64,000 nucleotides of DNA. Source: Candidatus Krumholzibacteriota bacterium. Lineage in GTDB: Bacteria > Krumholzibacteriota > Krumholzibacteriia > Krumholzibacteriales > WJIX01. Of the stretch, positions 1-64,000 are shown one piece after another (the first letter of the stretch is position 1; the number at the start of each line of letters is the position of its first letter). The stretch is from positions 372,001 through 436,000 of the forward strand of contig JAXHNR010000001.1 of NCBI GenBank assembly GCA_034520215.1, written 5' to 3'. Both the position numbers and the translations under genes were made by a program. The notes under the pieces are model-generated. The model worked only from the letters and a program-made list of their open reading frames with translations, made no database searches and was not told the DNA's origin.

Positions 1-1081
1 CAGCGTAGTACCACCAGTCCCAGCTTTTCAGTTTGAAATCCTCGCCTTCATCATCGATCATCTTCTGCATAGCGGCAGCTTCCTCTTTAGCTAAATCCAG
101 GGAAGGTCTCCACAGTTGATCGAGGAGTCTGTAGACCGCGCCCGGTGCTTCAGCCATGTTTTTTTCGAGCACTAAGTCCGCGTGAGTTTCGTAACCGAGC
201 AGATTGGCCTTTTGAAGCCGGAGATTACACAATTTGTTCACAATATTCTTGTTGTCGAGTTTACCGCCGTGGTTTCCTTTATTTAAATACGCCTTGTATA
301 TTTTTTCTCTAAGCTCTCTCTTTTTAGAGTGTTTCAAGAAGGGAAGCATACTTGGTTTATTAAGAGTAAATAACCATTTCCCTTCATATCCCTTTTCGGA
401 GGCATCTTCGGAGGCTGTACTTATGACTCCTTCGGGAAGACCCTCAAGATCGTCCTTTTCTTCGATTAAAAGCTCGAATTTGTTGACTTCCTTTAATAGA
501 TTTTCCCCGAAACGGAGGGATTGAATGGATATTTCCTTATTGATTTTACGAAGCTTTTGTTTTTTCTCCTCGGGTAAGTCCGCACCTCCGCGAACAAACT
601 CTTTATAATACTTTTTAAGAAGCATATGTTGTTCATCTGTCAGGTCGAGCTTTTCTCTCTGTTCGTAAACGCTTTTTATTCTCTTGAACAGTTTCCCGTT
701 CATAATAATATTATCTCTATGCTCTGATAGCATCGGTGTCACTTCTTTTGCTATCTCCTGCATTTCCTCGTTTGTGTTCGATGAATTCAGGCCGAAGAAC
801 ACATTGCTGACCTTACCGAGCAATATTCCGCTGTTTTCCATTTCCTCGAGAGTGTTATTGAATGTCGCGTTTTCGCTGTTTTCAGCTATTGTCTCTATCT
901 CGTCTTCATGTTGTTCTATTCCCTTTTTAAAGGCGGGCATGTAGTGTTTTTCCTGTATTTTGTCAAATGGCGGTACACCAAAAGGTGTTTCAAATTCTGA
1001 AAAGAACGGATTTTGTGTTCCCAGAGAACAGGAAAAGACAACAATCGCAATAATAAAAAGCAAAAGCGCTCGTTTTTTCAT
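1..1081 (-). CDS. M3-family metallopeptidase (peptidyl-dipeptidase Dcp-like), lipoprotein, 3' end cut off by window
   Basis: The minus strand is open from an ATG at 1081 to the window edge (about 360 codons). The N-terminus is a lipoprotein signal (MKKRALLLFIIAIVVFSCS) with the lipobox Cys at residue 18, followed by FETPFGVPPFDKI and HYMPAFKKGIEQ. These match the start of M3 oligopeptidases of the Dcp/OpdA type, and later blocks (NKPSMLPFLKHS, REKIYKAY, AEAPGAVYRLLDQLW) also fit the helical M3 fold. The HExxH zinc site lies beyond the window edge, so activity cannot be checked. A ribosome site AGGAG lies just upstream. Known role of the family: cleavage of peptides, often releasing dipeptides. 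The lipobox suggests it is anchored in the envelope and acts on periplasmic peptides. Family is confident; exact subfamily is not. Confidence 0.85.
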   Translation of the reverse strand, partial: MKKRALLLFIIAIVVFSCSLGTQNPFFSEFETPFGVPPFDKIQEKHYMPAFKKGIEQHEDEIETIAENSENATFNNTLEEMENSGILLGKVSNVFFGLNSSNTNEEMQEIAKEVTPMLSEHRDNIIMNGKLFKRIKSVYEQREKLDLTDEQHMLLKKYYKEFVRGGADLPEEKKQKLRKINKEISIQSLRFGENLLKEVNKFELLIEEKDDLEGLPEGVISTASEDASEKGYEGKWLFTLNKPSMLPFLKHSKKRELREKIYKAYLNKGNHGGKLDNKNIVNKLCNLRLQKANLLGYETHADLVLEKNMAEAPGAVYRLLDQLWRPSLDLAKEEAAAMQKMIDDEGEDFKLKSWDWWYYA

Positions 1082-1467
1082 TTTGCGCACTCCTTTTGTC
1101 TGTTATGGCTCTTACTCTTTCTTCCTTGAGTAAGCTAAGAAACCGATTCAAGTTCTAATATTCTACTCATTTGTTTTAACATTATCAAGTAATATCGGCA
1201 GCAGTTTTCATGGTTGCTGATAAACATTGCGTAAAAGGCAATGCTTAGAAGCGGAGGATAGGATTTTGACGGGGTTTACAAATGGATAAAAATATGATTA
1301 ATAAGACAGTTTTAAACTTCCTCTAACTATTTTAAAAAAGCTGTTGATTGTATGATGATTAAAGCATATCTATTAAAGTGTTTTTGGTTCTGTTTAAGCA
1401 TCGCCGATAGCAATTCTGTTTTGTTGACATCGAGCGGCGCGAGCTAAACCAATCGGGAGAAAACAGC
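1082..1467. other. Intergenic region between divergent M3 peptidase and oad genes
   Basis: About 390 bp, AT-rich, with no supported gene. It should hold promoters in both directions. A TTGACA at 1424-1429 is followed by no convincing -10 box at normal spacing, so I do not call a promoter. Nothing else with structure was recognised. Confidence 0.5.
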
Positions 1468-1674
1468 ATGTTTCTTAGAGGTTTAGAGCTGACTTTAGCT
1501 GGAATGACAGTAGTATTTATTTTTTTGATTATTATGGTAACTGCTATCCAGCTAATGAGTTATATAGCTTATAAGTATTTTCCGGAAAAGAGCGAGGAAA
1601 CTGAACAAGGATTAGCCGTTGAGGATAATGCATTGATCGCGGCGATTGCGGCGGCGGTCAAGAGTAGAAGATAA
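1468..1674 (+). CDS. oadG: Sodium-pump decarboxylase gamma subunit (OadG family)
   Basis: A 68-residue protein with a single N-terminal membrane helix (residues about 7-30, rich in V, F, I) and a short charged tail ending AAVKSRR. The opening LRGLELTLAGMTVVFIFL is typical of OadG, the small membrane subunit that joins the carboxyltransferase (OadA) to the sodium-translocating OadB. An RBS (GGGAGA) lies 8 bases before the ATG. It is the first gene of an oadG-oadA-oadB set on one strand. The family usually has 80-100 residues, so this is a short form lacking a long linker. Family known; role in the complex inferred from neighbours. Confidence 0.85.
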   Translation: MFLRGLELTLAGMTVVFIFLIIMVTAIQLMSYIAYKYFPEKSEETEQGLAVEDNALIAAIAAAVKSRR

Positions 1675-1786
1675 AGTAAAACCACTGTAGCGTGATGACT
1701 TTCGCCGACCCTTTAGCTATTCGTTTCTGTTTTTCGTTTTCGCGGAAAATATATAGAGTGATCGCGTAGCGGTTAGGAGAATGATT

Positions 1787-3580
1787 ATGGCGATGAAAAA
1801 AATAAATGTAATGTGTACGGCATTCAGGGACGGATTTCAGTCGGTCTTTGGCGCGCGGGTTCATATGGAAGATTTTGTGCCGGCGTTGGAAGCCGCCGTG
1901 AACGCGGGGATAACTCACTTTGAATCAGGCGGCGGGGCGATGTTTCAAAGCCCTTTTTTTTATGTCAATGAAAATTCATTTGAAAATATGGACAGATTCA
2001 GGGAGATTGCGGGACCCGACGCGAATCTTCAGACACTGGCTCGCGGCGTCAATGTCGTGGGCCTGGATTCTCAAAGCAGTGATATCATCGAGCTGCACGC
2101 GAAGCTGTTTAAAAAACATGGAGTAACCACAATAAGGAATTTTGACGCTCTAAATGACGTAAACAACCTTGAATACAGCGGCAAGTGTATTGTTGAAAAT
2201 GGACTAAAGCATGAAGTTGCCGTGACGATGATGGAGTTGCCCCCCGGGTGCACCGGCGCCCACGATGTGGCTTTTTATGAAAAGACTTTGAAAAATATCA
2301 TAGATTCGGATTTGCCTTATAGCTCGGTATGTTTCAATGATGCATCAGGGACGGCAATACCGAAAAAGGTTTACGAAACTATTAAAATGGCAAAGAAGAT
2401 ATTACCCGCCGATATCCCGGTAAGATTTCACACACATGAAACAGCCGGGATATCAGTACATTGCTATATGGCGGCAATTGAAGCCGGCGTGGATGGTATT
2501 AGCCTTTCGATGTCTCCTGTTTCCGGAGGCACAGCCCAGCCTGATATACTGACTATGATGCACGCGCTGAAGGGTTCACAGTACGACCTTGGTTTGGATA
2601 TTAATAAGATCCGGGAGGTTGAGACGATATTCAAGGATTGTATGAAAGACTATTTTGTACCGCCTGAAGCCAGATCAGTTTCGCCGGAAATTCCTTTCTC
2701 GCCTATGCCGGGAGGCGCTTTGACCGCGAATACTCAAATGCTTCGTGATAACGACATGCTCGATAAATATACTGAAATAATAACCGCGATGGGTGAAGTT
2801 GTATGCCGCGGGGGGTATGGCACATCTGTTACCCCCGTGTCGCAGTTTTATTTTCAGCAGTCCTTTAATAATGTAATATTTGGTCCCTGGGAGAAATTCG
2901 CGGAGGGTTACGGTAAGATGATTCTGGGCTATTTTGGCAGGACTCCCGTTGAACCGGACCCCGAGCTGGTTAAGATTGCTTCGGAAAAGCTCGATCTAAT
3001 GCCGACAGATAAGAAGGTGTTGGAGATCAATGACGCCGATCCTGAAAAAGGGATAGAATCAGCCAGAAAATTATTAAGAGAAAATGCTCTTGAAGAGAAT
3101 GATGAAAACATATTTATTTCCGCCGCGTGTAAGGAAAAAGGTATAACTTTCCTGAAAGGAGAGGGCAAGGTTCGTGTGCGTAAAGTTGTAAGGAGCAAAG
3201 AAGGAGCAAAGAAAATAAGTGATACTTTTATGGTAACTGTTGATGGAACAAAGTACCCCGTGATTTTAAAAGACGATGTTGTAACCGTCGAAGGACGGAA
3301 GTATAAAATAAAGGTTGAAGAGGGTATTCCGGATATTACAAGACCTCTTCCGGGACCCAGCGAAGATACACTTGAGATAAAAACACCCTTTCCCGGAACA
3401 GTTATCAGGGTTTTACGTGAAGCGAATAAGCGTGTTGTAAAAAATGAAGTTATTATGATTATTGAGGCGATGAAAATGGAAACGGAGATAAAGGCTCCGA
3501 GAAACGGCGTTGTGGTTTCAATGGATGTAAAAGCCGGAGATTCTGTAAGCGCTAATCAGGTGGTAGCGAGGTTAGGATAA
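1787..3580 (+). CDS. oadA: Oxaloacetate decarboxylase alpha subunit: carboxyltransferase plus biotin carrier domain
   Basis: About 597 residues. The N-terminal two thirds is a PYC/OadA-type carboxyltransferase TIM barrel (TAFRDGFQS near the start; metal ligands in RFHTHETAG). The C-terminus is a biotinyl domain with the EAMKMET motif, whose second Lys is biotinylated. Function: transfers CO2 from oxaloacetate (or a similar 2-oxo acid) to biotin, which then delivers it to OadB. I place the start at 1787 rather than 1781 because AGGAG ends at 1779, which gives normal spacing only to the second ATG. The linker before the biotinyl domain is short. Flanked by oadG and oadB, so a complete three-subunit Na+ pump is encoded. 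Another 2-oxo-acid or malonyl substrate cannot be excluded from sequence alone. Confidence 0.92.
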   Translation: MAMKKINVMCTAFRDGFQSVFGARVHMEDFVPALEAAVNAGITHFESGGGAMFQSPFFYVNENSFENMDRFREIAGPDANLQTLARGVNVVGLDSQSSDIIELHAKLFKKHGVTTIRNFDALNDVNNLEYSGKCIVENGLKHEVAVTMMELPPGCTGAHDVAFYEKTLKNIIDSDLPYSSVCFNDASGTAIPKKVYETIKMAKKILPADIPVRFHTHETAGISVHCYMAAIEAGVDGISLSMSPVSGGTAQPDILTMMHALKGSQYDLGLDINKIREVETIFKDCMKDYFVPPEARSVSPEIPFSPMPGGALTANTQMLRDNDMLDKYTEIITAMGEVVCRGGYGTSVTPVSQFYFQQSFNNVIFGPWEKFAEGYGKMILGYFGRTPVEPDPELVKIASEKLDLMPTDKKVLEINDADPEKGIESARKLLRENALEENDENIFISAACKEKGITFLKGEGKVRVRKVVRSKEGAKKISDTFMVTVDGTKYPVILKDDVVTVEGRKYKIKVEEGIPDITRPLPGPSEDTLEIKTPFPGTVIRVLREANKRVVKNEVIMIIEAMKMETEIKAPRNGVVVSMDVKAGDSVSANQVVARLG

Positions 3581-3648
3581 ATTAAACATAGTAAAAAATG
3601 TTCTGGCAGCGTGACCGTCTCAGAGAAAAATCAAATCAGGAGATATAG

Positions 3649-4788
3649 ATGGAAGCACTGGAACTTGGTAAAGTATTTTCAAATGTAATTCAGAGTACCG
3701 GTCTGGCTAATTTTACTTTTCCTAACATTATAATGATCGTTGTTTGCTCTTTTCTGATTTTCCTCGGCATTGTCAAAGGGTTTGAGCCGCTTCTGCTGAT
3801 TCCTATAGGTTTTGGCGGAATTCTGGCGAATATCCCCGTAGCGGGAATTGCCCAGCCGGGCGGCTTTTTGTGGTATATTTATGAGGTTGGCATAAGAACC
3901 GGGGTTTTTCCGCTTCTGATATTCATGGGAATTGGGGCGATGACCGATTTTGGCCCCTTGATCGCGAATCCTCAGCTTGCCTTTCTCGGAGCGGCCGCTC
4001 AGTTTGGTATTTTTACGACCCTTATTGGCGCTATTACGCTTCCCGGAATGGATTTTTCACTTAAGCAAGCCGCGGCAATAGGTATAATCGGCGGTGCAGA
4101 CGGTCCCACAGCTATCTTTATCACATCGAAATTAGCTCCGGAACTTATGGGGGCTATTGCCGTGGCCGCTTATTCATATATGGCGATAGTGCCGATTATT
4201 CAGCCGCCTATTATGAAACTTCTTACAACACGGAGAGAACGCAGAATTAAGATGACCCAGCTTCGTCATGTTACAAAGACTGAAAAGATCCTTTTCTCGC
4301 TGGTTGTGTTAATAATCTGCGCGATTCTTTTGCCTGCTGCTACTCCTCTTATTGGCGCTTTGATGTTTGGAAATCTGATAAACGAGTGCGGGAGGACGGC
4401 AAGGCTGGCAGATACAGCAAAGAATAGTATGATAAATATTGTAACGATCTGCTTGGGGCTTGCCGTTGGTTCAAAGCTGCAGGCGTCACAATTCCTAAGT
4501 TTCCAGACTATCGGCATTCTGATTTTAGGGCTTGTCGCTTTTACCATAGGTACTGTCGCGGGGCTTTTTATGGCCAAGCTGATGAACAGGTTTTCCAGCA
4601 GAAAGATAAATCCTCTCATTGGCGCCGCGGGTGTATCGGCTGTTCCAATGGCGGCCCGGGTGGCGGGCAAGGTCGGGTTGGAAGAAGATCCCCATAATTT
4701 CTTGATGATGCACGCTATGGGTCCCAATGTTTCCGGCGTGATTGGTTCAGCCGTTGCCGCTGGGGTTTTATTGGCTTATTTCGCGTAG
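3649..4788 (+). CDS. oadB: Sodium-translocating oxaloacetate decarboxylase beta subunit
   Basis: 379 residues, about 9-11 hydrophobic helices, full length for OadB. It contains the conserved block [23 protein letters not shown] (pump-channel region) and the C-terminal [18 protein letters not shown] and [23 protein letters not shown] blocks typical of the family. It decarboxylates carboxybiotin on OadA and moves Na+ outwards across the cytoplasmic membrane. AGGAG sits 7 bases upstream of the ATG. It ends the oad operon, and an AT-rich inverted repeat follows at 4848-4880. The gap from oadA is 68 bp. Confidence 0.95.
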
Positions 4789-4847
4789 ATAAATATAATT
4801 TTATTCCGGCTTTTCCTTAGAATTATTTTTCTTAAAGTGGATACCAA

Positions 4848-4880
4848 AAAAATATCAATCTTTTGATTATTGATATTTTT
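4848..4880. terminator. AT-rich inverted repeat, likely terminator of oad operon
   Basis: AAAAATATCAAT (4848-4859) pairs perfectly with ATTGATATTTTT (4869-4880), with a T-run at the right end and an A-run at the left. It lies 60 bp after oadB. The stem is AT-only apart from two G-C pairs, so it would be a weak hairpin; position and T-run support termination. Confidence 0.55.
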
Positions 4881-4892
4881 TACGCCCCCGGG

Positions 4893-4920
4893 TTGACAAT
4901 TGATATTATCAGGATAAAAT
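4893..4920 (+). promoter_or_regulatory. Sigma-70-type promoter for small RNA candidate
   Basis: A perfect TTGACA (4893-4898), 16 bases, then TAAAAT (4915-4920). This is the best sigma-70-like promoter in the window. No open reading frame follows on the plus strand before a hairpin terminator, which supports transcription of a non-coding RNA. Confidence 0.65.
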
Positions 4921-4926
4921 TAGTAT

Positions 4927-5072
4927 AGAAAGGTTAGGCGGGTTCACGGGAGAGAATGAAAAAGAGAGTCTAAAAATTTGAAGACAAAGCATAGTCCCGA
5001 TAACCTGACCTGAATCCTTTAGTGGCAGCGCCACGGATTTTCAATTGTTTGGAAACCCGTGGCGTTCTTTAT
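4927..5072 (+). ncRNA. Candidate small non-coding RNA, about 145 nt, unknown family
   Basis: Between the promoter at 4893-4920 and a hairpin at 5030-5063 there is no reading frame but clear pairing potential. AGGTTA (4931-4936) pairs with TAACCT (5001-5006), with CGGG and CCCG just inside, closing a roughly 75-nt domain. GTGGC (5022-5026) pairs with GCCAC (5030-5034). The same GCCAC also forms the left arm of the terminator stem GCCACGG/CCGTGGC (5030-5036/5057-5063), followed by GTTCTTTAT. The two stems exclude each other, as in attenuators. The next gene is on the opposite strand, so it is not a leader for a plus-strand gene. I could not match it to SRP, 6S, tmRNA or a known riboswitch. Confidence 0.5.
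5030..5072 (+). terminator. Rho-independent-like terminator of small RNA candidate
   Basis: Seven-base-pair GC-rich stem GCCACGG/CCGTGGC with a 20-base loop, followed by a T-rich run (5065-5072). A further small hairpin (CAGCC/GGCTG, about 5078-5090) follows. Confidence 0.5.
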
Positions 5073-5190
5073 ATGGCAGCCTGGCGGCTGGTTTCATAAG
5101 GTCTGAAGTATAAATAAACGAAATGGGGCCCCGGCCATAGACTCTATCAATTTATAGGGTTAGTTAAAATACGGGGATTTTCTTGCAAGG

Positions 5191-6423
5191 TTAACTTCTG
5201 TAATCAACCACAACTTCTTTAAGAGCGGCTATTTCATCTTTGACTCTCCGGTTCCAGTCAACGAAATATTTTTTAGCAAAAGCGGCGGCGCCTTCAGCGA
5301 TACGTTTTCTGAGGAGATTATCATTTATGAGAAGAGACAGTTTACGGGTAAGAGCGTCGATATTTGAATTCTCAACCAGAAGGCCGGTTTCACCGTCACG
5401 TACTACTTCGGATGTGCCCGCGGTATCGTAAGCTATAACGGGTAGCCCGCAGAGCATCGCCTCACACGTAGGCATAGCCATATTTGTCAGTTTGCTCGTT
5501 CCGATGAATATATCACAGGCCTTTAGTAACTCCGGCACTCTGTTGTATGATATTGAGCCGGTAAAATGAACCTTTTGCTCGAGACCGAGCGACTTTGTCA
5601 CGCGGGCAAGATGTTTCATTCTTGAGCCGTCTCCAGCTAACACAAAGGAGACATTTTTTAAGGTTTCCCCGCTTAGTCTCGCGGCTGCTTTGAGAATGTG
5701 GTCGGTTCTTTTCAGTTTTATGAATCTTGAAAGAGTTACAACCAATATATCATTTTCGGGCAAACCCATCGATCTACGAGTCTCTTTTCTGTCAATTTTA
5801 ATCTCCGGCCAATTCATATTCATGCCGTTCTGGAAAAATGATATTTTATCTTCGGGTATCCCCCTGTCAATGAGAGCGTTCTTTCCCAGCGTTCCGTCGT
5901 TTAATACGATGTAATGATCAACGGGATGTCGGAGTGAATAAATTTGATCGAAATTGGAATAAAAATGTTTTAACGGGGAAAATTCACCTCTTCCCAGCCA
6001 CATTACGCCAAAGAGCTTGACGACAGCGGGTATGCCCAGTTCTCTTCCAACCTCACTGACCGGTTTGATTGAATGGTGAGAAAGGCCCAGAATAAGATCG
6101 GGTTTTATCATAGCGGCCAGGGATTTGAGTCTGCAGGTAACTTTATAGGGGAAATAGAAAGAGATGATAAATCTTCCTATTGGGCCCGGAAGTTTTTCGA
6201 GTGGACTTATAATATTGGAATAATAGTATTTAGTAATATCTATCTTGTCGTGGTCATCAGTTTGCCGGGGGGGCTTGGGTTTTAAAAGGAATGTTTCTAT
6301 TGCATCCGAGGAGAGCCCGCTGTTGAAATGTAATTCATCGGGGACACCGCAACCCTTGCCGAGTGACCAGAGATTTTCCCAAACGGACAAAATTAAAATC
6401 TTTTTCAGCGCTTTGTTATTCAT
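5191..6423 (-). CDS. Glycosyltransferase family 4 protein
   Basis: 410 residues with the GT-B fold signatures of GT4 enzymes: an acceptor-side N-terminal domain (residues 1-200) and a C-terminal donor-binding domain with DILVVTLSRFIKLKRTDHIL, SFVLAGDGSRMKHL and the EAMLCGLPVIAYDTAGTSEVV block carrying the Ex7E pair. It transfers a sugar from a nucleotide donor to an unknown acceptor at the cytoplasmic face. Its ATG overlaps the stop of dsbD by 4 bases (6420-6423), so translation is probably coupled. There is no obvious functional link to DsbD. Donor and acceptor cannot be read from the sequence. Confidence 0.85.
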   Translation of the reverse strand: MNNKALKKILILSVWENLWSLGKGCGVPDELHFNSGLSSDAIETFLLKPKPPRQTDDHDKIDITKYYYSNIISPLEKLPGPIGRFIISFYFPYKVTCRLKSLAAMIKPDLILGLSHHSIKPVSEVGRELGIPAVVKLFGVMWLGRGEFSPLKHFYSNFDQIYSLRHPVDHYIVLNDGTLGKNALIDRGIPEDKISFFQNGMNMNWPEIKIDRKETRRSMGLPENDILVVTLSRFIKLKRTDHILKAAARLSGETLKNVSFVLAGDGSRMKHLARVTKSLGLEQKVHFTGSISYNRVPELLKACDIFIGTSKLTNMAMPTCEAMLCGLPVIAYDTAGTSEVVRDGETGLLVENSNIDALTRKLSLLINDNLLRKRIAEGAAAFAKKYFVDWNRRVKDEIAALKEVVVDYRS

Positions 6424-8345
6424 TCTTGTATCCGTGGTGTTTTCCGGCTGAGCAGCCGTAATCTTTCGGCAAGTTCTTCAGGTTCGATAAAACCAGTTAC
6501 TCTCAGTTTGTTGATTTGCTCTCCCTTACTGTTGAAAAAGACGATAGTCGGAACCCCCTTGATATTAAACTCTTTTTTTATTTTCTCGGAACGGGAATCA
6601 GATTTAGTAAGGTCCACCTTTATAGTAACCATGTTTTTAGATAGATTCGAAACTAAAGGATCTGAGAAGGTTTTATCGTCAAGTTCATGACAGGGAATAC
6701 ACCAGTCAGCCGAGAAATCCAACATAACGGGATTCCCGCTCCGCTTTGCTTTCTCAAACTCGGCACTTGTATATTCGATCCATTTTATCTTTGAGTCTTG
6801 ATCAGCTTTGAATATTACCCCCCCGGGCTTTATTATCATAAAAACGGCGAGGACCAACCAGACCAGAGCCACAGTTTTCTTTATGATATTGAAAGCTTTC
6901 CCGCCGCCCTCAGTTTTTATTATCCAGCCCAGAAATATACCTGCCGAGAGCGCCGTTAGAGAGTACCCGGTGTATGTGACCGTTCTACCGAGAATATGCC
7001 TCGCGAAATAAAATGCCATCATAATGAGTATAAAACCGAAAATCTGTTTTACCCAGTCGAGCCATTCGCCGGAGCGGGGCAGGCGGGAGATACTTCCCGA
7101 GGCGGTTCCCAGGATTATAAATGGAACGCCCATCCCCCAGGCAAGAGTGAAAAACATAATAAATCCGAGAAACGGATTTCCGATTTTACCAACATATGTC
7201 AAAAGACCCAGCACAAACGGGCCGATACACGGGGCGGCTACAATTCCGACTGTCAGACCCATAAGGAGAGCGCCTAAGCTTCCCTTCTTTGCTTCGCCGG
7301 TTCTTTTCATCAGAAACATCGGCAATCTGATTTCCCAGAGGCCGAACATAGATAAAGCGAGACTCACGAGAACAAGAGATATAAAAGATATAACCCAGGG
7401 GTTTTGCAGAGCGGATCCGAGTAAACTTCCCGTAGTTGCCGCGAGCATTCCGAGGATACTGTATGTAATGGATATGCCCAATACATACAGGAGGGATAAC
7501 CCCAGTTTTTTAGATACTTTTCCTTCGGCCTGGCCTCCGAAGAAACTGATAGTTATGGGGATAAGCGGATATATACAGGGAGTGAGATTAAGAGCGAGGC
7601 CGCCGAGGAAAATAATCAGAAGTGTGAGCAGGATTCCGCGGGATTCTATTATTTTTCCGAAGGACTCTTTGTTTACCTCACCCCTATAGGCAGTTTCGTC
7701 TTTCCCTTCCTGGTTTCTGCCGCTGCCGCCATGGTCAGAATTATAGTCTGTGGTTATATTTTTTTGCCCGATATCTCTTCCGGCAAAGAGCGGAGCTTTG
7801 AATATGGCCTTGTTTATTTCCTCAGTTTGTTCGCCACGGGGCGACACATTCAATTTTATTTCCACTCTTGATTCGGCCGGCTGGATACATGTCATATTGT
7901 TGCATCCCTGGTATTCAATTGTGGCCAAAGCTTTGTATTCATCCGGTTTGATATCTTTGTCAATTTTAAATATAATTCCGAATGTTACTTCTCCCTCGTA
8001 AAGAGGGAGAGGAGTATCGCTTATTTCAAGAGACTTTTTCTCCGCTTCCGGATAGAGAGTTTTGACTGCCGTTATTCCGCCGGGCAATTCAACTTTAACT
8101 GCCGTCGGGATAAGGTATTTGTCAGGAGGGGAATAGGAGTTTATGTGCCAGCCGTCCTTTATTGTCGCTTTTATCGCCAGATAGCCGGTTGATCCGGGAT
8201 GAAAAGCGTTCCGGGAAAGGTATCCCTCCGCTTTGACAAGAGATTTGGGAGTCGTGAAGAGACCCTGCGCTGCCGCGCTGACAGAGGTGAGAATTAGAAG
8301 AATGATTATTGATGCCAGGATATTTCTTTTCAAGCTATTGCTCAT
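6420..8345 (-). CDS. dsbD: Thiol:disulfide interchange protein DsbD
   Basis: 641 residues in the classic three-part order. A signal peptide (1-26) is followed by the periplasmic alpha domain (about 35-170) with its Cys pair C148/C153 in GCNNMTC. The membrane domain (about 235-505, eight helices) carries C257 (NLTPCIYPLIP) and C373 (APCIGPF). The C-terminal thioredoxin domain (about 520-635) has WCIPC (C549, C552). All six redox cysteines are present, so it should pass electrons from cytoplasmic thioredoxin to periplasmic disulfides. It is the first gene of a two-gene unit with the GT4 gene. Reduced periplasmic thiols are also needed for heme attachment to CxxCH proteins such as those at 33.7-36.3 kb. 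That link is inference. Confidence 0.95.
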   Translation of the reverse strand: MSNSLKRNILASIIILLILTSVSAAAQGLFTTPKSLVKAEGYLSRNAFHPGSTGYLAIKATIKDGWHINSYSPPDKYLIPTAVKVELPGGITAVKTLYPEAEKKSLEISDTPLPLYEGEVTFGIIFKIDKDIKPDEYKALATIEYQGCNNMTCIQPAESRVEIKLNVSPRGEQTEEINKAIFKAPLFAGRDIGQKNITTDYNSDHGGSGRNQEGKDETAYRGEVNKESFGKIIESRGILLTLLIIFLGGLALNLTPCIYPLIPITISFFGGQAEGKVSKKLGLSLLYVLGISITYSILGMLAATTGSLLGSALQNPWVISFISLVLVSLALSMFGLWEIRLPMFLMKRTGEAKKGSLGALLMGLTVGIVAAPCIGPFVLGLLTYVGKIGNPFLGFIMFFTLAWGMGVPFIILGTASGSISRLPRSGEWLDWVKQIFGFILIMMAFYFARHILGRTVTYTGYSLTALSAGIFLGWIIKTEGGGKAFNIIKKTVALVWLVLAVFMIIKPGGVIFKADQDSKIKWIEYTSAEFEKAKRSGNPVMLDFSADWCIPCHELDDKTFSDPLVSNLSKNMVTIKVDLTKSDSRSEKIKKEFNIKGVPTIVFFNSKGEQINKLRVTGFIEPEELAERLRLLSRKTPRIQE

Positions 8346-8508
8346 TACGTTTCCTTGATTGATATGGTTATAATTATTATTAATGTATTTTTATGAAGTG
8401 ATAAAATTTATATAATATTTTAAAGCATATATTAATGGAAAGTTCCAATTAATACAAGGTATCTTGATTGTTATTGTGTATATTGCGTGATAGTTACGGG
8501 AGGATTAA

Positions 8509-9168
8509 ATGAATAAAGATATCAGAAAGTTGTATCTTGTAAGACACGGAGAATCTGTATGCAATGTGGAGAGACGGGTTCAGGGCAATTCCATGCGAAA
8601 CTCTCTCAGCGAAAGGGGAAAAAGACAGTCTGAGTTGCTAGGGAAAAGGCTGGCATCCTTCGAATTCGGAAGAGTTTATTGCAGTAATGTTGAACGGGCA
8701 ATCGACACTGCAAGAATTGCTCTCGGCGGGAAGGCAGATTTGATTTACCTTGATGAACTCCGTGAGGTTTCTTTCGGCAGTTGGGAGGGAAGACTTATAA
8801 GTGAGATAAAGGAAAGTGAACCGGGGAGAGTTGAAGAATGGTTTTACAAACCGGCATCTGTCTCAATTGAAGGAGCGGAAGATCTATACTCCTTCAGGGA
8901 AAGAGTTGTCGGAATATTCGATAAAATAATCAAAGATGATGACGGGAAGGATATTCTTGTAATATCACACGGCGGTGTTATTTGTGTTTACTTAACCTAC
9001 CTTCTGGGAATGGATTTGAATAACATGTGGTCTTTTTCCCTTCCCAACGCTTCGATAACTTCCATAGTGCTTGATTTCAGGCCTAGATTAAGACTTTTTG
9101 GAGATACGTCATATCTTGACTCTGATGCTCTTGGTTTTGACGGGATGCCGACAGCTTATGATACATGA
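8509..9168 (+). CDS. Histidine phosphatase superfamily protein (phosphoglycerate mutase-like)
   Basis: 219 residues. The catalytic LVRHGES motif (phosphorylated His near residue 14) opens the protein. The second catalytic His is in VISHGGVICVY and the branch-site Glu in ELREVSFGSWEGR. This is the cobC/GpmB-type branch, in which substrates range from alpha-ribazole phosphate to 3-phosphoglycerate. No cobalamin genes are nearby, so the substrate stays open. An RBS GGGAGG lies 6 bases before the ATG. Monocistronic: it faces the divergent dsbD unit across a 163-bp AT-rich gap and converges on the radical SAM gene. Confidence 0.85.
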   Translation: MNKDIRKLYLVRHGESVCNVERRVQGNSMRNSLSERGKRQSELLGKRLASFEFGRVYCSNVERAIDTARIALGGKADLIYLDELREVSFGSWEGRLISEIKESEPGRVEEWFYKPASVSIEGAEDLYSFRERVVGIFDKIIKDDDGKDILVISHGGVICVYLTYLLGMDLNNMWSFSLPNASITSIVLDFRPRLRLFGDTSYLDSDALGFDGMPTAYDT

Positions 9169-9183
9169 AAAGGGGCGCTCTTT

Positions 9184-10233
9184 TTAAGCGGGAAGTTCGA
9201 TGCCGGCGTCTTTCCATACACTTTCGTGTTCCATGCTTAGTTCAACGGGAACATCGGGGAAGTAATCTGATAATATAAGGTGTAGCTTTCTGTAGATTTT
9301 TACGCGTTCAGGCCGGTATAATCTCATCTTTCCCTCAATATCCCTATGATATTCACCACGCATAATAGCGCTTTCAGGATATTTTAATCTTACATTTTTC
9401 CAGAGTCCGGGCGGGAACCTCAAAACGCCTATTTCAAAACGGTGTATACCGTTTTCCGCGGCCTCCTTTAGTTTTTCAGCTATTTTTTCATATCTGCCGA
9501 AAGTAAAGTAGGATGGAATAAGCGGATCAAACCTTACGGCTACTTTGACTCCAGCCCTGGAAATTCTGTTAATTGCATCCAATCTTTTTTCAAGGGTTTC
9601 GGCGCCTTTCTCTTCTTTTCTTATCGCCTCCGGCGGCGTGAGTGTCCATGTGACTAAGAGTCTGTCCGCTCCTTTGGCTGCTGAGGCAACCGGCAAATTC
9701 CCTTCAGAGGCGCAGAACAGGTGATCTATATTAGCGCTCTTTGTTCTTACCTCGAGCAGAGTCCGGCTTTCCTTAAAGAGGGGCAGAAGATCCGCCGTAG
9801 TTTCTGTAAGATGATCGATCGCGAGGCTGTCTCCCATCTCGCCCGTGGTTATTCTGGGTGGAGGGTCAGCGGCCAGCACAGATTTTAATTCCTCTTTCAT
9901 ATCTTCCGTGTTGGAAAAAACAACAATTTGACTATGTTCCAAATAGGATTGAAGGTAGCAATAGGAACATGAAAAGGGGCAATTCAGCAAAGTGGTTATG
10001 TATTTTTCGCCGCAGGGAGGAGTGCCTGAAGCTTCGGGAAAATCCTTTATAAATTTACCCTTATGGCGGGTAATCACGAGTAACCCGGCCCGTGACCTCT
10101 TTTTGCCGACAAATGGTTTAATATCAGAGACAACCTCAACATCAGCCTCAGGAAGCTTCTTCCTTAGTTTGTGTGTAAGGGGGTCGTTATCCGCCGCTTT
10201 ATCAATTATCAGTTTGTTGAATTCAATCTTCAT
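9184..10233 (-). CDS. SPL-family radical SAM protein
   Basis: 349 residues. The radical SAM cluster motif is C85-x3-C89-x2-C92 (NCPFSCSYCYLQ), whose flanking residues SCSYCYLQ resemble spore photoproduct lyase and its relatives. A TTGEMGDSLAIDHLT segment (about 140) and RFDPLIP (about 245) follow, as in that family. Spore photoproduct lyase repairs thymine dimers in spores, but many relatives occur in non-spore-formers with unknown or DNA-repair-like roles. I see no spore gene here, so the function is open. It ends only 15 bp from the convergent phosphatase gene, and no strong terminator was seen between them. Confidence 0.75.
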   Translation of the reverse strand: MKIEFNKLIIDKAADNDPLTHKLRKKLPEADVEVVSDIKPFVGKKRSRAGLLVITRHKGKFIKDFPEASGTPPCGEKYITTLLNCPFSCSYCYLQSYLEHSQIVVFSNTEDMKEELKSVLAADPPPRITTGEMGDSLAIDHLTETTADLLPLFKESRTLLEVRTKSANIDHLFCASEGNLPVASAAKGADRLLVTWTLTPPEAIRKEEKGAETLEKRLDAINRISRAGVKVAVRFDPLIPSYFTFGRYEKIAEKLKEAAENGIHRFEIGVLRFPPGLWKNVRLKYPESAIMRGEYHRDIEGKMRLYRPERVKIYRKLHLILSDYFPDVPVELSMEHESVWKDAGIELPA

Positions 10234-10302
10234 AACTTGTTATTAATGTTAAAGACGCTGTTTTTCCGCTTTGAAACGGATAAAAACAGAAGGTAAGTTT
10301 TT

Positions 10303-11031
10303 TTAGAAGTACCTGTTTCTTTTAACCCAGTATATTTTGTCGCCGGCCATGGCAAAGATAAGCCCAGCACCGGCAAGAAAACCTCCTATATGAGCAAACC
10401 AGGCAACACCGCCTGTTTGAGCCCCGCCGAGTGAACCTATACCGCTGAAGAGTTGAATCACAAACCAGAATCCGATAATAACATAGGCCGGTATTACGGT
10501 TAGTCTTATAAATATAAAGAGAAACATAAGTGTTATTATTCTAGCTCTTGGAAATAGAATTAGATATGCCGCCATTATCCCGGCGATAGCCCCGCTGGCT
10601 CCCACGGTTGGTATAACTGAAGATGGGTCTGAAGCAATGTGCAGGGCGTGAGCGCAGAGACCGGAAATAAAATAAAACAGCAGGAATTTTAAGGGGCCCA
10701 GGATATCCTCAACATTATTTCCGAAAATCCACAGGTAGAGCATGTTTGAACCGACATGAATCAGGCTGCCGTGCATGAACATCGAGGTGAATAGTGTAAG
10801 AAAAATCGGGTTGGGGCCGGGGTAATGCCTTATGTTATAACCTACGGGGCCAACAATATCTTTCATATTCGAAATTTCAGCCGGAGTAGCGCCGAGAGCC
10901 GCTATGAGGGAGGCATTGTCAAGTCCCAGCGACATCTGGTATAAATAGACCAGGACATTAATTAGAATCAAAGATATGGTGATCAGAGGTTTTTTCTCTG
11001 TGGGATTGTCATCTTTGAGCGGCAGGAACAT
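10303..11031 (-). CDS. Rhomboid-family intramembrane serine protease
   Basis: 242 residues, about six membrane helices. The catalytic serine is in the GASGAIAG motif and the catalytic histidine in AWFAHIGGFLAGAG. HGSLIHVGSNMLYLWIFGNNVED matches the conserved L1 loop and HxxxN helix of rhomboids. The N-terminus (LPLKDDNPTEKKPLITISLILINVLVYLYQ) is the usual cytoplasmic lead-in of bacterial forms. It should cleave transmembrane segments of unknown partners in the cytoplasmic membrane. It is followed after 69 bp by the radical SAM gene on the same strand; co-transcription is possible. Confidence 0.9.
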   Translation of the reverse strand: MFLPLKDDNPTEKKPLITISLILINVLVYLYQMSLGLDNASLIAALGATPAEISNMKDIVGPVGYNIRHYPGPNPIFLTLFTSMFMHGSLIHVGSNMLYLWIFGNNVEDILGPLKFLLFYFISGLCAHALHIASDPSSVIPTVGASGAIAGIMAAYLILFPRARIITLMFLFIFIRLTVIPAYVIIGFWFVIQLFSGIGSLGGAQTGGVAWFAHIGGFLAGAGLIFAMAGDKIYWVKRNRYF

Positions 11032-11154
11032 ATATTACCCTTCAGTTATGTGTTGAATTTTAATATATATGATTTTTTGTCTCTGTGAAACAGTTAGTCT
11101 GTTTTTTCCCGACTCTCTCTTTATAAATTCCGGTGGTTTTCCCCGCTGATGAGT

Positions 11155-11348
11155 GCGGCTGATTGATATTTTCAAAACCCTTCGGAGGGCGAGCGGGCAA
11201 GGATTTCTGGCCCGAAGGGGCAGAAAGAGCGAGCCCGAGGTGCAGAGCGTACAATTCCCTCGCCGGGGGAATTGACCACGATTTTGAAAATATCAATCAG
11301 CCGCATACTGTTACAAATCATCGACTACCTTATAGGTAATAAAAATTT
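11155..11348 (+). repeat. Interspersed structured repeat, copy A (shortened left arm)
   Basis: The core 11155-11304 is bounded by GCGGCTGATTGATATTTTCA and its reverse complement. Inside are the CCCTTCGGAGGG hairpin, the hairpin TTTCTG...CAGAAA, the conserved GAGCGAGCCCGAGG strand and the hairpin AATTCCC...GGGAATT. The right arm (11305-11348, ATACTGTTACAAATCATCGA onwards) matches copies C and E. The left arm is cut down to about 15 bases before the core and the terminal repeats are degraded. Located between the 5' end of the rhomboid gene and the LOG gene. A reading frame of about 78 codons crosses it on the minus strand, but I treat it as non-coding. Confidence 0.85.
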
Positions 11349-11483
11349 AAAAAACCCCACTTATTAATAACTCTTGATGTATTGCGGAATATTAGCTTAA
11401 ATTCCAATGTGGATTAAGCAGATTTGAATTGTCAGAAAAAGTAATTTACCTGTATGTAAAATCGGAATGGATGGAGGGTCTAA

Positions 11484-12152
11484 TTGAACGTTGAAAAAAG
11501 GTATCTTATAGACAAAATTGATATACGCGAATCCTGGCGGCTTTTCAGAATACTGGCTGAATTTGTTGACGGCTTTGAGTCTATGATGGATGTAAAACCC
11601 GGCGTTACATTTTTTGGTTCAGCGAGAGTTGATGAAAAAGATCCCGTTTACATCGATGCCAGGGATATAGCCAGGGAGCTTTCCTCTCACGATTGCCCGA
11701 TAATTACAGGCGGGGGGCCTGGTGTTATGGAAGCCGCGAACCGCGGAGCTCATGAAGGCGGAGGTCTTTCTATCGGGCTTAATATTGAACTCCCGTTTGA
11801 GCAGGAACCGAACCCTTATATTGACAGGCTGATTTCCTTCAGATACTTTTTCGTCCGCAAGGTCGTCTTCATTAAATATTCAATGGCTTTTGTGATACTC
11901 CCTGGAGGGTTCGGCACTATGGATGAGTTGTTCGAGGCGCTAACGCTGATTCAAACTCATAAGATCGAGCCATTCCCGGTCTTTATGCTCGGAAGGGAAT
12001 ATTGGGAAGGTTTGATCGATTGGGTAAAAACCACAATGTTGGCCCAAAACAGAATTTCACCTGAAGACTTAGAGCTTCTTCATATCGCTGAATCGAAGGA
12101 AGAGATAGTGGAGAGGGTATTAGAGACTCGCAAAGATCTCGGGCTTGCGTAG
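11484..12152 (+). CDS. LOG-family protein (TIGR00730, nucleoside monophosphate phosphoribohydrolase-like)
   Basis: 222 residues, Rossmann-like fold. The family signature PGGFGTMDELFEALTLIQT is complete, and GGGPGVMEAANRGA is the phosphate-binding loop. Relatives release the base from (cytokinin) nucleoside 5'-monophosphates. The start is TTG at 11484, chosen because GGAGGG lies 5 bases upstream and no in-frame ATG is near. Most bacterial members act in purine nucleotide clean-up rather than hormone synthesis. Monocistronic between repeat copy A and the convergent prenyltransferase, only 3 bp from its stop codon. Confidence 0.88.
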   Translation: MNVEKRYLIDKIDIRESWRLFRILAEFVDGFESMMDVKPGVTFFGSARVDEKDPVYIDARDIARELSSHDCPIITGGGPGVMEAANRGAHEGGGLSIGLNIELPFEQEPNPYIDRLISFRYFFVRKVVFIKYSMAFVILPGGFGTMDELFEALTLIQTHKIEPFPVFMLGREYWEGLIDWVKTTMLAQNRISPEDLELLHIAESKEEIVERVLETRKDLGLA

Positions 12153-12155
12153 TCT

Positions 12156-13061
12156 TTATGAAGATGAAAAGTAAACGATAGCCAGTATTATTCCCGTAAG
12201 AATGTGGTTGATTATAGCTGATCTGTTGGCCGGCGAAAGATCCTCGGACCTGTTATAGTGCTTCGCGGCTGTCCGGATCGCTTTTAAACCAATCGGCAGA
12301 GTTAACAAAGAGATAAGTGTCAGTGGAGGCATAATTCCCAAGGTTGTTCCGATAATTAAAGGAAGGTATGAACCTATCGTGAGAGCGGAGAAAAGGTAGA
12401 CGGCTCTCTTTTTACCCATTCTGACAACTATAGTTTTTTTACCTGCTCTTAAGTCCGCCCTCGAGTCCTGGAATTCATTAATGACAATTATTGATGTTAT
12501 AAGGAAAGCCAGGGGAAGAGACAGAAGAATACAATGAGTTGTTACTGTGCCTGTCTGTACATAGTAAGTCCCTATCCCTATGATTCCGAAGGCAAACCCT
12601 ATGACGAATTCTCCAAAACCTCTGTGGGAAAATTTAAAAGGTGGAGCCGTGTAGAAATAGCCGCTAATAATTCCCGCAATACCAAATATAATTATTGCTG
12701 TTCCAGTCATGGCGATAAGAAATATACCGACTGTTACCGCCGCCGCCATAAATGAAAGAGATGTCACAAGTACCGCTTTTGGTGAGATGAGCTTGTTTTG
12801 GATAAGGCGGCTTCCACCCGTAAAAGGCCTTACGTATTCCCTGTTTACGATATCATTTCCCGAAAGATGATCAAAGTAATCGTTTGCCGTGTTGGCTCCG
12901 AGATGAAGGAATATGACCCCCAGAAGTGTTAGTATAAACAACAGGGAGCTAAAAGTTCCTGTTTCAAACCTGACAAGCGCCGTTGAGAGAATTACGGGAG
13001 TTACACTGCCGGTTATAAACTCAGCTCTCAGTTCTTTTAGCCAGTATTGAAATGAAGACAT
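12156..13061 (-). CDS. menA: UbiA-superfamily prenyltransferase, MenA-like (1,4-dihydroxy-2-naphthoate prenyltransferase)
   Basis: About 301 residues, eight or nine membrane helices. Two Asp-rich prenyl-diphosphate/Mg2+ sites are visible: NDYFDHLSGND in the first half and DSRADLRAGKKT in the second. The start RAEFITGSVTPVILSTAL and the NREYVRPFTGGSRLIQNKLIS block are like MenA. It would attach a polyprenyl tail to the naphthoquinone ring in menaquinone synthesis. No other men genes are in the window, so another UbiA substrate is possible. Reading could extend upstream to 13145, but I choose the ATG at 13061, where homology-like sequence begins. Confidence 0.75.
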   Translation of the reverse strand: MSSFQYWLKELRAEFITGSVTPVILSTALVRFETGTFSSLLFILTLLGVIFLHLGANTANDYFDHLSGNDIVNREYVRPFTGGSRLIQNKLISPKAVLVTSLSFMAAAVTVGIFLIAMTGTAIIIFGIAGIISGYFYTAPPFKFSHRGFGEFVIGFAFGIIGIGTYYVQTGTVTTHCILLSLPLAFLITSIIVINEFQDSRADLRAGKKTIVVRMGKKRAVYLFSALTIGSYLPLIIGTTLGIMPPLTLISLLTLPIGLKAIRTAAKHYNRSEDLSPANRSAIINHILTGIILAIVYFSSS

Positions 13062-13272
13062 GATTGTTTTCCCGCGCCAGTTATTCAATATTCTTTGATT
13101 TTCTTGTAAAACTATAGTTAAAACCACACCTGGAGTACAGAGCAAATCGGGCTTAAAGGTTTAGAGGAAACAGAAGGTGTCACTTAGCTCAGGCTGCCCG
13201 GATCTTTTTTAGAGAATAAACAATCTGTCTGTCCGCGGCGTCTCAGCCTGAAAGGGCTGCGGCGGGTTAATC

Positions 13273-14259
13273 CTACTCGTTCGCGAGGCAAAATATATCT
13301 TTTAATTGGTCGAGGCCGAGTTTTGCTCCGCTGATTATGAGAACTGTGTTTTTCCCGCGATACTTTTCAATTTCCTTCAGAAAGGAGGCGACTGTCAGGG
13401 CGGCAGCTCCTTCAATCAACATAAACTCTCTTCTTAGAATTAAACCTATCGCTTCTTTGATTTCTTTCTCAGAGACAAGAATAAAATTGTCAACATATTC
13501 AGCGCATAAATCAAATGTTATTGATCCTTCCTCGATACCTCCGGCGGTAGCGTCGGATATGGTTGGTTTTGATTCTATTTCGAGTATTTCCCCCGCGAGT
13601 ATGGATTCCGCCATAACGGCTGAATGGACTGGCTGGCATCCCGTAATTTCAATTTTCCCCATCGATTCTTTCAGGTATCCGGCGATTCCGCTTATAAGCC
13701 CTCCTCCGCCGACTGGAACCAGAACAGAATCTATTTTTATTCCCCGGGCCTGTTTTTCTATTTCCAGCGCTAATGTTCCATGCCCTCCTATAATTTTCGG
13801 GTCATTGTAGGGTGAAATGAAAATACGTCCGCTTTCTCCGGATATCTTCCTCGCGTACGTCTCCGCCCGCGCGCAGTCATTTCCGTAAAATTCAATGTCC
13901 GCTTCATAGAGTTTTAGTGTTTCAAGCTTCGCGGGGGCTATGTTCTCGGGAACATATACTGTTCCTTTAAGGCCGAGCGTGTTTAACGCCCAGGTGAAAG
14001 CCGCGCCGTGGTTTCCCGTTGAGGATGTAACAAAGTTTTTTGTTTTACTTTCCCGGTCGAGAGAGAGGATTTTATTAAGAGCTCCCCTTGCTTTAAAAGA
14101 TCCGGTAACCTGGAAATTTTCAAGCTTTAAATAAACGTTGCCGCCGCACTCTTTGCTCAGATACGCTGAATGTTGAAGAGGAGTTTCCCTGATCAGACTT
14201 CTGATCCTGTTTTCAGCTTCAAGTGTTTCTCTCTTTACGTCTATGCTCAGTTTTGACAT
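13273..14259 (-). CDS. Threonine/serine dehydratase (PLP-dependent, catabolic type without regulatory domain)
   Basis: 328 residues, fold type II PLP enzyme. The PLP lysine is in ENFQVTGSFKARGA. Phosphate and substrate loops are TSSTGNHGAAF and PVGGGGLISGIAGYL. It ends shortly after the catalytic domain, so it lacks the ACT-like regulatory domain of biosynthetic IlvA. It would deaminate threonine to 2-oxobutanoate or serine to pyruvate. The order of blocks also fits serine racemase or hydroxyectoine-type relatives, so substrate is tentative. Monocistronic; repeat copy B lies 120 bp upstream of its start. Confidence 0.85.
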   Translation of the reverse strand: MSKLSIDVKRETLEAENRIRSLIRETPLQHSAYLSKECGGNVYLKLENFQVTGSFKARGALNKILSLDRESKTKNFVTSSTGNHGAAFTWALNTLGLKGTVYVPENIAPAKLETLKLYEADIEFYGNDCARAETYARKISGESGRIFISPYNDPKIIGGHGTLALEIEKQARGIKIDSVLVPVGGGGLISGIAGYLKESMGKIEITGCQPVHSAVMAESILAGEILEIESKPTISDATAGGIEEGSITFDLCAEYVDNFILVSEKEIKEAIGLILRREFMLIEGAAALTVASFLKEIEKYRGKNTVLIISGAKLGLDQLKDIFCLANE

Positions 14260-14379
14260 TGAATTTCCGTCCCGCGCGTAAATTCCTCTGGAGCTGGGGG
14301 CGGCCCCTGAGGGGTCTTACTATCAGCTCATATTTCTTGTTAACATAAATCCAGAAAAAATGTAAGCAATAAAATAATT

Positions 14380-14583
14380 GGAGTTTCCCCAATTTTTATA
14401 ATCTATAAGGTAGTCGATGATTTGTAACAGTATGCGGCTGATTGATATTTTCAAAATCGTGGTCGATTTCCCCGGCGAGTAAACCGCACGCTCTGCGCCT
14501 CGGGCTCGCTCTTTCTGCCCCTTCGGGTCAGAAATCCTTGCCCGCTCGCCCTCCGGAGGGTTTTGAAAAAATCAATCAGCCGC
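14380..14583 (-). repeat. Interspersed structured repeat, copy B (minus orientation)
   Basis: Starts with the terminal repeat GGAGTTTCCCC (14380-14390), followed by the tail arm (14391-14433) and the core 14434-14583 in reverse orientation. Internal hairpins are recognisable but the third one contains mismatches (GGTTTACTC against GGGGAAATC). Beyond 14583 the other arm is strongly diverged: TTATTCCAGTTG... and TGTAACTAAT resemble the arm of copies D and E with many changes, up to about 14665. I found no clean direct repeat around this copy. Confidence 0.85.
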
Positions 14584-14715
14584 CTTAAATAACGTTGATG
14601 GACTTATTCCAGTTGTGTTTCCCTGTAACTAATACTCAATCCATCCGGTTAATTTTTGAAAAAATAGATTCTGAGCTTTAGCTTCGACGCGTAAAAACAG
14701 CTTAAGATAGCAGAA

Positions 14716-14739
14716 GCGGGAGCATTTTAACGCTCCCGC
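14716..14739 (-). terminator. GC-rich hairpin downstream of microprotein gene
   Basis: GCGGGAGC (14716-14723) and GCTCCCGC (14732-14739) form a perfect 8-bp stem with an 8-base loop, 36 bp past the stop of the 28-codon gene. The tract that follows on the minus strand (TTCTGCT) is only weakly T-rich. Confidence 0.55.
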
Positions 14740-14775
14740 CTATTTTGGAGAATTACACTACTTTAAAAAGATTTC

Positions 14776-14862
14776 TTAGGAACCCCAGACTGCTTTTCCC
14801 CAGACTGCTTTTCCGGCTGAGAGAAGTGCTGCTATGAGCGCGATATTCGTGAAGTAAAACAT
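14776..14862 (-). CDS. 28-residue hydrophobic microprotein, unknown function
   Basis: A short frame, ATG at 14862 to TAA at 14776, preceded by a strong RBS (GGAGG, 6 bases upstream) and followed by an 8-bp GC-rich hairpin. The peptide starts MFYFTNIALIAALLSAGKAV and ends with a tandem GKAVW GKAVW repeat. The first 16 residues could span or enter a membrane; the end is basic and tryptophan-rich. Upstream is a 400-bp AT-rich region with repeated GTAAA/TTTAC boxes, which would suit a regulated small gene. No family recognised. It may also be a leader peptide or a remnant. The RBS-frame-hairpin order is the only positive evidence. Confidence 0.45.
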   Translation of the reverse strand: MFYFTNIALIAALLSAGKAVWGKAVWGS

Positions 14863-15052
14863 TTCCGACCTCCTTTTTCTTCCTCAAAGTTCCTTATTAC
14901 TTCTTGTGGTTGCTTTAGAATGCATGAGCTGTGCCAAACTTCCTTATAGTTTCCTGTAATTCCTTTGATGCTGTATCTATTTGTTATTAAATAAGTTAAA
15001 GGAATAATAATCTTTGATTATTCAAAGTCAAAGATTCGACCGATTAGTAGAA

Positions 15053-15166
15053 TGTAAACATATATTTACTAATAAGTATAGAGTAGCATAACTTATTGAA
15101 TAATAATATTATACACTGTAAATAATAAAGTGTCGTTTTGTAAATAAAAGTTTACATTTTACAAAC
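15053..15166. promoter_or_regulatory. Cluster of GTAAA/TTTAC boxes, possible operator region
   Basis: TGTAAACA (15053-15060) is followed by TTTAC (15065-15069) as an inverted pair. A further TGTAAATA sits near 15117. TTTGTAAATA (from 15137) is followed by TTTAC (15151-15155) and TTTTACAAAC (15157-15166). Several inverted GTAAA...TTTAC pairs within 115 bp, in otherwise empty AT-rich DNA upstream of the minus-strand microprotein gene, suggest binding sites for one regulator. AT-rich composition makes some matches expected by chance. Confidence 0.35.
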
Positions 15167-15279
15167 TGTATTGAAAGGCTGTTTATTCATTCAGAGCCCG
15201 GTGTTTGCCGGACGTAATAGATGAATTAATTAAGAGAGCAGCCGGGTGCGGCTGCTGAAGAAGGGTGTATTCAACTTGA

Positions 15280-16680
15280 TTATTTTCTGTATTTACTGAT
15301 GAATTCCTCTACTTCCGGGATTCCGCCCTGGTAAATGAGATACCCGTTATGCGGTTCCCGTTCGGTTATCTCGCCAGCGACCGGAGTGAGCATTATATCT
15401 TTAACCTCTTGCCTGTCTTTAGATTGGCCCAGGGCCCAGGCGAGTTTAACGTATGCCACTTCAGGCAGCATATTAGCCGCGGGTATTACTCCAAGGTCCA
15501 TGATATCGCGCCCCGTATCATAAACATACATCTGGACATATCCCCATAGAGTTTGTACGGACATATATATGTGTATACCCATATCGCACGCCTTTTTAAG
15601 AGAGGGATAGAGAGGCTTGTTAACGTGCCCGAGTCCCGTACCGGCAATTACAATTCCCTTGTAGCCGTTATCGATCAATGATTCTATAATATCAGGTTTC
15701 ATGTTGGGATAATAATAGACGATAGAAACTCTGCCATCGAAAGAGGGTATGATCTTTACCTTATTATCCTTTCTTCTCTTCTTGTAGTCGTTTCGAAGGG
15801 GGACGAAACGGTCTTTTTCTACCATGGCCAGCGGAATATCTCCTATGGTTCTGAAAGTCGAACGGTATGAAGAGTGCATTTTCCTGACTCTCGTGCCTCT
15901 GTGTAGAAGTCCGTACTGATCACTCGTCGGCCCGAACATACAGACCATCACCTCCGCGAAATCACTCCTCGCGGCTGTTTTTGTGGCGTTTATCAGATTT
16001 ATAGCCGCGTCGCTCGAGGGCCGGTCACTTGATCTTTGAGAGCCCACCATCACTATCGGAACGGGTGAATCCTGGACCATGAAAGAGAGTATGGCTGATG
16101 TATGGTGCATCGTATCCGTGCCGTGGCCGATCACAATACCGTCGATACCTTTTTCGATCTCTTCTCCTATTTTTTTTGCTGTTCCTATCCATTGCTCGGG
16201 ACCCATGTTTTCACTGAAAACCCCATAGAGTTTTTCCGTCTGGAGATTGCATATATCGGCAAGCTCAGGCACAGACCCGTACAATTCACCCGGAGAGAAG
16301 GCGGGAATAACTGCTCCAGTCCGGTAGTCAAGGCGTGAAGCAATTGTTCCCCCGGTGCCCAGCAGTTTAACGTTAGGTTTATCAGGATCGAAGGGAAATT
16401 CCTTTTCGGGAATTTTGTAGTGCGCTTCTTTTTTTCCGAGAACATTTATCGATGTAATTGTCTCTACGTTGAGACCCACATTGTAGCCGTTGTGTAATTT
16501 AAGAACTATATGATTGTCGTCCGCGGTTTCAGAGCGGGGCAGAATTATTCCTCTAAAATCACCCCTGGATGATTCTACGTCAACGTCACTCCAGACCGCG
16601 GCTGAGTAGTCTTTCAAACATCCCAGGGCTTCTCCTCTGTACCCCTTGTAAGTATTAGAATTCAGAACAGAACACCTCAC
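15280..16680 (-). CDS. gatD: Glu-tRNA(Gln) amidotransferase subunit D, archaeal type (asparaginase-like)
   Basis: 466 residues with the two-domain layout of GatD. A small N-terminal domain (1-95, starting YKGYRGEALG, with ILPRSETADDNHIVLKL) is followed by an L-asparaginase-type domain. Catalytic blocks are GTGGTIAS (108-115), GHGTDTMHHT (185-194) and PSSDAAINLINATKTAA (Lys near 234). GatD releases ammonia from glutamine or asparagine, and GatE uses it to amidate Glu-tRNA(Gln). Plain asparaginases lack the N-terminal domain, and the gatE neighbour settles the call. The start is GTG at 16680. It follows gatE after 171 bp on the same strand. This family is known chiefly from archaea, so its presence among bacterial genes is unusual. 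Confidence 0.9.
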   Translation of the reverse strand: MRCSVLNSNTYKGYRGEALGCLKDYSAAVWSDVDVESSRGDFRGIILPRSETADDNHIVLKLHNGYNVGLNVETITSINVLGKKEAHYKIPEKEFPFDPDKPNVKLLGTGGTIASRLDYRTGAVIPAFSPGELYGSVPELADICNLQTEKLYGVFSENMGPEQWIGTAKKIGEEIEKGIDGIVIGHGTDTMHHTSAILSFMVQDSPVPIVMVGSQRSSDRPSSDAAINLINATKTAARSDFAEVMVCMFGPTSDQYGLLHRGTRVRKMHSSYRSTFRTIGDIPLAMVEKDRFVPLRNDYKKRRKDNKVKIIPSFDGRVSIVYYYPNMKPDIIESLIDNGYKGIVIAGTGLGHVNKPLYPSLKKACDMGIHIYMSVQTLWGYVQMYVYDTGRDIMDLGVIPAANMLPEVAYVKLAWALGQSKDRQEVKDIMLTPVAGEITEREPHNGYLIYQGGIPEVEEFISKYRK

Positions 16681-16851
16681 TTCGCGTATTAAAGTCTTTT
16701 AAAGTTTAAATATTTCCTTTTCCCCCAACCGGTAATATAAATTAAAAGTGGAGGAAGTGGAAGTGAAAACAGGCATAATATTATGAAGTTTTGACCGTTT
16801 GCTGTCATGCCTTTGAAGTTATAAGGCAAAAATGTGTGTTTTGCCTTTCAG

Positions 16852-18777
16852 CTATTCTTTTAAAGTGGATATAAAGTTATCCACGATTTCAGAAGCTTTT
16901 TTCCCAGTTACCCTGCAGTTAAAATCCTCCATAACCTTCCCCATGAGGTAATTTCTCAGTTTCTCTTTTCCGATATTCGGTATTTTAACAGATTTTAATG
17001 ATTTCTTGATTTCACTTTCAGTGCTCTTGCCCTCAAGGAATGAAATTGATCGAATAGCTTCATCGGGTGAGACAGGATTTGAGGCGCATGTTTTTTCCAG
17101 CAGTATTGTCAGGAATTCAAAAGGAACTTTATTTTGCTCCATCTTTTTTAGTGTGGACAGAAAGATATCCCCGCCTATATTCGGGATCTTTTTACTTTTA
17201 AGAAGGGATCCGAGTCTTTCAAGAATAAAGAAAGCGAGCGCTTTATTGTCGAACGATGTTTCTCCTAAGGCTGAATTGAATAAATCCTTTCGGGGTGAAA
17301 TACTCATTCTTTCCGCTGTTTCTGAAGTCAGCCCGGCCTTTTTATAATTCTCTTGAAGTTCGGAGGGAGTCACGGGGAGAGTGCTTTTTATCCTTTTGAT
17401 TCTTTCTTCAGTGATAGCTAGCGGGGGAAGATCTGTGTCAGGATACATCCTGTTAGGCCCGGGCAGGATTCTCTCGAATCCAGTTGTTCCATCAGGAAGG
17501 GCCTGTCTTGTTTCGTTTGGAACGCCGGTTATCGCTTCTATGGCCCGTATTTTAATTTCTTCCGCGGCGGTCTCGACGTCGGTTTTATTTCCCCATACAA
17601 CAACTACAGCGTCGTTTTCCCCGCTCCCGAGTTTCTTTTTTGTCTTAGTCCATTCCAGGCTTGAAAATGTTTCGCCTTCCATATCAGAATGAGCAATGTT
17701 AGGCAGTATATCCAGGCATGCTATTACGCGAACACGATCCGAGATCTCTTTGCTAAAGGATGTTTCGGGCTGTGTTTTTCTTGACAGTATCCCCCGGTAT
17801 CCTTTCAGCAGAACGGCCCGTACTTCACCGTTTTTTCTCAGTGATTCGGCAGCGGGGTAGTATCGCGTGTTCTTTACTATGTCGGTTATCCTTTTGTTCT
17901 CGGAACGAAAGCTCTCTCTGGTTATATTTCTTCTTTTGAGTTCATCTGCGATATCGAGAAGAGACCGCTGACGAAAGGCCTCGTTGTGCACAAGGAGCGG
18001 AATCGCGGGTATCTTAGGCACCCCTTTTATTTCTACTCTTTTCCCGCCCTTTATTGAAACATTCACGTCCTGTCTGGCAGAGCCGATTCCCCTTCTTACT
18101 TTTCCCGTGGAACGAACCAGCCATCTTAGAATCTGAGCGATATCAGCCACTTCCCCGGGTGTTTTCATATCCGGCATTGTCACGCTTTCAACGAGAGGAA
18201 TACCAAGCCTGTCAGCTCTGTAAATCCTCTTGTGCCCGCTGTCGCTTATTTCTCTGCAGGCGTCTTCCTCCAGCCCCAATTGGATGATTCCTATCTTTCT
18301 GCCTTTATAGGGGATCGACCCATCCACGCCGAGAATTGTCGTTCTCTGAAAACCGGTGGGGATTGAACCGTCGAGGTATTGTTTTCTGGCTATATGTATC
18401 TCGCTTACAAGCTTGCAATTTAGAAGCATTGTGATCTCGAGAGCTATATCCAGGGCCTGCTCGTTGAGTTCAAAGGGGGGGGTGTCATCCATTTCGTATG
18501 TGCAAACGGTCTTATCGTCGATCTGGTAGATAATTTCTTTCTTAGTCTTGAATTCCATAAGCGCCGTACCGTCGTATTCTCCAAGTTCGGATAGTGTTGG
18601 TCTCATGTGACGGAGTATTTCAGCGTTATATTCATCCGTGTAGGAATCAACAACGGGGCAGCGGCAGAATAGTTTTTTTTCGGTTGAAAGCTGCTGGTGG
18701 ATTTCGAGTCCGCTCTTAAGACCGAGTTTGCTGTAATCCTCATCTGTAGTCTCGTCAAGGGTTTTTATTTCTGTCAA
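16852..18777 (-). CDS. gatE: Glu-tRNA(Gln) amidotransferase subunit E, archaeal type
   Basis: 641 residues, the length of archaeal GatE and longer than bacterial GatB (about 480). It begins LGLKSGLEIHQQLSTEKKLF with the FCRCP pair, continues with the GatB/E cradle (MEFKTKKEIIYQ, LEEDACREI, RLGIPLVESVTMPDMKTP, RQDVNVSIKGGKRVEIKG) and has the inserted AspRS-like domain (about 330-450) that separates GatE from GatB, ending ERILPGPNRMYPDTDLPP. A helical YqeY-like tail (about 480-641) binds tRNA. It activates Glu-tRNA(Gln) with ATP and accepts ammonia from GatD. It starts 22 bp after glnA, so glnA-gatE-gatD probably form one transcript. Confidence 0.93.
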   Translation of the reverse strand: MTEIKTLDETTDEDYSKLGLKSGLEIHQQLSTEKKLFCRCPVVDSYTDEYNAEILRHMRPTLSELGEYDGTALMEFKTKKEIIYQIDDKTVCTYEMDDTPPFELNEQALDIALEITMLLNCKLVSEIHIARKQYLDGSIPTGFQRTTILGVDGSIPYKGRKIGIIQLGLEEDACREISDSGHKRIYRADRLGIPLVESVTMPDMKTPGEVADIAQILRWLVRSTGKVRRGIGSARQDVNVSIKGGKRVEIKGVPKIPAIPLLVHNEAFRQRSLLDIADELKRRNITRESFRSENKRITDIVKNTRYYPAAESLRKNGEVRAVLLKGYRGILSRKTQPETSFSKEISDRVRVIACLDILPNIAHSDMEGETFSSLEWTKTKKKLGSGENDAVVVVWGNKTDVETAAEEIKIRAIEAITGVPNETRQALPDGTTGFERILPGPNRMYPDTDLPPLAITEERIKRIKSTLPVTPSELQENYKKAGLTSETAERMSISPRKDLFNSALGETSFDNKALAFFILERLGSLLKSKKIPNIGGDIFLSTLKKMEQNKVPFEFLTILLEKTCASNPVSPDEAIRSISFLEGKSTESEIKKSLKSVKIPNIGKEKLRNYLMGKVMEDFNCRVTGKKASEIVDNFISTLKE

Positions 18778-18799
18778 AGCGGTTCCTTTTCGTAAAATC

Positions 18800-20245
18800 C
18801 TAGCAGTCGAAATAGAGCTGATGTTCGTACGGATGGGGCCGGTTATTTATTTCTTCTATGTCCTGCTGGTTTTTAATACGGATCCAGTCTTCGATCATAG
18901 ATTCTGTAAAGACGTCTCCTTCCAGCAGAAAATTGTGGTCTTTCTCGAGAGCGCTCAGAGCTTCCCCGAGAGATGCCGGAAGCGGTTTGATCTTCTCTCT
19001 TTCTGAGGGTTCTAGCTCGAATACATCTACGTCGAAGGGTCCGAATCCGAGTTCTTCCGGATCAAGATTTTTCTTGATTCCGTCAATTCCGGCCATAAGC
19101 TGAGCCGCCATAGATAGATAGATGTTGCATGTAGCGTCCGGCGGGCGGAATTCAATTCTTTTCTGATTCGGGCCTGTGGCGTATTTCGGGATTCTTATTG
19201 CCGCTGACCTGTTAGCAAGAGAAAAGAAACTGTGAACCGGTGCTTCATATCCGGGAACAAGACGCTTGAATGAATTTGTGCTGGGGTTTGTTATGGCGAG
19301 AAGTGCCGGCGCGTGAATAAGGAGTCCTGCGATATACTGGTGTGCCAGTTTGCTCAGCCCCGCGTAACCCTCTTTGTTGAAAAAAACGGCTTCTTGGTCA
19401 TTGAAGAGATGCTGATGAAAATGCATTCCGTTCCCGGGCTCAGCGAATATAGGTTTTGGCATAAAGGTAGTCTTTTTACCAAATTCATTTGCCGTCATCC
19501 TCGAGAAGTACTTTACCATCATGGAGACATCGCCCATTCTGGTAATAGGACCTGATTCTATCTCTATTTCTACCTGCCCGTGGCCGCCAACCTCATGGTG
19601 GTGGTATTTGACGTCGATACCGCTTTCTTCAAGAAGAGTGACTATTCTGTCTCGAATATCCGAAAGTCGGTCTTCGGGGGGAAGGGCGTGGTAGCCTCCC
19701 GATTCGGTCAAGCCGAAATTGTCTTCGAACATCCCTTCAGATGGTATTAATTCGAACCCGCAGCTTGTTTTTGAATTGTCGACATATATGTCATCGAAGA
19801 TGTGAAACTCGAATTCCGGTCCCCACACAGACCGGTTGGCTTTACCTGTTGTGCCGAGATATTCTTCGGCTTTCCTCGAAATCAGCCGGGGATCTCTCGG
19901 AAACGGCTTTTTTGTGTCAGGTTCGACTATTCTGCAAATAAATGAAATTGTAGGATCCAAAGGGAAGGGATCTATAAAAATTGTTTCCGGATCAGGCAGC
20001 AGGGAAAGATCTCCCGACTCAATTGTCTTAAGGCCCGGGAAATTTGATCCATCGAATCCGACACCTTCCGAAAAGAGTCTTTCTCCGCATCTTGAGGCGG
20101 GAACAGTTATATGGTGCCACCTGCCGAGAAAATCGGTAAATTTAAGGTCAATATGTTTTATTGCATTTTTCTTAATCGTTTTTCTTATTTCATCAATTGC
20201 GGAAATGATATCGTTACCTCCATTCGATTGAAGCCTCGGCTTCAT
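18800..20245 (-). CDS. glnA: Type I glutamine synthetase
   Basis: 481 residues. Beta-grasp N-terminal domain with DLKFTDFLGRWHHITVPA, then the Asp-loop block EGVGFDGSNFPGLKTIESGDL. The active-site strand VWGPEFEFHIFD, HHHEVGGHGQVEIE, FAEPGNGMHFHQHLF, SLANRSAAIRIP and RIEFRPPDATCNIYLSMAAQLMAG follow in order. It makes glutamine from glutamate, ammonia and ATP. The usual adenylylation sequence (NLY[DE]LPP type) is not seen near the C-terminus, which suggests regulation by feedback or transcription. Immediately followed (22 bp) by gatE, so the enzyme that makes glutamine and the one that consumes it for tRNA are encoded together. Confidence 0.95.
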   Translation of the reverse strand: MKPRLQSNGGNDIISAIDEIRKTIKKNAIKHIDLKFTDFLGRWHHITVPASRCGERLFSEGVGFDGSNFPGLKTIESGDLSLLPDPETIFIDPFPLDPTISFICRIVEPDTKKPFPRDPRLISRKAEEYLGTTGKANRSVWGPEFEFHIFDDIYVDNSKTSCGFELIPSEGMFEDNFGLTESGGYHALPPEDRLSDIRDRIVTLLEESGIDVKYHHHEVGGHGQVEIEIESGPITRMGDVSMMVKYFSRMTANEFGKKTTFMPKPIFAEPGNGMHFHQHLFNDQEAVFFNKEGYAGLSKLAHQYIAGLLIHAPALLAITNPSTNSFKRLVPGYEAPVHSFFSLANRSAAIRIPKYATGPNQKRIEFRPPDATCNIYLSMAAQLMAGIDGIKKNLDPEELGFGPFDVDVFELEPSEREKIKPLPASLGEALSALEKDHNFLLEGDVFTESMIEDWIRIKNQQDIEEINNRPHPYEHQLYFDC

Positions 20246-20321
20246 AGGATACAGCCTTTTTTATATGGACTTTCAATATATTTGATAGAATGCCGCCTTT
20301 CAAGCAATAAAAATACGAGCA

Positions 20322-20355
20322 GAAAAAAAGCCGGAGGCGGTATTTCGCCTCCGGC
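20322..20355 (-). terminator. Rho-independent terminator of satP
   Basis: A perfect 10-bp GC-rich stem, GCCGGAGGCG (20330-20339) and CGCCTCCGGC (20346-20355) with a 6-base loop, followed on the minus strand by a T-run (20329-20322). It lies between the stop of satP and the start of glnA, which indicates that glnA has its own promoter. Confidence 0.85.
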
Positions 20356-20382
20356 CGCACATAACGGTTCCTATGTTAATAA

Positions 20383-20949
20383 TTATTCTACAACACCCAT
20401 TGGCCACACGGTTTTACCGTAGACTTCGTTAAGGACTTGAGCAAGAGCCGCGTAGATCGCGGATAGACCGCAGATGACTCCTTCGATTCCTGTAATCAAA
20501 GCCCACGCGCCTGTAAGCCCGAACCATTCTTTGATAGCGAGCATCCAGAAGAGAATAGTCAGGGTTAGAAATACAACCTGAAGGGCTTTGTTTATCTTTA
20601 AAGTCCCTATCCACATTACACCGGTAAACAATCCCCAGAAGAACAAGTACCATCCAAATGCCGCCGGACTCCAGGGACCGACACCGAATCTTCCTTTAAA
20701 GTAGACTATAAAGACAAGGGTAAGCCAGAAAAAACCGTAAGATGAAAAGGCCGTTACACCGAAAGTATTTCCCTTCTTGAATTCCATGATTCCGGCAATT
20801 ATCTGCGCGCAGCCGCCGTAAAAGATTCCCATGGCAAGTATTACCGCGCTCATCTCAATCCATCCTGCATTGTGGATGTTGAGCAGAACTGTGGTCATTC
20901 CGAATGCCATAAGACCGAGGGGAGCCGGATTTGCCAGTTTGTTCTCCAT
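20383..20949 (-). CDS. satP: Acetate uptake transporter, GPR1/FUN34/YaaH (SatP) family
   Basis: 188 residues, six membrane helices. The family signature NPAPLGLMAFGMTTVLLNI is at residues 7-25, and the second half has the conserved GFFWLTLVFI and ALGW-like helix patterns. Relatives carry acetate or succinate with protons across the cytoplasmic membrane. For a fermenter this could serve acetate export or uptake. RBS AGGAG lies upstream of the ATG (GGAGCGCATT). A strong terminator follows at 20322-20355, so it is probably a single-gene unit. Confidence 0.9.
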   Translation of the reverse strand: MENKLANPAPLGLMAFGMTTVLLNIHNAGWIEMSAVILAMGIFYGGCAQIIAGIMEFKKGNTFGVTAFSSYGFFWLTLVFIVYFKGRFGVGPWSPAAFGWYLFFWGLFTGVMWIGTLKINKALQVVFLTLTILFWMLAIKEWFGLTGAWALITGIEGVICGLSAIYAALAQVLNEVYGKTVWPMGVVE

Positions 20950-21159
20950 AATGCGCTCCTTGAAAAAGAAAAAGTTAAACTTTGAAGCAGCAGGATATTA
21001 AATATTCTGAATAGTTGCAAGGATTTTCTGACATTTCATACATTTTTTTTTAAAGGCAGCTTGATATTTTAATTTTCCTGTACAATACTTGGGAAAACTG
21101 CCGCATGATAGGTGCCGTAGATGCTCCAGCTGCCGGCCTTAGGAACATGGAGGATTATA

Positions 21160-21720
21160 ATGGAAAAGAATATCCGGGAAATATTAAAAAAGATCGGTGA
21201 AAATCCTAACAGAGAAGGATTAATAAGAACGCCAGAGCGCGTGGCAGAATCACTGAACTTTTTAACCAGCGGTTACAGGGTTAATATCGATGAAGTGATG
21301 TCAAATTTTATTCTTGAGGAAGAATATGATGAGATGATAGTCGCGAGAGATATAAGCTTATATAGTTTATGTGAACATCATCTGCTTCCCTTCTTCGGAA
21401 AGTGCCATGTCGCCTACATTCCGGACGGAAAGATTATCGGGCTTTCAAAAATACCCAGAGTTGTTGAGTTCTTTTCCCGAAGACTTCAGATTCAGGAGAG
21501 ACTTACAAACAGAATAGCAGAGACGCTGATGCATTATCTCAGTCCGCAGGGAGTCGCGGTGATTATTGAAGCTGTGCACTTATGTATGGCAATGCGCGGT
21601 GTTCAGGAGCGTGATACAGTTATTACTACAAGTTCGATGCTCGGAGCTTTCAGGGATGACAGTAAAACAAGGATGGAATTTCTTGAGCTGATTGGCCGCA
21701 GAGGCAATCATAAATGGTAA
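21160..21720 (+). CDS. folE: GTP cyclohydrolase I, FolE type
   Basis: 186 residues from the ATG at 21160, chosen because GGAGG lies 6 bases upstream; the frame stays open to 21121 but without an RBS. Zinc ligands are visible in [20 protein letters not shown] (Cys and His) and [10 protein letters not shown] (second Cys). [41 protein letters not shown] and TTSSMLGAF complete the family blocks. It converts GTP to dihydroneopterin triphosphate, the first step to folate (or queuosine). Full length for the family. The next gene, a deacetylase, starts 47 bp later. Confidence 0.95.
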
Positions 21721-21767
21721 GCCGCGCGTTTCTGATACAGCATATAACCTTAAACTAAGGAAAAAAA

Positions 21768-22844
21768 ATGAACAGAATCTTAAAGAGATATTTTATCGCG
21801 ATAATGGCTGTTATTTTTACTCCGGTCTTTATCCATGCCGCCGATCACGCCGTTATTCTTCAATACCATAATTTTGGAAGCGGGCTCGCGCCTGAGACGA
21901 GCGTTACTCTCGAACGGTTCAAAGCTCAGCTGGAAGAACTTAAGAAGAATGATTCCGCCGTATGGCCACTCTCAAAGATTATCTCTAATCTCAGGGAAGG
22001 GAAAAGTCTTCCGGATATGTGTGTTGCCATAACGATTGACGACGCTTACAGATCGGTTTATGAAAAGGCCTATCCTCTTCTGCTGGAATACCAATTTCCG
22101 GCAACGGTTTTTGTAGCTACTGAAGGTGTGGATATGAATCTGGAGACCTATTTGAGCTGGGATCAGATGCGTGAAATGAGTGGATCAGGAATAACCTTTG
22201 CCAGCCACAGCAGCAGCCACGCGTATTTGATACGAAGGAAAAAAGATGAATCACCGGCAGATTGGGAAAGAAGGGTCAGAGAAGATATAACTTCTTCGAT
22301 TGAAAGATTAGAGTCGATGCTGGAAGAAGAGGTTGATTTTTTCGCGTATCCGTACGGCGAATATAATCTGCGTCTTAAGAAGATTATAACCGAGCTTGAT
22401 CTCGTAGCTTTCGGGCAGCATTCAGGGGCTGTATGGAGGGGGAGTGATTTTGCCGCTCTGCCTAGATTCCCCGTTTCCGGAAAGTATTCTGAAATTAAAT
22501 CATTTAGAGTCAAGATCCGCAGTTTCCCGCTGCCGGTGATATCGGAACAGCCCGAGAGCCCCATTATTAAGTCAGGCAGCAAGCCGCCCGCGCTGAGACT
22601 GAAGCTAAAGCCGGGGGATTATATTTCCAGCTCTATCGCGTGTTACGTCAGCGGACAGGGGAAAGCGGATATTAACTGGATCGACAGGGAGAATAATATT
22701 ATTGAAGTTTCGGCAAAAGATTATCTTCCGAAAGGCAGAAGCCGCTATAATATCACAGCTATTGACAAGGATGGAAGCCGTTATTACTGGTACAGTCATC
22801 TCTGGATAACGATCCCTTCAGAAAAAAGCTCAGAGAAGGAGTAG
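21768..22844 (+). CDS. Secreted polysaccharide deacetylase family protein
   Basis: 358 residues. Signal peptide at 1-24 (cleaved after IHAA), then a NodB-homology domain: YHNFG, CVAITIDDAYRSVYEKAYPLL (motif 1 with the Asp pair), TFASHSSSHAYL (motif 2 HxxxH) and FFAYPYGEYN (motif 3). The C-terminal 110 residues form an extra beta-rich segment. It would remove N-acetyl groups from a polysaccharide in the envelope. All metal-binding residues are present, so it looks active. Substrate unknown; it is separate from the exopolysaccharide operon at 25-33 kb, though both could act on GlcNAc polymers. Confidence 0.88.
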   Translation: MNRILKRYFIAIMAVIFTPVFIHAADHAVILQYHNFGSGLAPETSVTLERFKAQLEELKKNDSAVWPLSKIISNLREGKSLPDMCVAITIDDAYRSVYEKAYPLLLEYQFPATVFVATEGVDMNLETYLSWDQMREMSGSGITFASHSSSHAYLIRRKKDESPADWERRVREDITSSIERLESMLEEEVDFFAYPYGEYNLRLKKIITELDLVAFGQHSGAVWRGSDFAALPRFPVSGKYSEIKSFRVKIRSFPLPVISEQPESPIIKSGSKPPALRLKLKPGDYISSSIACYVSGQGKADINWIDRENNIIEVSAKDYLPKGRSRYNITAIDKDGSRYYWYSHLWITIPSEKSSEKE

Positions 22845-22923
22845 CTTCTGAAGTCCCTTAGCGGTAAAGAGTACTCTCAGCAAAAATCTTAGAAATCAGT
22901 CCGGAAGGGGATAGGAAGAGGTT

Positions 22924-24804
22924 TTACTTGCGTTTTCTCTTTGTCAGCAGGATAACAGAACGAAGTTCTTTTTCGTTCTTCGCGTTTGACCATTCTTCGT
23001 AAAAATCGGGGTCCTGAAGGATCTGAGCTATGAACATCAGAGCCCGAAGGTGGAAGTTTCTTTCATCCTTGGATCCTACCAGAGCGAAAACGGTTTTAAC
23101 TATGTCATCTTTATCGTTCCACTTGATCCCCGCGCTGTTCCTTACAAGCACAATATCAAAACGTTTTTCCCCCTCAACTATTACATGGGGTATTGCGTGC
23201 GGGACTGCTACGCCCGGATAAACGAGAGTCGATGCCTCTTCTTCACGGATCTGGAATTTCTTCTCAACTTCTTCCCGGCTAAGGCCCCAGCGCTGAGCTA
23301 CAACCTCTGATATTTTTCTGAATACTTCCTCTCTGGTCATAGGTTCCTTAAGGTCTAATATTTCCGCGCTCTGAATAATCTTATCGAAACGGTCCAGGAC
23401 GATTTCGTTTCTTTCTATTAGAATGTCGAGAAGTTCAGTTTCCAGTTCCTTAACATCATCTATAAGTTCCGGGGCGGTGAGGTTTTCGACCATGGAAATA
23501 AACGCTGACTTGCGTTTTACTCTTCCTCGAGCGTATAGAAAATACCACATGAGAGCTAAAATAATAAAGACCGCTGCTGCTGATATAGTAAAGGCGCCCA
23601 TGCTGAAAATCAGCACAAGGTAGCAGATAATTCCGAATATCTGAATAAACGGAAAGAGAGGGGATTTAAAAGTTGGTTTATAATTGGATATTTTCGAATA
23701 CCTTACGACTATTAAAGAGGTGTTGAGCATCACAAATAGCATCAACATGAAAAGAGAGGCAACTTTCGCGAGTTTATCGAGGTTGAAAACAAATATGGCG
23801 GTCACCATGAAGGCAGAGGTCAGAAGAATTGAGATTACCGGAGTTTTTCTCTTTGTGCTGAGTCTGGCCATAAAAGATGGTAAAAGATTATCCCGCGCCA
23901 TTGAAAGCGGTATCCTGGAGGCAGACATAATACCCGCGTTAGCCGTTGTTACAAAAGCCAGTACAGCGGCTATAGCTGTAACGATTACGAAAATGCTGGC
24001 CGCGAGGGGGTTGGCCGAAAAGTGGAAAGCGGAATCTGTCAGCGGCATACGGGAATCTAACAGTTCGCTATGGGGCAGCACCCCGACCACAACAAAAATA
24101 GCCAGAAGGTATAGCGTTTGAACAGTAATGAACGCTAAAAAGGCGCTTTTGGGTAGAATTTTGTGAGGGTTTTTTACCTCTTCGGCCATATTGGCAATTT
24201 TTGTCAGCCCTCCGTATGAAATAAATACCATCCCGGCCGCAAGAAGTATCTTGTCCCACTTTATAGGTGTGATCCGCCGGTAGGAATTAAAATCCAGAGC
24301 CCTATACCCTACCAGAACAAACCCGGTCAATATGATAAGCAGAAATAATACCATTACAACTTGTGTTTTGCTGGAGGATTTAAGACTGAGGGAATTAAGC
24401 ACGGTGAATATAACGCAGGCGGAAGCGGCGAAAAGCTTTATCTGAATATCGGTAATATCGGGCAAAAGAAGAGAAGCAAATACCCCTACTCCAATTAGAG
24501 CAAAAGCGCTTTTAAGGGTGATGGAAAACCAGTTGGCAATTCCGTCTATCACGCCGGCTGGAGTGCCGAGGATTCTTTCGGAAAAGAAGTATGTGCCGCC
24601 GGCCTTGGGCATAGCAGTGGCGAGCTCCATTTTAGAGAACAGGGCCGGCAGTACGAGAAAACCCGCTATAAAATATGAAATAATAACGCCGGGTCCGGCG
24701 ACAGCGTATGCTACAGCCGGAAGTACGAACAGCCCGGAACTGATCATCGACCCGGACGCTATAGCGAAAACTTCAATGGAGTTGAGCTTCTTTTTCATTC
24801 TCAT
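22924..24804 (-). CDS. APC-family amino acid permease fused to a PTS EIIA-like domain
   Basis: About 626 residues. The first about 420 residues form 12 membrane helices of the APC superfamily (IEVFAIASGSMISSGLFVLP, AGGTYFFSERILGTPAGVIDG). The C-terminal about 150 residues resemble a PTS EIIA domain of the fructose/nitrogen type (TREEVFRKISEVV, then GVAVPHAIPHVIV with the phospho-acceptor-like His). The fusion suggests that transport is controlled by phosphorylation or that the domain senses PTS state. The start is uncertain: in-frame ATGs at 24828, 24804 and 24798 all lack a good RBS. A decayed second copy of the C-terminus lies at 36.4-37.1 kb. Confidence 0.85.
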   Translation of the reverse strand: MRMKKKLNSIEVFAIASGSMISSGLFVLPAVAYAVAGPGVIISYFIAGFLVLPALFSKMELATAMPKAGGTYFFSERILGTPAGVIDGIANWFSITLKSAFALIGVGVFASLLLPDITDIQIKLFAASACVIFTVLNSLSLKSSSKTQVVMVLFLLIILTGFVLVGYRALDFNSYRRITPIKWDKILLAAGMVFISYGGLTKIANMAEEVKNPHKILPKSAFLAFITVQTLYLLAIFVVVGVLPHSELLDSRMPLTDSAFHFSANPLAASIFVIVTAIAAVLAFVTTANAGIMSASRIPLSMARDNLLPSFMARLSTKRKTPVISILLTSAFMVTAIFVFNLDKLAKVASLFMLMLFVMLNTSLIVVRYSKISNYKPTFKSPLFPFIQIFGIICYLVLIFSMGAFTISAAAVFIILALMWYFLYARGRVKRKSAFISMVENLTAPELIDDVKELETELLDILIERNEIVLDRFDKIIQSAEILDLKEPMTREEVFRKISEVVAQRWGLSREEVEKKFQIREEEASTLVYPGVAVPHAIPHVIVEGEKRFDIVLVRNSAGIKWNDKDDIVKTVFALVGSKDERNFHLRALMFIAQILQDPDFYEEWSNAKNEKELRSVILLTKRKRK

Positions 24805-25028
24805 ATAATGCAGTATATATAAAAACATAAGTTGAGGAAACAATTTCTTGCTTCGGCTGTTCCGGCCAGCCTGCGTCCCAAAGATGTTAATTGACTAAGC
24901 TGAGCAAGTCTGACTGCAAATGTATCTTCGGCCCCATAAAGTGGAGAATCTAGTTTTTCTCCGGGCCATGATGGAGAATGCGCGCAGGGAGCCAATCGCT
25001 ATGCACGATCTGCAGGTGCCGGGACAGT

Positions 25029-25172
25029 TATCGGCTTGCCCATGCGCCGGAGAAGGAGGGCAACATCGGAGAGAAGTATATGATCGTTTCCGAGAATATG
25101 ACCTTCGGCGATATCAACAGAACGCTTTCAGATATCTCCGGTGTAAAATTGCCGAAACTCGCGCTGCCGGAT
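25029..25172 (+). pseudogene. C-terminal fragment of an NAD-dependent sugar epimerase/reductase
   Basis: Reading on the plus strand gives EKEGNIGEKYMIVSENMTFG followed by DINRTLSDISG and KLPKLALPD. This matches the region after the substrate site of dihydroflavonol reductase/HpnA-type SDR enzymes (EKGxxGExYxxGGENLT, then LxxISG). The preceding 100 bp contains stops and no domain, so the N-terminal 230 or so residues are gone. The frame runs on into repeat copy C. I read this as a gene remnant cut off where the repeat begins. Confidence 0.6.
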
Positions 25173-25275
25173 TTCCTCACCGGGGAAATCGACCACGATT
25201 TTGAAAATATCAATCAGCCGCATACTGTTACAAATCATCGACTACCTTATAGGTTATAAAAATTGGGGAAACTCC
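25168..25275 (+). repeat. Interspersed structured repeat, copy C (right half only)
   Basis: Holds only the third hairpin (GATTTCC/GGAAATC), the right core boundary (TTTTGAAAATATCAATCAGC), the tail arm and the terminal repeat GGGGAAACTCC (25265-25275). The left half, including both other hairpins and the left arm, is missing. The point where homology stops coincides with the epimerase fragment (about 25168). Confidence 0.85.
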
Positions 25276-25304
25276 ACTTTCTTCAGGTCATTGAAAGTAG
25301 AATC

Positions 25305-26012
25305 TCAATAATATAGATTCAGACCCGCGGAAAAGAAATTACCCGAAAATTTATACTGTGCTGACTCACTGTAGTAGTAATAGGAAAAATTAACATACAC
25401 AGGCTCAACTGGAATAAACTGCACCATTGCTCCAACCGAGTAGGCAGTAACCTCCTGTGAATTCCTGTAGAACTCGAGAGTCGGGCCCAGCGACAGTCCA
25501 TCCAGCAAAGAATACCTGAACCCTCCCTTTACCGAATACACATCTATCTTCCCGGACCCTTCTTCCGGATACCAGAGAACCAGATCCTCATTGAGATAAT
25601 ATATTCCGGCAGTTATTGCCAGACGGTCAGCCGGGTGCAGCTCAGTTCCGAGATCCAGCGAAAACGCGGAATAGTCATCGGTTCCACTGAAGATGGAAGC
25701 GGCGGCATAAAAATCGTGCCCCCAGTTTCTTGTGTAAAGAGCCGTGGTAAAGTTATTCAATTCAGCTTTTCTCAGATAACTTTCCCCCATCTTATTTGTG
25801 TAATCAAACTGAAGGCTGTAAAAACGGTAATTCAACAGGAGAGAGGAATTACTGGTTACATTAACCCTTATCCCGCCCCATGGATTCACTGAAAAGTAAT
25901 TATTGGCTCCAAAATAACTGGCAATCCCTCCCTGGGGCCGCAACTCAGCTTCCGCGGAGTTTATAAAGACAGAAATAAATATTAAAGCCAGTAAGTATTT
26001 TCCTGTTTTCAT
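25305..26012 (-). CDS. Small outer-membrane beta-barrel protein (YaiO-like), exopolysaccharide operon
   Basis: 235 residues. Signal peptide at 1-22 (MKTGKYLLALIFISVFINSAEA) followed by alternating aromatic/polar strands and a C-terminal aromatic end (SAGLNLYY), which suits an outer-membrane barrel of about 10-12 strands. Start ATG at 26012 lies one base after the stop of the GT2 gene, so it is the last gene of a packed four-gene operon. YaiO-type barrels are small outer-membrane proteins of unknown or export-related role. Here the context suggests a channel for the polymer. No TPR domain like that of PgaA is present. Barrel call is from pattern only. Confidence 0.65.
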   Translation of the reverse strand: MKTGKYLLALIFISVFINSAEAELRPQGGIASYFGANNYFSVNPWGGIRVNVTSNSSLLLNYRFYSLQFDYTNKMGESYLRKAELNNFTTALYTRNWGHDFYAAASIFSGTDDYSAFSLDLGTELHPADRLAITAGIYYLNEDLVLWYPEEGSGKIDVYSVKGGFRYSLLDGLSLGPTLEFYRNSQEVTAYSVGAMVQFIPVEPVYVNFSYYYYSESAQYKFSGNFFSAGLNLYY

Positions 26013-26013
26013 G

Positions 26014-27300
26014 TTATCTCTTTTCATCCTTTCTTTCGCTGGAAGATGCAAATCTGGGAGTCTTTTCCCATATTACATTCCCGCCCATGACTATTTCCTG
26101 ATAAGCGGCTCTGAATATGAGTATTATCCATCCCTGACAGTAGGTGAAATACATCAGGGCTACCACTGCCAGGTTTTCAGCGGATGCCTCCTTCTCCAGG
26201 GCTGCGGTTACCATAATTTCCACAGTAAAAAGCAGAAACGCGCAGACCCATACAATAAAGTAAGGTCCTGGTGAATGCACTGCAATGAGTCCCAGGCCGG
26301 AGGTTATAAAGAAAAAGTGGGATAGCAGTATTGCGCCGATAAAAGAGTAGTAAAGCAGAAAGATGTATCCCAGTTCGGCTATCACTCTCAAATTTCTCCG
26401 GCGCAAAGACGGTATCAGAAACTTCTTTAATATATAAAAGTTACCTCTTACCCACCTTGTCCGCTGCCGGACCCAAACCCGCCACTGTTCGGGCTCTTCT
26501 TCCCAGGTGACCGCATACGGCACGAATTTAATCCTGTGGCCGCTTCTGAACAGCCTTATGCTCAGCTCTGTGTCCTCCGTGAGGGCGTTCTCATCCCAAC
26601 CGCCGTACTTCTCAATTATGCTCTTCTTAATCACTAAATTGGTGCCCGGAAGGATTGATATCCCCAGGGCCTGGGATCGTCCCGCCTGGATGATAAGCTG
26701 GAAGGAGAGGGTTTCCATATTTATGAAACGGGTCAGCAGATTTCTGCGGCGGTTCCTGGTCCGGAATTTTCCGAATGCCGCTGCCATTTCCGGATATTTA
26801 ATTAAATTTGTAATAAGATAACGGAGCGAGGAAGCCTCAGGAGTATTGTCAGCATCGTATATGGCCACGTATTCATGCCTGGCTTCCCTGAAACCTAGAT
26901 TCAGGGCATGAGGCTTGCCCCTGGCGGATTCATCACTGGGTACATTGAAAAGCCTTACCCGAGGTTCCCCTCTGGAAACCTCCTCAACCAGCTCAGCGGT
27001 GCCGTCTGTGGAGCCGTCGTTTATTACTATTATCTCCATACTGCCGGCGGGATAATCAAGGGAAAGGAGCGAGTCAAGGGTTTCCCGGATGACAAGCTCC
27101 TCATTATGGGCGGGGATGAGAATTGAGACCGGAGGCAGGTCATCAATGTTATCAATGTCCAGTTTCTCCTTTTCCTTCAGAGATTTCCTGTAAAAAATCA
27201 GGCCCATGAACATGAAAAAGAGCTGGTAAAAAATCATAGCCCATATGATGAGGACCGCAGCCAGGAACAGAACTTCCAGATACCCGCTTGTAAATGCCAT
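26014..27300 (-). CDS. Processive family 2 glycosyltransferase (PgaC/HasA-like polysaccharide synthase)
   Basis: 428 residues. An N-terminal membrane helix is followed by a GT-A domain with PPVSILIPAHNEELVI, the DGSTDGT nucleotide site, YDADNT (DxD type), EDTELSIRL (catalytic TED-like Asp) and QRTRWVRGNFY (the Q(Q/R)xRW motif of processive enzymes). Three or four C-terminal helices form the membrane channel. This set is that of hyaluronan, cellulose and poly-GlcNAc synthases. It would polymerise and translocate a beta-linked glycan. It overlaps by one base the upstream 1664-codon gene, so they are translationally coupled. Donor sugar not readable from sequence. Confidence 0.88.
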   Translation of the reverse strand: MAFTSGYLEVLFLAAVLIIWAMIFYQLFFMFMGLIFYRKSLKEKEKLDIDNIDDLPPVSILIPAHNEELVIRETLDSLLSLDYPAGSMEIIVINDGSTDGTAELVEEVSRGEPRVRLFNVPSDESARGKPHALNLGFREARHEYVAIYDADNTPEASSLRYLITNLIKYPEMAAAFGKFRTRNRRRNLLTRFINMETLSFQLIIQAGRSQALGISILPGTNLVIKKSIIEKYGGWDENALTEDTELSIRLFRSGHRIKFVPYAVTWEEEPEQWRVWVRQRTRWVRGNFYILKKFLIPSLRRRNLRVIAELGYIFLLYYSFIGAILLSHFFFITSGLGLIAVHSPGPYFIVWVCAFLLFTVEIMVTAALEKEASAENLAVVALMYFTYCQGWIILIFRAAYQEIVMGGNVIWEKTPRFASSSERKDEKR

Positions 27301-30300
27301 TATCCTTTATGCCTCCCTATCAGCCTCCTGAATTGAACAGAGAGTAAGATAATGACAAGGATCAATATTGCCGCAGCACTGATAATAACAATCAGGTTCG
27401 ACAGCCCCATGCTCATCGAGTCGATAAGGAATTCCGAATATCCACGGGTGATAATCGACACTTCTGACCTGCCGGGGGGGAGATAGATTTCCCAGCCGCG
27501 TTGTGCCTCAGCCAGTTTGAACTCATACTCCTCTCCATCCAGAGATACTTCCAGCGGCTTTTCAGACAATACCATGTACACGCCCCGGCCGGCTTCGTAA
27601 TCAGCGGAAATTCCTCTCCATCCCACATTCACATCTACCAGCTTTCCTGAAAAATCAACAACCCTTGCTTTCGACCGGAGTGGAGCCAGCAGTCCTTCTC
27701 GGCCGGGTTCAATATCAAGGATATGTTTCCGGCAGGGCATGAGCAGGCGATTCCTGTAGAAGGACCCCGGGATCTTACCATCTATTCTCAACCCTTTAAT
27801 TTGATCCCCGGCGAAAAGTATCTCCCCGCCATTATCGGATTCGAAATAAAGGCTTCTATTTTTCCATATCTGTACCCCCTCCGAACCCAGGACAAAAGGC
27901 AGGATCTGGGTGTCCACTTCATAAAGGGAATTCTCGGAGAAAATGGTACAGCGGTGTTTGTTATCCGCCAGTTTTTCTATTACCTGATACAGGGCTGATC
28001 CTGTAGGGTATGCGGTGGGAGCATCCGGTAGAAATCCACCGCCACCATCAGAACCAGTTATTTCCAGCTGGATGATATCAAATGGGGAGGGAGAGTCTGT
28101 CCACCTTTCCGGGGATTCCGGAATATATTGCCACAGAATGTCATGTTTCTTTTGTATTTCCCTGACGGTACTGAGGGAAACCCCCGGCTCTGTCCGGGTG
28201 GCATCATATGTAAGAATAATCTCAAAGAATCTTTCTCTTCTCCTTCGAAGATCTTCCAGCATCTGCAGAAGATCCTCCAGGTACTCCTCCGACAGGTTGC
28301 GGCGGAATTCAAGATACAGGTTATAGGCGTGTTTGTTACTCTTCCAGTAGTACCGGGAGGTTCTGTTAAAAAGCTCAATGGGATCGAACCCCTCTATTTC
28401 CTCGAATCGGCTTCTTACTGCTGAATTGAATGGAGTTATAGTGTGGGGTTCGGGAGGGAAGGTTCCCTCAAACCCCAGCCTGTTTACGGTTACACCATCC
28501 CAGGAGTAGGAATCCAGCATATCTCTCCACTCTGCCAGGGCAGCTTCTCTGGTTTCCGGGGCCGAAAGAGCTACAGGGTGCCGCCAGTTATTAACGGCAT
28601 CATTCCCCGCGGCGTCTATTTCATGGTATTCGGGATGATCCTGCCAGAATTTCTCGTTTACCATGGGAGGTTCCAGCCAGGCGTTAACCAGCATGGAATT
28701 CTGGTGGGCAAGTTCTATCAGCCGGGTGTAATCATATGTCCATTCAGAAAAGACCTGCCAAGCCGCTGCATGAATGACTTTCACCCCGCTCCGTTTCCAG
28801 AATTTTACCAGCTCTTCCACTGATATTTCCTCGCGTTCGAAAGGATTGAAGTACATTTCCAGCCCCCTTCCGCGGAGCAAAGGCAATTTATCCAGGGTTC
28901 TGAAAAGATGCTTCAGGAAATGAGGATACCTTGATACCCCCCCTTTGTTTTCCGTATTGAACAGAGGGCCTGAGAATATGTATTTTCCTTTGCCTCTGGA
29001 AGCTGAAACAACGAGGGGCATTCCGCTTTCCTCTTCCCTGTATATGAACTCCGCGTTTACGGGAGCCTCGAACATATTAATGCTGACCGGCTCAGGCCAT
29101 ACTATTTCAACACCCGGATAAACCGGGTCCTCGATCTTCTTCACCTGGATTTCCCGCTGGAGTTTTTCAATTCCCAGAAAATCTGATAGAGGGCTGAATC
29201 CACTGGTGATAAGGGATATTCTTCCTTCTTCCAGTAATTCTATTACATGTCTCATCCCGTTATAGGTTAGCCGCTGAGCGGAAGCATGTGGTATTATAAG
29301 AAGATCGTATTCCTCCGGTACTTCCTCGAATTCTTCCACACCCAGACGTTCAACAGATATCCCTGCCATCTTAAAAACCGCCTCGTAGCTGAGTTTTTCG
29401 TTCTTCTGCTCCTGATCCGCCGTTGCGGCAGTAAGCAGCAGCACTTCGGGTACCACTGACTCCTCTCCCTGAAAATTCACAACTCTGCGCAGAGTACTGA
29501 GAGTGCTATCTTCACTGTGATCCGATTCCGCGGCATCAGACCTCACCTTTACTTCAACAGGATCAAAGAAATATAGAGCGTACATTTCTTCAGGGGTCAG
29601 AGAAATCTCTTTCAGTATCTTTTCTCCGGGCACTGCATTGATCTCCCTCCGGGATTTCAGAATACCGGGGAAATACAGTGAGGTTTCCCTTCCCAGGGCA
29701 TATTCCGGCCTTAAGACGACTGAATCACCTTTGCTTACAAGCACTCCGGAAGATGTTCTTACTGAGATGGGCAGAGATGAAATCCCGGCAAAAACCGAAC
29801 CTCTCTTCTGTAACTCTTTTACTATTTTTTTCAGAACATCCGGTTCCACAAAGGAATGGAAAAAGAAGGATGCCACGCCGTCACGGACCACTTCCATCTT
29901 GCCGGCTCTTTCAAGTATCTGGGCCGCGTCCTGTTTTTCCAGGGGAACATAACCGAGGTTTTCAGGGATCAGAATCTGACCGTACCTGTCCGGCATAATT
30001 GCGTATGGCAGGTATTGGTCTGTACCACTTTTATCGATGGCCTGCCTTCTTTCCATCGCGAGGGAAAAAACTTCACTGACAACTGAGTAAAATTTCTGTG
30101 AAGCCGCGTAATGGGGAGTCTCCCAGGCAAGTGGATACAGGTCATTGAGCCAGCATTCCTTCAGGCCTTTCTCAAGACGGTTGTACATTATACCGGATGT
30201 CTGTCCCTGCACCGGGGAATCATTAACCGGATCCCAGAATTCGTAGTCAGTAGTGGTTTCACGGAACCTCTGATGGGTTACTCCGTGCATTATCAGCGCT

Positions 30301-32294
30301 CCTCCCCTGCGGACCATATATTTGAGAGCGGAGACAAATTCCGGCCTCTCGCTGAGTGATACATGGAGATTTTCATCAGGATTTATATAATAGGGGGTAA
30401 AAGCGACCTGGAAGGGGACTCCCCTCCCGTGGAGAAAATCAGCAATTTCCTTAAGCCGGCCGGGGTCTGACAGGGGGTGAGTATCTTCGATTCTGACCAT
30501 GGCCAGGCTTGACGGCTGATGGTCCTCATTGAGAATATCGTGGAGGAGGTCAGCGAAAACCAGGAATCTTCCTCCTTCCACCGCATACGCGGAGGGCACA
30601 TCCGCGAAGAACCAGAACCGCCGACCGCTGCGCACCGCGTAGGGGACCCGGCGGCTTTGGTCTCTGTTGACTGCCGTTGCCAGAACCATGCATTTCAGGG
30701 AGTCGGTGATTTCAATAACATTGGTCCAGGGGTCCTTCTTTTCCAGAGACAGTCCTTTATAATCAACACTTACAAAACTGTCCTGTACTGATTCGATAAA
30801 TTCAAACCCGGTCCTTTCCGAAATACCCGGTTCGGAAAATATTTGATCCGTATTGAATCCCAGCCAGCAGAAGGTGGACTGGCGGTTCATAATATCCCTG
30901 ATCAGTGAATGCGGAATGACGGAGCTGCCATCGGTGCCTGTATAAAATACATTATCATAATTTTCCGCCATACCCTTCCGGTAGCTGTCCAGGGGCTTCA
31001 ACTCCACCCGTGTTTTAAAATGACGCAGAAGTTCTCCTGTCTGTATTGCATCGTTCATATTTGAACCGGGATCGTAAAGTACCAGGCACGACCTGGTTCT
31101 GAACCAGCTGCTGACCCTGTTCAGAACATCCCATCCATTTTTTCTGTCCAGCAGGCTGGAGCTGTAAATATCAAAGCCGGGAGCGCCTGCAAGAAGGAGC
31201 TCCCTGAGCGAAGCTGAAAGCTGAGCCGGGCTCACTGAAACCTCCGGGAAATCAGTAGTTTCAATATGAGGTATCACCTTCACCGGAGAACTGAGCTTTT
31301 CCGTAAACTCGAGGTAGGAGGCCGCAGACCATTCCGGAGTGAAAATAGATTCCCCAGTCTTGTAACGGCTCTGCCACTCCTGCCAGATAAACTCCGGACA
31401 GATAAAATCCGGCCGGCTGGACACGGGAACCTCCAGTATGGATTGCAGGTCCAGGCCGGTCTGACGCCTTATCTCAGTCAGAGATAATAGGCCGCCGTTG
31501 CGAGAAGCAGTAGCGACAAATGTCAGGGAAACATCCCTTTCCAGCGAGTGTACTTCTTCAATGCTCTGACTGATCAGTTCCGTCAATGGTTCGGATCTCA
31601 GGACAGCAGGGTCTTTATCAGTTTCGGCGGCAGCTTCAAGGCAGAATCGGCAATAACAGGCATCTCCCTTTTTCCAGCTGACCACCGGCTCAGAAAGATC
31701 CACCCCGGAGAGCCCGGGATAATTCTCCAGCAGGTCCCTGATGAAACCCCGCCACCACTTTTGCGCTTCCTCATTACGGGCGCAGAGTGGATACTCCAGT
31801 CCTGTGGCCGAAAAGAACTCACCCTGTGAGTTTATCTCTCTCCATTCCGGATTGGCCTTCCAGGCCCCTCCGTGGTTCATTACCGGAAGCCAGGCAAAAA
31901 CCTGTATGCCTTTTTCGCCACATTTTTCGAGTATGTGCTTCAGCAGGTCATACCGGCCGTATTCGCCCTCTTTGTTGAACATGTAATCGGTCTGGTAGAA
32001 AGCTCCATAGGCCGGATCATAGGCCCGGAAGAATACCAGATTGATTCCCGCTCCGTGCCACCGCTCGGCCAGATCCCGAGCTAAGTCCGAAGGCCTTCTG
32101 CCGGTGTAATAGAAAGATGGATCGAATCTGACTGCCATGGTCCTGCGCAGCTTCGGTTCGATAGACGGAGACTCCACGTAGCTCCTGACATCCCTGCTCA
32201 GTTTCCAGTCTTCGAAGGATGTAAAAGCGATAATCACTCCGGATACGGCTATAATAACAAAAAGTGCAATAAATATTCTTCTTCTGATCCTCAT
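27300..32294 (-). CDS. 1664-residue envelope protein with GHL10-like glycosidase, DUF2334-like deacetylase and second hydrolase-like domain
   Basis: Order along the protein: membrane anchor (7-25); a TIM-barrel family-10-like domain (about 52-385) with RRTMAVRFDPSFYY, GINLVFFRAYDP, YDLLKHILEKCGEKGIQVFAWLPV and DLSEPVV; a deacetylase-like domain (about 597-790) with MVRIEDTHP, HGVTHQRF and WETPHYA; a GATase-like region (about 945-1120, LLIIPHASAQRL); a second TIM-barrel-like domain (about 1150-1330, VKVIHAAAWQVFSEWTYDYTRL); a beta-rich tail; and a C-terminal membrane helix (1632-1651). It would sit on the outer face of the inner membrane. PgaB and PelA also join a deacetylase to a hydrolase, but order and size here differ. 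It starts 2 bp after wecB. Confidence 0.75.
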   Translation of the reverse strand: MRIRRRIFIALFVIIAVSGVIIAFTSFEDWKLSRDVRSYVESPSIEPKLRRTMAVRFDPSFYYTGRRPSDLARDLAERWHGAGINLVFFRAYDPAYGAFYQTDYMFNKEGEYGRYDLLKHILEKCGEKGIQVFAWLPVMNHGGAWKANPEWREINSQGEFFSATGLEYPLCARNEEAQKWWRGFIRDLLENYPGLSGVDLSEPVVSWKKGDACYCRFCLEAAAETDKDPAVLRSEPLTELISQSIEEVHSLERDVSLTFVATASRNGGLLSLTEIRRQTGLDLQSILEVPVSSRPDFICPEFIWQEWQSRYKTGESIFTPEWSAASYLEFTEKLSSPVKVIPHIETTDFPEVSVSPAQLSASLRELLLAGAPGFDIYSSSLLDRKNGWDVLNRVSSWFRTRSCLVLYDPGSNMNDAIQTGELLRHFKTRVELKPLDSYRKGMAENYDNVFYTGTDGSSVIPHSLIRDIMNRQSTFCWLGFNTDQIFSEPGISERTGFEFIESVQDSFVSVDYKGLSLEKKDPWTNVIEITDSLKCMVLATAVNRDQSRRVPYAVRSGRRFWFFADVPSAYAVEGGRFLVFADLLHDILNEDHQPSSLAMVRIEDTHPLSDPGRLKEIADFLHGRGVPFQVAFTPYYINPDENLHVSLSERPEFVSALKYMVRRGGALIMHGVTHQRFRETTTDYEFWDPVNDSPVQGQTSGIMYNRLEKGLKECWLNDLYPLAWETPHYAASQKFYSVVSEVFSLAMERRQAIDKSGTDQYLPYAIMPDRYGQILIPENLGYVPLEKQDAAQILERAGKMEVVRDGVASFFFHSFVEPDVLKKIVKELQKRGSVFAGISSLPISVRTSSGVLVSKGDSVVLRPEYALGRETSLYFPGILKSRREINAVPGEKILKEISLTPEEMYALYFFDPVEVKVRSDAAESDHSEDSTLSTLRRVVNFQGEESVVPEVLLLTAATADQEQKNEKLSYEAVFKMAGISVERLGVEEFEEVPEEYDLLIIPHASAQRLTYNGMRHVIELLEEGRISLITSGFSPLSDFLGIEKLQREIQVKKIEDPVYPGVEIVWPEPVSINMFEAPVNAEFIYREEESGMPLVVSASRGKGKYIFSGPLFNTENKGGVSRYPHFLKHLFRTLDKLPLLRGRGLEMYFNPFEREEISVEELVKFWKRSGVKVIHAAAWQVFSEWTYDYTRLIELAHQNSMLVNAWLEPPMVNEKFWQDHPEYHEIDAAGNDAVNNWRHPVALSAPETREAALAEWRDMLDSYSWDGVTVNRLGFEGTFPPEPHTITPFNSAVRSRFEEIEGFDPIELFNRTSRYYWKSNKHAYNLYLEFRRNLSEEYLEDLLQMLEDLRRRRERFFEIILTYDATRTEPGVSLSTVREIQKKHDILWQYIPESPERWTDSPSPFDIIQLEITGSDGGGGFLPDAPTAYPTGSALYQVIEKLADNKHRCTIFSENSLYEVDTQILPFVLGSEGVQIWKNRSLYFESDNGGEILFAGDQIKGLRIDGKIPGSFYRNRLLMPCRKHILDIEPGREGLLAPLRSKARVVDFSGKLVDVNVGWRGISADYEAGRGVYMVLSEKPLEVSLDGEEYEFKLAEAQRGWEIYLPPGRSEVSIITRGYSEFLIDSMSMGLSNLIVIISAAAILILVIILLSVQFRRLIGRHKG

Positions 32295-32296
32295 TT

Positions 32297-33430
32297 TTAC
32301 AGTTTCTTTTCCAGGATTTTTACAATCTTCTGAGATGCCTTTCCGTCTCCATAAGGGTTAATCCGGCGGGCCATCTCGAGATAAGCTGACTCATTCTGAA
32401 GAAGCAAAAGAGCGTCTTTTACTATTTTATCCTTATTTACTCCTGTCAGGCGGGCTGTTCCAATTTCTATTCCCTCCGGCCTTTCCGTCTTTTCCCGCAA
32501 CACCATTACCGGCTTACCTATGGAAGGAGCTTCTTCCTGTATTCCTCCGGAATCGGTCATGATAAGATAGGATCGTTTCATCAGCCACACGAAAGAGGAG
32601 TAATCAAGCGGCGGGATCAGGTGCACATTCGGCACAGAGCCCAGCCGGGATTGGACCGGCTTGTTTACCCTGGGGTTGGGATGAAGCGGCCAGATAAATC
32701 TCGTATGCGGGGTAATCCCTGCCAATTCCTCAATCCCTTCACAGATGCCGATTAAGTCTCTTCCGAAACTTTCTCTCCGGTGAATGGTAACCAGAACAGT
32801 TCGGTCTCCATTCCAGTCAAGCCCAAATTCTCCGGCGAATTTCTCCTCCAGCTTCCGGTCCATCGAATCCGATTCAATCTTTGCTACCGTCATCAGGAGG
32901 GCGTCAATGCCGGTATTTCCGGTGATAAAGATATTTTCTTCAGCTATATTTTCTTTCCTCAGGTTTTCAGCAGCTGATTCGGTAGGAGCAAAACACCAGT
33001 CTGCCATGGTATCTGCCATTCTTCGGAATTGTTCCTCCGGAAATGGATTGTATTTATCTCCAGACCTGAGACCAGCCTCGACATGCACCACCCTGGTCTT
33101 CTTGTAATAGGCGGCCAGTGAACCCACAAAGGTGGATGTGGTGTCTCCCTGGACTATTACAGCATCCGGCTTCTCCTGGTCTAAAACAGGCTCCAGGCCT
33201 TTCAGTGCCAGGAAGGTGACTTCAAAGAGGCTCTGGCCTCCTTTCATGATATTAAGGTCATAATCTGGAACAATGTCAAAGAAACCAAGTGCCTGGTCCA
33301 GCATCTCTCTATGTTGAGAAGTGACACAGACCCGAGCATGAAACTTATTCTTCTTTTTCATCTCTATTATCAAGGGTGCAAGCTTGATAGCTTCAGGCCT
33401 GGTCCCGAAAATAAAAATAAATTTCTTCAT
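32297..33430 (-). CDS. wecB: UDP-N-acetylglucosamine 2-epimerase (non-hydrolysing)
   Basis: 377 residues, full length. Family blocks are present: IFGTRPEAIKLAPL at the N-terminus, VTSQHREMLDQ, VIVQGDTTSTFVGSLAAYY, HVEAGLRSGD, FPEEQFRRMAD, ITGNTGIDAL, VTIHRRESFG and TDSGGIQEEAPSIGKPVMVLREKTERPEG. It interconverts UDP-GlcNAc and UDP-ManNAc in the cytoplasm. First gene of the four-gene operon ending at 25305, which implies that ManNAc or a derivative is in the polymer. A UDP-sugar dehydrogenase at 40968-42647 could oxidise the product to the uronic acid. Confidence 0.95.
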   Translation of the reverse strand: MKKFIFIFGTRPEAIKLAPLIIEMKKKNKFHARVCVTSQHREMLDQALGFFDIVPDYDLNIMKGGQSLFEVTFLALKGLEPVLDQEKPDAVIVQGDTTSTFVGSLAAYYKKTRVVHVEAGLRSGDKYNPFPEEQFRRMADTMADWCFAPTESAAENLRKENIAEENIFITGNTGIDALLMTVAKIESDSMDRKLEEKFAGEFGLDWNGDRTVLVTIHRRESFGRDLIGICEGIEELAGITPHTRFIWPLHPNPRVNKPVQSRLGSVPNVHLIPPLDYSSFVWLMKRSYLIMTDSGGIQEEAPSIGKPVMVLREKTERPEGIEIGTARLTGVNKDKIVKDALLLLQNESAYLEMARRINPYGDGKASQKIVKILEKKL

Positions 33431-33572
33431 ACCGTATCCTTCTGAATCGAATAATTAACCCGAATAATTCATAAACCTTCTTTTTTCAGCTGGGATTGTA
33501 CGATGCCGGAATGTAATCTGTCCATATAAAACTGGTTGAGCCCTTAAAGCAAAATTGGTTTAAGATGCCCTG

Positions 33573-33593
33573 GAACAGATAAATTATCTGTTC
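33573..33593. promoter_or_regulatory. Perfect 10-bp inverted repeat upstream of wecB operon
   Basis: GAACAGATAA, one A, TTATCTGTTC. It lies 143 bp upstream of the wecB start, has no T-run on either side and sits in a 300-bp gap without a gene, so an operator is more likely than a terminator. Three small GC-rich hairpins (including CCTGT/ACAGG and TGTGC/GCACA) lie between it and the end of the porin gene at 33731. Confidence 0.4.
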
Positions 33594-33730
33594 AGGAAGC
33601 GTACATATTCAGCAGCTGCCGACAGGAGCGCCGCACCCAAGTGCCCACAATATAATAATACATTACATTACCCGTCAAACTCACTGTGCATGAGCACACC
33701 TGTCTGAACAGGCCGGTCCGGGTCCGGCGG

Positions 33731-34921
33731 CTAAAACGCGGAGACCGCACCCAGTACTACCCGGTTCTCTTCTTCCTCCACAAATCTGGTGTACTCACAG
33801 AGAAGACGGAGGTTTCTCGCCAGCAGGTAAGTACCGCTCAGGGTGACCGATTCGTAATCGACCGATTCGTAATCGTATGTATTCAGGTCGCTGTTGACCA
33901 GATTGTAGAGAACGGTTAAGTAAGTCCTGGACCGATCGTAATAGGGGGCGAATATCAGCTCTGCGATTACACCTTCGGTGGTGATCCTATCTCCAGCAAT
34001 TTCGAGAAAACCCGGATTGGTGTCTTCGCGGATGAGGTACTGGCCGGTCAGGGAAAACCTGTCGACCGTAACACCTATATCAGGCCCATAATATGTAATT
34101 TCATTCGTAACGGGAGATTCGTTCTTTTCGCTGCCCAGATAATAGAATCCTCCCAAGCTAAGATAATCTCCGATACTCTGGGTAAGACGGAATCCGGCAT
34201 TCTTGAACCTGTCCCGGTCGAAGGACCTGTTTTCACCCGCCTCCGGTATACCGTTACCGTTAACCAGCATAGCCACCAGGTTGGTACCGGTTTTCTCGAT
34301 ACTGTAGGTCATCATCAATCCCCGGTCATAGGTAAGGTTGGTATTCGAATCCCCTATTCTTTTCCCGTATATCTGGTAATCTTCAAATGTAAGTCTCAGC
34401 TCGCGCTTCATCAGCGGATCCGATGTCTGAAACTGCCCGGCCAGAATATCCACGCCGCTTCCCAGTATGTTATCGAAGTGCAGAAAAGCGTCCTCCACAC
34501 CCGCAACCTCTCCTCTTTCCGACAGATACATATATATATAGTAACTGACATTTTTAAACAGAGGACCTCCGGAAAGCAACTTTACACCCCAGGGGGTCTG
34601 TAGGTCATTGGTTATATCCTTGTCCGGGGTTATCAGTGAAAACACTTCGAATCTCATCGCCAGGGGGAAATCCCGATTCAGCCACAGGTGTTCGTCTCCG
34701 GCCGATACGTAATCCCTGGCTTTCTCCTGCTCGGGGATCATAAAACCGTTACCCGCGAATTCATCTCCATATTCCTTCAGACGCGGGAAGGGGTTATGAC
34801 AGGTATTACAGGATATCTTGTATCTTCTGGCGAAGGCAGGTATCGGAGCAGCTTTCTCGGTCCAGACCATACTGATAATAACCGCGCAAATAATTAGGTA
34901 AAACAGCATCTGTTTCTTCAT
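33731..34921 (-). CDS. Porin-like outer-membrane beta-barrel with N-terminal CxxCH heme site
   Basis: 396 residues from the ATG at 34921 (GAGGAGGG lies upstream; the frame is open to 34948 without an RBS). Signal peptide at about 1-24, then a single heme motif SCNTCH at residues 37-42, then about 350 residues of alternating beta strands with aromatic girdles, ending in VLGAVSAF with a C-terminal Phe. This is the form of porins that bring one heme into the barrel entrance in extracellular electron transfer systems. The adjacent pentaheme cytochrome (23 bp upstream, same strand) supports a conduit across the outer membrane. The direction of electron flow cannot be read. Confidence 0.75.
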   Translation of the reverse strand: MKKQMLFYLIICAVIISMVWTEKAAPIPAFARRYKISCNTCHNPFPRLKEYGDEFAGNGFMIPEQEKARDYVSAGDEHLWLNRDFPLAMRFEVFSLITPDKDITNDLQTPWGVKLLSGGPLFKNVSYYIYMYLSERGEVAGVEDAFLHFDNILGSGVDILAGQFQTSDPLMKRELRLTFEDYQIYGKRIGDSNTNLTYDRGLMMTYSIEKTGTNLVAMLVNGNGIPEAGENRSFDRDRFKNAGFRLTQSIGDYLSLGGFYYLGSEKNESPVTNEITYYGPDIGVTVDRFSLTGQYLIREDTNPGFLEIAGDRITTEGVIAELIFAPYYDRSRTYLTVLYNLVNSDLNTYDYESVDYESVTLSGTYLLARNLRLLCEYTRFVEEEENRVVLGAVSAF

Positions 34922-34944
34922 GACCGGCCCTCCTCTTTCAGTTC

Positions 34945-36282
34945 TCACTGGTAAACAACAATTTCTGTGCTTGTCTGATTGATCATATCTATCTCACTCT
35001 CTTCGGCCGGAACGTGCAGGTACTCGGCAACCGGCTTGACCAGTTTCCGGTAATTCAGAGTGGCGGTTAACTTCACCTTCCCGAACGCTATATCATCTGG
35101 CATAGGCCAGGAGTACGTTTCTATCTTTGTCTCCCGCGGGCCGATCCGGTAGTCCACTCCCAGCTTCCTGGTATTCCACTGCATAATGGTCATCACCCCG
35201 TTCTCATCCAGGTAGGGCATCCGGAATATACGCGCCCCTGCAGGAACCTCCTCGCGGGGAACTCCCTTGAAGCCCGGCTTGTTCAGTGGTATACCCAAGT
35301 CTTTATAAGCCAGCTCATCAGTAGCGACCGTAAAATTTTCCCCTTCGAATCCTTTCAAATCCACCGGCAGACTGTATTTTTTTCCGTCCTCGTCCACGGC
35401 GGTCAGCTCCAGCCAGAGTATGCGGTCTTCCACCGAGCCGGTAGGTATCTTGTGACCCGCCTTGGCATTGAAGAGTTCCACTTTTATTTCCGCGATGCCG
35501 TCATATGGAATCTCCGTCTCGAGCGCGTGCATCGATATTTCGATCGCGCCCCTCAATTTGGCCGGTTTGTGTGCCCCGAGGAATACATGCTGAGCAATCA
35601 TACCCTGTTCAGCCATCTTGGCGCTTCTTCCCTTGGCTTTTGGCATATGGCAATCGAAACACTTTACCCCTTCATCTGAATAGGGGCCCTCTTTCCACTC
35701 AATCTGAGTGGACTTGACCCAGATTCCGAATGGGTTCTTTTCATTATGGCAGCTTCCGCAAACCTCGGTCGTTGTAAACAGTTCGTTGTATTCTGTGGTA
35801 TGGTGAGGTGATTTCAGACCCGGTTTGCTTCCGTATTTGATCCTTCCGGGCTCGGATACCCAGCTGAAATTAAACGGGGGATCTTTCTCCACCGAGGTTA
35901 TGGTATGGCAAAGATCACAGCTTACTCCCTCGTTCGCCCTTGAGCCCTTGGACGGCCTGGGAGGGGGGATATCACCGGCGAGGTAAGAAATCGGGGTGTG
36001 ACAGCCGTTACAACCGTCCACCGCGTCCTTTATCGAAGGATCCACCTTTGCGTGCTCCACCGCCAGATCGAAATATTCGATTTCATCCCAGTGATGAGTA
36101 AATGACTGCGACATCATGGCATTGCGCCACTGCCGGTAAATACTGGTATGGCAGCTCGCGCAGGTTTTCGGCTTTTCGTAATCATCGTAACTGCGGCTGC
36201 CCTTTGCTTCTTCCCCTCCCATAAGCTGACAGTAGACCAATACCGCACAGAGCAGAATTGACGGGAAAATTATCTTTTTCAT
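34945..36282 (-). CDS. Pentaheme c-type cytochrome, probable lipoprotein
   Basis: 445 residues. A signal with a possible lipobox (LVYC, Cys18) is followed by five CxxCH motifs at about 41-45 (CASCH), 91-95 (CNGCH), 122-126 (CDLCH), 175-179 (CGSCH) and 208-212 (CFDCH). The C-terminal about 200 residues carry no heme and look beta-rich (immunoglobulin-like). The spacing resembles cytochrome c554-type multiheme proteins. Located in the periplasm or on the cell surface, it would pass electrons to or from the heme-porin encoded 23 bp downstream. DsbD at 6.4 kb could keep its cysteines reduced for heme attachment (inference). Confidence 0.85.
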   Translation of the reverse strand: MKKIIFPSILLCAVLVYCQLMGGEEAKGSRSYDDYEKPKTCASCHTSIYRQWRNAMMSQSFTHHWDEIEYFDLAVEHAKVDPSIKDAVDGCNGCHTPISYLAGDIPPPRPSKGSRANEGVSCDLCHTITSVEKDPPFNFSWVSEPGRIKYGSKPGLKSPHHTTEYNELFTTTEVCGSCHNEKNPFGIWVKSTQIEWKEGPYSDEGVKCFDCHMPKAKGRSAKMAEQGMIAQHVFLGAHKPAKLRGAIEISMHALETEIPYDGIAEIKVELFNAKAGHKIPTGSVEDRILWLELTAVDEDGKKYSLPVDLKGFEGENFTVATDELAYKDLGIPLNKPGFKGVPREEVPAGARIFRMPYLDENGVMTIMQWNTRKLGVDYRIGPRETKIETYSWPMPDDIAFGKVKLTATLNYRKLVKPVAEYLHVPAEESEIDMINQTSTEIVVYQ

Positions 36283-36399
36283 TAATGACCCCCTAGTAAA
36301 GCCAGTGACTGTATTTTCCTTTTAGCATAAAAGCAACCTAAATACAAACAAATATTCTAGGATCATCGCTGACATCCACCACTTCGGAAATCAAAAGAT

Positions 36400-37095
36400 G
36401 CTCTGTTAATTAATATCCGTTCCGTCCCTTTTCCTCTTGGTAGGCAGAATGACCGAGCGGAGCTCCTTCTCATCCCGAGCGTTACTCCACTCTCTGCGGA
36501 AACCCAATTGTAAGAAATTCGATATTTTCTGTCAACAAGGAAAGTGCGTGGAGTTTCCCCAATTTTTATAACCTATAAGGCAGTCGATGATTTGTAACAG
36601 TATGCGGCTGATTGATATTTTCAAAATCGTGGTCAATTCCCCCGGCGAGGGAATTGTACGCTCTGCGCCTCGGGCTCGCTCTTTCTGCCCCTTCGGGCCA
36701 GAAATCCTTGCCCGCTCGCCCTCCGGAGGGTTTTGAAAATATCATTCAGCCGCACTCATCAGCAATGAAAGCCCTATTCCACTTACCAATCCTGATAACT
36801 GATTGTATCTCGCAATGTTATTACAATACTTGCCGGATTTTCGGGGAAACTCCTGGGAAAGTGCGGGTGGAGTGAGGTCAAATCAGAGTATACCTCGCCT
36901 ACCTTCTCTCAAGAGGCGACACAATTTACATTGAATCCGCCCCGCTTCAGATAAGCGGAGAGGTGCAGAGAGCCGGGGAGGAGGGTGATAGCGGGGAGGA
37001 GGTGGATCGCAGTAATTCCATAGAATCGGGGATCTGCACTGACAGCCTGGTTATAAACTTAAGCACATCCAGGACGATCTCATCACCGCCGGCGG
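36400..37095 (-). pseudogene. Decayed copy of the permease EIIA-like C-terminus, split by repeat copy D
   Basis: On the minus strand, 36425-36495 reads EWSNARDEKELRSVILPTKR, nearly the same as the end of the intact permease at 22924 (EEWSNAKNEKELRSVILLTK). Upstream at 37066-37086, DEIVLD matches RNEIVLD about 150 residues before the end of the intact protein. Between them lies repeat copy D with its 10-bp direct repeats. Order and strand fit one former gene; frames are broken and the distance without the repeat is about 100 bp short. The rest of 36870-37180 holds nothing I recognise. Confidence 0.6.
36550..36853 (-). repeat. Complete interspersed element, copy D, with terminal inverted repeats and 10-bp direct repeats
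   Basis: Runs from GGAGTTTCCCC (36550-36560) to its exact reverse complement GGGGAAACTCC (36843-36853), 304 bp. GGAAAGTGCG occurs at 36539-36548 and again at 36856-36865, one base outside the left end and two outside the right, as expected of a target-site duplication. The core (36604-36753) is in minus orientation. The long arm (36754-36842) matches copy E almost base for base. Inserted in the permease pseudogene. Confidence 0.9.
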
Positions 37096-37187
37096 TATTA
37101 TCCAACCCTGACCTTTAGCAGCGTTGAATATCCTGATTGGAGCCGATCAATTTTACGGCATCTAAAACAGTATGATATTTATTGTCT

Positions 37188-37643
37188 TTATTCCTCTCCC
37201 CGTACTGTCAGGACGGGGTTTTTGGAATGTTTGATTACCTTCTCGGCGGTGGAACCGAACAGCAGTTCCCTGACCATGGAATGCCCCTTGGCCGCAATGA
37301 CGGTAAGATCGGCTTCCTCCTCGCCGGCAATCTTTAGTATCTCATCCGCGGGGTCTCCCCTTACCACCATGGGTTTAACATTGATGTCGTCGGGAGTCCT
37401 CTCATCCACCACCTTCTTGATATGTTCCTCGTTAATCTCCATGAGATGTTTTTCATAGGAGCTTATATCGAACGCCATGGCCGGTTCCGGCCCTCCGGCT
37501 ACTGCGGCAGGGATGGGTTCGACCACGTGCGCCAGAATCAGATCAGCGCCAAAATGATCGGCATAGCTGCAGGCTAGCTCCAGCGCCTTGTAGGAAGCCT
37601 CGCTGAAATCGGTGGGACACAGTATCTTGTTGACTTTTATCAT
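37188..37643 (-). CDS. Universal stress protein, UspA family
   Basis: 151 residues, one Usp domain. It starts INKILCPTDFSEASYKALELACSYA, and the ATP-binding GxxG-type segment near the C-terminus reads AAKGHSMVRELLFGSTAEKVIKHSKNPVLTVR. Complete ATP-binding loops suggest the nucleotide-binding subclass. Cytoplasmic; usually raised under starvation or redox stress. It begins 64 bp after the convergent-free end of the MFS gene on the same strand and could be co-transcribed with it. Confidence 0.92.
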   Translation of the reverse strand: MIKVNKILCPTDFSEASYKALELACSYADHFGADLILAHVVEPIPAAVAGGPEPAMAFDISSYEKHLMEINEEHIKKVVDERTPDDINVKPMVVRGDPADEILKIAGEEEADLTVIAAKGHSMVRELLFGSTAEKVIKHSKNPVLTVRGEE

Positions 37644-37707
37644 ATCACCTCTCCTTTCCTTAATCTATTCTATTACTTATCCGGGGCAACAAATTTTTCT
37701 TTCTGAT

Positions 37708-38994
37708 CTACTCTTCGAGTTCTTTAAATTCGCCCAGTATTTTCGTAAAGAGATGGATAGCGAGCAGTCCCAGAATCATGTGTACCGCAAGAGAGTACCA
37801 GACGAAATCAGGGTGGCCGATTGAGTAAAAGTAACCGTAGAGCGATGTATATGTAATTCCGCTTAAAGCTCCTCCCAGTCCGGTGGATAGGAAATTAGTT
37901 CCCATATAGAGTCCGGCTTTCTCCTTTGGCGCTATCCACGTGATATATTCCTGAATTCTCGGGCTGGAGAGCATTTCGCCGAGGGCGAAGAGAGCGATTC
38001 CGAGAAACACAATTGCAGGAGCAGAAATATTGGCAAACCCGATAACGCAGAATCCCGCGAACATTACAACAAGACCGAAAAGGAATGTGGGGATGGCTCT
38101 GAATTTTTCAGCGATACGGGAGACGAAGATCTGCAGTATCATAATTATATAACCTGTGTGGGCTATTGTCTCTCCCAGGAGCCTCCATGAGCCGTCTTCT
38201 GATTTGTGGGAGAGAAAATTAGCGAATGAGGTGCCGAACAACGATTTTATGCTCATATATAACTGGGCGGTGTCTAGGCTTTTGTCGATATATATTGCTG
38301 TCAGGTTAAAAAAGGCCCAGAAGGGAAGCCAGAAGAAAACTCCAAGAAGTATCAGGAAGAGGAGATATTTACCGTCTGAAAGGGCGGTCCATATATCGAC
38401 GAATTTTCCCTTCAGTGATGCGCCTTCTATTTCCCTCTCCGGTTCCTTGTAAAAGAATATTGTAATAAGGAGCATAAAACCTATTGATACGGCCGCGGCG
38501 ATAAAGGCGTGATTCCATGATATCGCGCGCAGTTTGCCGGCGATAAGCGGGCCGAAAGAAGCGCCGATGTTAACCATCGCGTAAAATATTCCGAATCCCA
38601 CTGTTTTATTTGATCTGTCTGTGACCGCCCGGACAGTGCCAGAGACGAGAGGTTTGAATATTCCCGCTGCCAGAGCGATACTCAGCATCGTGAGGGCGAT
38701 TCCGGAGAATGATTCCGTGAGTATCAGGAGAAGGATTGAAGGGAGGTATGCGAGATAGGATATGATAAGTACTTTTTTGAACCCGAATCTGTCGGCGAAG
38801 GTTCCGGAGATAACGGGAATAGTGTAGGATATAAGAAGAAAGAGGCTCTGAATTATGCCGAGCTGAGCTTTTGAATAGCCGAGGTACTCCATATAAATAC
38901 CGAACCCCATGTATATTCCGTAATAGGAGAATCTCTCGAGAACCTCGACTAGATTTGCGACCCAGAATACCGGTGGAAAAGCTGTCCGTTTCAT
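37708..38994 (-). CDS. Major facilitator transporter, POT/PTR-like
   Basis: 428 residues, 12 or more membrane helices. The N-terminal NLVEVLERFSYYGIYMG block carries the ERFxYYG motif of proton-dependent oligopeptide transporters, and GTFADRFGFKKVLIISYL is the MFS loop 2-3 signature. GIFYAMVNIGASFGPLIAGKLR fits helix 5 of POT members. It probably imports di- or tripeptides, or another small solute, with protons. Shorter than many POT proteins (about 460-500). Substrate is inference from one motif. Confidence 0.8.
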   Translation of the reverse strand: MKRTAFPPVFWVANLVEVLERFSYYGIYMGFGIYMEYLGYSKAQLGIIQSLFLLISYTIPVISGTFADRFGFKKVLIISYLAYLPSILLLILTESFSGIALTMLSIALAAGIFKPLVSGTVRAVTDRSNKTVGFGIFYAMVNIGASFGPLIAGKLRAISWNHAFIAAAVSIGFMLLITIFFYKEPEREIEGASLKGKFVDIWTALSDGKYLLFLILLGVFFWLPFWAFFNLTAIYIDKSLDTAQLYMSIKSLFGTSFANFLSHKSEDGSWRLLGETIAHTGYIIMILQIFVSRIAEKFRAIPTFLFGLVVMFAGFCVIGFANISAPAIVFLGIALFALGEMLSSPRIQEYITWIAPKEKAGLYMGTNFLSTGLGGALSGITYTSLYGYFYSIGHPDFVWYSLAVHMILGLLAIHLFTKILGEFKELEE

Positions 38995-39125
38995 CTCTCC
39001 TCCCTGATCTATAGAATAAATAAGCTTAATTAAACTGACATTATTATAATACGTTTGCCCCGGAAGGTCACATAATTTTACCCTTTAAGAGAATTTAGAT
39101 ATATATCTCAGCTAAATGTAATTTT

Positions 39126-39429
39126 GGAGTTCCCCCGAAAATTCGGCAAGTATTGGAATAACATTGCGAGATACAATCAGTTATCAGGATTGGTAAGTGG
39201 AATAGGGCTTTCATTGCTGATGAGTGCGGCTGATTGATATTTTCAAAACCCTCGCCGAGTGGCGAGCGGGCAAGGATTTCTGGCCCGAAGGGGCAGAAAG
39301 AGCGAGCCCGAGGCGGGAGTGGCGATTACCTCGCTGGGGAAATCGACCACGATTTTGAAAATATCAATCAGCCGCATACTGTTACAAATCATCGACTACC
39401 TTATAGGTTATAAAAATTGGGGGAACTGC
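39126..39429 (+). repeat. Complete interspersed element, copy E, with terminal inverted repeats and 10-bp direct repeats
   Basis: Runs from GGAGTTCCCCC (39126-39136) to GGGGGAACTGC (39419-39429), about 304 bp. AATGTAATTT is present at 39115-39124 and 39432-39441, a different direct repeat from that of copy D but of the same length and placement. Head arm 39137-39225, core 39226-39374 (GCGGC boundaries), tail arm 39375-39418. Its first hairpin is CTCGCC/GGCGAG where the other copies have CCCTCC/GGAGGG. Located between the MFS and ferritin genes. Confidence 0.9.
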
Positions 39430-39542
39430 ACAATGTAATTTATTTGACTCGGATTGGGGAGTACTTTATACTCCTTTCCGGTTAGCAGAACCTGCTGAAT
39501 AAACTTTGTTTCAAAGTATAATAAAAAAGGAGGGTTGAAAGA

Positions 39543-40055
39543 ATGTTAAGCGAAAAAATGCGCGAAGCTCTGAGCGAACAGATAAATAAAGAGATGTATT
39601 CGGCTTATCTTTATCTTTCCATGTCATCCTATTTGGATTCAGAAGGATTGAAAGGGTTTTCCAACTGGTATTTTATACAGTATCGAGAAGAGACAGATCA
39701 CGCGATGCGAATCTACGATTATATTCAGGAGCAGGGGCTTAGAGTAAAGCTCAAGGCTATAGAAGAGCCGCCTTCAGACTTCGGAACACCTCTTGAGGTA
39801 GTTGAAAAGACTCTCGAGCATGAGAAGTTTGTAACCGGTCTTATAAATAACCTGATGGATCTGGCAATACAGGAGAAGGATCACGCTACAAGGATCTTTC
39901 TGCAGTGGTTTGTTTCAGAACAGATCGAGGAAGAGTCAAGCGTCAGTGATATTCTTGACAAACTTAAACTTGCCGGAGAAAAAGGCAATGGGCTCTTTAT
40001 GATTGACAAGGAACTGATGGCGAGGGTTTATATCGCTCCTCAGCGGGAAGAATAG
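39543..40055 (+). CDS. ftnA: Ferritin (bacterial non-heme, FtnA type)
   Basis: 170 residues, four-helix bundle. Ferroxidase ligands are seen in INKEMYSAYLYLS (Glu17) and YREETDHAMRIYDYI (Glu50, His53), with IEEESSVSDILDKL carrying the later Glu ligands. It oxidises Fe(II) and stores iron in a 24-mer in the cytoplasm. RBS GGAGGG stands 9 bases before the ATG. Single gene behind repeat copy E; the next gene starts 68 bp later on the same strand. Confidence 0.95.
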   Translation: MLSEKMREALSEQINKEMYSAYLYLSMSSYLDSEGLKGFSNWYFIQYREETDHAMRIYDYIQEQGLRVKLKAIEEPPSDFGTPLEVVEKTLEHEKFVTGLINNLMDLAIQEKDHATRIFLQWFVSEQIEEESSVSDILDKLKLAGEKGNGLFMIDKELMARVYIAPQREE

Positions 40056-40123
40056 AAGGGCATACACTTTTAAAATAATGGGCCGGTTTCCCTGTAATTC
40101 GCGAAGGGGTTTCTCTGTAATTA

Positions 40124-40927
40124 ATGCGGAATATAGAATTAAAAAAGAAACTCGAGCAGATCTATTACAGGTATAACAGACCTGAATATGTAGATCCCGA
40201 TCCCCTTATTTTTCTGTACGACTACGATGATATAGCTGACCGTGAATTGACCGGGCTTATTGCCTCTTCGCTCGCTTTCGGCCAGGTAGGGCAGATCTTA
40301 AAGAGTGTACGAAGTGTGCTTTCTGTTATGGAAGGTTCTCCTCGGCTCTTTCTTAAGAGATCGACTTCACTTAGTATCATGAATTCATTCAGCGGGTTTA
40401 AGCACAGGTGGATTAAAGGGGCGGATCTCTCTTCGATGCTTATAGGGATGAAAGAAGTGATAAACAAATACGGGTCGCTTGAAAATGCTTTTGCCTCGGG
40501 GTACGATAAATCAGATAAAAATATCTTAACCGCCGCTGAGCACTTTGTTGATGAAATCACAGGAGCAGTCGATTCTGCCTGTAACCGCCTTCTTCCGTCT
40601 CCCCGAAAAAAGAGCGCTTGCAAACGCCTTAATTTATTTCTAAGATGGATGATCCGCCGTGACAGAGTAGACCCGGGGGGATGGGACCGGGTTCCCGCCT
40701 CAAAATTACTCGTCCCCCTCGATGTACATATGTACCGTATTGCCGTAGCCCTGGGATTGACAGAGCGGAAGCAGAAGGGGCTGAAGACCGTTCTTGAAGT
40801 AACAGGGAAATTCAGAGAAATATCTCCGGAAGATCCCGTAAAGTATGATTTTGCTCTGACCCGGCCGGGGATAAAGTGGGGCCGGAAAGGGCTGGAAGAT
40901 AGTGGAGGGATTTCAGGCTCGGCTTGA
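40124..40927 (+). CDS. TIGR02757 (DUF2400) family protein, unknown function
   Basis: 267 residues. It starts LEQIYYRYNRPEYVDPDPLIFLYDYDDIADREL followed by GLIASSLAFGQVGQIL. The later FLRWMIRRDRVDPGGWDRVPASKLLVPLDVHMYRIAVALGLTERKQ is the hallmark of the family, which resembles helix-hairpin-helix DNA glycosylases in places (LDVHxxR). No function is established. The upstream spacer contains a short direct repeat (GGTTTCCCTGTAATT and GGTTTCTCTGTAATT). Converges with the nucleotide-sugar dehydrogenase, whose stop lies 40 bp away. Confidence 0.85.
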   Translation: MRNIELKKKLEQIYYRYNRPEYVDPDPLIFLYDYDDIADRELTGLIASSLAFGQVGQILKSVRSVLSVMEGSPRLFLKRSTSLSIMNSFSGFKHRWIKGADLSSMLIGMKEVINKYGSLENAFASGYDKSDKNILTAAEHFVDEITGAVDSACNRLLPSPRKKSACKRLNLFLRWMIRRDRVDPGGWDRVPASKLLVPLDVHMYRIAVALGLTERKQKGLKTVLEVTGKFREISPEDPVKYDFALTRPGIKWGRKGLEDSGGISGSA

Positions 40928-40967
40928 ATATCAGACCCGGCCCGATAACGACAAAGTTTCAGACGCG

Positions 40968-42647
40968 CTATTTACTCTTCTCCACGTCTTTCTTTATCCT
41001 CTGTATATGACCGCGGCCCAAGGCCTTAACTTCGCATCCGAGCTCAAAGTATCTGCGTATTTTCTCATCTGTAAGAATCCCGAAACAGTCAATTACAGCT
41101 AGACTGCCTCCCGCTTTTTTTACGACCCAGTCGGGGTCAAGGTCCAGATAAGGTTTGTGAGGCACGGCAAAAATAACAGCTTCACTTCCTTCTAGATTTT
41201 TACCGAGATTTTTCCCTACTCTGGTTTTCTTGAGTCCTTCTTGATTGCGGAAGAAACGTTTCCATGATTGTCCCGGAGCCGGGTAGGTATCCTGTTTTTC
41301 GAGTTCATACCAGTGTTTTACGTATGGATCGTGAGCACGCACTTCAGCGCCCATCTGGGCAAGCTTGCGAACGACCATTTCGCTGCCGCTGTACCTGGTA
41401 TCCCCGACATCCTTTCTATAGCTGACTCCGCAGATAAGGACATCGGCGCTTGCGATATAGCGTCCCATATTCCGCAGGGCGTCCCGTACGAGTTCGGCAA
41501 CATGGAGTCCCCTCGTGTCGTTTATGTTTATAGCGGTCGGGGTTATTTTGAATATTCTGTCTCCATCTTCGAAACCCAGTATGTTCTGGTAAGCCCAGTA
41601 GCCGAGCCCTCCATCCTTAGGCAGACAGTAGCCACCTATCCCGGGACCCGGAAAGATAATATTACTGTGTGTAGGGCGTGTTTTGATCGCGTTTACTACC
41701 TTTATTAGATCGACTCCGTTTTTTTCGGCGAAGAGGCTCCATTCGTTGAGAAAAGCGAGAATAGTAGCTCTATAAGAATTCTCTACAATCTTGGTGGTTT
41801 CCGATTCTATAGGTCTGTCCATGACTGTAAGAGGATAATCGTCGGTGTTTAGAACCTGAGTGAGGAATTTTTTCACGCGGCTGCGGGCGGTGGCGGTGCA
41901 TCCTGAACACACACGCCAGAAATCACGGATGCTGGCCACATAATCCTTGCCCGGCATTACCCGTTCGAAGCTGTGCGCGAGAAGCGGCGTTTTCTTTATC
42001 TTTCTGGCGGCGAAGGTCTTCTTTAGAATAGGCCAGGCTACGAATTCTGTTGTGCCCGGAGCAACTGTAGTTTCGATAAGGACCAGGCACTCAGGCGGAA
42101 TTTTTTCGCCGATTGTGCGTATCGTTGCTTCAAGGGCCGCCATATCGGTTTCGCCCGTACTCATATCCCCGAGGTCGTTTTTCTTGTAATCGCACTGCAC
42201 ATCCACTACTACGCAATCGGCAAGTTTCAGTACATCTTTGTTATATGTCGCGGTCAGAGTTTTTTCCTCAAGGACGCAGCGCTTGATAATTATATCTACT
42301 TCCGGATCTTCCGCTTCCACCGGAGCCCGTCCCTGATTGAGAAGGGGTATCTTCCAGTAACTTCTTGTACTTGGGCGCTGACAACCTATTACAAATTTTC
42401 TTCTGCGCCCCTTTCTGTCTGTTGAATCCGCTATTATACCGGCCATAACGGAACCGACGAATCCTACACCCATTACTACGACTATTTCCATGCCGTTTTC
42501 GCGGGCCTTCTTTACGCGCTTTTTCACACGCCTGTATTCGGCGGAGTATTCTTTCTTGCCAGGAATGGGAAACTTTTCGCCCAGAGGACTGATTGAATAT
42601 TCGGTTTTATTTTTAGTCCCTTTCGATTTTGTTTTATTTTTAGCCAT
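40968..42647 (-). CDS. Nucleotide-sugar dehydrogenase (UDP-ManNAc/UDP-glucose dehydrogenase family), long form
   Basis: 559 residues against about 430 for typical WecC/Ugd. An N-terminal Lys-rich lead (1-50) is followed by the NAD site VVMGVGFVGSVMAGIIAD, a longer-than-usual insertion (about 75-130), VLIETTVAPGTTE, the active-site region FPGPGIGGYCLPKDGGLGYW with the catalytic Cys, and the C-terminal UDP-binding domain (VLICGVSYRKDVGDTRYS, EVRAHDPYVKHW). It oxidises a UDP-sugar at C6 to the uronic acid. With wecB in the window UDP-ManNAc is a likely substrate, though the genes are 7.5 kb apart. Confidence 0.85.
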   Translation of the reverse strand: MAKNKTKSKGTKNKTEYSISPLGEKFPIPGKKEYSAEYRRVKKRVKKARENGMEIVVVMGVGFVGSVMAGIIADSTDRKGRRRKFVIGCQRPSTRSYWKIPLLNQGRAPVEAEDPEVDIIIKRCVLEEKTLTATYNKDVLKLADCVVVDVQCDYKKNDLGDMSTGETDMAALEATIRTIGEKIPPECLVLIETTVAPGTTEFVAWPILKKTFAARKIKKTPLLAHSFERVMPGKDYVASIRDFWRVCSGCTATARSRVKKFLTQVLNTDDYPLTVMDRPIESETTKIVENSYRATILAFLNEWSLFAEKNGVDLIKVVNAIKTRPTHSNIIFPGPGIGGYCLPKDGGLGYWAYQNILGFEDGDRIFKITPTAININDTRGLHVAELVRDALRNMGRYIASADVLICGVSYRKDVGDTRYSGSEMVVRKLAQMGAEVRAHDPYVKHWYELEKQDTYPAPGQSWKRFFRNQEGLKKTRVGKNLGKNLEGSEAVIFAVPHKPYLDLDPDWVVKKAGGSLAVIDCFGILTDEKIRRYFELGCEVKALGRGHIQRIKKDVEKSK

Positions 42648-42894
42648 TTATGCTCCCTTTCGTTTTTATATATGGCTGGGAAAAATCTGTCATTTTCCAT
42701 TCAGCTTAAACTAATTATCATGCGATAATCGTAAATATATATATACCGGTCAACAGGCAATTATCATACCTGCTAATTGCAGCAATTTCAAAGGGAAAAA
42801 TGATATTCTCAAAAATTATCGAAAACAGGTTTTTCTTAAAGAACCGTGGGCTAAAAGATTTGAATATCTTCTTGCCGTTAATAAGTTCTTTTGT

Positions 42895-42921
42895 TTGACA
42901 AATTATTATGAAAATTATAGT
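42895..42921 (+). promoter_or_regulatory. Likely sigma-70 promoter of redox cluster
   Basis: TTGACA (42895-42900), 15 bases, TATAGT (42916-42921), about 170 bp upstream of the response regulator GTG. The remaining 42650-43080 region is AT-rich and holds no gene I can support. Confidence 0.45.
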
Positions 42922-43088
42922 TTATGGTTGATATCTTAATATAAATTGGAGTATATGATACTGATAAATCTTACAGTTGTTTCAACCGGGGTGGTTTAGA
43001 GTCAGATCACACTATCGAACTTGTCCGCAGTGCTTTTTAATGTTATGTAATTTGCTCTCTTTAATGAACTTAGCGAGGGAGGACTGCT

Positions 43089-44075
43089 GTGAAAGGCAAC
43101 GTCTTAATAATCGATGATGAAGCAGAGATAAGAAGAAATCTTACCGTTGGTCTTACTCAGGAGGGGTTTAGCGCGGTTTCTTGCCCGGATGGGATTTCGG
43201 CAATCCACGAGCTTGAGAACTCCCGCGAGAAGGGGGTTAACTACGATTATCTGATAACAGACATATTTATGCCGGATATTGACGGATTGAAGATACTGAA
43301 AGTAATCAAGAAACAGTATCCCGACCTGCCAGTACTTGTCATCACCGGATATGGGGACGTAAGCTTGGAACTTGAGGCAATTTCAGAGCATAATACGGGG
43401 TATCTTGATAAGCCGTTTGAAATATCAGAACTCGTTGAAGCTCTCAAAGAGCTGACGCCGGGATCCACCGTGTCAGACGGTAAAACGGCGGAATACGAAC
43501 CTGTGATCAGGGAATCTGTAAGCGCGTATCTTACAATAAGAATAACCGATAAAGATAATAGTATGGACATTTATAAAAAACTGTATTACCTCGACGGTGT
43601 TCATCGCTGTGAAGCTGTGCGAGGAGATTTTGATATTATTATTCTGGCTCAGGCCGATTCGCAGGATGAAATCGACAAACTTTTTGACAGGATCGCAGAT
43701 ATGGATGGGCTTGAAGTTGTGTCAGTGGACAGGGTGGAAAGACCAAAGCTTGATCGGGATGTTAATGAATTTATAAGTATATATTCCGATCTTGTCAAAG
43801 AATCGGAAAATGTGACCTCGAGCAAGAATCCGGGGACGACAAGTTATGTGGTAGTTGATATTGAAAAGAGTTCTATACAGGAGATATTTACTACAGTCTT
43901 TTTCATAGATGAAGTTGTTTTCTGTGATGTAATTGAAGATGGCTCAAGGCTTGTCGGGATGATCACGGGGCAGAGTTCTGTAGGCAAGACGCCTCGTATC
44001 GTTGAAAAACTCAATCAGATTGAGGGTGTCTTAAGGGTTCGTGAAGCTAAAGTAATCAAGATAATGGAGGAATAA
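43089..44075 (+). CDS. Response regulator with two Lrp/AsnC-type ligand-binding repeats, no DNA-binding domain
   Basis: 328 residues, GTG start with GGAGG 10 bases upstream. Receiver domain 1-125: DDE acidic pocket (10-11), phospho-acceptor D58 in YLITDIFMP, Thr in LVITG, Lys in YLDKPF. Then two ferredoxin-like repeats of the RAM/Lrp C-terminal kind (about 145-215 and 252-325), each of the form YLTIRI...LYYLDGVHRCEAVRGDFDIIILAQ. No helix-turn-helix is visible. It may bind a small ligand or join another protein rather than DNA. It stands 64 bp ahead of the NuoE-like gene and probably tunes the redox enzymes that follow. Confidence 0.8.
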   Translation: MKGNVLIIDDEAEIRRNLTVGLTQEGFSAVSCPDGISAIHELENSREKGVNYDYLITDIFMPDIDGLKILKVIKKQYPDLPVLVITGYGDVSLELEAISEHNTGYLDKPFEISELVEALKELTPGSTVSDGKTAEYEPVIRESVSAYLTIRITDKDNSMDIYKKLYYLDGVHRCEAVRGDFDIIILAQADSQDEIDKLFDRIADMDGLEVVSVDRVERPKLDRDVNEFISIYSDLVKESENVTSSKNPGTTSYVVVDIEKSSIQEIFTTVFFIDEVVFCDVIEDGSRLVGMITGQSSVGKTPRIVEKLNQIEGVLRVREAKVIKIMEE

Positions 44076-44139
44076 ACAGGATATTCACTGGTAGTATCAC
44101 CTTTGCTCTTTTAAGTTAAGAAGCTGAGAGGTTTGCAAG

Positions 44140-44631
44140 ATGAACGATGATTTCAGTTTTAACCTGTGGCGTTACGACGGCACTCCGGGTGAGCTTATTC
44201 CCCTTCTGCAATCCGCGCAGAATCACTTTGGTTATATACCGCGCCGCGCGATTAATTATATTTCAGCGGTAACAGGGATCCCCGAATCAGAAGTTTACGG
44301 TGTGATAACTTTTTACAGTCAGTTTCGTCTCAGGCCCATGGGTAAATATGTAATAAGGGCTTGCGACGGCACCGCCTGCCATGTTTCGGGCGCGGAAATG
44401 ATTATTGAAACGATTCAGGATGAGTTGGGTGTGGAAGTCGGCGAAACCACAGAGGACGGGCTTTTCACTCTGAACACTGTTGCCTGTATAGGATGCTGTT
44501 CGCTCGCCCCGGTAATTATGATAAATGAAGATACCCACGGCAGTCTTACGCCGGCTTCAGTGCGTAAGATAATCCGCCGCTACCGGAGAAACGAAAAAGC
44601 TTCCAACGAGGATTTTGCCGCCCAGAAGTAG
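44140..44631 (+). CDS. NuoE-like [2Fe-2S] thioredoxin-fold subunit of bifurcating/NAD(P)-linked complex
   Basis: 163 residues. The helical lead LIPLLQSAQNHFGYIPRRAINYI is followed by the 2Fe-2S motif C-x4-C in ACDGTACHVSGA and C-x3-C in ACIGCCSLAPVIMI, as in the 24-kDa NuoE/HndA/StnA type subunits. It carries one cluster next to the NuoF-like flavin subunit. First of three structural genes (44140, 44702, 46492) on the same strand. Not part of a proton-pumping complex I here, because no Nuo membrane subunits are near. Confidence 0.9.
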   Translation: MNDDFSFNLWRYDGTPGELIPLLQSAQNHFGYIPRRAINYISAVTGIPESEVYGVITFYSQFRLRPMGKYVIRACDGTACHVSGAEMIIETIQDELGVEVGETTEDGLFTLNTVACIGCCSLAPVIMINEDTHGSLTPASVRKIIRRYRRNEKASNEDFAAQK

Positions 44632-44701
44632 AATTTTAAAATGTTAGTCTAATTGAATTGGGCGGATGACAATTTATTCATGAGATTCCGGGAGTTCTTA
44701 A

Positions 44702-46480
44702 ATGAAGAAAATTATAGTAGGAATGGCCACATGCGGTCTTTCAGCCGGTGCAAAGGAAATCTATGACAAATTCGCTGAAATCCTTTCGGGGAATAAGAAG
44801 AGTTTCAATCTGTCCCGGACGGGATGCATCGGGATGTGTTATCTCGAGCCCCTGGTTGAAGTTCGTGAATCTGAAAGCAGGGTCTTATACAGCAGGGTAA
44901 CTCCCGAGATTGCCGAGCGAATATTCAGAGAGCATATCTTAGAAGGCCGTATTGTAGAGGAAAATGCCGCCTGCATAATAAATATCGACGGTGAGATAAG
45001 CGGCCCGGAAGCGGAGTTTCTCAAGCTTCAGAAGAGAATCGTGCTTAGAAACTGCGGTTACATTGATCCTGAGAGTATTGATGAATATGAGAGTGCTGAC
45101 GGCTATAAGGGAGTCCGCAAAGCCCTTCTTGAAATGAACCCTGAAGATATTATAGGGGAGATAAAAGATTCGGGATTGAGAGGGCGCGGGGGAGCGGGAT
45201 TTCCCACCGGTCTCAAATGGTCGTTCGCCGCCGGTAGTGAAGGGGACGTCAAGTACGTTGTCTGTAACGCGGATGAAGGCGACCCGGGCGCGTTTATGGA
45301 CAGGTCGGTTCTTGAGGGAGATCCGCATTCTGTGATTGAAGGAATGATAATATGCGCCAGGGCAATTGGAGCTTCCTCCGGGTTCATCTATTGCAGAGCT
45401 GAATATCCTCTCGCGATTCGCAGATTAAAGATAGCCATTGAAGCTGCCGGGGAAAAAGGATACCTGGGGAAAGATATCCTGGGTTCAGGATTTGACTTCG
45501 ATATAGAAATAAAGCAGGGCGCGGGGGCGTTTGTCTGTGGAGAAGAAACTGCCCTGTTCGCCTCGATCGAGGGTAAGAGGGGAATGCCCAGGATAAGACC
45601 GCCGTTTCCGGCGCAGAAAGGTCTGTGGCGGAAACCTACCAACAATAATAATGTGGAGACGTATGCTAATGTTCCGTGGATAATTTTGAACGGATCTTCC
45701 GAATATGTCGGTTACGGGACTGAAAAAAGCAGGGGAACAAAGGTTTTTGCCCTGGCTGGAAGAGTAAAACGGGGAGGACTGGCAGAGGTTGAGATGGGTA
45801 CTACAATTGAAGATCTGGTTTTTAATATAGGAGGGGGGATAAAAGACGGCGGCAAGTTCAAAGCTGTTCAGATGGGCGGTCCCTCCGGCGGATGTATACC
45901 GTCTGATCTTTCGGATACTCCCGTTGATTTTGAATCAATTCCCGCGACCGGCGCTATTATGGGTTCCGGCGGCATGGTAATTCTTGACGATTCCACGTGT
46001 ATGGTGGAAATGGCAAGGTTCTTTTTGAATTTCACACAGGACGAATCATGCGGTAAATGCACTTTCTGCAGAATTGGAACTCTCAGGTTGCTCGAGACAC
46101 TCAAGAGGATTACTAACGGTGAAGGGGAAACGGATGACGTGGAAAAACTTCAACTATGGGGCGAAAGGATAAAACAGTCCAGTTTGTGCGGGCTCGGACA
46201 GACGGCGCCTAACCCTGTGCTTACGACAATAAGGTACTACCGTGATGAATATGATGCTCATATAAACGATAAGAAGTGTCCCGCGGGCAGCTGTAATCCT
46301 CTCGTTGATTTTAAGATTGATCCTGAAAAATGTACCGGGTGCACGCTTTGCGCTAAAAACTGTCCCGTAGACGCCATCAGCGGTAATCCGAAGGAAAATC
46401 ATGTTATAGATAATTCGATCTGCGTAAAATGCGGCAAGTGTATTACAAGCTGTCAATTTGGTGCTGTTTACAAGAGTTGA
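44702..46480 (+). CDS. NuoF-like FMN/NADH subunit with extra 2Fe-2S and 2x[4Fe-4S] domains (HndC/StnB type)
   Basis: 592 residues. The N-terminal thioredoxin-like domain (1-90) has C11, and GCIGMCYLEPLVEV. The NuoF core has SGLRGRGGAGFPTGLKWSFA (FMN), CNADEGDPGAFMDR, GAGAFVCGEETALFASIEG (NADH) and the N3-like cluster SCGKCTFCRIGT. The C-terminal ferredoxin domain has CTGCTLCAKNCPVDAI and CVKCGKCITSCQ. This layout is that of electron-bifurcating hydrogenases, formate dehydrogenases and Stn-type transhydrogenases. It is the bifurcating or NADH-oxidising flavin subunit. The next gene starts 11 bp later. Confidence 0.93.
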   Translation: MKKIIVGMATCGLSAGAKEIYDKFAEILSGNKKSFNLSRTGCIGMCYLEPLVEVRESESRVLYSRVTPEIAERIFREHILEGRIVEENAACIINIDGEISGPEAEFLKLQKRIVLRNCGYIDPESIDEYESADGYKGVRKALLEMNPEDIIGEIKDSGLRGRGGAGFPTGLKWSFAAGSEGDVKYVVCNADEGDPGAFMDRSVLEGDPHSVIEGMIICARAIGASSGFIYCRAEYPLAIRRLKIAIEAAGEKGYLGKDILGSGFDFDIEIKQGAGAFVCGEETALFASIEGKRGMPRIRPPFPAQKGLWRKPTNNNNVETYANVPWIILNGSSEYVGYGTEKSRGTKVFALAGRVKRGGLAEVEMGTTIEDLVFNIGGGIKDGGKFKAVQMGGPSGGCIPSDLSDTPVDFESIPATGAIMGSGGMVILDDSTCMVEMARFFLNFTQDESCGKCTFCRIGTLRLLETLKRITNGEGETDDVEKLQLWGERIKQSSLCGLGQTAPNPVLTTIRYYRDEYDAHINDKKCPAGSCNPLVDFKIDPEKCTGCTLCAKNCPVDAISGNPKENHVIDNSICVKCGKCITSCQFGAVYKS

Positions 46481-46491
46481 GGAACGGATAA

Positions 46492-49400
46492 ATGAAAAAA
46501 ATCAAACTGAAGATCAACGGAAAAGAAGTAGAGGCTGATTCAGGCGAAACTATACTGGAAGTAATAAGGAAAAACGACCTTGATGATATTCCGACCATTT
46601 GTCATTCACCTGAACTTGAACCTGATCCTTCCTGTTTTGTGTGTGTCGTAGAAGTTAAGGGGAAGAATAATCTCGTGCCTTCCTGTTCTACAGTTGTGGC
46701 AGCCGGGATGGAAATTGAAACCCGCAATGAACGCGTAATGGCTGCGAGGAAAATGGCTCTGGAACTCCTTCTTTCAAACCATTACGCGGATTGTGTCTCT
46801 CCCTGCAGTGAGAATTGCCCCGCGGAAGTCGATGTGCAGGGTTACATTGCTCTCTCCGCTATGGGCGAGTATAAACGGGCTGTTGATCTAATCAGGGAAA
46901 CCAACCCTTTGCCTGCTGTCTGCGGAAGGGTTTGTGTGCGCAAGTGTGAATTGGCGTGCCGCCGCGGTGATGTCGATGAGGAGGTCGCGATAAATAATAT
47001 CAAGCGGTTTCTGACTGATATACCGGGGATATACGACAAGGACCCCGAGAGAGAACCTTCCACCGGCAAATCCGTGGGGATAGTGGGTTCAGGCCCTGCG
47101 GGATTAACAGCAGCCTGGTTTTTAGGTAGAAAGGGACACAAACCCGTGATTTATGAGTCACAACCTCGTTCCGGCGGTATGGTCCGGTACGGAATCCCCG
47201 AATACCGCCTGCCTGATTCGGTTCTTGATGCTGAAGTGGATTACATTTGCAGAGCCGGCGCGGAGATCAAATATAACACAAAAATAGGAGAGGATATTAC
47301 CCTGGATGAATTAATCCAGGCGCATGATTCAGTCTTTATCGGAGCCGGAGCCCAGGTTGGCAAACCTATGAGAGTTGAAGGTGAGGATGATACTGAAGGA
47401 GTAATAAGAGGAGCTGAATTTTTAAGAGATAAAGCCGATAACCCTGATCCCATAGAGGGTACTGTAGTTGTGGTCGGCGGAGGTAATACGGCAATGGACG
47501 TTGCCAGAACCTCGTGGAGGCTCGGCGCTGAGAAAGTGATTATTCTCTATCGCAGGACGAGAGCTGAAATGCCGGCGGACGATTTGGAGATCCACGATTG
47601 TCTTGAAGAGGGGATTGAATTGATGGAGCTTGCCTCACCCGTAGGTATTGTAAAAGAGGACGGGAAAATAAGTGCCCTGCGGTGTATTAGGATGAAGCTG
47701 GGTGAACCTGATGATTCAGGACGAAGGCGCCCGATACCGCTCGAGGGATCACAGTTTGATCTTCCGTGCCAGCTTGCCGTTCCGGCTATTGGTCAGTCCT
47801 CAGAACTTGACGGGCTCGATGCAGTTGGAGGAGAAGAGGTCGAAACTACGAAGTGGAGTACATTCGTCATTGATAACAAGACGATGGAAACAAATATAGA
47901 AGGGCTTTTTGCCGGCGGAGACGCGGCAGATGACGGAGCTACTGTGGTAATAGACGCAATTGGCGACGGCAGGAAAGCTGCCGCCGCTATTCAAGCGTAT
48001 CTGACGGGCGGAGACATCCCTTCCGAGGATTTTCGAGTGAGAAAGGAATTCTGGAGAAAGCCCGGCAAAACCGAATTGGGTGATATCTCTGAAAGTCCCA
48101 GACACGGACTACATACTATTGATGTGGATCAGCGAAGTGGTAATTTCAATGAAGTTGCCACCGGGTTTGATTATGAAGACAATACGCATGAATGTGATAG
48201 ATGCCTTTCCTGCGGATGTTTAAGATATGATGATTGCGCGTTGAGACTCCACGCGCAGGAATATAATGCCGACCTCGAGGAATTCAAGGGATATGCCAGG
48301 AAACACAAGATTGATGACAGGCATCCTTACATAGAATACGATCCTAATAAATGTGTGCTTTGCGCGAGGTGTATCAGGACGTGCGAAAGGATTATTCCAA
48401 CTGCCGCTCTTGGATTAACCGGCAGGGGATTTAAGACTGAAGTCAGACCCGCTATGAATGATCCTCTTTTAGAAACGAGCTGTGTCAGTTGCGGCAACTG
48501 TGTTGAATCATGCCCGACGGGGGCTTTGACAATCAAATATCCTTTTCCGGGGCGCGCCTCTTTATACACGGAAGATGTGGAATCCCACTGCGCCTTCTGC
48601 TCACTTGCCTGCCCTATTAGTGTAAACAAGATAAGCCAAGAGCGCTATTACATAACTTCACCGGGGGTTCCGGGAGATTATCTTTGCAGGTATGGAAGGT
48701 TTGGTTATGAGATTTTTGTTAAAAAGGAAAGGATAAAAAGCCCGAAACTAAGAAGAATGGACGCGGGGAATAAAGTTGGAATGGACGAAGCCAGGCGAGT
48801 GCTTGTTTCAGGCATGAAAGAAGCGGCCGGCAGGTTCGGGCCTGAAAGTGTAGGCGTATTTGTTTCGCCGGATCTTACGAATGAAGAATTGTTTCTTGCG
48901 GCTAAAATAGCCAGGGAAGGACTTGGAACTAACAACATTGGATCTCTCTCCCTTATGGGAGAAGAACAGAGGGCGGGTGAACTTGATGAAATATTCGGGT
49001 TTACCGGGTCAACCTCGGATAGTAAATGTATTGAAAAAGCAGACCTCGTTGTTTGCAATAATACATCACTTGAGTCCGATCATTTGATTTTAAGTTCAAA
49101 GATCATAAAAGCTGTTGGGGACGGAGCTAAATTGATTGTGAATAATTCAAGTCTTAATCCCACAGATCAGATGATTTCCGCTCTTGCTATGGATCCGATG
49201 AGAGGAAGGGCTACGATATTATGGATGGGGGTAATAAAGGCCCTTCAGGATAAAGGGTTATTTAAGCCTGATATGATTGAGGGCGTATTGGATTCAGATA
49301 TTGTAATGAAAGGGGATGATTTTGATTTCGAGAAGGTTTCGAAGCTTACCGGTGTTGATCTGAGTGATATTATAGGTGCCGCCGATCTCATAGCTTCCGC

Positions 49401-50178
49401 CGGGCGAATAGTAATAATCCATTGCCCTGAAAGACCTCAGGATAGAGCCCCCGGCGATATGACGGCTCTTGCCGATTTGGTTCTTCTGCTTAGAAAAGCA
49501 GGAATCAGGTCCGATTTGCTGCTGCCCCGTTCAAGCGCCAACGGCGCGGGGATTGATATTATGGGCGCGGATCCTTCGTATGAGCCGGGCCGTAAACCCG
49601 TTCGCCGCGAGGTGGCCGGTGCTTCTAACAGAGAACAGTTTCGCGCTATGCTGGATGAAGGTAGAATAAAGGCCGCGTTTATTATAGGTGAAGATCCTCT
49701 GGCATGGAAGAAAACTGAACATTGGTTTAGAAATATTGAATTTATGGCCGCTATGGATTGGTCCCCCACAGAAACTACGAGATTGTCGGATGTAGTACTT
49801 CCCGGTTCAACATTTCTTGAGACCGCGGGATACAGATGTAACTTCGAAGGAAACTTAGTCGAGTATAAGGAAGCGGTTAAACCGCCCGCGGGCGCGTCGG
49901 GCAGAGAAATCCTGTATGATCTGGCTCGGGATTTCGGTTTGGATACGCAGGAGAATACAAGCGTGGAGATCAACAGTATAATCGAAAAGAACCTTGATGA
50001 TGCGCTTGCTGCGTTTTGCTGGAATACCGGGCAGCCGCGGGATCTTCCGCCGCTAAGCAAGGTTGTAAAGATACAGACGGATCTAAGGCCCGCCCATATC
50101 CCGCAGCCGCTTACTCAATACGGAAAATATAAACAGGAAATTGTAAATGTAGGTACAGAGCACTATAAAGTCAGGTAA
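46492..50178 (+). CDS. 1228-residue fusion: 2Fe-2S + GltD/NfnB-like flavoprotein + 2x[4Fe-4S] + molybdopterin-oxidoreductase-like domain
   Basis: Domains in order: 2Fe-2S ferredoxin (1-80; C37, C48, C51, C65); Cys-rich GltD N-terminal domain (95-165; CVSPCSENCP, CGRVCVRKCELACRR); FAD/NADPH domain (192-505; GIVGSGPAGLTAAWFLG, VVVGGGNTAMDVAR, GLFAGGDA); linker with CDRCLSCGC (568-577); two 4Fe-4S clusters (621-675; CVLCARCIRTCER, CVSCGNCVESCP); then a bis-MGD-type domain (698-1228) starting CAFCSLACP...CRYGRFG. No Cys or Sec in the place of the formate dehydrogenase catalytic residue is evident, so that domain may be structural as in NuoG. With the NuoE- and NuoF-like subunits this resembles Stn-type NADH/NADPH/ferredoxin transhydrogenase. 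Confidence 0.85.
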   Translation: MKKIKLKINGKEVEADSGETILEVIRKNDLDDIPTICHSPELEPDPSCFVCVVEVKGKNNLVPSCSTVVAAGMEIETRNERVMAARKMALELLLSNHYADCVSPCSENCPAEVDVQGYIALSAMGEYKRAVDLIRETNPLPAVCGRVCVRKCELACRRGDVDEEVAINNIKRFLTDIPGIYDKDPEREPSTGKSVGIVGSGPAGLTAAWFLGRKGHKPVIYESQPRSGGMVRYGIPEYRLPDSVLDAEVDYICRAGAEIKYNTKIGEDITLDELIQAHDSVFIGAGAQVGKPMRVEGEDDTEGVIRGAEFLRDKADNPDPIEGTVVVVGGGNTAMDVARTSWRLGAEKVIILYRRTRAEMPADDLEIHDCLEEGIELMELASPVGIVKEDGKISALRCIRMKLGEPDDSGRRRPIPLEGSQFDLPCQLAVPAIGQSSELDGLDAVGGEEVETTKWSTFVIDNKTMETNIEGLFAGGDAADDGATVVIDAIGDGRKAAAAIQAYLTGGDIPSEDFRVRKEFWRKPGKTELGDISESPRHGLHTIDVDQRSGNFNEVATGFDYEDNTHECDRCLSCGCLRYDDCALRLHAQEYNADLEEFKGYARKHKIDDRHPYIEYDPNKCVLCARCIRTCERIIPTAALGLTGRGFKTEVRPAMNDPLLETSCVSCGNCVESCPTGALTIKYPFPGRASLYTEDVESHCAFCSLACPISVNKISQERYYITSPGVPGDYLCRYGRFGYEIFVKKERIKSPKLRRMDAGNKVGMDEARRVLVSGMKEAAGRFGPESVGVFVSPDLTNEELFLAAKIAREGLGTNNIGSLSLMGEEQRAGELDEIFGFTGSTSDSKCIEKADLVVCNNTSLESDHLILSSKIIKAVGDGAKLIVNNSSLNPTDQMISALAMDPMRGRATILWMGVIKALQDKGLFKPDMIEGVLDSDIVMKGDDFDFEKVSKLTGVDLSDIIGAADLIASAGRIVIIHCPERPQDRAPGDMTALADLVLLLRKAGIRSDLLLPRSSANGAGIDIMGADPSYEPGRKPVRREVAGASNREQFRAMLDEGRIKAAFIIGEDPLAWKKTEHWFRNIEFMAAMDWSPTETTRLSDVVLPGSTFLETAGYRCNFEGNLVEYKEAVKPPAGASGREILYDLARDFGLDTQENTSVEINSIIEKNLDDALAAFCWNTGQPRDLPPLSKVVKIQTDLRPAHIPQPLTQYGKYKQEIVNVGTEHYKVR

Positions 50179-50234
50179 CTCCCTTTTTGTTATTTGAGAG
50201 CCTGTTTTCATCGATCTGAATCAGAGGTGCATGA

Positions 50235-52217
50235 ATGTTGAGGCTTGAGAGTTTTTATTCCTTCCTGGAAAATATTTTTGACTATCTTATCGTAACGAAT
50301 GAAGATGGACTGATCCTTTACGCCGGGAGAAAAATCCTTGATGATTACGCGGGTGATGACAGGCATTTAAAGGACCGCAGACTGGATGAACTGCTTATCC
50401 CTTCTTCTCTGGAAAGTTTTCAAAAAGCAATAGAGCAGACCCGGGACGGCGGCAGGGGAATTGCTGTATTCTCGCCGCGCGGCAGGGAAGAATCCGCGAT
50501 ATCTTTGAAAACGGGATGTATGGAAAGTGAAGACGGGGCGGTGTTTTTTTTCTTTGGTAATAAATTGAGTTCTTTAAGCGAGGATCTGGATTGGCAAAAA
50601 GATGAAAGAATAAAAGAGCTTACATGTTTATACAATATTGCCAGGTTAATAGAAGTTACAAAGAGTATAGATGAATTCTTTGATAAATTGCCCGCTATAC
50701 TGAGTGCCGGAATGATGTATCCGGAAGAAGTTGTTGTCTACGCTGTTTATGATAACCATGAATACGGAACCAAACCCCCTTCACGGAATTACTTCCACGT
50801 GGATCTTATGGTATGGAATGAACGAAAGGGAGAAATACGCGTAGGTTATGATGAAGACATAAAGATACTTACAGAAGAACAGAAGATGCTTGATGAAATA
50901 GCGAGGATGCTTAATGGAGCGCTGGAACGAAAAGAGCTGACTCATAGACTCGACAGAATGGAGAATGAGGAGGCCCAATACCGCGCCAGACTGAGAGAAC
51001 TTAAAGATCAGGTAGCGAACAGGACCGATGAACTCGATGATCAGAAAAAGAAACTGTCAATCGTAAATTCATATCTGGAAAGGGTCAATAAGGGTTGGGA
51101 TAAAGCCAAAACCCAGCTTGAGACTATTTTCAAAGCAATTCCGGACGAAGTTGTGCTCTTAGATACAAACCGTAAAGTGATAATGTCAAACAGAGATGAT
51201 ATAGAGCCCGGCGATTATTGTTACTCAAGTTTTTTCGGAAAGGATAAGCCGTGTGAAAATTGCCGTCTTGCCATGATTCTGAAGGAGAAAACACCCGTTA
51301 CACTGACTATAAAGGATGATGACAGATATCTTCAGGTACACGCCCTGCCGGTTTATAACGATGACCATGAAGTGGACGGTATCCTGGAATTCTATAGAGA
51401 TGTTACTCTTGAAAAGACCTATGATCAGCAGTTACAACAAGCTGACAAGTTAGCTTCTATCGGGGAATTAGTAAGCGGTATCGGACATGAAATAAATAAT
51501 CCTAATCAATTCATTCGCGGTAATATAAAGATTGTTAAACAGTCTTTCGAAGATATGCTTCCTTTAATAGACGAATATTACAAGAAAAATCCTGATCTTA
51601 AAATCGCGAGGTTAAACTATGATTTCTTCAGAGAGCATATCATGGTTCTCGTAAATGATATGGCTCATGGTTCGGAACGGATTAAGAGTATTGTTGAGGG
51701 GCTTAGAGCTTTTACAAAAAAAGATGAGGGTCTGCTTGTGGATACAGTCGAGATAAACGCGCTAATCGAAGCAACAACGAGGCTTGTCCGCAAGGAAGTA
51801 CATAAAAAAGCTGAAATAAAACTCGAGCTTGGAAACGATCTTCCTACATTCAAAGGGAACGCCCAAAAGATAGAACAGGTATTGGTCAACCTGATTGTCA
51901 ACGCCAGTCAGTCCATACCTGATGATACAAAAGGGAGGATTTTAGTCAGGACTACGAAAACTGATTCAAATCTTGTTGTCCAGATAATTGATAATGGATG
52001 TGGTATGAATGAAAAAACGATGAAACAGATTTTCGATCCGTTCTTCACAACAAAACGTGCTAAAGGGGGAACCGGCTTGGGATTAGCCATTGTTTACCGA
52101 ATAATTGAAGAGCATGGGGGCAAGATTACCGTAAACAGCAAGCCGGGTGTCGGCACAACATTCACTATCAAGATTCCTGCCGGTTCTCCCGGGGATACCA
52201 TTAAGGAGAAAGATTAA
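50235..52217 (+). CDS. PAS-domain sensor histidine kinase, cytoplasmic
   Basis: 660 residues, no membrane helix. PAS-like domain (5-105), GAF-like region (about 125-235), coiled coil (235-290), second PAS (290-395) with C329-x10-C340-x2-C343 (YCYSSFFGKDKPCENCR), HisKA with IGHEINNPNQFIRGN (H418), and HATPase (535-650; NLIVNASQSIP, DNGCGM, GGTGLGLAIVYRI). The cytosolic location and the three-Cys motif suggest sensing of an internal redox or metal state. Placed between the Stn-like genes and nfnAB, 56 bp after the former, and overlapping the next response regulator by one base, so they are partners. Confidence 0.9.
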   Translation: MLRLESFYSFLENIFDYLIVTNEDGLILYAGRKILDDYAGDDRHLKDRRLDELLIPSSLESFQKAIEQTRDGGRGIAVFSPRGREESAISLKTGCMESEDGAVFFFFGNKLSSLSEDLDWQKDERIKELTCLYNIARLIEVTKSIDEFFDKLPAILSAGMMYPEEVVVYAVYDNHEYGTKPPSRNYFHVDLMVWNERKGEIRVGYDEDIKILTEEQKMLDEIARMLNGALERKELTHRLDRMENEEAQYRARLRELKDQVANRTDELDDQKKKLSIVNSYLERVNKGWDKAKTQLETIFKAIPDEVVLLDTNRKVIMSNRDDIEPGDYCYSSFFGKDKPCENCRLAMILKEKTPVTLTIKDDDRYLQVHALPVYNDDHEVDGILEFYRDVTLEKTYDQQLQQADKLASIGELVSGIGHEINNPNQFIRGNIKIVKQSFEDMLPLIDEYYKKNPDLKIARLNYDFFREHIMVLVNDMAHGSERIKSIVEGLRAFTKKDEGLLVDTVEINALIEATTRLVRKEVHKKAEIKLELGNDLPTFKGNAQKIEQVLVNLIVNASQSIPDDTKGRILVRTTKTDSNLVVQIIDNGCGMNEKTMKQIFDPFFTTKRAKGGTGLGLAIVYRIIEEHGGKITVNSKPGVGTTFTIKIPAGSPGDTIKEKD

Positions 52218-53578
52218 TGAAACAGATTTTTATTGTGGATGATGATGTTGCCGTAACAAACTATTTCAAGGTGATGCTGGCTCAAACCGGAATCTACGAA
52301 ACTACGGTTGAAAATGATTCAAGAAATGTAATTGACCTCTTAACTAAGGAATCTTTTGACTTGATTCTTCTCGATATGGATATGCCGAATGTAAGCGGTA
52401 TGGACATTTTAAAGGAAATGAAGGAAATGTGTATCAATGTCCCCGTGATAGTTCTCACTGGAGTGAATGATGTTGACCTCGCTGTAAAATCAATGAAGGT
52501 AGGGGTTTTTGATTATTTAATCAAACCGGTTGATGATGATAAGCTGCTGGAAATAATAAATGACGCGCTTGAGCATAGTGACTTGGATATGAGTATTAAA
52601 CAACTCCCGCGCGAGTTAAGCCGCCAGGGACTTGTTAACCGGGACGCTTTTGACTATTTAGTAACAAGCGATCCGGAGATGATTAGGTTGTTTCACCAGG
52701 CTGAAAAACTCGCGGACAGTGATCTGACACTTTTTATCTGGGGTGAAAGCGGAACCGGCAAGGAAACTCTTGCTAGAGCTATTCACAAAGCGTCTCCGCG
52801 TAGAAACAAACCCTTTGTCGCTGTTGAAGCGAATAGTTTCACGCAGGAGCAATTCCCCGCTTTTTTCTTTGGGCAAGCGCGAAGCTGGAGTAAGACAAGA
52901 GAGGAAAAGACAGGTTTTCTCGAAGAAGCTGACGGGGGTACGCTCTTTCTCAACCACATCGAATATCTTGATTTTCCGATGCAGGCGAGGCTGAAGCGGG
53001 TTATTCAGAGGAATGAATATTACCTCGAGAGTTCAGCGAGGATTCGGCGTTCGGATGTTAGAATAATTGTATCCTCCACGAAAGATCTTCTTGCTCCGGA
53101 GAAAGAAAGCTCTTTCAGCAGAGATCTTATATATCATTTGATGGTTACATCTATTCGAATCCCTCCCCTTCGGGAAAGGGTAGATGATATAATGCTTCTG
53201 GCATCGCATTTTCTGAGTGAAGAAACAAGTGAGACGGGAAAGGATATCAAGGGGTTTTCGGATGAAAGTGTTGAGCTTCTGAAAAATTACAGTTATCCGA
53301 ACAATGTTCAGGAGTTAATTACTATTGTCGCGAGCGCTGTCGCTAAAGAGGGAAAAGATATAATAACTGCCGAATCACTTCCGTCTATTTTAAGTGAAGA
53401 AAAGAAGATTGCTGAATTAAAAGGGAAAGATGAATTTAAAATCAGAAAGCTCGATGATGTGATCGTCGAAGAGGTTAAAAAAACCCTTGATTATTTCGGC
53501 GGAGATAAGAAAAAATCAGCTGAAAAGCTGGGGATAACAGTGAAAAAAATAAACCAGATAATCAAGAAAATTTATTAA
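52217..53578 (+). CDS. NtrC-like response regulator with AAA+ domain lacking the GAFTGA motif
   Basis: 453 residues. Receiver 1-120 (DDD 8-10, D53, K103). AAA+ domain about 140-375: Walker A GESGTGKE (176-183), Walker B GGTLFLNHIEYL, and FSRDLIYHLMV where the Arg finger segment lies. The GAFTGA loop that touches sigma-54 is missing: the region reads FFFGQARSWSKTREEKTGFL. A Fis-like helix-turn-helix occupies 410-453 (KKSAEKLGITVKKINQIIKK). So it is built like a sigma-54 activator but may act without sigma-54. It follows its probable kinase with a one-base stop/start overlap. Likely target: the flanking transhydrogenase genes (inference). Confidence 0.88.
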   Translation: MKQIFIVDDDVAVTNYFKVMLAQTGIYETTVENDSRNVIDLLTKESFDLILLDMDMPNVSGMDILKEMKEMCINVPVIVLTGVNDVDLAVKSMKVGVFDYLIKPVDDDKLLEIINDALEHSDLDMSIKQLPRELSRQGLVNRDAFDYLVTSDPEMIRLFHQAEKLADSDLTLFIWGESGTGKETLARAIHKASPRRNKPFVAVEANSFTQEQFPAFFFGQARSWSKTREEKTGFLEEADGGTLFLNHIEYLDFPMQARLKRVIQRNEYYLESSARIRRSDVRIIVSSTKDLLAPEKESSFSRDLIYHLMVTSIRIPPLRERVDDIMLLASHFLSEETSETGKDIKGFSDESVELLKNYSYPNNVQELITIVASAVAKEGKDIITAESLPSILSEEKKIAELKGKDEFKIRKLDDVIVEEVKKTLDYFGGDKKKSAEKLGITVKKINQIIKKIY

Positions 53579-53821
53579 TGCTTATTTATTTACGATTATA
53601 AAATGATTTTTTCTTCGGCTCAGTTAGTATATCAACAAATAAATTAACCGGTTGTATTAGTAATCCGGCAGTTTCAAATTTACAAATAGCTTGAATATAT
53701 ATCTTTTTCTATGGTATAAGTATTTATTGCTTTTTTATTTATAACCATCGTTGTTTTTATAATTCATTGTGAGCGTCATTTCCATTTTGTTCAGACTATT
53801 GAAAGGACTGATAAAGAAATT

Positions 53822-54646
53822 ATGAATGAGATAATAGAAAAGGAATTTATTACTTCGGATCTTTTCAGGATGAAAGTTAAAGCTCCTGAGATTGCCCGCA
53901 AACGCGAAGCGGGGCAGTTCATTATACTGATTGTGGATGAAAATGGCGAGAGGATTCCTCTTACTATAGCTGACGCTGATCCTGAGGCGGGATGGATAGC
54001 TTTAGTCGCTCAGATTGTGGGAAAGACTACCAAAGCCCTATCTCAACTTGAAGCGGGGGATTCTATAAAGGATTTAGCCGGTCCTCTTGGAAACCCTACC
54101 GAAGTAGAAAAGTATGGGACAGTAGTTGTAATCGGCGGCGGAGTTGGAATAGCCCCCGCTCATCCCATAGCACAAGCTATGAAGAAAGCCGGCAATACAG
54201 TTATATCAATCCTCGGCGGTAGGACTAAAGACCTGGTTATTATGGAAGAAGAGATGAAAGCCGCCAGTGACAAGGTTATCGTAACAACCGATGATGGTTC
54301 TTACGGGAAGAAGGGTTTTGTCACAGACGCGCTGCAGAAGTTAATCGACGACGGGGTTTCTATTGATCTCGTTGTCGCGGTAGGTCCTCCGATTATGATG
54401 AAATTCGTCAGTAAAATGACAAAGGAATATGAAATAAAAACTATAGTAAGTTTGAATACTATCATGGTTGATGGAACAGGAATGTGCGGGTGTTGCCGTG
54501 TTTCCGTGGGTGGCGAGACAAAGTTTGTTTGTGTCGACGGCCCAGAGTTTGACGGTCACAAGGTTGATTTTGAGGAAATGATGCATCGCATACAAATGTA
54601 CAGTCACCAGGAAAAAGAGGCGATGGACAAGTTCCTTTCTAAATAA
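53822..54646 (+). CDS. nfnA: NADH-dependent ferredoxin:NADP+ oxidoreductase subunit alpha (NfnA)
   Basis: 274 residues, ferredoxin-NADP reductase fold: FAD part with REAGQFIILIVDENGERIPLTIAD, NAD part with VVVIGGGVGIAPAHPIAQAM, and a C-terminal 2Fe-2S site in GTGMCGCCRVSVGG...FVCVDGPEF. This is the small subunit of Nfn, also annotated as sulfide dehydrogenase beta. With NfnB it couples NADH and ferredoxin oxidation to NADP+ reduction by bifurcation, reversibly. Preceded by 240 bp of AT-rich DNA that should hold a promoter; nfnB follows after 35 bp. Confidence 0.93.
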   Translation: MNEIIEKEFITSDLFRMKVKAPEIARKREAGQFIILIVDENGERIPLTIADADPEAGWIALVAQIVGKTTKALSQLEAGDSIKDLAGPLGNPTEVEKYGTVVVIGGGVGIAPAHPIAQAMKKAGNTVISILGGRTKDLVIMEEEMKAASDKVIVTTDDGSYGKKGFVTDALQKLIDDGVSIDLVVAVGPPIMMKFVSKMTKEYEIKTIVSLNTIMVDGTGMCGCCRVSVGGETKFVCVDGPEFDGHKVDFEEMMHRIQMYSHQEKEAMDKFLSK

Positions 54647-54681
54647 TAAGGAGGTTATGGCCAAGAAGGCCCAAGTAAATT

Positions 54682-56118
54682 ATGACTGACAAGAATTTAA
54701 GTCCGAAAGAAAGGTTAAAGATCCCTCCGCAGGAAATGCCGGAGCAGGAGCCTGCCGATCGCATAAATAATGTTGATGAAGTTCCGTTTGGTTATACTAA
54801 AGAGCTTGCCGTGAAGGAAGCTTCCAGATGTCTTCAGTGCAAGAATAAGCCCTGCATCAAGGGGTGTCCCGTCGAGATTGATATTCCCGAGTTTATTAAT
54901 GCCATAGCTGAGGGAAATTTCAACGAATCTGTACGAATTATTAAAGAGACTAATATCCTTCCGGCTATATGCGGACGTGTCTGCCCGCAGGAAGAACAGT
55001 GTCAGCGGTTTTGTGTTGTGGGAAAGAGTCACAAATCGGTTGAGAAGGCGGTTCAGATTGGCAAACTCGAGAGGTTTGCTGCTGATTGGGAAATGGAAAA
55101 CGGGGAATCTGAAAAACCGGAGGTTAAAGGGTCTACAGGCAAGAGAGTGGCCGTGATCGGTTCAGGTCCCGCCGGGCTTACCGTTGCCGCTGATGTAAGA
55201 AGAGAGGGGCATGATGTTACAGTGTTTGAGGCTCTTCATAAACCGGGAGGTGTTCTGATATATGGCATTCCCGAGTTCCGGCTGCCGAAAAGCATTGTAA
55301 TGAAGGAAGTTGATAATCTCAAAAAGATGGGAGTTGAAATACTCTACAACAGCGTTATAGGGAAAATATACAGTATCGATGAACTTCTTGATAAGGGATA
55401 TGACGCTGTTTTTGTCGGGACGGGAGCGGGATTGCCCAATTTTCTTAATCTTCCCGGAGAGAATCTCAATGGTGTCTATTCCGCCAATGAGTATCTTACG
55501 CGCGCCAATCTGATGAAGGCCTACTCATTTCCGGAAACAGACACCCCGATTGCCCGATCTAAGAATGTTGCTGTCTTTGGTGGAGGAAATGTGGCAATGG
55601 ATTCTGCCAGAACTGCTCTCAGGCTTGGCGCCGAAAATGTGTATCTTGTATATAGAAGATCGCGTAAAGAAATGCCGGCCAGAGTCGAAGAGGTCGAACA
55701 CGCGGACGCGGAGGGAGTACAGTTTCTTCTACTTCAGAATCCAGTAGGATTGCTTGGCGATGAGGACGGCTGGGTAAAGCAGGCCGAATGCATAAAAATG
55801 GAGCTTGGTGAGCCGGATGATTCGGGGAGGAGACGACCTATTCCAATCAAAGGAAGCGAGTTCAGGATAGATATCGATACCTGCATTATTGCCATAGGAA
55901 ATTCATCTAATCCCCTGATTCCCGATACATCCCCGGATATTGAGACTAACAGATGGGGGAATATTATCGCGGATGAGGAAACAATGAAAACGAGCAAAAA
56001 GAGTGTTTTTGCCGGTGGGGACATTGTGCTCGGAGCGGCCACAGTGATTCTGGCTATGGGGCAGGGACGAAAGGCCGCTGAATCAATAAACAAATACCTT
56101 GAAAGCGGTCAGTGGTAA
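54682..56118 (+). CDS. nfnB: NADH-dependent ferredoxin:NADP+ oxidoreductase subunit beta (NfnB, GltD-like)
   Basis: 478 residues. The N-terminal 4Fe-4S domain has ASRCLQCKNKPCIKGCPVEID and CGRVCPQEEQCQRFC. FAD site VAVIGSGPAGLTVAADVR, NADPH site VAVFGGGNVAMDSARTALRLG, and C-terminal FAGGDIVLGAATVILAMGQGRKAAESI. Bifurcating FAD is in this subunit. Glutamate synthase small subunits look alike, but no large subunit is near and nfnA precedes. Homologous to residues 95-505 of the 1228-residue protein 4 kb upstream. Last gene of the redox cluster; it converges with the LuxR-type gene 70 bp on. Confidence 0.93.
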   Translation: MTDKNLSPKERLKIPPQEMPEQEPADRINNVDEVPFGYTKELAVKEASRCLQCKNKPCIKGCPVEIDIPEFINAIAEGNFNESVRIIKETNILPAICGRVCPQEEQCQRFCVVGKSHKSVEKAVQIGKLERFAADWEMENGESEKPEVKGSTGKRVAVIGSGPAGLTVAADVRREGHDVTVFEALHKPGGVLIYGIPEFRLPKSIVMKEVDNLKKMGVEILYNSVIGKIYSIDELLDKGYDAVFVGTGAGLPNFLNLPGENLNGVYSANEYLTRANLMKAYSFPETDTPIARSKNVAVFGGGNVAMDSARTALRLGAENVYLVYRRSRKEMPARVEEVEHADAEGVQFLLLQNPVGLLGDEDGWVKQAECIKMELGEPDDSGRRRPIPIKGSEFRIDIDTCIIAIGNSSNPLIPDTSPDIETNRWGNIIADEETMKTSKKSVFAGGDIVLGAATVILAMGQGRKAAESINKYLESGQW

Positions 56119-56188
56119 CGCGCCTGTATCTTTGAAATCAGAGAAATAACCATCGAGAAGGGTTTTGGCTGTTTTCTGACGAGTGTCC

Positions 56189-56770
56189 TCAGGTGGTTAA
56201 TACGGGTTTTTCCCCGTCCTGCTCTGTTTTGATCTTTTTCTTGCCGGTTTTAAGTTTTTCAAGTATGTCTATGCAGGGGCATCTAGAAAGTAATTTATGG
56301 AAGAGCTGTGTCCTGCTGACCACATCGTATTTCTTGTAAACATTGAACAGGTGGTTTTTTACGGTTTTCTCTGTTATCTTGAGTATTCGAGCGATCTCCC
56401 TGTTCTTGTGGCCCATAAGCAGTTCATACAGAACCTCTCTCTCCCTTCCTGAAAGTTCTATATGAAGTTCGTTCTTCTTTTTATTATTTATATCATCCTG
56501 ATTAGTATTTCTTTTTTTTGCTGCTTCGCCGGACATGCTCTTGATTTGATCCGGCAATTTGCTCATCTCAGAGACGGTTTCTATAGAGTATGAGCAATTT
56601 GATTTTAAGATTCTCAGGATATCTTCTCTGGTTCTGTTTTCTTTGATTACAATAAGTTCAGTGTGTGGAGAAAGTTTATTTAAGAGTTGAAAGAAATTCT
56701 CAATATTTTCTATTTCTGTAATTGTGAGAATTGTAGTTGTTTTAACAGATTCCTTCGAATTATCATTCAT
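56189..56770 (-). CDS. LuxR-type helix-turn-helix transcriptional regulator
   Basis: About 193 residues. The N-terminal half (1-100) looks like a small alpha/beta sensing domain without the Asp pattern of receivers (TTILTITEIENIENFFQLL, TELIVIKENRT). The C-terminal LuxR domain (about 115-170) reads LSGREREVLYELLMGHKNREIARILKITEKTVKNHLFNVYKK. It ends in a Lys-rich tail. Start set at the ATG at 56770; the frame is open to a TTG at 56788. Faces the nfn genes tail to tail. Targets unknown. Confidence 0.85.
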   Translation of the reverse strand: MNDNSKESVKTTTILTITEIENIENFFQLLNKLSPHTELIVIKENRTREDILRILKSNCSYSIETVSEMSKLPDQIKSMSGEAAKKRNTNQDDINNKKKNELHIELSGREREVLYELLMGHKNREIARILKITEKTVKNHLFNVYKKYDVVSRTQLFHKLLSRCPCIDILEKLKTGKKKIKTEQDGEKPVLTT

Positions 56771-57069
56771 GCTTCGCGGACCCCGCAATCGTTTGACTCA
56801 TAAAACAGCACCAACCTCACATAAAAATATTAACTCTTCCCCGAAATGAGCCAAACCTACCCCTCTTACAAGGGATTAATCAGCAATATTTATACCGTAT
56901 ATACTGATAAAAGCGCAACTTATTTTATTGCTTGTTGTTACGGTTATATGATGGGCATAATAGCTTCCAGCTGATTTGGTTTTAAAATGGTAAGAGGTAA
57001 ATAAGTCTTTACGCAATCTTACAAAATATATTCTATCATGATGTGGTATAATCAAATAGCCGATTGTCA

Positions 57070-57294
57070 TTATATGTTTACAGGTGTAATCGGACCTTTA
57101 TACTCCGCTATCTCTTCGGCAGTCTTTCCTTTCTTTAGATTCTCAGATGTTATCTTGGATATTATTTCAGTGATTTCCGGTTTTTTTTTAGGAATAAATT
57201 TGTGTGGAGTCTTAAATAAATGAAGAATCTCCCTCTTAGATAATGAATCGGCACGCTCAAATCTTGACAGTATACAAAATAGGGAGTATGTTGT
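57070..57294 (-). pseudogene. Possible coding remnant, Lys-rich C-terminal fragment
   Basis: The minus strand is open for 75 codons and reads like a protein (LSKREILHLFKTPHKFIPK, then EIISKITSENLKKGKTAEEI and ending GPITPVNI), but there is no ATG, GTG or TTG in frame after the upstream stop. It may be the end of a lost gene. The opposite strand also has a 61-codon frame, of poorer composition. The rest of 56771-57460 is AT-rich with nothing else recognised apart from the promoter at 57264. Confidence 0.3.
57264..57292 (+). promoter_or_regulatory. Likely promoter of guaB operon
   Basis: TTGACA (57264-57269), 17 bases, TATGTT (57287-57292); start of guaB is 170 bp on. Consensus -35, moderate -10. 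Confidence 0.45.
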
Positions 57295-57464
57295 TTAAAA
57301 AATATAGTAGTGTTAAGTTTAATCAGGCAATATACGATTAATGCCGCTGATATTTAAATAACTTGTATAGGATGCAGCACGGAAATATATATAAATTATT
57401 CAACAGAGCTCTATTATTTTGAATGTGAGAGGAGGAAGAAGGGGCGTCATTTCCTTCGTAGTTT

Positions 57465-58931
57465 ATGGCAAATCAAAAAGTTATTAAAACCGGACTTACA
57501 TTTGATGATGTTCTTCTTGTTCCAGCGAAATCAAAGGTGCACCCGAGAAATGTCAAAATCAACACCAGACTTACAAAAAAAATAAAGATGAACCTTCCGA
57601 TTATTTCAGCTGCTATGGATACCGTCACAGAAGCTGAGTTGGCTATAGCCCTTGCCAGAGAAGGCGGTATTGGTATCATACATAAGAATTTTTCTATATT
57701 CGAGCAGGCCGAAGAAGTTGACAGAGTTAAGAGAAGTGAAAGCGGTATGATTACTAATCCTGTTACTTTTTATCCGGACCAGCTTGTAAAGGAAGCAATA
57801 GAAGTAATGAAGAAATACGACATTTCAGGCTTGCCTATAACCAAAGATGATTTACTGGTAGGTATCTTGACTAACCGCGACTTGAGATTTATTCAAAGAG
57901 AAGATATCAAGGTAAGTGAAGTAATGACATCTGAAAATCTGATTACCGCCTCTGAGGGGATTGGTATCAAGAAGGCTATGAGGATACTCCATGAGAATAG
58001 AATTGAAAAGCTTCCGGTGGTTGACGGGAAGGGCAGGTTAAAAGGACTTATTACGGTAAAGGATATTCAGAAGAAGATCGATTATCCCAACGCGTGCAAG
58101 GATAAAAACGGAAGATTGCGTGTCGGCGCTGCTGTGGGGGTAGGAAGGGATAGCTTAAAAAGGGTGGAGGCGTTGGTAGATGTAAATGTTGATTTAATTG
58201 TCGTTGATACCGCCCACGCTCATTCCAAAGGTGTACTGGACAAGCTGAATAAGATTAGAAGAAAATTCCCGAAGCTCGAGATAATCGCGGGGAATATTGC
58301 CACGGCTTCAGCGGCAAGAGCCCTGGTGAAACTGGGTGTTGACGCTATAAAGGTTGGTATCGGTCCCGGAGCAATTTGTACCACGCGTGTTGTCGCTGGG
58401 ATAGGGGTTCCTCAGGTTACAGCTATAATGGATTGCGCTCCTGTTGCTCGTAAAGCCGGAATACCTCTAATAGCCGATGGCGGGATAAAATATTCAGGGG
58501 ATATAGTCAAGGCGATTGCCGCTGGAGCTGATTGTGTTATGGTTGGCAGTATTTTTGCGGGAACTGAAGAGAGCCCGGGCGAGCTGGTCTATCAGCATGG
58601 AAAGAGTTTTAAAACTTACCGCGGAATGGGATCAATTGGCGCTATGAAAGATGGAAGCCGTGATAGATATTTTCAGGATGATGTAATGGATGAAACCAAA
58701 CTCGTGGCGGAAGGTGTTGAGGGTAGAGTTTCCTACAAGGGCAGTCTTTCGGCTAATGTCGTACAGATTATAGGAGGGCTTAGAAGCGGTATGGGGTATT
58801 GCGGGGCAAATACAATCAACGCGTTGAAAAAGAAAGCGCGTTTTATTCAGATTACCCAGGCAGGATTGCTTGAGAGTCATCCTCACAATGTTTTTATCAC
58901 CAAGGAAGCTCCAAATTACAGAAGAAGTTGA
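57465..58931 (+). CDS. guaB: Inosine-5'-monophosphate dehydrogenase
   Basis: 488 residues, full length. TIM barrel interrupted by two CBS domains (about 95-210). Blocks: [76 protein letters not shown] (catalytic Cys), [27 protein letters not shown] and [10 protein letters not shown]. It oxidises IMP to XMP for GMP synthesis. RBS region AGGAGGAAG lies about 25 bases upstream, and a closer weak site is not obvious. The next gene begins 7 bp after its stop. Confidence 0.97.
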
Positions 58932-58938
58932 TCCTAAA

Positions 58939-59646
58939 ATGGATGAAAATTTAACCAACTTGGAAGGAAGCAGTAAAAATCTTGAAAATCTACAGTCTTC
59001 CGCCGGGCATTTGGGTATTGACATCTTCTCATCTACTATCGTGGATGAAAAAATAAGAAGTGGGTTTCATAAGTCGATAAAGGAAGTATCTCTTCAACTC
59101 GACTATGCTGTCGTAATTGGGATCTGCCTGTCAGCATCTATTCTTGAAACGGTTAAGGTTGCCCCAACATGGACCTATTACTATCACTATAGAATTGTTA
59201 ACTTTGCTCTAGACCAGGCGGCATTATTTATATCGGGAGAATGCGGAAGGATGGGATACAGCGCGCTTCCGATACCTGCTTCACAAATAATGGATTGGAA
59301 CAGGTTATCCGGGCATCTTTCACACAGGGAATTGGGAGCTTCAGCTGGATTGGGATGGTGGGGGAGGAATAATTTGCTTGTCAATCCCGAGCATGGAGCC
59401 CATATTCGTTTAGCGACTGTTTTGACAAACATGCCGCTTCCGGATTCGGGAGAGGATGGAGAAATGCCGGGTTGCGGTGATTGCTGCAAATGTATAGATG
59501 TATGCCCGGTCGGAGCTATACATAAAAAGCCGGAGGACTTTAATCTGGATAAATGTACGGCTCAGCTTAGAAGATTTTCAAAAAGCGAGAAATTAAATAC
59601 AATGATTTGTGGTTTATGCGTTAAAGTATGTGATGGTACTTTTTAA
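58939..59646 (+). CDS. Epoxyqueuosine reductase-like 4Fe-4S protein (QueG-related)
   Basis: About 235 residues from the ATG at 58939 (the frame extends back into guaB). The SHRELGASAGLGWWGRNNLLVNPEHGAHIRLATVLT segment and the double cluster motif CGDCCKCIDVCPVGAI...CGLCVKVCDG are of the QueG/reductive dehalogenase type. It is shorter than QueG (about 310-380), lacking the C-terminal HEAT repeats and part of the cobalamin-binding region, so a role in queuosine is not assured. Translationally close to guaB (7 bp) and followed after 26 bp by a hydrolase gene. Confidence 0.75.
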   Translation: MDENLTNLEGSSKNLENLQSSAGHLGIDIFSSTIVDEKIRSGFHKSIKEVSLQLDYAVVIGICLSASILETVKVAPTWTYYYHYRIVNFALDQAALFISGECGRMGYSALPIPASQIMDWNRLSGHLSHRELGASAGLGWWGRNNLLVNPEHGAHIRLATVLTNMPLPDSGEDGEMPGCGDCCKCIDVCPVGAIHKKPEDFNLDKCTAQLRRFSKSEKLNTMICGLCVKVCDGTF

Positions 59647-59672
59647 ATATAGTAAGGGAAAAGACTAATAAT

Positions 59673-60566
59673 ATGAAGGTTATTGAGAAAGTAACTTATT
59701 CAATTTGGGAACTGAAAGAAGAACTCAGGAGAAATCCTGATAATCATGACGCTGGAGCAGAACTGCTGAAGTATTTTCTCAAAAGCAGGGTATATATAGA
59801 AAGAAAAAACAATGTTCCGGAGGAAAAGAGAAGTTTCCTGCTTTTTCAGGATAGCAAAGCACCTGCCTGTATGCTTATACACGGCGCGGGGGGCACTCCG
59901 GCCGAAATGAGGGGGTTGGGAGACTATCTTTATGGTTTAGGTTTTACTGTTTATGCAATAAGATTACCTCTCGAGATAGATGAAAGTAATAGAGGGTTCA
60001 GAGATTATATGGCAAGGATATTCAACCGTCAAAGCGATCATAAAGCTACTAAAAGGAGAGCCACAAACAGAAACACATGGAGCGCGTGTCTTTCCGAATC
60101 TGAAATTGTCCTCGATACTCTGCTCGACTATTCGGCTGACACCTCTGTTATAGGATTCAGCTTCGGAGGATTGATTGCTCTGAACCTGATGGTAAATTTC
60201 GATATCCAGAAAACTGTTTTAATTTCTCCCGCTCTCTTTCCAAGAGATCACGGGAATTTCTTTTTTCCTTTACTGCTGAAGTGTGCGCCCGGATTAGCCA
60301 GAAGGATTGATCCAGTCAAGTACACTATGGCTGAATTTATTCAACGCACCAGAGCACGGATTAAAAAAATAGATCAGTCTTTTCTTACGATACAATCAAT
60401 AGACGATCCTGTAGTTTCTTTGAAGGGGTATGCTTTCTTGAAACGCCGTTCAAAGAACAGAAAATCAGAGTTTGTTCTGATGGATAAAGGCGGACATGTT
60501 GTCGTCAATGGAGATAAGGCGGGTGAAGTATTTAAGCTGGCTGGCAAATTCCTAAAAAGAACTTAA
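59673..60566 (+). CDS. Alpha/beta hydrolase (esterase/lysophospholipase-like)
   Basis: 297 residues. ACMLIHGAGGTPAEMRGLGDYLYGLGFTVYAIRLP is the oxyanion-hole region; GFSFGGLIALNLM holds the nucleophile Ser (GxSxG); SIDDPVVSLKG and KGGHVVV give the acid and His. An N-terminal helical lead (about 1-55, rich in charged residues) precedes the fold. Resembles carboxylesterases of the Est30/monoacylglycerol lipase kind. Third gene of the guaB unit; a role with its neighbours is not evident. Substrate unknown. Confidence 0.85.
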   Translation: MKVIEKVTYSIWELKEELRRNPDNHDAGAELLKYFLKSRVYIERKNNVPEEKRSFLLFQDSKAPACMLIHGAGGTPAEMRGLGDYLYGLGFTVYAIRLPLEIDESNRGFRDYMARIFNRQSDHKATKRRATNRNTWSACLSESEIVLDTLLDYSADTSVIGFSFGGLIALNLMVNFDIQKTVLISPALFPRDHGNFFFPLLLKCAPGLARRIDPVKYTMAEFIQRTRARIKKIDQSFLTIQSIDDPVVSLKGYAFLKRRSKNRKSEFVLMDKGGHVVVNGDKAGEVFKLAGKFLKRT

Positions 60567-60570
60567 CCTG

Positions 60571-61344
60571 TTATGATATTTTGAAACTGAAAGAAGGGTC
60601 AATGGCGGCTATTTTACCGACCAGCCTGATCAGGGTTTTTTTTTGATCAGTTGTTTTCTTCTTTAGATATTCAGAATACGCATCCAGGAATTTATTGTGA
60701 AGTTCTGCGAGTTCTTCTTTCCTGTTTATTGTTAATACAGATTGTTCAAAATGATACATTTCGCCCGGCGTTATCTTTTTGAAAAGGTTAAAATATTTCG
60801 TTTTCATCAGAGAAAGAACCGTAATATAATTCTCGAGTCCCCTTGATAATTTTCCAAGAATATCTACCATCGCGGACTTTCTCGAGGAAGTTTTGTTCAG
60901 ATAGGATTGAGCCAGTTCATAGTACACTTTGCATCTACTGATATAACCTTCTGAGGAAAGATTCATATGAGGATTTGAATTAGGTCTCATCCTTTTTGGA
61001 TTATCAAAGATCCCGATGGAAATAAGAAGAAAATCGGCGTTAGTTCTGTAAGCCAGATATTTTTCACGATGGTTGGGCAGCCTCTCAACAAACTCCTTCA
61101 GCGCGAAATCGTATGGGATAATATATTTCCCGGCCCTTTTGTGGTGTTGCGGATTTGAGATGGATGTGAGCAAATTTGCAATATAGATATTTACATCTTC
61201 ATCCGGAAAGTACTTATTTGTGTGGAAATTGTTCTCAACCCTGCTGTAAAGAAAATTGTTCATCATGAAGAAATCCGCCCGCTGCTGTTTCGTTGATCTT
61301 CTATTATGTTCTATCTTCGTGTAATTTGTGGCTGTGGTAATCAT
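60571..61344 (-). CDS. Uncharacterised 257-residue alpha-helical protein
   Basis: ATG at 61344 with GGAG 6 bases upstream, giving a full frame of 257 codons with protein-like composition. I do not recognise a family. It is rich in Lys, Asn and Tyr, predicted mostly helical, with no signal or membrane helix and few Cys. Segments such as KYIIPYDFALKEFVERLPNHREKYLAYRTNADFLLISIG and MVDILGKLSRGLENYITVLSLMKTKYFNLF suggest amphipathic helices. Tail to tail with the hydrolase, 4 bp apart. Repeat copy F lies 230 bp upstream of its start. Expressed alone or not at all. Confidence 0.6.
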   Translation of the reverse strand: MITTATNYTKIEHNRRSTKQQRADFFMMNNFLYSRVENNFHTNKYFPDEDVNIYIANLLTSISNPQHHKRAGKYIIPYDFALKEFVERLPNHREKYLAYRTNADFLLISIGIFDNPKRMRPNSNPHMNLSSEGYISRCKVYYELAQSYLNKTSSRKSAMVDILGKLSRGLENYITVLSLMKTKYFNLFKKITPGEMYHFEQSVLTINRKEELAELHNKFLDAYSEYLKKKTTDQKKTLIRLVGKIAAIDPSFSFKIS

Positions 61345-61570
61345 GCTTGCTCCATACTCCAGCTTTAGGTTTATTTCTGTCTAAGAATAAAATTCGCAAG
61401 CATTATGCCATTTTTAATAATCTATTGAGAAAGAAAGCGGGAACCCGGCCCGGATTCGATTGAGATTCTGCTAACTTTAAGCGTATAAGATGTTTAAATA
61501 TATTTCGAATCGGCATGAGTGGTTATGGTTATATTTTTCTCTTTTCATTAATTTTTTACATTCCTTTGTA

Positions 61571-61729
61571 TATCCGGCTATTGGTATTTCAAAACCCTCT
61601 CGGAAGACGAGCGGGCATGGTTTTCCCATTTCCTCCAAGGAAATGGGAAAGAGCGAGTCTGAGAGCGGGAGACGCTATTTCCTCGCAGGGGAAATAGACG
61701 GCGTTTTTGACAATACCAATAGCCGGATA
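61571..61729 (+). repeat. Interspersed structured repeat, copy F (strongly diverged core)
   Basis: Outer boundary ATCCGGCTATTGGTATT (61571-61587) is matched by AATACCAATAGCCGGAT (61713-61729), a perfect 17-bp inverted repeat unlike in sequence to other copies but in the same place. Inside are CAAAACCCTC, the conserved GACGAGCGGGCA strand, a 13-bp perfect hairpin TTTCCCATTTCCT/AGGAAATGGGAAA, the GAGCGAG strand and the hairpin TATTTCC/GGAAATA. Flanks to 61825 resemble the long arm of copies D and E only weakly, and on the opposite side to that expected. Confidence 0.75.
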
Positions 61730-61969
61730 GAAACTAAATGTCAATTCCACTTATCATTATGAATAATTACTTGATAGTTATGCCGTCACTAAAATATTGC
61801 CCTGATTTTTGGGGAATGTCATGAAAAGAAATACTTGAACTAACAATTGAGGTCTGTTACTATCTCTGGTTACTACTAACTTGCAGGGTCATTGTAAATT
61901 TAACATAATTGTCAGTTTAAGTAACATTTATAACGAGTAGATATCCGGAATTTGAAAAGGAGTATATTG

Positions 61970-62767
61970 ATGAGAGTTGGATTCTTGCAGATGCGCTGTA
62001 AGTTCGGCGATGTTAAAAAGAATGTAGGGAGGGCTGTTAATCTGCTTGGTAAAGTTGATAACGCTACCATAGTGCTCCCGGAGTTGTTCAATACAGGTTA
62101 TTTATTTAAGAATAAGAAAGAACTCATCTCGCTTGCCGAAACTGTACCGGGTGGATATACGACTAGCCAGATCAAAAAAATAACTAAAAAGAACAATCTT
62201 AATGTAGTCTTTGGTATCGCGCAAAAAGTCAAGAAAAAGGTGTATAATTCAGCGGTATTTGTTAATTCCGAGGGAAAGGTTGATTCATATCGTAAAGTTC
62301 ATCTGTTTGACCGTGAAAAATTTCTTTTTGATCACGGAACATCACTGAAAGTCAAGTCAACAGATGAAGCTAAACTCGGCTTTATGATCTGTTTCGACTG
62401 GCTCTTTCCGGAAGCGGCGCGCACACTTACTTTAAAAGGAGCTCAAGTACTATGTCATCCCAGCAATCTGGTTTTACCTTACGGTCAGGATGCGATGATA
62501 ACCAGATGTATAGAAAACAGGGTATTTGCCATAACGGCTAACAGGATAGGGGTTGAGCGCAGAGGACCGGTTCGTCTTGAGTTCACCGGAAAGAGCCAGA
62601 TTGTCAGCCCTGACGGGGAAGTGCTTGTATCAGTAGGCAGCCGCAGTGAATCATTGAAGGTTATTGATATAGATATCAGTGAGGCCGATGATAAGAATAT
62701 AAACGCGAATAATAATGTTATAGAAGATAGATTTTCTTCTTATTATTCCGTAATTACTGATAAATAG
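61970..62767 (+). CDS. Carbon-nitrogen hydrolase (nitrilase superfamily amidase)
   Basis: 265 residues from the ATG at 61970, which has AAGGAG 7 bases upstream (the frame is open to a TTG at 61952). The catalytic triad is visible: Glu in VLPELFNTGYLF, Lys in SYRKVHLFDREKF, Cys in GFMICFDWLFPEAARTL. HPSNLVLPYGQDAMITRCIENRVF is the following conserved block. Members hydrolyse nitriles, omega-amides (Nit2), N-carbamoyl amines or similar. The short single-domain form excludes NAD synthetase or apolipoprotein acyltransferase. Substrate not determined. Monocistronic. Confidence 0.9.
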   Translation: MRVGFLQMRCKFGDVKKNVGRAVNLLGKVDNATIVLPELFNTGYLFKNKKELISLAETVPGGYTTSQIKKITKKNNLNVVFGIAQKVKKKVYNSAVFVNSEGKVDSYRKVHLFDREKFLFDHGTSLKVKSTDEAKLGFMICFDWLFPEAARTLTLKGAQVLCHPSNLVLPYGQDAMITRCIENRVFAITANRIGVERRGPVRLEFTGKSQIVSPDGEVLVSVGSRSESLKVIDIDISEADDKNINANNNVIEDRFSSYYSVITDK

Positions 62768-62975
62768 AATAACCTGGTTGTACTTTTAGGCTTTCTTCAG
62801 TTTTTTCTATAATTTTTTTCAGCTGCGGAATTGCGGCCGGGAACATTTCTCACATCTTAACTCAATTTCGCAAAACGCACTGCGCGTCAATGCAATACTT
62901 CCCTTCAATCCCTTCTTTTTCCTTAAAATCTCTTATCATGTCCTTATAATCCCACATTTTCAGGGACCTGTAACC

Positions 62976-62993
62976 TTGGCATAATCTTTGCGG
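62976..62993 (+). promoter_or_regulatory. Sigma-54 (-24/-12) promoter
   Basis: TTGGCATAATCTTTGC has GG (62978-62979) and GC (62990-62991) exactly 10 bases apart within TGGCA-N5-TTGC context, the diagnostic spacing for sigma-54. It lies 92 bp upstream of the GTG of the chemoreceptor-like gene. The remaining part of 62768-63060 shows no gene. Confidence 0.7.
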
Positions 62994-63084
62994 AAATATT
63001 CGGTAAAATTGAAGTGAGAATAGTATTTTTCTTCGGAAAATTAGTTACAGGCAAGTTTTTATTGTATATCCAAAGGAGATAAGA

Positions 63085-64000
63085 GTGAGGAATAAAGGAA
63101 ATAGTCCGGTTTTGACTTCACCGTGGAAGATAGGTGTACTGGTTGCTCTATTACTTATGATCACAAATGTGGGCGTTGGATATTATATTGTAAATCAATA
63201 TGGTATTGATCTCAAATGGCTTAGTAATAATAGCAATGTATGGGGAATTGAAACATTTACCTTTTTTAAGGAAGTTTTCCCGCTTGCTGCTGGAATCATT
63301 CTATGTTCTCTCTTTTCCTATTTTGTCATTGCCTCAGCAGTAAGAAGGTATAGATATTATGTGGATTCCGGCCAGGATTACCGGAAGTTAGTTTCTATTG
63401 CAGATAGTATAGATGATCTTACTAATCCGACTCAGATAGCGCGTCTTTCAAATTATCCGGAACTCCAGAATATTCTAAGAAATTACGGAGACAAAATCAG
63501 AGAAATATCAGAGGGGATTAACTCTAAAGAAGAGCAGTTTGATACCGCGAAACTTGAGAAGGAAATTGATTCTGTATTAAATGGGAAACCCATTCTCCAG
63601 TCGTCCAGTGAAGAAAAGCCTTGGGCGGATCTTATAAGGAAACTCGATGAAGGCTTCAGGATAAAAGATAAAATTATAGAAGAAGCAAAAGAAGCAAATG
63701 AGACGTTGGAAGATGAAAGAAAAAAGATGAATCAAATGGGTCTCTCATTAGGCAAAGTTATTGAATCCGCCGATGCCGCAATCAAAGATATGTCTTCTAT
63801 AACATCCCCCGCTTCACAGGCGAGGGAGTTCCTTAATGACAACAGAAATATATCTCCCGCGGAAAACAGCGGGCAAGAGGCAGCTGAAGTTAAATCCGCG
63901 ATATCGAATATGAAAAAATCGCTCAATAAACTTGAAGAGGGCAGTATCGCGATGAGAGATTTTTCCGAGAAGAATAACGGCCTCGCGCTTAACATCGCGT
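63085..64000 (+). CDS. Two-helix membrane protein, probable chemoreceptor-like signalling protein, 3' end cut off
   Basis: GTG start at 63085 with AAAGGAG 6 bases upstream; open to the window edge (305 codons). Helix 1 about residues 15-35 (IGVLVALLLMITNVGVGYYI) and helix 2 about 65-92 (FPLAAGIILCSLFSYFVIAS) enclose a short periplasmic loop of about 30 residues. Then a long heptad-rich cytoplasmic helix (YRKLVSIADSIDDL onward). The last residues visible, FSEKNNGLALNIA, resemble the hairpin tip of methyl-accepting chemotaxis proteins (QTNLLALNAA). The tiny periplasmic loop suggests sensing within the membrane or inside the cell. Preceded by a sigma-54 promoter. Confidence 0.6.
   Translation, partial: MRNKGNSPVLTSPWKIGVLVALLLMITNVGVGYYIVNQYGIDLKWLSNNSNVWGIETFTFFKEVFPLAAGIILCSLFSYFVIASAVRRYRYYVDSGQDYRKLVSIADSIDDLTNPTQIARLSNYPELQNILRNYGDKIREISEGINSKEEQFDTAKLEKEIDSVLNGKPILQSSSEEKPWADLIRKLDEGFRIKDKIIEEAKEANETLEDERKKMNQMGLSLGKVIESADAAIKDMSSITSPASQAREFLNDNRNISPAENSGQEAAEVKSAISNMKKSLNKLEEGSIAMRDFSEKNNGLALNIA

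Follow-up and report, generated by a model that had tools for sequence, protein, structure and literature searches.

Archaeal-type GatDE behind glutamine synthetase in a Krumholzibacteriota genome belongs to a bacterial lineage present in several phyla

GatDE is now described as restricted to archaea, and this distribution is used in scenarios of the last common ancestor (PMC9499178, PMC8007984). The archaeal enzyme, represented by the structures from P. abyssi (1ZQ1) and M. thermautotrophicus (2D6F), has two subunits, GatD, with a GatD_N domain and asparaginase domains, and GatE, with a GatB_N domain, an AspRS-like insert and a YqeY tail; it recognises the A1-U72 pair and the D-loop of tRNA-Gln (PMC9499178), whereas bacterial GatCAB reads U1-A72 tRNA-Gln (PMC9976931). 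The two enzymes share the reaction type and the catalytic domain that is common to GatB and GatE. In Deinococcus and Thermus, the retention of GatCAB is explained by asparagine synthesis. Along with Bdellovibrio, these bacteria keep the amidotransferase despite possessing both direct synthetases, AsnRS and GlnRS (PMC4206432); the genomes discussed below present a similar case, with the differences that the retained enzyme is GatDE and that AsnB is usual in those of them that lack GatB. Full-text literature searches, with subscription journals mostly outside their scope, did not return any description of GatDE in bacteria; such proteins may be listed already in protein databases, and no priority is claimed.

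The DNA analysed here, hereinafter the window, is a stretch of 64,000 nt of contig JAXHNR010000001.1 (GCA_034520215.1, positions 372,001-436,000 of the forward strand) from a Candidatus Krumholzibacteriota bacterium, the genome of which (2.6 Mb, two contigs) is 97.3% complete. The window contains a minus-strand run that consists, in order, of glnA (18800-20245), encoding a type I glutamine synthetase of 481 aa (TIGR00653, 503 bits, cut-off 429), gatE (16852-18777; 641 aa), with a TTG start 22 bp past the glnA stop, and gatD (15280 to about 16665). Between gatE and gatD there are 171 bp if gatD begins at the listed GTG (16680) and approximately 186 bp if it begins at a CTG at 16665; the listed start is probably wrong because in genus mates (L012, L013) a TGA lies in frame just upstream, and, judging from these relatives, gatD probably starts at the CTG. 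Throughout the order, the gatD start appears to be CTG, sometimes TTG, behind a Shine-Dalgarno sequence (window 16660-16690, minus strand; L012, L013, L015, L017, L018, L016, L022), which in several relatives is extended (AGGTGATC) and complementary to the 16S tail. On the same strand, terminator-like hairpins are found upstream of glnA (20329-20356; 11 pairs followed by a T run) and just 3' of gatD (15237-15256), and promoter-like sites, each a consensus match only (10/12), precede glnA (20275-20303) and lie within the gatE-gatD gap (16780-16808). The latter predicted site may also allow gatD to be transcribed on its own. No Rfam matches were found at the locus.

The sequence-only reading had described an intact archaeal-type GatDE in a bacterial genome, with gatE 22 bp behind glnA in a minus-strand unit. 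The coordinates agree with this arrangement, and the identification stands, both proteins scoring well above the curated cut-offs: GatD reaches 520 bits with NF003217 (cut-off 310) and 519 bits with TIGR02153 (cut-off 324), and GatE reaches 552 bits with NF003107 (cut-off 456) and 471 bits with TIGR00134 (cut-off 319.6). GatD contains the GatD_N, Asparaginase N and Asparaginase C domains of Pfam, and GatE contains GatB_N. In contrast to bacterial GatCAB, the locus encodes no GatA or GatC partner, and GatE scores 160 bits against the GatB family, far under the cut-off of 338. Two parts of GatE are only weakly recognised in the window protein, namely the AspRS-like (GAD) insert (residues 281-420; 17518-17937, minus strand), which aligns with its counterparts in P. 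abyssi and M. thermautotrophicus, and the YqeY tail; of 46 relatives, 37 and 30, respectively, contain them. In the AlphaFold (AF2) model of GatE (mean pLDDT 87), the tail as a whole (helical part and YqeY; residues 466-641, 16855-17382, minus strand) is folded with high confidence, and the best PDB matches are the archaeal GatE structures 1zq1_C and 2d6f, ahead of any GatB. For GatD, the model is of lower quality (pLDDT 77), with archaeal GatD still the top fold match, and the best sequence matches of both subunits are likewise archaeal GatDE. Bacterial GatD carries, in addition, a conserved C-terminal extension (the last ~25 residues) that is missing in alignments to the two archaeal structures. 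In the comparison with archaeal GatDE, the GatE tail is ~21% identical.

Residues T112, T188, D189 and K267 of GatD, which we take to be catalytic by analogy with asparaginases, are kept, as are the GatE motifs GLEIH (from residue 23) and LEEDA (from residue 169), and the catalytic motifs of both subunits are invariant among relatives. Within the genus, dN/dS of the GatE catalytic domain is ~0.03, that is, strong purifying selection. The family scores, the domains, the archaeal first fold matches, the invariant catalytic residues and this selection are all consistent with a genuine bacterial Glu-tRNA amidotransferase that would provide a second route, for backup or repair and not the only one in the cell, adapted to U1-A72 tRNA; we would give this interpretation roughly an even chance, with activity, substrate and repair role as inferences. 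Under such a scheme, GatD, the asparaginase-like subunit, would free ammonia from glutamine or asparagine, and the ammonia would pass to GatE, which would phosphorylate the side-chain carboxylate of the tRNA-held glutamate and then amidate it.

The complement of the host genome is compatible with such a second route. Its profile search for GlnRS gave no match above the cut-off, only two GluRS, and because GlnRS is absent, Gln-tRNA synthesis must proceed in two steps. A complete GatCAB operon is located away from gatDE (C1:837.4-840.7 kb). The sequence-only reading had supposed that a complete GatCAB together with GlnRS would make GatDE redundant; the first of these is present and the second is absent, so that one half of this objection applies. 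Where GluRS of E. coli carries R350, the residue that rejects tRNA-Gln, host GltX1 has Asn and host GltX2 has Arg. A bacterial GluRS, most likely GltX1, would charge tRNA-Gln with glutamate, and an amidotransferase would then correct the Glu-tRNA-Gln, a step that GatCAB can perform and in which GatDE would act alongside it; in relatives that possess GlnRS, GatDE would repair occasional Glu-tRNA-Gln. Immediately behind the gene for GltX2 come tRNA-Gln(CTG) and tRNA-Glu(CTC) (L005 1375-3045, L128 149-311; G000:C1:451-453 kb), a pair of tRNA genes seen again within the genus and, beside a GluRS match, in UBP1 (L228, L230).

Both host tRNA-Gln have U1-A72 and G73, the bacterial pattern, and tRNA-Gln(UUG), where resolved in 20-odd relatives, has U1-A72, rows with other end letters being taken as boundary shifts of about one base. 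An archaeal A1-U72 tRNA-Gln travelling with GatDE was not found in the host or its relatives. U1-A72 is a trait of the host; it therefore puts the substrate of GatDE in question and not its homology.

Among 50 GatE-bearing genomes searched with curated cut-offs, GatB exceeded the cut-off in 26 and GlnRS in 40. All genomes without GlnRS have GatB except for G012, probably an incomplete MAG (G048 does encode GlnRS, in two fragments), so that GatDE as the sole route to Gln-tRNA is rejected for 49 of the 50. The presence of GlnRS or GatB in nearly every genome argues for a supplementary enzyme and distinguishes the bacterial system from the archaeal one, GatDE being found here beside GatCAB and/or GlnRS. 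Any GatB is missing from 23 of the 50 genomes, 22 of which encode GlnRS; of these 22, 21 have AsnRS and 18 have AsnB, and a role of GatDE in making Asn-tRNA in the GatB-less genomes is therefore unlikely. In a Caldithrix MAG (G021, L035) with GatDE and GlnRS, neither GatB nor AsnRS was found, probably due to missing sequence. The chromosome of one GatB-less genome, G039, is a single contig; gaps can nevertheless occur in scaffolds of this kind, as in G004, where an apparently split gatB is actually a scaffold gap filled with N.

Altogether, GlnRS, AsnRS and AsnB are all present and GatB is absent in about 17 of the 50 GatE genomes; thus, GatDE is, on paper, dispensable there for decoding both Gln and Asn, and yet it is retained. 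Furthermore, the GluRS of GatB-less genomes mostly carry the discriminating Arg, and given the presence of GlnRS and the other enzymes, little Glu-tRNA-Gln is to be expected in these cells. These observations speak against backup or repair and favour its main rival, a changed tRNA substrate, whereby the amidation chemistry is kept but serves another aminoacyl-tRNA or a purpose beyond ribosomal Gln-tRNA, with the tail reflecting altered recognition of the carrier. The persistence of GatDE beside complete standard routes poses a clear biochemical question, namely, which tRNA it amidates.

The pattern of conservation bears on the same choice. Across phyla, median pairwise identity is 77.6% for GatD vs. 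53.9% for GatE, and the latter figure conceals a steep gradient: in bacterial GatE, median identity is 75.6% in the catalytic part, 49% in the insert and 21.8% in the tail, compared to 57%, 44-56% and 38-40%, respectively, in three archaea, and to 59% (catalytic) and 40% (tail) in GatB of GatE-bearing genomes, a partly different genome set. Within the genus, dN shows the same contrast, with 0.06-0.07 in the catalytic domain and 0.25-0.29 in the tail. These values suggest that the chemistry is tightly constrained whereas recognition has shifted or relaxed, although alignment of fast-evolving helices may exaggerate the contrast between catalytic domain and tail. The weak conservation of the tail, which reads the D-loop in archaea, counts against backup or repair and for a changed substrate; the bacteria-only extension of GatD also favours a changed substrate. 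Conversely, the tail retains its YqeY-type fold, and the analysis found neither another substrate nor a linked gene or an unusual tRNA, tRNA genes occurring near gatDE in two (L043, L068) of 60 loci. We consider a changed substrate less likely than backup or repair. A similarly modest probability applies to a further reading, in which GatDE of the FCB-group phyla and Aminicenantes is a distinct bacterial lineage whose catalytic core is ultraconserved and whose tRNA-reading tail changes freely; it would no longer supply Gln-tRNA for decoding but would amidate a different aminoacyl-tRNA or keep watch over mischarged tRNA. Residues 55-102 of GatE (window ~18472-18615, minus strand), the segment LRHMRPTLSELGEYDGTALMEFKTK, are near-invariant across bacterial GatE; the middle of this segment (residues 59-77), which lacks structure when GatE is modelled as a monomer, is perhaps the contact with GatD.

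An archaeal-style division of labour in the host, with GatDE producing Gln-tRNA and GatCAB producing Asn-tRNA and hence asparagine, appears unlikely. The search for AsnB in the host genome found none, and the combination of AsnRS and GatCAB without AsnB indicates that asparagine may be made on tRNA; together with the absence of GlnRS and the parallel of Thermus and Deinococcus, where GatCAB is kept beside AsnRS (PMC4206432), this speaks for such a division. However, AsnRS is present in the host, both tRNA-Gln have the U1-A72 pair that bacterial GatCAB can read (PMC9976931), and the GatB-less genomes would be left unexplained.

A scan with one genome per species yielded 300 confirmed relatives. 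By record label, the best 80 of the 300 belong to Latescibacterota, Krumholzibacteriota, Fermentibacteria/Aegiribacteria, KSB1, Calditrichota, Neomarinimicrobiota, Ignavibacteria, Chlorobiota, Kapabacteria, Bacteroidota and Aminicenantes/Acidobacteriota, with single records labelled Deltaproteobacteria and Kuenenia. Within the host phylum, gatE is present in 42 of 46 near-complete genomes, and it is patchy in the phylum of G039 (9 of 40), whose GatE clusters with Calditrichota. In a tree of 42 bacterial and three archaeal GatE with GatB as the outgroup, the bacterial sequences form one clade (SH-aLRT 85) and the archaeal sequences another (99), although, with only three archaeal sequences and long branches joining at the root, the deep direction is unsettled. 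Branching inside the bacterial clade largely follows host phyla, Aminicenantes falling within the Ignavibacteria group. Judged from these sequences, bacterial GatDE is probably an old bacterial lineage rather than a recent private transfer. Such a lineage in several phyla contradicts the archaea-only statement and bears on the origin of the direct and indirect routes to Gln-tRNA.

It is very improbable that the locus arose as the sequence-only reading had it, by a recent functional transfer from archaea to a place behind glnA, with the product of GlnA feeding tRNA amidation directly. The absence of GlnRS from the genome is in line with a functional transfer; the complete GatCAB, and a single bacterial GatE clade that stands beside the three archaeal sequences and roughly tracks host phyla, are not. 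The spacing of 22 bp and the adjacency of glnA and gatE kept within the order would favour direct feeding, for which no specific evidence was found, but free glutamine is a diffusible metabolite and other phyla keep GatDE without linkage to glnA. Independent assemblies labelled Latescibacterota, Krumholzibacteriota and UBP1 share the order glnA-gatE-gatD, which is often preceded by folE, and glnA-gatE adjacency is nearly confined to the order of the window (Krumholzibacteriota/Latescibacterota/UBP1 relatives plus L091), whereas gatD and gatE are adjacent in nearly all of the 80 loci wherever the contig extends, across phyla. No third conserved neighbour of gatDE was found beyond one order or phylum. 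An assembly chimera or archaeal contig contamination, which we checked for and in favour of which no point was found, has practically no probability, because the window lies within a 1.57 Mb contig and independent assemblies of relatives keep the same flanking order (folE, glnA, gatE, gatD, menA), gatE being, moreover, present in most near-complete genomes of the phylum.

Searches of mobile elements detected no GatE in viral contigs and, among plasmids, one archaeal GatE, the remaining top matches being GatB-type. This unannotated gene of a Natrinema plasmid (L164 4007-5841) is in two reading frames, from a frameshift or a sequencing error. The window itself contains five copies of a dispersed repeat (11154-11305, 14434-14583, 25182-25221, 36604-36643 and 39336-39375); the two copies inspected are ~150 bp long, with inverted ends of 23-24 bp, and are MITE-like.
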